10,371 nucleotides of DNA. Origin: Microcaldota archaeon (lineage in GTDB: Archaea > Iainarchaeota > Iainarchaeia > JAADDC01). Below the pieces are notes generated by a model. The model had not been told where the DNA came from, ran no database searches, and saw only the letters and a list, made by a program, of their open reading frames with translations. Made by a program: the position numbers and the translations under genes. The stretch is from assembly GCA_027000685.1 (NCBI GenBank), contig JALTNN010000066.1, positions 1-10,371 of the forward strand. Reading direction: 5' to 3'. Below are positions 1 to 10,371 of this stretch, piece by piece (position 1 is the stretch's first letter; each line of letters begins with the position of its first letter).

Positions 1-1
1 G

Positions 2-601
2 GGAACGGTGAAGCTCGTTTACATTCCCGTCTATGTCTTCACGTATGAGGTTTTCGTCGAGGAGAACGGCGTTGTCGTCATGGAGCAGAGCGGAAAGGTC
101 GCCGTGAACGGGGAAACCGGGGACCTTCTTGAGCATGTTCCGGTCGTCCTCGATGAGATGCCACTCGAGCTCGTCACCGAGACGAAGCACGACTACAGAA
201 TGGAGGTTAATGACTTTGTACTCACGAAGGAAGAGGCGAAGGAGCTCGCCCAGATAAAGCTCGCCTCCCTCTTAAAACTCCCGAGGAACTCGATAAGGAT
301 TGTCGGAGGTTCGAAGCTCCTCTGGCCCGTTTGGAGGGTGTGGGTAGAGGTGAGGGAGGGGAGCTACAGGCTGGACGTCGACGGGGTAACGGGAACTGTC
401 TTCGGAGCTGAAAAGGTGCCGGAGAGGGAGCTTGGATGGTATGAGATAACACAGCAGGTACTCACCGAGCTGAGGTCGCCGAAGGGATGGATTAAGTACG
501 TGAACAGACTTGCAGAGCTCCTCCACGTTCCGCCCATATTATTATACATAATCCTCCTCGGGCTCCTCCTCTACCTCCTGAAGATCATCTTCATTGACTG
601 A
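2..601 (+). CDS. C-terminal part of a membrane-anchored protein with two PepSY-like modules (function unknown)
   Basis: The frame is open to the left edge. The first usable start is GTG at 8, with no Shine-Dalgarno motif visible before it, so the gene is probably truncated at its 5' end. Numbering from GTG 8, the 197 residues hold two similar modules. Residues 3-45 have a Pro-Val-Tyr strand followed by VNGETG. Residues 103-138 have Pro-Val-Trp followed by VDGVTG. Between them, a helix with the Thr-Lys-Glu-Glu-Ala pattern (about 73-91) resembles the helix of PepSY domains, which are often extracytoplasmic and sometimes linked to peptidase control. Residues 176-195 form one strongly hydrophobic helix, leaving only two residues after it, so the protein is C-terminally anchored. 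Topology and partners cannot be read. The gene ends 63 bases before the ArlD/E-like gene and is probably a separate unit. I do not recognise a named family; PepSY-like is an inference from pattern. Confidence 0.7.
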   Translation, partial: GTVKLVYIPVYVFTYEVFVEENGVVVMEQSGKVAVNGETGDLLEHVPVVLDEMPLELVTETKHDYRMEVNDFVLTKEEAKELAQIKLASLLKLPRNSIRIVGGSKLLWPVWRVWVEVREGSYRLDVDGVTGTVFGAEKVPERELGWYEITQQVLTELRSPKGWIKYVNRLAELLHVPPILLYIILLGLLLYLLKIIFID

Positions 602-633
602 ACCTTGTAGTGGTTACATCCGCTCCCACCCCG

Positions 634-640
634 TTAAAAA
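634..640 (+). promoter_or_regulatory. Putative TATA box for a leaderless transcript of the ArlD/E-like gene
   Basis: TTAAAAA is an AT-only island in a C-rich gap (602-664). It lies about 28 bases upstream of the GTG at 665, the spacing at which an archaeal TBP site would place the transcription start on or next to the start codon. No Shine-Dalgarno motif precedes that GTG, which fits a leaderless mRNA. No clear BRE is visible. This is inferred from spacing only. Confidence 0.4.
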
Positions 641-664
641 GCCGCCCGGCCACCTTCTTATGTC

Positions 665-1096
665 GTGGAGAAGCCCCGTATCTCCTTCTCGGAGCCCCCG
701 GCGAACCTCGAGAAGAAGCTCCTCTCACTCGAGAGGGAGCTCCTCCTCCTGAAGAACAGGGTATCGAAGATCGAGGAGCTCCTGAAGGAGACGGGTATAC
801 TGAGGAGGGAGGAACCGGAAAGCGCTCTGCTAACGGAGATAGACGTGAGCAATCCCAGGGTCGTGGAGCTCCTTATGGACTGGGTAGGCTTCATGCTCTC
901 GAAGGTGGGGGAGGAGGAGTTTCCCACACTCCTCGACTACTACGTCTCCATAGGCTGGATATCGAAGAGCGTGGCTGAGCTCCTCCTGAGGTACTCGAAG
1001 GGGCTCCGTGTGGAGTCCTACAGGGGATACATGGAACCTGAGGATCATGTGAAGTCGCTCGAGTATATAAACAGGATAAGGGAGGCGATGGGATGA
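665..1096 (+). CDS. ArlD/E (FlaD/E)-type domain protein with N-terminal coiled coil
   Basis: The 143-residue protein starts at GTG 665; the frame has a stop at 635-637 and no other start before 665. Residues 15-42 are a leucine/charge-rich heptad stretch, likely a coiled coil. Residues 57-142 match the archaellar D/E domain pattern as I recall it: an LTEI-like opening, NPR (63-65), a Leu-Leu-x-Asp-Trp helix, KVG, DYYVSIGWIS (91-100), and a closing DHVKSLEYI. In known archaella, ArlC/D/E sit at the base of the motor and link it to chemotaxis (CheY via CheF). Here no archaellum gene is visible. The gene instead overlaps a MinD-like ATPase by ATGA (1093-1096), so the two are probably co-translated partners. 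It may be a diverged ArlD/E-family adaptor rather than a true archaellum component. The family call is fairly secure; the role is inferred. Confidence 0.72.
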   Translation: MEKPRISFSEPPANLEKKLLSLERELLLLKNRVSKIEELLKETGILRREEPESALLTEIDVSNPRVVELLMDWVGFMLSKVGEEEFPTLLDYYVSIGWISKSVAELLLRYSKGLRVESYRGYMEPEDHVKSLEYINRIREAMG

Positions 1097-1866
1097 AGCT
1101 GGCCGTTCTGTCCGGGAAGGGAGGTGTGGGAAAGACTCTGCTCTCCATAAACCTCTCCACGATACTCGCACAGGAGGGCTACAAGGTTCTCCTTGTGGAC
1201 GCCAACTTCTCGGCCCCCACCGTCGCCACGTACTTCAGGACGGTTCCAAACACCCACACACTCGACGAAGCGATGTCGAAGGGTGCTGTAAACCCCAACG
1301 AGTTCGTCTGGATACACCCCTCAGGCGTCCACTTCGTCACCCCCTCCTTCAACCTCGTAGGTCTCGACGACCAGACGCTCCAGAACATCTTCACGATCCT
1401 CACCCCCCTCTTCCCCAACTACGACTTCGTAATCCTCGATGGGCCCGCCGGGGTTGAGAAGGACGTTTACTACACGGTCACCAACTCCGACGCGGCCATC
1501 ATTGTGACGAACCCGAACTACCCCGCTCTCTATAATGCCCTGAAGGTTAATTACTTCGTCCAGGCAATGAGAAAACCTGTTGTGGGGGCTGTTCTCAATA
1601 TGGTGACAGGGAAGGATGAGGTTTCAAGGGAAGAAGCCCAGCACATCGTCGAAACACCCATAATAGGGGAGATCCCTTACGATCCAGAGGTAAAAAAGGC
1701 TGTAAATGCGGGACAGCCCATCGTGCTATACAATCCAAATGCAAGGGCGTCGAAGGCCTTCTACGATATAGCGGAGGCCCTTCTCGGAAAAAAGCTCCAG
1801 AAGAGGCCCAAGGGCGGTGGCCTGGATGACATCGTGAGGAAGATCGTCCAGTGGCTCCTCGGATGA
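1093..1866 (+). CDS. MinD/ParA-like deviant Walker A ATPase with C-terminal amphipathic helix
   Basis: The 257 residues begin at ATG 1093, which overlaps the upstream stop; GGAGG at 1081-1085 serves as ribosome binding site. The deviant Walker A motif SGKGGVGKT is at 7-15, with signature Lys9 and P-loop Lys14. Switch I holds Asp36 in VDAN, the A' region. Walker B ends in DGPAG at 116-120. The C-terminal part has the MinD pattern IPYDPEV followed by AxxxGxPIV. The last 14 residues, after a KGGG linker, alternate charged and bulky hydrophobic residues (IVRKIVQWLL). They look like the membrane-targeting helix that lets MinD bind membrane in its ATP-bound dimer form. MinD-type proteins position machinery at membranes: bacterial MinD places the division site, and MinD homologues in haloarchaea affect archaella and chemosensory arrays. 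The second Asp of bacterial MinD's switch I is Asn38 here, which I recall as common in archaeal MinD-like ATPases. Pairing with an ArlD/E-like protein suggests positioning of a polar or surface structure. Confidence 0.85.
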   Translation: MKLAVLSGKGGVGKTLLSINLSTILAQEGYKVLLVDANFSAPTVATYFRTVPNTHTLDEAMSKGAVNPNEFVWIHPSGVHFVTPSFNLVGLDDQTLQNIFTILTPLFPNYDFVILDGPAGVEKDVYYTVTNSDAAIIVTNPNYPALYNALKVNYFVQAMRKPVVGAVLNMVTGKDEVSREEAQHIVETPIIGEIPYDPEVKKAVNAGQPIVLYNPNARASKAFYDIAEALLGKKLQKRPKGGGLDDIVRKIVQWLLG

Positions 1867-1875
1867 TGGAGACAG

Positions 1876-1897
1876 GCTTTTAACCCTTCCTCTCGTT
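1876..1897 (+). terminator. Possible pyrimidine-rich archaeal terminator after the MinD-like gene
   Basis: A C/T-rich run containing TTTT and CCCTTCCTCTC starts ten bases after the MinD stop, and a further TTTTT lies at 1911-1915. Archaeal termination mostly uses short T-rich tracts without strong hairpins, and I see no convincing hairpin here. The T runs overlap the promoter-like region of rpoH, so the two functions cannot be separated by eye. Confidence 0.25.
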
Positions 1898-1900
1898 AGG

Positions 1901-1919
1901 TTTAAAACACTTTTTAAAC
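1901..1919 (+). promoter_or_regulatory. TATA-like boxes of the RNA polymerase operon promoter
   Basis: Two AT-rich boxes, TTTAAAA (1901-1907) and TTTTTAAA (1911-1918), are the most promoter-like sequence in the window and lie in its largest intergenic gap. The second box, centred near 1915, predicts initiation around 1939-1942. This would leave a leader of about 15 bases that still contains the GGTGG ribosome binding site before ATG 1957. No other gap in the operon is large enough for a dedicated promoter, so this one probably drives rpoH through rps12. Confidence 0.6.
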
Positions 1920-1946
1920 TCGTTAAGCAACGACGAATGTCTCCCC

Positions 1947-1951
1947 GGTGG
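1947..1951 (+). promoter_or_regulatory. Ribosome binding site that selects the rpoH start
   Basis: GGTGG lies five bases before ATG 1957 and overlaps the upstream in-frame GTG at 1948. The GTG would add only three residues and would place the motif inside the coding region, so ATG 1957 is preferred. Confidence 0.6.
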
Positions 1952-1956
1952 GGTGC

Positions 1957-2196
1957 ATGGCATCGAAAAAGCGTTCTATCCTGGACCATGTTTTTGTTCC
2001 CAAGGCGCGGGTGCTTTCAGAAAAGGAGGTGGAGGAGCTACTGAGGAGATACAGGGTGACCAAGGAGATGCTCCCGAGAATTCTTGAAACGGATCCCGTG
2101 GTTGTGGAGCTCGGTGCAAAGAAGGGAGACGTGATCGAGTTCGTAAGGAACTCCCCCATCGCGGGAAGAAGTATATATTACCGCGTGGTGGTATGA
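1957..2196 (+). CDS. rpoH: DNA-directed RNA polymerase subunit H (Rpb5-like)
   Basis: The 79-residue protein matches archaeal subunit H, the counterpart of the C-terminal domain of eukaryotic Rpb5. It sits in the lower jaw near downstream DNA. Diagnostic features are an early HVFVPK segment, a conserved glutamate/lysine helix ([13 protein letters not shown]), LPRI followed by TDPVV, the turn GAKKGDVIE, and a terminal [14 protein letters not shown]. Length and order fit the family (about 75-80 residues). ATG 1957 is chosen because of the Shine-Dalgarno motif at 1947-1951. It is the first gene of the polymerase operon, as in most archaea, and its stop overlaps the rpoB'' start (ATGA at 2193-2196). 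No odd residues stand out, in contrast to the large subunits that follow. Confidence 0.95.
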
Positions 2197-3665
2197 TGGG
2201 CTACTGGGAGCTGGTGGACGCATATTACCGCTCCGAGTCACTCGTGAGCCAGCACATAGACTCCTACAACCAGTTCGTTGAGGAGAGGCTCCCCGAGATC
2301 ATAGAAGATCACTCCGTTATCGATCCCGAAGTGGGAGACCTCGTCATAGAGATAAAGGGCTACCACATAGAGAGGCCCTACGTCACAGAGATAGACGGGG
2401 CCGTGAGGAAGCTCTACCCCATGGAGGCGAGGATAAGGAACAGGAGCTACATGGCATCGCTATATCTGGACATGATCGCCATAAGGAGGAACGTGGAGAT
2501 ACAGAGGGCGAGGATAAGGATCGGTGAGATACCAGTCATGGTGAAGTCTAACCTCTGCTGGCTGAACGGGCTCTCCCCGAAGGAACTCATCAGGCTCGGC
2601 GAGGATCCCCTTGACCTCGGCGGTTACTTCATAATAAACGGTATTGAGAAGGCCCTCATAGCCCACGACGAGCCAGCTCCTAACAAAATAATGGTCTCGA
2701 GAGCCGACGAGCAGAAGACGAAGATCATCGCTCAGGTCTTTTCGAGGAGGGGCGCGTACACGGGGAAGACCATGGTGATAAGGAGAAAAGACGGTATATG
2801 GAACGTCTCCTTCCCCTCCGTCCTCCAGATAAGGTGGACCGTCCTCATGAGAGCCCTTGGTTTCACAGACGACCAGGAAATCCTCGACGCGCTCATAGGG
2901 GAAAAGGAAGTCGTGAACGACGTCCTCCTCAACCTGGAACAGTCCGATGTTAAGACGGAGGAGGAGGCCCTCGAGGTAATAGGCAGGATCGTGGCACCGG
3001 GTCAGATAAGGGAGTACCAGCTGAGGAGGGCGCAGGAAGTCATTGACAACTTCCTCCTCCCCCACATAGGGACGGATCCCGAGCACAGGAAGGCGAAGGG
3101 CTACTTCCTCATAAGGATGGCGGAGAGGACATCCGAGGTTTACTACAACCTCCGCCCCATAGACGACAAGGACCACCTCGCCAACAAGAGAATAGAGCTC
3201 TCTGGAAGACTCATGGAGACGCTGTTCGTCTTCGCCCTCAGGACACTCATAAGGGATATAAGGTTCCAGGTGGAGAGGGCCCTCGCGAGGAGAAAGAGGA
3301 TAAGGCTCCAAACGATCGTGAGACCCGGTGCGTTCACGGATGCCATATATTTCGCAATGAACACGGGTACCTGGCCAAACAGGAGGACGGGTGTGTCCCA
3401 GATTCTCAACAGGACCAACTTCATAGCCCCCATATACGAGCTCAACCGTGTGAAGTCTCCCCTATCAAAGAAGAGGAAGAACTTTGAGGCAAGAGAGGTC
3501 CACGGAACCCATTTCGGTAGGTTCTGCCCGATACAGACACCTGAGGGACAGGCGTGTGGTCTCGTGAAGCACTTTGCCCTCATGGCAAGGACCACAACCG
3601 CGTCGGATCCCTCGAGGATAGAGAGGTTGCTCAGGAAGCTGGGCGTGACAACGGTGGTAGGATGA
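2193..3665 (+). CDS. rpoB2: DNA-directed RNA polymerase subunit B'' (N-terminal half of RpoB)
   Basis: The 490-residue protein corresponds to the protrusion, lobe and fork part of the second-largest subunit, split from B' as in methanogens, Archaeoglobales and halophiles. Visible motifs are [11 protein letters not shown] in the first third, KDHLANKR near the protrusion/lobe return, RTGVSQ before the fork, [13 protein letters not shown], and the cleft segment [16 protein letters not shown] (437-452) continuing as QACGLVKH. The start is ATG 2193 or ATG 2196. GGTGGT at 2186-2191 is better spaced for 2196, while 2193 gives the ATGA overlap with rpoH. The stop overlaps the next start at 3662, which is the usual B''/B' breakpoint. 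Compared with archaeal B subunits as I recall them, the stretch QACGL replaces PNCGL and resembles eukaryotic Rpb2, and the SHLRR fork motif reads YELNR. The gene identity is certain; the odd residues are treated under findings. Confidence 0.96.
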
Positions 3666-3859
3666 AAGAAGCGAAGGTTTACGTTAATGGCAGGCTCCTC
3701 GGCTTCCACCCAGACCCGAGGAAGCTCGTGGAGGAGCTAAGGAAGAGGAGGAGGAGCGGTCAGATACCCTACACGGTCTCCGTGACCTACTACGAGAACA
3801 CAAACGAGGTCTACATTACACCGACGCCGGAAGGCTTGCCCGCCCCCTCATCGTGGTGA
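3662..3859 (+). CDS. rpoB1: RNA polymerase subunit B', N-terminal fragment before a reading-frame break
   Basis: Translation from ATG 3662 (ATGA overlap with the rpoB'' stop) gives 65 residues. The first 52, from [14 protein letters not shown] through NEVYI, match the normal start of archaeal B', with its VYVNGRLLGFHPDP and VSVTYY segments. After the ATT codon at 3815-3817 this frame gives 12 residues with no family resemblance and then a TGA at 3857. The expected continuation, TDAGRLARPLIVV, is encoded one frame over from 3820. This fragment is therefore the true beginning of rpoB', separated from the rest by a one-base change. As it stands the product would be a short piece of the external domain/wall region. 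A genuine small separate subunit is possible but less likely. Confidence 0.75.
   Translation: MKEAKVYVNGRLLGFHPDPRKLVEELRKRRRSGQIPYTVSVTYYENTNEVYITPTPEGLPAPSSW
3815..3823 (+). other. Frameshift junction within rpoB'
   Basis: Homology passes here from the frame of ATG 3662 to the frame of the downstream 540-residue reading frame. Family members, as I recall them, read Ile-Asn/Ser/Thr-Thr-Asp-Ala-Gly-Arg at this point. The sequence has ATT, then AC, then ACC GAC GCC, so one base is missing from a codon such as AAC. No classical X-XXY-YYZ slippery heptamer is visible across the junction. With one base restored the gene runs 3662-5475 and encodes 604 residues. Confidence 0.75.
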
Positions 3860-5475
3860 AGAACGGGAAACCCCTCCTAACCCAGACGCACGTGAAGATG
3901 CTGAAGGAGGGTAAGCTCACTTGGGACCAGCTCGTCAAGCAGGGTGTCATCGAGTACTTAGATCCTGAAGAGGAAGAAAATGCCTACATTGCTTTGACGC
4001 CTGAGGAGGTGACGCCGGAGCACACCCACCTCGAGATACATCCCGCTCTCGTCCTCGGCTTCGGCGTGAACCTCATCCCCTGGCCCGAGAGAAACCTCAC
4101 GACGCGTCTCCTCCACGGTTCAAAGATGGGGGACCAGGGCCTCGGCCTCTACGCCTCCAACTTCAGGATAAGGACGGACACCATGAGCTACGTCCTCTAC
4201 TACCCCCAGAAGCCTATTGTGAGGACTCGGGTTGTGAAGTATGCACACCTCGAGAGGAGGCCCTACGGGCAGAACATCGTCGTGGCCGTCATGCCTTACG
4301 AGGGCTACAACATGAGCGACGCTATCATCATGAACAAGGATTCCATAGAGAGAGCCCTCTTCAGGGCCGTCTTCTTCAGGACATACGAGGCCGTTGAGAG
4401 GAGGTATCCCGGTGGCCAGAAGGACAGGTTCGAGGTACCGTCGGAGGAGGTGAGCGGATACCTCGGTGAGGAGGTCTATCACGCCCTCGGAGAGGACGGG
4501 ATCGCCATTCCCGAGACGAGGGTGAAGGGCGGCGACGCACTCATAGGGAGGACGTCACCGCCGAGGTTCCTCGAGGACGTGGCCCACTTCGGGATCATGG
4601 AGGAGAAGAGGAGGGAGAACTCCGTCCTCGTGAGGCCTGACGAGGAGGGCTATGTGGATACGGTGATGATAACCTCCGATGAGAACGGAAACAGGCTCGT
4701 GAAGATAAAGCTGCGTCAGGAGAAGATCCCCGAGATAGGAGACAAGTTCACGGCGAGAATGGGGCAGAAGGGAGTCATAGGGATGATAGTTCCCCACGAG
4801 GACATGCCCTTCACGTCAAACGGCATCGTCCCGGACCTCATCTTCAACTCCCACGCGTTCATATCGAGGATGACGGTTTCCTACGTCCTCGAGATCCTCG
4901 GGGCAAAGGCCGCCGCCCTCGAGGGCTGGGACGAAGTGGACGCGACGATGGGAGAGGGGATGGAGGCGGAGGAGTTCGAGAAGGTACTGAGGGCCCACGG
5001 CTTCAGGAGGACGGGCAAGGAGCTCCTATATGACGGAAAGACCGGGGAGGAGATAGAGGCCGACATCTTCATAGGGCCCATCTACTACCTCAGGCTCAAG
5101 CACCTCGTCTCCCAGAAGTATCAGGCGAGGGCGAGGGGTCCCGTCCAGATCCTCACGAGGCAGCCCACAGAGGGGAGGTCAAGGGAGGGCGGTATAAGGT
5201 TCGGTGAGATGGAGAGGGACACCCTTATCGGCCACGGGGCGGCCATGACGCTCTACGAGCGTCTCGTGGAGGAGTCCGACAAGACGAAGATGCTCGTGTG
5301 CGAGAAGTGCGGGAATATAGGTGTTGATGATGCTATAAGGAAGAAGAGGTACTGTCCCGTGTGCGGATCCACGAAGGTTCAGGAGGTTGAGGTCTCCTAC
5401 GCCTTCAAGCTCCTCCTGGATGAGCTAAGATCCCTCGGGATATACCCAAGACTCGTGTTGAAGGACAAGGCGTGA
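3853..5475 (+). CDS. rpoB1: DNA-directed RNA polymerase subunit B' (C-terminal half of RpoB), main part after the frame break
   Basis: This subunit forms much of the active-centre wall, hybrid-binding domain and clamp anchor. The frame is open from 3688, and family similarity begins at 3820. GTG 3853 is only the first formal start and has no ribosome binding site. Recognisable segments are VIEYLDPEEEENAYIA, PYEGYNMSDAI, RRYPGGQKDRFEVP, GRTSPPRFLE, KIPEIGDKFTARMGQKG (both active-centre lysines kept), EDMPFTSNGIVPDLI, GPVQILTRQPTEGR, GGIRFGEMERD and a C-terminal zinc ribbon (CEKC at about 5299, CPVC at about 5353). It ends in SYAFKLLLDEL followed by PRLVLKD. Several near-universal positions differ: RNLTTRL where archaea have HNQSPRN, RMG for RHG, and NSHAFISRM for NPHAIPSRM. 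It is followed by rpoA' after four bases. The reading frame otherwise looks under selection, not decayed. Confidence 0.93.
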   Translation: MVKNGKPLLTQTHVKMLKEGKLTWDQLVKQGVIEYLDPEEEENAYIALTPEEVTPEHTHLEIHPALVLGFGVNLIPWPERNLTTRLLHGSKMGDQGLGLYASNFRIRTDTMSYVLYYPQKPIVRTRVVKYAHLERRPYGQNIVVAVMPYEGYNMSDAIIMNKDSIERALFRAVFFRTYEAVERRYPGGQKDRFEVPSEEVSGYLGEEVYHALGEDGIAIPETRVKGGDALIGRTSPPRFLEDVAHFGIMEEKRRENSVLVRPDEEGYVDTVMITSDENGNRLVKIKLRQEKIPEIGDKFTARMGQKGVIGMIVPHEDMPFTSNGIVPDLIFNSHAFISRMTVSYVLEILGAKAAALEGWDEVDATMGEGMEAEEFEKVLRAHGFRRTGKELLYDGKTGEEIEADIFIGPIYYLRLKHLVSQKYQARARGPVQILTRQPTEGRSREGGIRFGEMERDTLIGHGAAMTLYERLVEESDKTKMLVCEKCGNIGVDDAIRKKRYCPVCGSTKVQEVEVSYAFKLLLDELRSLGIYPRLVLKDKA

Positions 5476-5479
5476 GAGT

Positions 5480-8107
5480 ATGGCGGGGAAGAAGACGATA
5501 GGGGCCATTGAGTTTGGGGTGCTCTCCCCCGAGATGATAAGGAAGATGAGCACGGTAGAGGTGACAATACCCGAAACCTATGATGCCGACGGCTTCCCCA
5601 TAGAAGGGGGGCTCATGGACCCGAGGATGGGCGTGGTCGATCCGGGGCTAAGGTGCAAGACGTGTGGCCAGAAGATGAACAGGTGCCCCGGTCACTTCGG
5701 GAGGATTGAGCTTGTCAGGCCTGTCATACACACGGAGTACGTGAAGTACGTGGAGGGCTTCCTCCACGCCACATGTCCAAAGTGCGGGAGGATTGTGTTT
5801 CCGGACGAGACCATAGAGAAGGTGAAGAGGAAGTTTAAGCCTAAAACGAGGTTCAAGCACTTTGCGAAGAAGGGCTCTGAGGTGAGGAAGTGTCCCCACT
5901 GCGGATTCGAAAGACCGAAGATAAAGTTTGAGAAGCCGGCCAACTTCTTCGAAGTGACAGAGGATGGGGAGAAGAGGATATGGCCCACCGAGATAAGGGA
6001 GAGGCTTGAAAGGATACCGGATAAAGATGTGGAGGCCCTTGGATTTGATCCGACAAGGTTCAGGCCTGAATGGCTGATTTTGACCGTCCTTCCAGTTCCG
6101 CCTGTCACCATAAGGCCTTCCATCATCCTCGAGACTGGTGAGAGGGCCGAGGACGACCTCACACACAAGCTCGCGGACATCGTCACCATAAACCTGCGTC
6201 TCAGAGAGAACATAGATGCAGGGGCACCTCAGCTCATAATAGAGGACCTGTGGGACCTCCTCCAGTACCACGTCACCACGTTCTTCAACAACGAGGCCCC
6301 AGGAGTTCCCCCGGCGAGGCACAGGTCAGGGAGACCCCTGAAGACGCTCGTCCAGAGGCTTAAGGGCAAGGAGGGTAGGTTCAGGTACAACCTCTCCGGG
6401 AAGAGGGTGAACTTCGCCGGGAGAAGTGTCATAACTCCCGATATAAGGATATCCGTGGGGGAGGTAGGCGTTCCAAGACAGATGGCCGAGGAGGTGACGG
6501 TCCCCGTCCACGTCACGGAGTGGAACATAGAGGAGGTTAAGAAGCTCATAATGAGGGACGAGTACCCGAGGGCCCTATACATCGTGAGGCCCAACGGATC
6601 GAGGAAGAGGATAACACCGGACAACAGGGAAGATATACTGGAAGAGCTCGCACCGGGCTACATAGTTGAGAGACAGGTGATGGACGGCGACATAGCACTT
6701 TTCAACCGCCAGCCGTCCCTCCACAGGATCTCCCTCATGGCCCACAGGGTCAGGGTGCTTCCCGGAAAGACGCTCAGGATAAACCCCCTCGCGAACAAGC
6801 CTTACAACGCAGACTTCGACGGAGACGAGATGAACATTCACTTCGTTCAGACCAAGGACGCCCAGACAGAGGCAAGGGAGATCATAGCCGTGAAGTACAA
6901 CATGCTCTCGCCCCGCCACGGGAGGGTGCTCGTGACGGCAGACGAGGACGCTGTCACGGGAATGTTTGTCCTTACGTGGAAAGACACGAAGTTCACGAGG
7001 GAACAGGCAGCCCGCCTCCTCTACAGCGTGGGGATCACCGATATCCCAGAACCAGACGAGGACGGGATGGTGTCCGGCAAGAAGGTATTCTCGAAGCTCC
7101 TCCCGAAGGGTGTGAATTTGGAGTTCCCTGCCAAGCTCTGCAAGATTGTGAAGGAAGTGGGCTACTGCAAGGGCGACTGTAAGAAGTGTGAGTACGATGC
7201 CTACGTCGTGATAAGGGATGGAGAGCTCGTGTCCGGAGTGATAGACGAAGCCGCCGTGGGGGCGGGAGGGAAGCTTGTGGACTACATTTACAGGGTTTAC
7301 GGGCCTGACGTGGCCCAGGACTTCGTTGACAAGATGGGGATAATATCCACCCTCGTTTTCGACATCCTCGGTTTCACCATCTCTTACGAGGAGCTCAAGA
7401 TATCGGAGGAGACCCGGAAGAAGATAGAGAAGATCCTCGAGGAGGGAGAGAAAAAGGCGAACGAGTACATAAAGCTCTATGAGGAAGGGAAGCTTGAGCC
7501 CATCCCGGGCTTCTCGGAGAGGGAGAGCCTCGAAATATACATAATCCAGTCCCTCGAGGAGGCAAGGAAGGAGGTGACGAGGCTCGTCCAGAAAGAGAAG
7601 TTCGAGGAATTCCTCAGGAACCCGAAAGCGGCCCAGGGCTTCATAATGATCATCTCCGGTGCGAGGGGAAGGATATCCAACATTATAAACATGTCTGCCA
7701 TGCAGGGCCAGGCCTACGTGAGGGAGAGGAGGCCTCACAGGGGCTTCATGGACAGGGTCACGGCCCACTTCAAGCCCGGGGACATCTCGCCAAGGGCAAG
7801 GGGCTTCGTGAAGAGGTCTCTGAAAGATGGCCTCGGAATGCTCGATCTGTTCTTCTGGGGTATGGGAGGAAGGATAGGAGAGGTGGACAAGGGCGTGTCA
7901 ACGCAGATTTCCGGCTACTACTATAGACGCCTATCAAACGCCCTCATGGACGTCGTGGTGTTCCCCGATGGAACGCTGAGGGAAGTGACAAACGACTACA
8001 TCGTCTCCTTCAAGTTTGGAGATGACGGCCTCTTCCCGATGTACGCCCTGGATGGGAGGCTCCCGCTCGACACTCTACTCGGCATGATAAGGGGTGGTAA
8101 GAAGTGA
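5480..8107 (+). CDS. rpoA1: DNA-directed RNA polymerase subunit A' (N-terminal part of the largest subunit)
   Basis: The 875-residue protein has the usual length for archaeal A'. The N-terminal clamp holds one zinc site, Cys59/Cys62/Cys69/His72 (CPGHFG), and a second pair of CxxC motifs (Cys99/102 and Cys138/141). The clamp/rudder region reads GKEGRFR then NLSGKRVNF. The metal-binding loop NADFDGD is intact at 443-449, so catalysis is preserved, preceded by FNRQPSLHR. A cysteine cluster before YDAYVVIRDGEL is typical of the family. The bridge helix region (796-818) keeps GGR, SGY and RRL, but the middle reads DKGVSTQI where other polymerases have DTAVRTAQ or close variants, and the preceding GARG segment (727 on) is also unusual. 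The gene starts four bases after rpoB' and overlaps rpoA'' by GTGA at 8104-8107, the standard archaeal A'/A'' split. Identity is certain. Confidence 0.97.
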   Translation: MAGKKTIGAIEFGVLSPEMIRKMSTVEVTIPETYDADGFPIEGGLMDPRMGVVDPGLRCKTCGQKMNRCPGHFGRIELVRPVIHTEYVKYVEGFLHATCPKCGRIVFPDETIEKVKRKFKPKTRFKHFAKKGSEVRKCPHCGFERPKIKFEKPANFFEVTEDGEKRIWPTEIRERLERIPDKDVEALGFDPTRFRPEWLILTVLPVPPVTIRPSIILETGERAEDDLTHKLADIVTINLRLRENIDAGAPQLIIEDLWDLLQYHVTTFFNNEAPGVPPARHRSGRPLKTLVQRLKGKEGRFRYNLSGKRVNFAGRSVITPDIRISVGEVGVPRQMAEEVTVPVHVTEWNIEEVKKLIMRDEYPRALYIVRPNGSRKRITPDNREDILEELAPGYIVERQVMDGDIALFNRQPSLHRISLMAHRVRVLPGKTLRINPLANKPYNADFDGDEMNIHFVQTKDAQTEAREIIAVKYNMLSPRHGRVLVTADEDAVTGMFVLTWKDTKFTREQAARLLYSVGITDIPEPDEDGMVSGKKVFSKLLPKGVNLEFPAKLCKIVKEVGYCKGDCKKCEYDAYVVIRDGELVSGVIDEAAVGAGGKLVDYIYRVYGPDVAQDFVDKMGIISTLVFDILGFTISYEELKISEETRKKIEKILEEGEKKANEYIKLYEEGKLEPIPGFSERESLEIYIIQSLEEARKEVTRLVQKEKFEEFLRNPKAAQGFIMIISGARGRISNIINMSAMQGQAYVRERRPHRGFMDRVTAHFKPGDISPRARGFVKRSLKDGLGMLDLFFWGMGGRIGEVDKGVSTQISGYYYRRLSNALMDVVVFPDGTLREVTNDYIVSFKFGDDGLFPMYALDGRLPLDTLLGMIRGGKK

Positions 8108-9204
8108 CGCTCCCCGAGAAGCTCAGGGAATACGTGGAGAAGTTTGCAGAGGAGAAAGGCCTCTCGAAGAAGGAGAGGGAGGCCCTCCTCAAGAAGGCCG
8201 AGGAGTACTACGAGACCCACCAAGTAGATCCTTGGGAAGCCATAGGCATTGTCACCGCCCAGTCCCTCGGTGAACCCGCAACTCAGGCAACGCTCAGAAC
8301 TTTCCACATGGCCGGGGCAGCCGAGGTCTCCATAGCCTCCGGCATGGATAGGATCCTGGAGATAGTCGATGGTCTGAAGAAGATCTCAACGCCCGTTATG
8401 TTCATCTATCTCAATCCCCCCTACAACAAGGACGAGGAGAAGGCCCGCGAGTTCGCACGATCACTCGAAGAAATCCTCGTCATGGACGTCGCCACCGTGA
8501 AGGAGGACTTCATGAAGAGGACGATAACAATAGTCTTCAACGAGAAAGAGCTGAAGAGAAGAGGGGTATCCAAGGATGCCGTGATAAAAAAGATAGAGGG
8601 GAAGCTGAAGGGTGAGCTCGACGAGAAGACGGGCAACTATGTCATAAAGCTCCCGAAGGATATGAGCCTCATGAAGATAAGAAAGCTCGCCCAGTCCATA
8701 GAGAGGCTCCAGATTTCGGGTGTAAAGGGGATAAAGAGAGCCCTCGTGAGAAAGGAAGGCGACGAGTACATGATAACAACGTCCGGTACAAACCTCAAGG
8801 CAATACTGAAGAAAAAGGAAGTGGACCACACGAGGACGTACTCCAACAACATCCACGAGGTGGCAGAAGTTCTTGGAATCGAGGCGGCAAGGTATCTCAT
8901 CATAGAGGAGCTCTACAAGGCCTATATGGGAGCGAAGCTCCTCGTTGACAAACGTCACCTCGCGCTCGTGGCAGATGCCATGACAGCGAGGGGCGTAATA
9001 ACCCCCATAGGGAGGACGGGTATAGCGGGGAAGAAGGGATCCGTGCTCGCAAGGGCCGCCTTCGAAGAGACAAATAGGCACCTCGTGGAGGCGAGTGTGT
9101 GGAATGAGGTGGATTATTTAAAGGGTATTGTGGAAAATCTCATCGTCGGACTCCCTATAAAGGCCGGTACGGGAAGGGTCAAGCTCAAGATGAAGTTAGG
9201 GTGA
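8104..9204 (+). CDS. rpoA2: DNA-directed RNA polymerase subunit A'' (C-terminal part of the largest subunit)
   Basis: The 366 residues supply the trigger loop, part of the jaw/cleft and the C-terminal clamp segment of the largest subunit. GTG 8104 overlaps the A' stop, with GGGGTGG at 8091-8097 as ribosome binding site. The trigger-helix region runs from VDPW (41-44) through AQSLGEPATQ to RTFHMAG; the catalytic-loop histidine is His68. The jaw follows, and the C-terminal part has the standard YSNNIHEVAEVLGIEAAR, PIGRTGIAGKK, SVLARAAFEET and a GTG turn near the end. Unusual against the families I remember are Trp44 for Gly, Thr51 for Ala in the AAQS motif, Ala62 for Met/Leu beside the nucleotide-contacting helix, and Asp82 for Pro in the GxPR motif. 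GEPATQ is shared with eukaryotic Rpb1. It is normal in length and its frame is intact. Confidence 0.97.
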   Translation: MTLPEKLREYVEKFAEEKGLSKKEREALLKKAEEYYETHQVDPWEAIGIVTAQSLGEPATQATLRTFHMAGAAEVSIASGMDRILEIVDGLKKISTPVMFIYLNPPYNKDEEKAREFARSLEEILVMDVATVKEDFMKRTITIVFNEKELKRRGVSKDAVIKKIEGKLKGELDEKTGNYVIKLPKDMSLMKIRKLAQSIERLQISGVKGIKRALVRKEGDEYMITTSGTNLKAILKKKEVDHTRTYSNNIHEVAEVLGIEAARYLIIEELYKAYMGAKLLVDKRHLALVADAMTARGVITPIGRTGIAGKKGSVLARAAFEETNRHLVEASVWNEVDYLKGIVENLIVGLPIKAGTGRVKLKMKLG

Positions 9205-9208
9205 TGCC

Positions 9209-9517
9209 ATGGACGTTGCATTCCAGCTCAAGCGTGCTATGGAGACCGGCGATGTCAAGGTCGGGTTCAGGCAGGTCGAGAAGTCTCTCCTGAACGGCAG
9301 GTCAAAGCTCATCATAATGGCGGAGAACGCACCCGCAAGGATAAGGGAGCGGGTGCTTCACCTTGCAAAGATCGGCAACGTCCCCGTTTACGTCTTCAGG
9401 GGCGGATCGCTGGATCTCGGTGAAATGATCGGTAGGCCCCACTTCGTCGCAGTCATCTCCGTGGATGACCCAGGAGATTCAAGAATACTGGAGCTTGCCA
9501 AGGAGGTTGCAACGTGA
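9209..9517 (+). CDS. rpl30e: Large ribosomal subunit protein eL30
   Basis: The 102-residue protein has the eL30/L7Ae-fold pattern: an N-terminal helix DVAFQLKRAMETGDV, a GFRQVEKSLLNGRSKLIIMAENAP segment in which N-A-P is diagnostic, PVYVF, and a late LGxxxGRP motif followed by DPGDSRILELA. It binds rRNA in the large subunit. In Euryarchaeota it sits between rpoA'' and nusA, as here. ATG 9209 follows the rpoA'' stop by four bases with GGGTGA (9199-9204) as ribosome binding site, and its stop overlaps the nusA GTG (9514-9517). Unlike its neighbours it shows no departures at the residues I would call conserved. Confidence 0.93.
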   Translation: MDVAFQLKRAMETGDVKVGFRQVEKSLLNGRSKLIIMAENAPARIRERVLHLAKIGNVPVYVFRGGSLDLGEMIGRPHFVAVISVDDPGDSRILELAKEVAT

Positions 9518-9930
9518 GGCTGACGACGGACCAGATAAGGATGATTGCGGCTTTCGAGTCCGTCACGGGAGTCCTTGCGAGGGACTGTGTTTTCGACGAG
9601 AAGAGTGCCGTTTTTATCGTGGACGAGAACCTCGTTGGGAGGGCTGTTGGGAGGAAGGGTCAGAACGTGAAGAGACTCCAGCAACTGCTGGGGAGGAAGG
9701 TGGAGATCGTGGGGTACTCGGACGACCTTCAGAGATTCCTTAAAAATATTTTCCATCCAGCACATATCTTAGCCGTTAACGTGCAGGATAGGGGCGGTAA
9801 GCGGGTCGCCCGCGTTCATATGGACAGGGAGAGCAGGAGGATATTCGAAAGGAAGATAGAGGCGCGGTTGAAACTCGCACGCCTGCTCGCGAAGAAGTAC
9901 TTCGGCGTTGAAAGTGTGGTGGTGATGTAA
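9514..9930 (+). CDS. nusA: Archaeal NusA-like KH-domain transcription factor
   Basis: The 138-residue protein matches the short archaeal NusA, which consists of two KH RNA-binding domains without the bacterial S1 and N-terminal parts. GTG 9514 overlaps the eL30 stop and has a strong AGGAGGT at 9501-9507. The first KH domain has VDENLVGRAVGRKGQNVKR, with the GXXG loop Gly46-Arg-Lys-Gly49. KVEIVGYSDD and the FLKNIFHPA hinge follow and are typical. In the second KH domain, the position where family members have a DRGLAIGKNG-type loop reads DRESRRIFERKIEARL (104-119), so the GXXG is absent. The C-terminal helix and strand (LLAKKYFGVESVVV) are normal. The stop shares one base with the rps12 start (TAATG). 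Its role in archaea is thought to be elongation/termination or rRNA transcription; loss of one RNA-binding loop may change this. Confidence 0.9.
   Translation: MRLTTDQIRMIAAFESVTGVLARDCVFDEKSAVFIVDENLVGRAVGRKGQNVKRLQQLLGRKVEIVGYSDDLQRFLKNIFHPAHILAVNVQDRGGKRVARVHMDRESRRIFERKIEARLKLARLLAKKYFGVESVVVM
9738..9752 (+). promoter_or_regulatory. Possible internal promoter upstream of rps12
   Basis: CTTAAAAATATTTTC is an isolated A/T run in otherwise GC-rich coding sequence of nusA, about 180 bases before the rps12 start. It resembles a TATA element but also encodes the conserved Leu-Lys-Asn-Ile-Phe of the NusA hinge, which largely explains its composition. The call is weak. Confidence 0.15.
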
Positions 9931-10361
9931 TGGCGAGGGGTGAATTCGCGGCGGCGAAGCTCATCAAGGACAGAAAGAAGTGGAGGAAGAAGGACAGGCA
10001 CTACAGGAAGTACAAGCTGTTCAACTGGCTCAAGAAGTACGACCCCCTCGAGGGGGCTCCCATGGCAAGGGCCATCGTCCTCGAAAAGCGTGAGGTGGAG
10101 CAGAAGCAACCGCACTCTGGCCTTATAAAGGCCGTGAGGGTCCAGATAATAAAGAACGGTAGAGAGGTGACCGCCCACGTTCCGAGGAACAACGCCATAA
10201 AGTTTGTGGACGAGCACGACGAGGTGATCATTGAGTCCCTCGGCGGTTCCCAGAGAGGACCCATTGGCTCGATGTGGGGAATAAAGTTCAGGGTCATCAT
10301 GGTGAACGGGATCTCCCTGGAGATGCTCAGGACGGGCAGGAAGGAGAAGCCGAGGAGATGA
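9930..10361 (+). CDS. rps12: Small ribosomal subunit protein uS12, divergent in the decoding-centre loops
   Basis: The 143-residue protein has the archaeal uS12 frame: an N-terminal GEFAAAKLIKDR basic extension, DPLEGAPMAR, IVLEK, VRVQIIKNGREVTA, FVDEHDEVIIE and a terminal GRKEKPRR. The protein lines the decoding centre and helps monitor codon-anticodon pairing. ATG 9930 overlaps the nusA stop (TAATG) with GGTGAT at 9921-9926. Several positions that I recall as invariant in archaea and eukaryotes differ: the QPNSxxRK loop reads QPHSGLIK (60-67), the GDIPGV loop reads GSMWGI (113-118), and ARG before IV reads ARA (46-48). In bacteria these two loops hold the streptomycin resistance and dependence sites. 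The frame and length are normal, so it is not an obvious pseudogene. It could be a specialised paralogue, but its place in the operon argues that it is the main copy. Confidence 0.93.
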   Translation: MARGEFAAAKLIKDRKKWRKKDRHYRKYKLFNWLKKYDPLEGAPMARAIVLEKREVEQKQPHSGLIKAVRVQIIKNGREVTAHVPRNNAIKFVDEHDEVIIESLGGSQRGPIGSMWGIKFRVIMVNGISLEMLRTGRKEKPRR

Positions 10362-10365
10362 TACT

Positions 10366-10371
10366 ATGGAC
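10366..10371 (+). CDS. Start of the next operon gene (first two codons only; probably rps7)
   Basis: ATG GAC at the right edge follows GAGGAG (10352-10357) by eight bases and the uS12 stop by four. In euryarchaeal operons rps7 normally follows rps12. Only two codons are present, so the product is inferred from gene order alone. An alternative ATG at 10358 overlapping the uS12 stop is less well spaced. Confidence 0.35.

Follow-up and report, generated by a model that had tools for sequence, protein, structure and literature searches.

The bridge helix encoded in the window (the whole 10,371-nt stretch of DNA analysed here) belongs to the only RNA polymerase subunit A' found in the source genome, and its form is inherited by an archaeal phylum, which we take to be Iainarchaeota (the Iainarchaeota/Diapherotrites group). 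Its altered residues are a real inherited feature of the lineage; neither gene damage nor misread bases lie behind them. Judged from sequence comparison and published mutants, it seems slightly more probable than an even chance that the enzyme is a working polymerase whose bridge-helix/trigger-loop unit has been re-balanced, and where loss of the basic residue at position 820 (R820; M. jannaschii numbering of A', mjA') would be tolerated on a background of either Lys at position 817 (K817) or a Lys in the trigger loop.

The gene order rpoH, rpoB'', rpoB', rpoA1 (A'), rpoA2 (A'') and L30e is present in the window with Pfam support for all six genes, including PF01191 for rpoH and an L7Ae/L30e protein that closes the operon; the ORFs that follow presumably encode NusA-like and S12-like proteins. 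With Rpb1 domains 1–5 in order by Pfam and the metal-A motif NADFDGD by direct reading, A' is assigned to Rpo1N. The motif is complete in the window and invariant across a 54-row alignment, and the best-matching solved chain was 8cro_A (930.6 bits). The source genome (544 kb) gave a single A' match; a second, ordinary A' copy was sought there and not found, a provisional result because the genome is 79% complete. Upstream of rpoH, window positions 665–1096 and 1093–1866 encode a protein with an archaeal-flagella D/E domain (PF04659) and an ATPase resembling ParA/MinD. The rpoB' gene is broken between the Rpb2 domain-4 part and the remainder (3662–3859 and 3853–5475). It is one open frame of 605–620 aa in 8/8 family relatives examined and in genome f2, and the interruption probably stems from faulty assembly or from a frameshift of recent origin.

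Table 1. RNA polymerase genes and active-centre features, in window coordinates
Feature	Position	Strand	Observation
rpoB'', N-terminal part	2193..3665	+	Pfam; Gln at 3534-3536, where most others have the first Glu of ETPEG
rpoB', larger C-terminal ORF	3853..5475	+	PF00562, PF04560, PF04567
Link region NLTTRLLHGSKMGDQG	4093..4140	+	Arg kept; Lys of 'KQ' replaced by Asp (7/7 family loci read; outside Lys 63/64, one gap)
Metal-B motif YNMSDA	4306..4323	+	Ser replaces the first acidic residue; the second, Asp, is kept
GDKFTARMGQKG	4738..4773	+	Both lysines kept; A-R-M replaces the usual S-R-H
rpoA1, RNA polymerase subunit A' (Rpo1N), 875 aa	5480..8107	+	Five Pfam Rpb1 domains
Bridge helix segment, aa 796-818, GGRIGEVDKGVSTQISGYYYRRL	7865..7933	+	Direct reading and alignment
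E801, mjA' L814 position	7880..7882	+	Acidic in 72/73 phylum sequences; mostly Leu elsewhere
K804, mjA' 817 position	7889..7891	+	
S807, mjA' R820 / E. coli beta' K789 / yeast Rpb1 K830 position	7898..7900	+	mj and yeast numbers follow PMC8204694 and PMC5127505
Q809 and I810, mjA' A822 and Q823 positions	7904..7909	+	
rpoA2, subunit A'' (Rpo1C) including the trigger loop	8104..9204	+	PF04998
Trigger loop EPATQATLRTFHMAGAAEVSIASGMDRILE	8272..8361	+	Ala at yeast M1079 site, Asp at P1099 site; F1084 and H1085 sites kept

Codons 796–818 of A' read exactly as the earlier note had given them. In M. jannaschii numbering, as used in the available text of PMC8204694 and PMC2776397, the window has E814 D816 K817 G818 V819 S820 T821 Q822 I823 S824 G825 Y826, and DKGVSTQISGY aligned onto DTAVRTAQSGY or DTAVRTSQSGY of the solved archaeal Rpo1N chains. 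This alignment bears out the claim that the basic residue (E. coli K789) has become Ser while the next Thr is retained. Ordinary archaeal Rpo1N chains (8cro, 4qiw, 2pmz) share with the window the GGR start, T821, the SGY hinge and the RR end, at ∼50% identity over A', but have DTAVRT[A/S]Q and Leu814 where the window has DKGVSTQI and Glu814. An AlphaFold model of A' alone (mean pLDDT 77.9, pTM 0.58) placed helices at 787–796, 799–806 and 808–822; the seeming gap at S807 does not count as evidence of a broken helix, because pLDDT was below 50 over 797–822.

DKGVSTQI was found in 10/10 genomes of the window's family, which comprises two genera, and is followed by Ser in five and Thr in five, one residue per genus; the motif thus does mark a clade, a point that had been suggested as a check. 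Four codons (TCA, TCC, TCG and TCT) are used for Ser820 within the family, and over codons 803–813 the window differs from each of nine relatives by 3–7 synonymous and 0–1 non-synonymous changes. A protein collection held 14 further clusters of the type, 13 with DKGVSTQI[S/T] and one with DKAVSTQIS, and the other three of its 18 matches (P0016–P0018) have Arg at 820. A sequencing or assembly error in the source genome might be suspected because the same contig holds one likely error, the rpoB' interruption that is open in 8/8 relatives, but identical bridge-helix residues in all ten family genomes and DKGVSTQI in 13/14 further clusters (DKAVSTQI in the other) refute this explanation for the bridge helix and leave it a negligible chance. 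As the ten genomes share the residues over synonymous codon changes, neither error nor decay accounts for them, and a pseudogene reading of the helix, which we considered, is ruled out by the family-wide residues and synonymous-dominated codons. The gene is intact and constrained, as the earlier note held in describing it as not decayed; an intact, constrained and clade-wide gene would also fit its further suggestion that the enzyme is functional.

We surveyed position 820 and its neighbors among archaea. Of 87 genomes of the phylum searched, 75 had a bridge-helix match and 12 had none; the helix could be read in 74 of the 75 (it is cut off in G069), giving 73 distinct A' sequences. Together with 188 sequences from outside the phylum, a set that is not random since 30 genomes were picked for weak matches, the data comprised 261 distinct archaeal sequences and 254 trigger loops; L008 and L166 were left out for an incomplete bridge helix. 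Position 820 in the phylum is Ser in 64, Ala in eight and Lys in one (L165), and thus non-basic in 72/73. Outside, it is Arg in 153, Lys in 17, Val in 8, Asn in 4, Leu in 2, Gln in 2, Ile in 1 and His in 1. Non-basic residues therefore occur in 90/261 sequences, 72 of them in the phylum, and all 120 proteins listed of the 264 passing a second protein search had Ser or Ala at 820. Acidic residues at 814 were found in 73/261 sequences, namely 72 in the phylum and L176 from outside, which combines E814, K817 and a non-basic 820 as in the window. When the main type of the phylum was used as a query against 389 genomes, no helix outside the phylum exceeded 66.3 bits, with the main type at 80 or more and the outside sequences read only at the fetched loci.

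The description of the replaced residues as near-universal roughly fits 820, where Arg or Lys is present in 170/188 outside sequences, but not the Thr and Ala positions. Outside the phylum, position 817 is Thr in 132, Lys in 43 and another residue in 13; position 818 is Ala in 133, Ser in 35 and Gly in 20; and position 822 varies freely (S 60, A 49, P 27, R 21, Q 15, K 9, G 6, E 1). T821 is retained in 185/188 outside, and SGY or TGY in 261/261. These counts show that the consensus given in the earlier note, D-T-A-x-(K/R)-T-A-(N/Q/E), which does describe the common archaeal type, is too strict for archaea overall, in particular for several small-genome lineages. Nor is the variant singular, given the number of non-basic 820 residues and the presence of K817 and G818 outside the phylum. 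Many ordinary archaea with the same residues were named beforehand as grounds for rejecting the idea, and these grounds apply in part: the phylum's other lineages also have E814, S or A at 820 and, mostly, G818, yet they carry T817, K822 and V823.

Kinship labels of the genomes agree with the phylum grouping. Phylum membership was first coded by motif together with three named loci, and recoding by kinship label brought no contradiction; four unlabelled loci are duplicates of phylum genomes or are named Diapherotrites or ainarchaeum. Genomes of the same class as the window include archaeon GW2011_AR10 (G012, the same as L017) and MAGs whose names include Diapherotrites or ainarchaeum (L032, L039, L043, L071). 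In a bridge-helix-masked A' tree from a quick search, with 15 phylum rows among 56 hand-picked ones, the phylum was monophyletic with an SH-aLRT of 99; in a 259-row FastTree, from which 2/261 sequences were excluded as too short, support for the group was only 58. Outgroup rooting was used; midpoint rooting gave a misleading order of states. Two loci titled Diapherotrites (L033 and L035; DKGIRTAK, Arg kept) place outside the phylum, and L031, titled Micrarchaeota, sits in the window's genus.

Loss of the basic residue at 820 goes with one of two lysines in nearly all cases. The 90 sequences with a non-basic 820 divide into 29 with K817, 58 with a trigger-loop Lys, two without a recovered trigger loop and a single one with neither (L071; EAKLSIRE), which fits neither route. 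Within the phylum, K817 is found in the window's family (10) and in L024. The main Iainarchaeota lineage has T817 in 60 sequences, and its trigger loop, recovered in 58 of them, has Lys at the yeast F1084 site in 58/58. Outside the phylum, K817 accompanies 18/18 non-basic and 25/170 basic 820 residues (Fisher p 1e-13, a value that ignores kinship). Exceptions in the other direction are the 25 sequences with K817 and a basic 820 and six with a trigger-loop Lys and a basic 820. A pairing of Glu814 with the trigger-loop Lys was considered and is not claimed, as L165 (K820) carries the trigger-loop Lys beside Met814. One parsimony reconstruction over the 259-row tree required only five changes at position 820 and three at the trigger-loop site, and it placed the loss of K817 together with the gain of the trigger-loop Lys on the basal branch of the main lineage. 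When K817 was set against 820 loss in independent pairs, four pairs were supported and K817 differed in about 1/4 of them, so that significance was unreachable; the test with either K817 or trigger-loop Lys as the trait likewise had too few events for power. Compensation by either lysine is thus inferred and not statistically secured.

Published mutants, as described in the portions of those papers available to us, bear on each of these positions. In yeast, K830 adjoins trigger-loop V1094 when the loop is closed and pairs with D826 (PMC5127505). R820 of ordinary enzymes would similarly pair with the bridge-helix Asp four positions before it and pack on the closed trigger loop; therefore its loss should weaken trigger-loop closing. 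All substitutions of mjA' R820 but F and W are said to lose activity (PMC8204694), and certain R820 changes are reported to raise activity moderately (Tan 2008, PMC2776397). At neighboring sites, Q817K makes the enzyme superactive and Q823I strongly lowers its activity (Weinzierl 2010, PMC2988716), A822Q gives a mild or modest loss (Tan 2008, PMC2776397), and in the yeast trigger loop M1079A is a gain-of-function and F1084K a loss mutant (PMC10069792). The window thus brings together some changes that, made alone in other enzymes, raise activity (817K, M1079A) and others that lower it (820S, 823I, 822Q); the mjA' mutants of Tan 2008 and Weinzierl 2010 (Q817K, A822Q, Q823I, R820X) affect the same positions, but as single changes, while the window holds several natural ones together.

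In the window's family, where Ala occupies the M1079 site in 10/10, the counter-changes would be Lys817, one helical turn before 820 and on the same side of the helix, with Glu814 (i/i+3), and the trigger-loop Met-to-Ala replacement; in an ideal helix, 60 degrees and 5.6 Å (C-beta) separate residue 817 from 820, and likewise 814 from 817. The main Iainarchaeota lineage would rely on the Phe-to-Lys change in its trigger loop. The enzyme may stay active because these changes push in the opposite direction; it would then add nucleotides by the ordinary cycle, with its open/closed balance shifted, comparable to the active, substituted enzyme of Nanoarchaeum equitans. F-to-K is not an obvious rescuer, because the single F1084K change causes loss of function in yeast.

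It is also conceivable, if clearly short of probable, that the central bridge-helix side chains facing away from the active site readily accept replacement, so that a near-neutral variant was fixed by descent and both Lys changes are unrelated to it. E. coli K789A is described as wild-type-like (data not shown there; PMC5791816) and K789Q is viable with only minor effects on complex stability (PMC9254596), both from the available text of those papers, and for this reason compensation may be unnecessary; elsewhere 820 can be V, N, L, Q, I or H, and independent 820 losses are few. Tolerance of this kind is at odds with the restriction to F and W stated for M. jannaschii, with Ser or Ala in 72/73 of the phylum over silently changing family codons, and with the single non-basic sequence (L071) among the 88 with a trigger loop read that lacks both K817 and a trigger-loop Lys.

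The alteration is broader than the earlier note had seen, since the trigger loop, the link region and the metal-B site differ too (Table 1). Counts at these sites cover the loci reached by alignment, and we take the yeast and E. coli site names in subunit B, mapped by motif, to be the corresponding ones. The P1099 site is Asp in 10/10 of the window's family and Gln in 57 and His in one of 58 main-lineage sequences; Pro was found in 178/180 outside. The first metal-B acid is D in four, M in two and S in one of the window-family loci and L in 31, M in eight, T in two and F in one of 42 main-lineage loci; outside, Glu is present in 56/65. SRHGQKG reads AR[M/G]GQKG in 7/7 and ETPEG reads QTPEG in 9/9 window-family loci, the link Arg is Lys in 38/39 main-lineage loci, and the site matched to F545 is Phe in 9/9 of the family, Tyr in 21/21 of the main lineage and Phe in 62/63 others.

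Such a spread of substitutions could reflect relaxed selection in small-genome archaea that degrades the whole active centre, with the bridge helix as one symptom. The replaced metal-B acid (42/42) and link Arg (38/39) of the main lineage, the family's own QTPEG (9/9) and KQ-to-DQ (7/7) changes and the comparable substitutions reported for N. equitans are in keeping with it. We regard it as improbable: many of the changes are fixed per lineage, change in the family's bridge-helix codons is mostly synonymous, and the first Asp of DFDGD, the metal-B Asp and both GDK/QKG lysines are unchanged in every sequence counted, as is the trigger-loop His throughout the phylum (178/180 outside). A tentative further idea, less likely to hold than to fail, is that the phylum rewired the coupling of bridge helix and trigger loop: the positive charge that most archaea carry at 820, and E. 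coli and yeast at the matching site, would have been relocated, to 817 with a new Glu814 in one lineage and to the trigger loop beside the catalytic His in the other, with the link and metal-B changes accompanying it and a different rate-limiting step or metal need as the outcome.

Among the other Iainarchaeota, archaeon GW2011_AR10 (P0019/L017), for example, shares the phylum, E814, G818 and S820 with the window but has DTGVSTKV with trigger loop TQLTLRTKHYAG where the window has DKGVSTQI with TQATLRTFHMAG. The nearest precedent is the N. equitans polymerase, which is active when reconstituted despite radical substitutions (Nottebaum and Weinzierl 2021, PMC8204694). As far as the available text describes it, both enzymes are substituted in the bridge helix, trigger loop, fork loop 3 and metal-B site, but N. 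equitans has a Pro (P810) two residues past a kept R808 (equivalent to R820), whereas the window has Ser820, Lys817 and no Pro. The nanoarchaeal-type mark, Pro at 822, is accordingly absent, the window having Gln. Related substitutions in Woesearchaea and Pacearchaea are mentioned in the same report, the available main text of which does not name Diapherotrites or Micrarchaeota. Literature searches on the bridge helix or trigger loop of Diapherotrites, DPANN or Iainarchae yielded no report of the variant in the search listings. The M. jannaschii polymerase is said to accept only F or W besides R at 820, yet Ser and Ala are found across this phylum and V, N, L and Q in other lineages. These lineages offer natural, testable cases of epistasis in a component that ranks among the most conserved of the transcription apparatus, and they add to the N. 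equitans report a further branch that has its own solution.

Several individual sequences had unusual active-centre regions. Of the bridge helices and trigger loops read in the phylum, those of L071/L126 (G011) diverge furthest, with EAKLSIRESGY, in which T821 is replaced by Ile, and SQGALRAFHTAG. The usual trigger-loop His is absent in 5/254 trigger-loop windows, at least three of which look like intein junctions. His at the yeast H1085 site is Thr (MRSYT[M/L]A) in L183 (G331) and L197 (G211), with Gln or His at 820. The trigger-loop sequence of L180, L271 and L289 stops at TQMS or restarts after a THN end, as in an intein-like insertion in A'', and the GI[I/V]THN trigger-loop windows of L053 and L068 are likewise intein-like. 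Finally, A' and A'' are apparently fused in a single ORF of 1269–1381 aa in some Iainarchaeota (L118 in G018, L131 in G038, P0112 and P0127).
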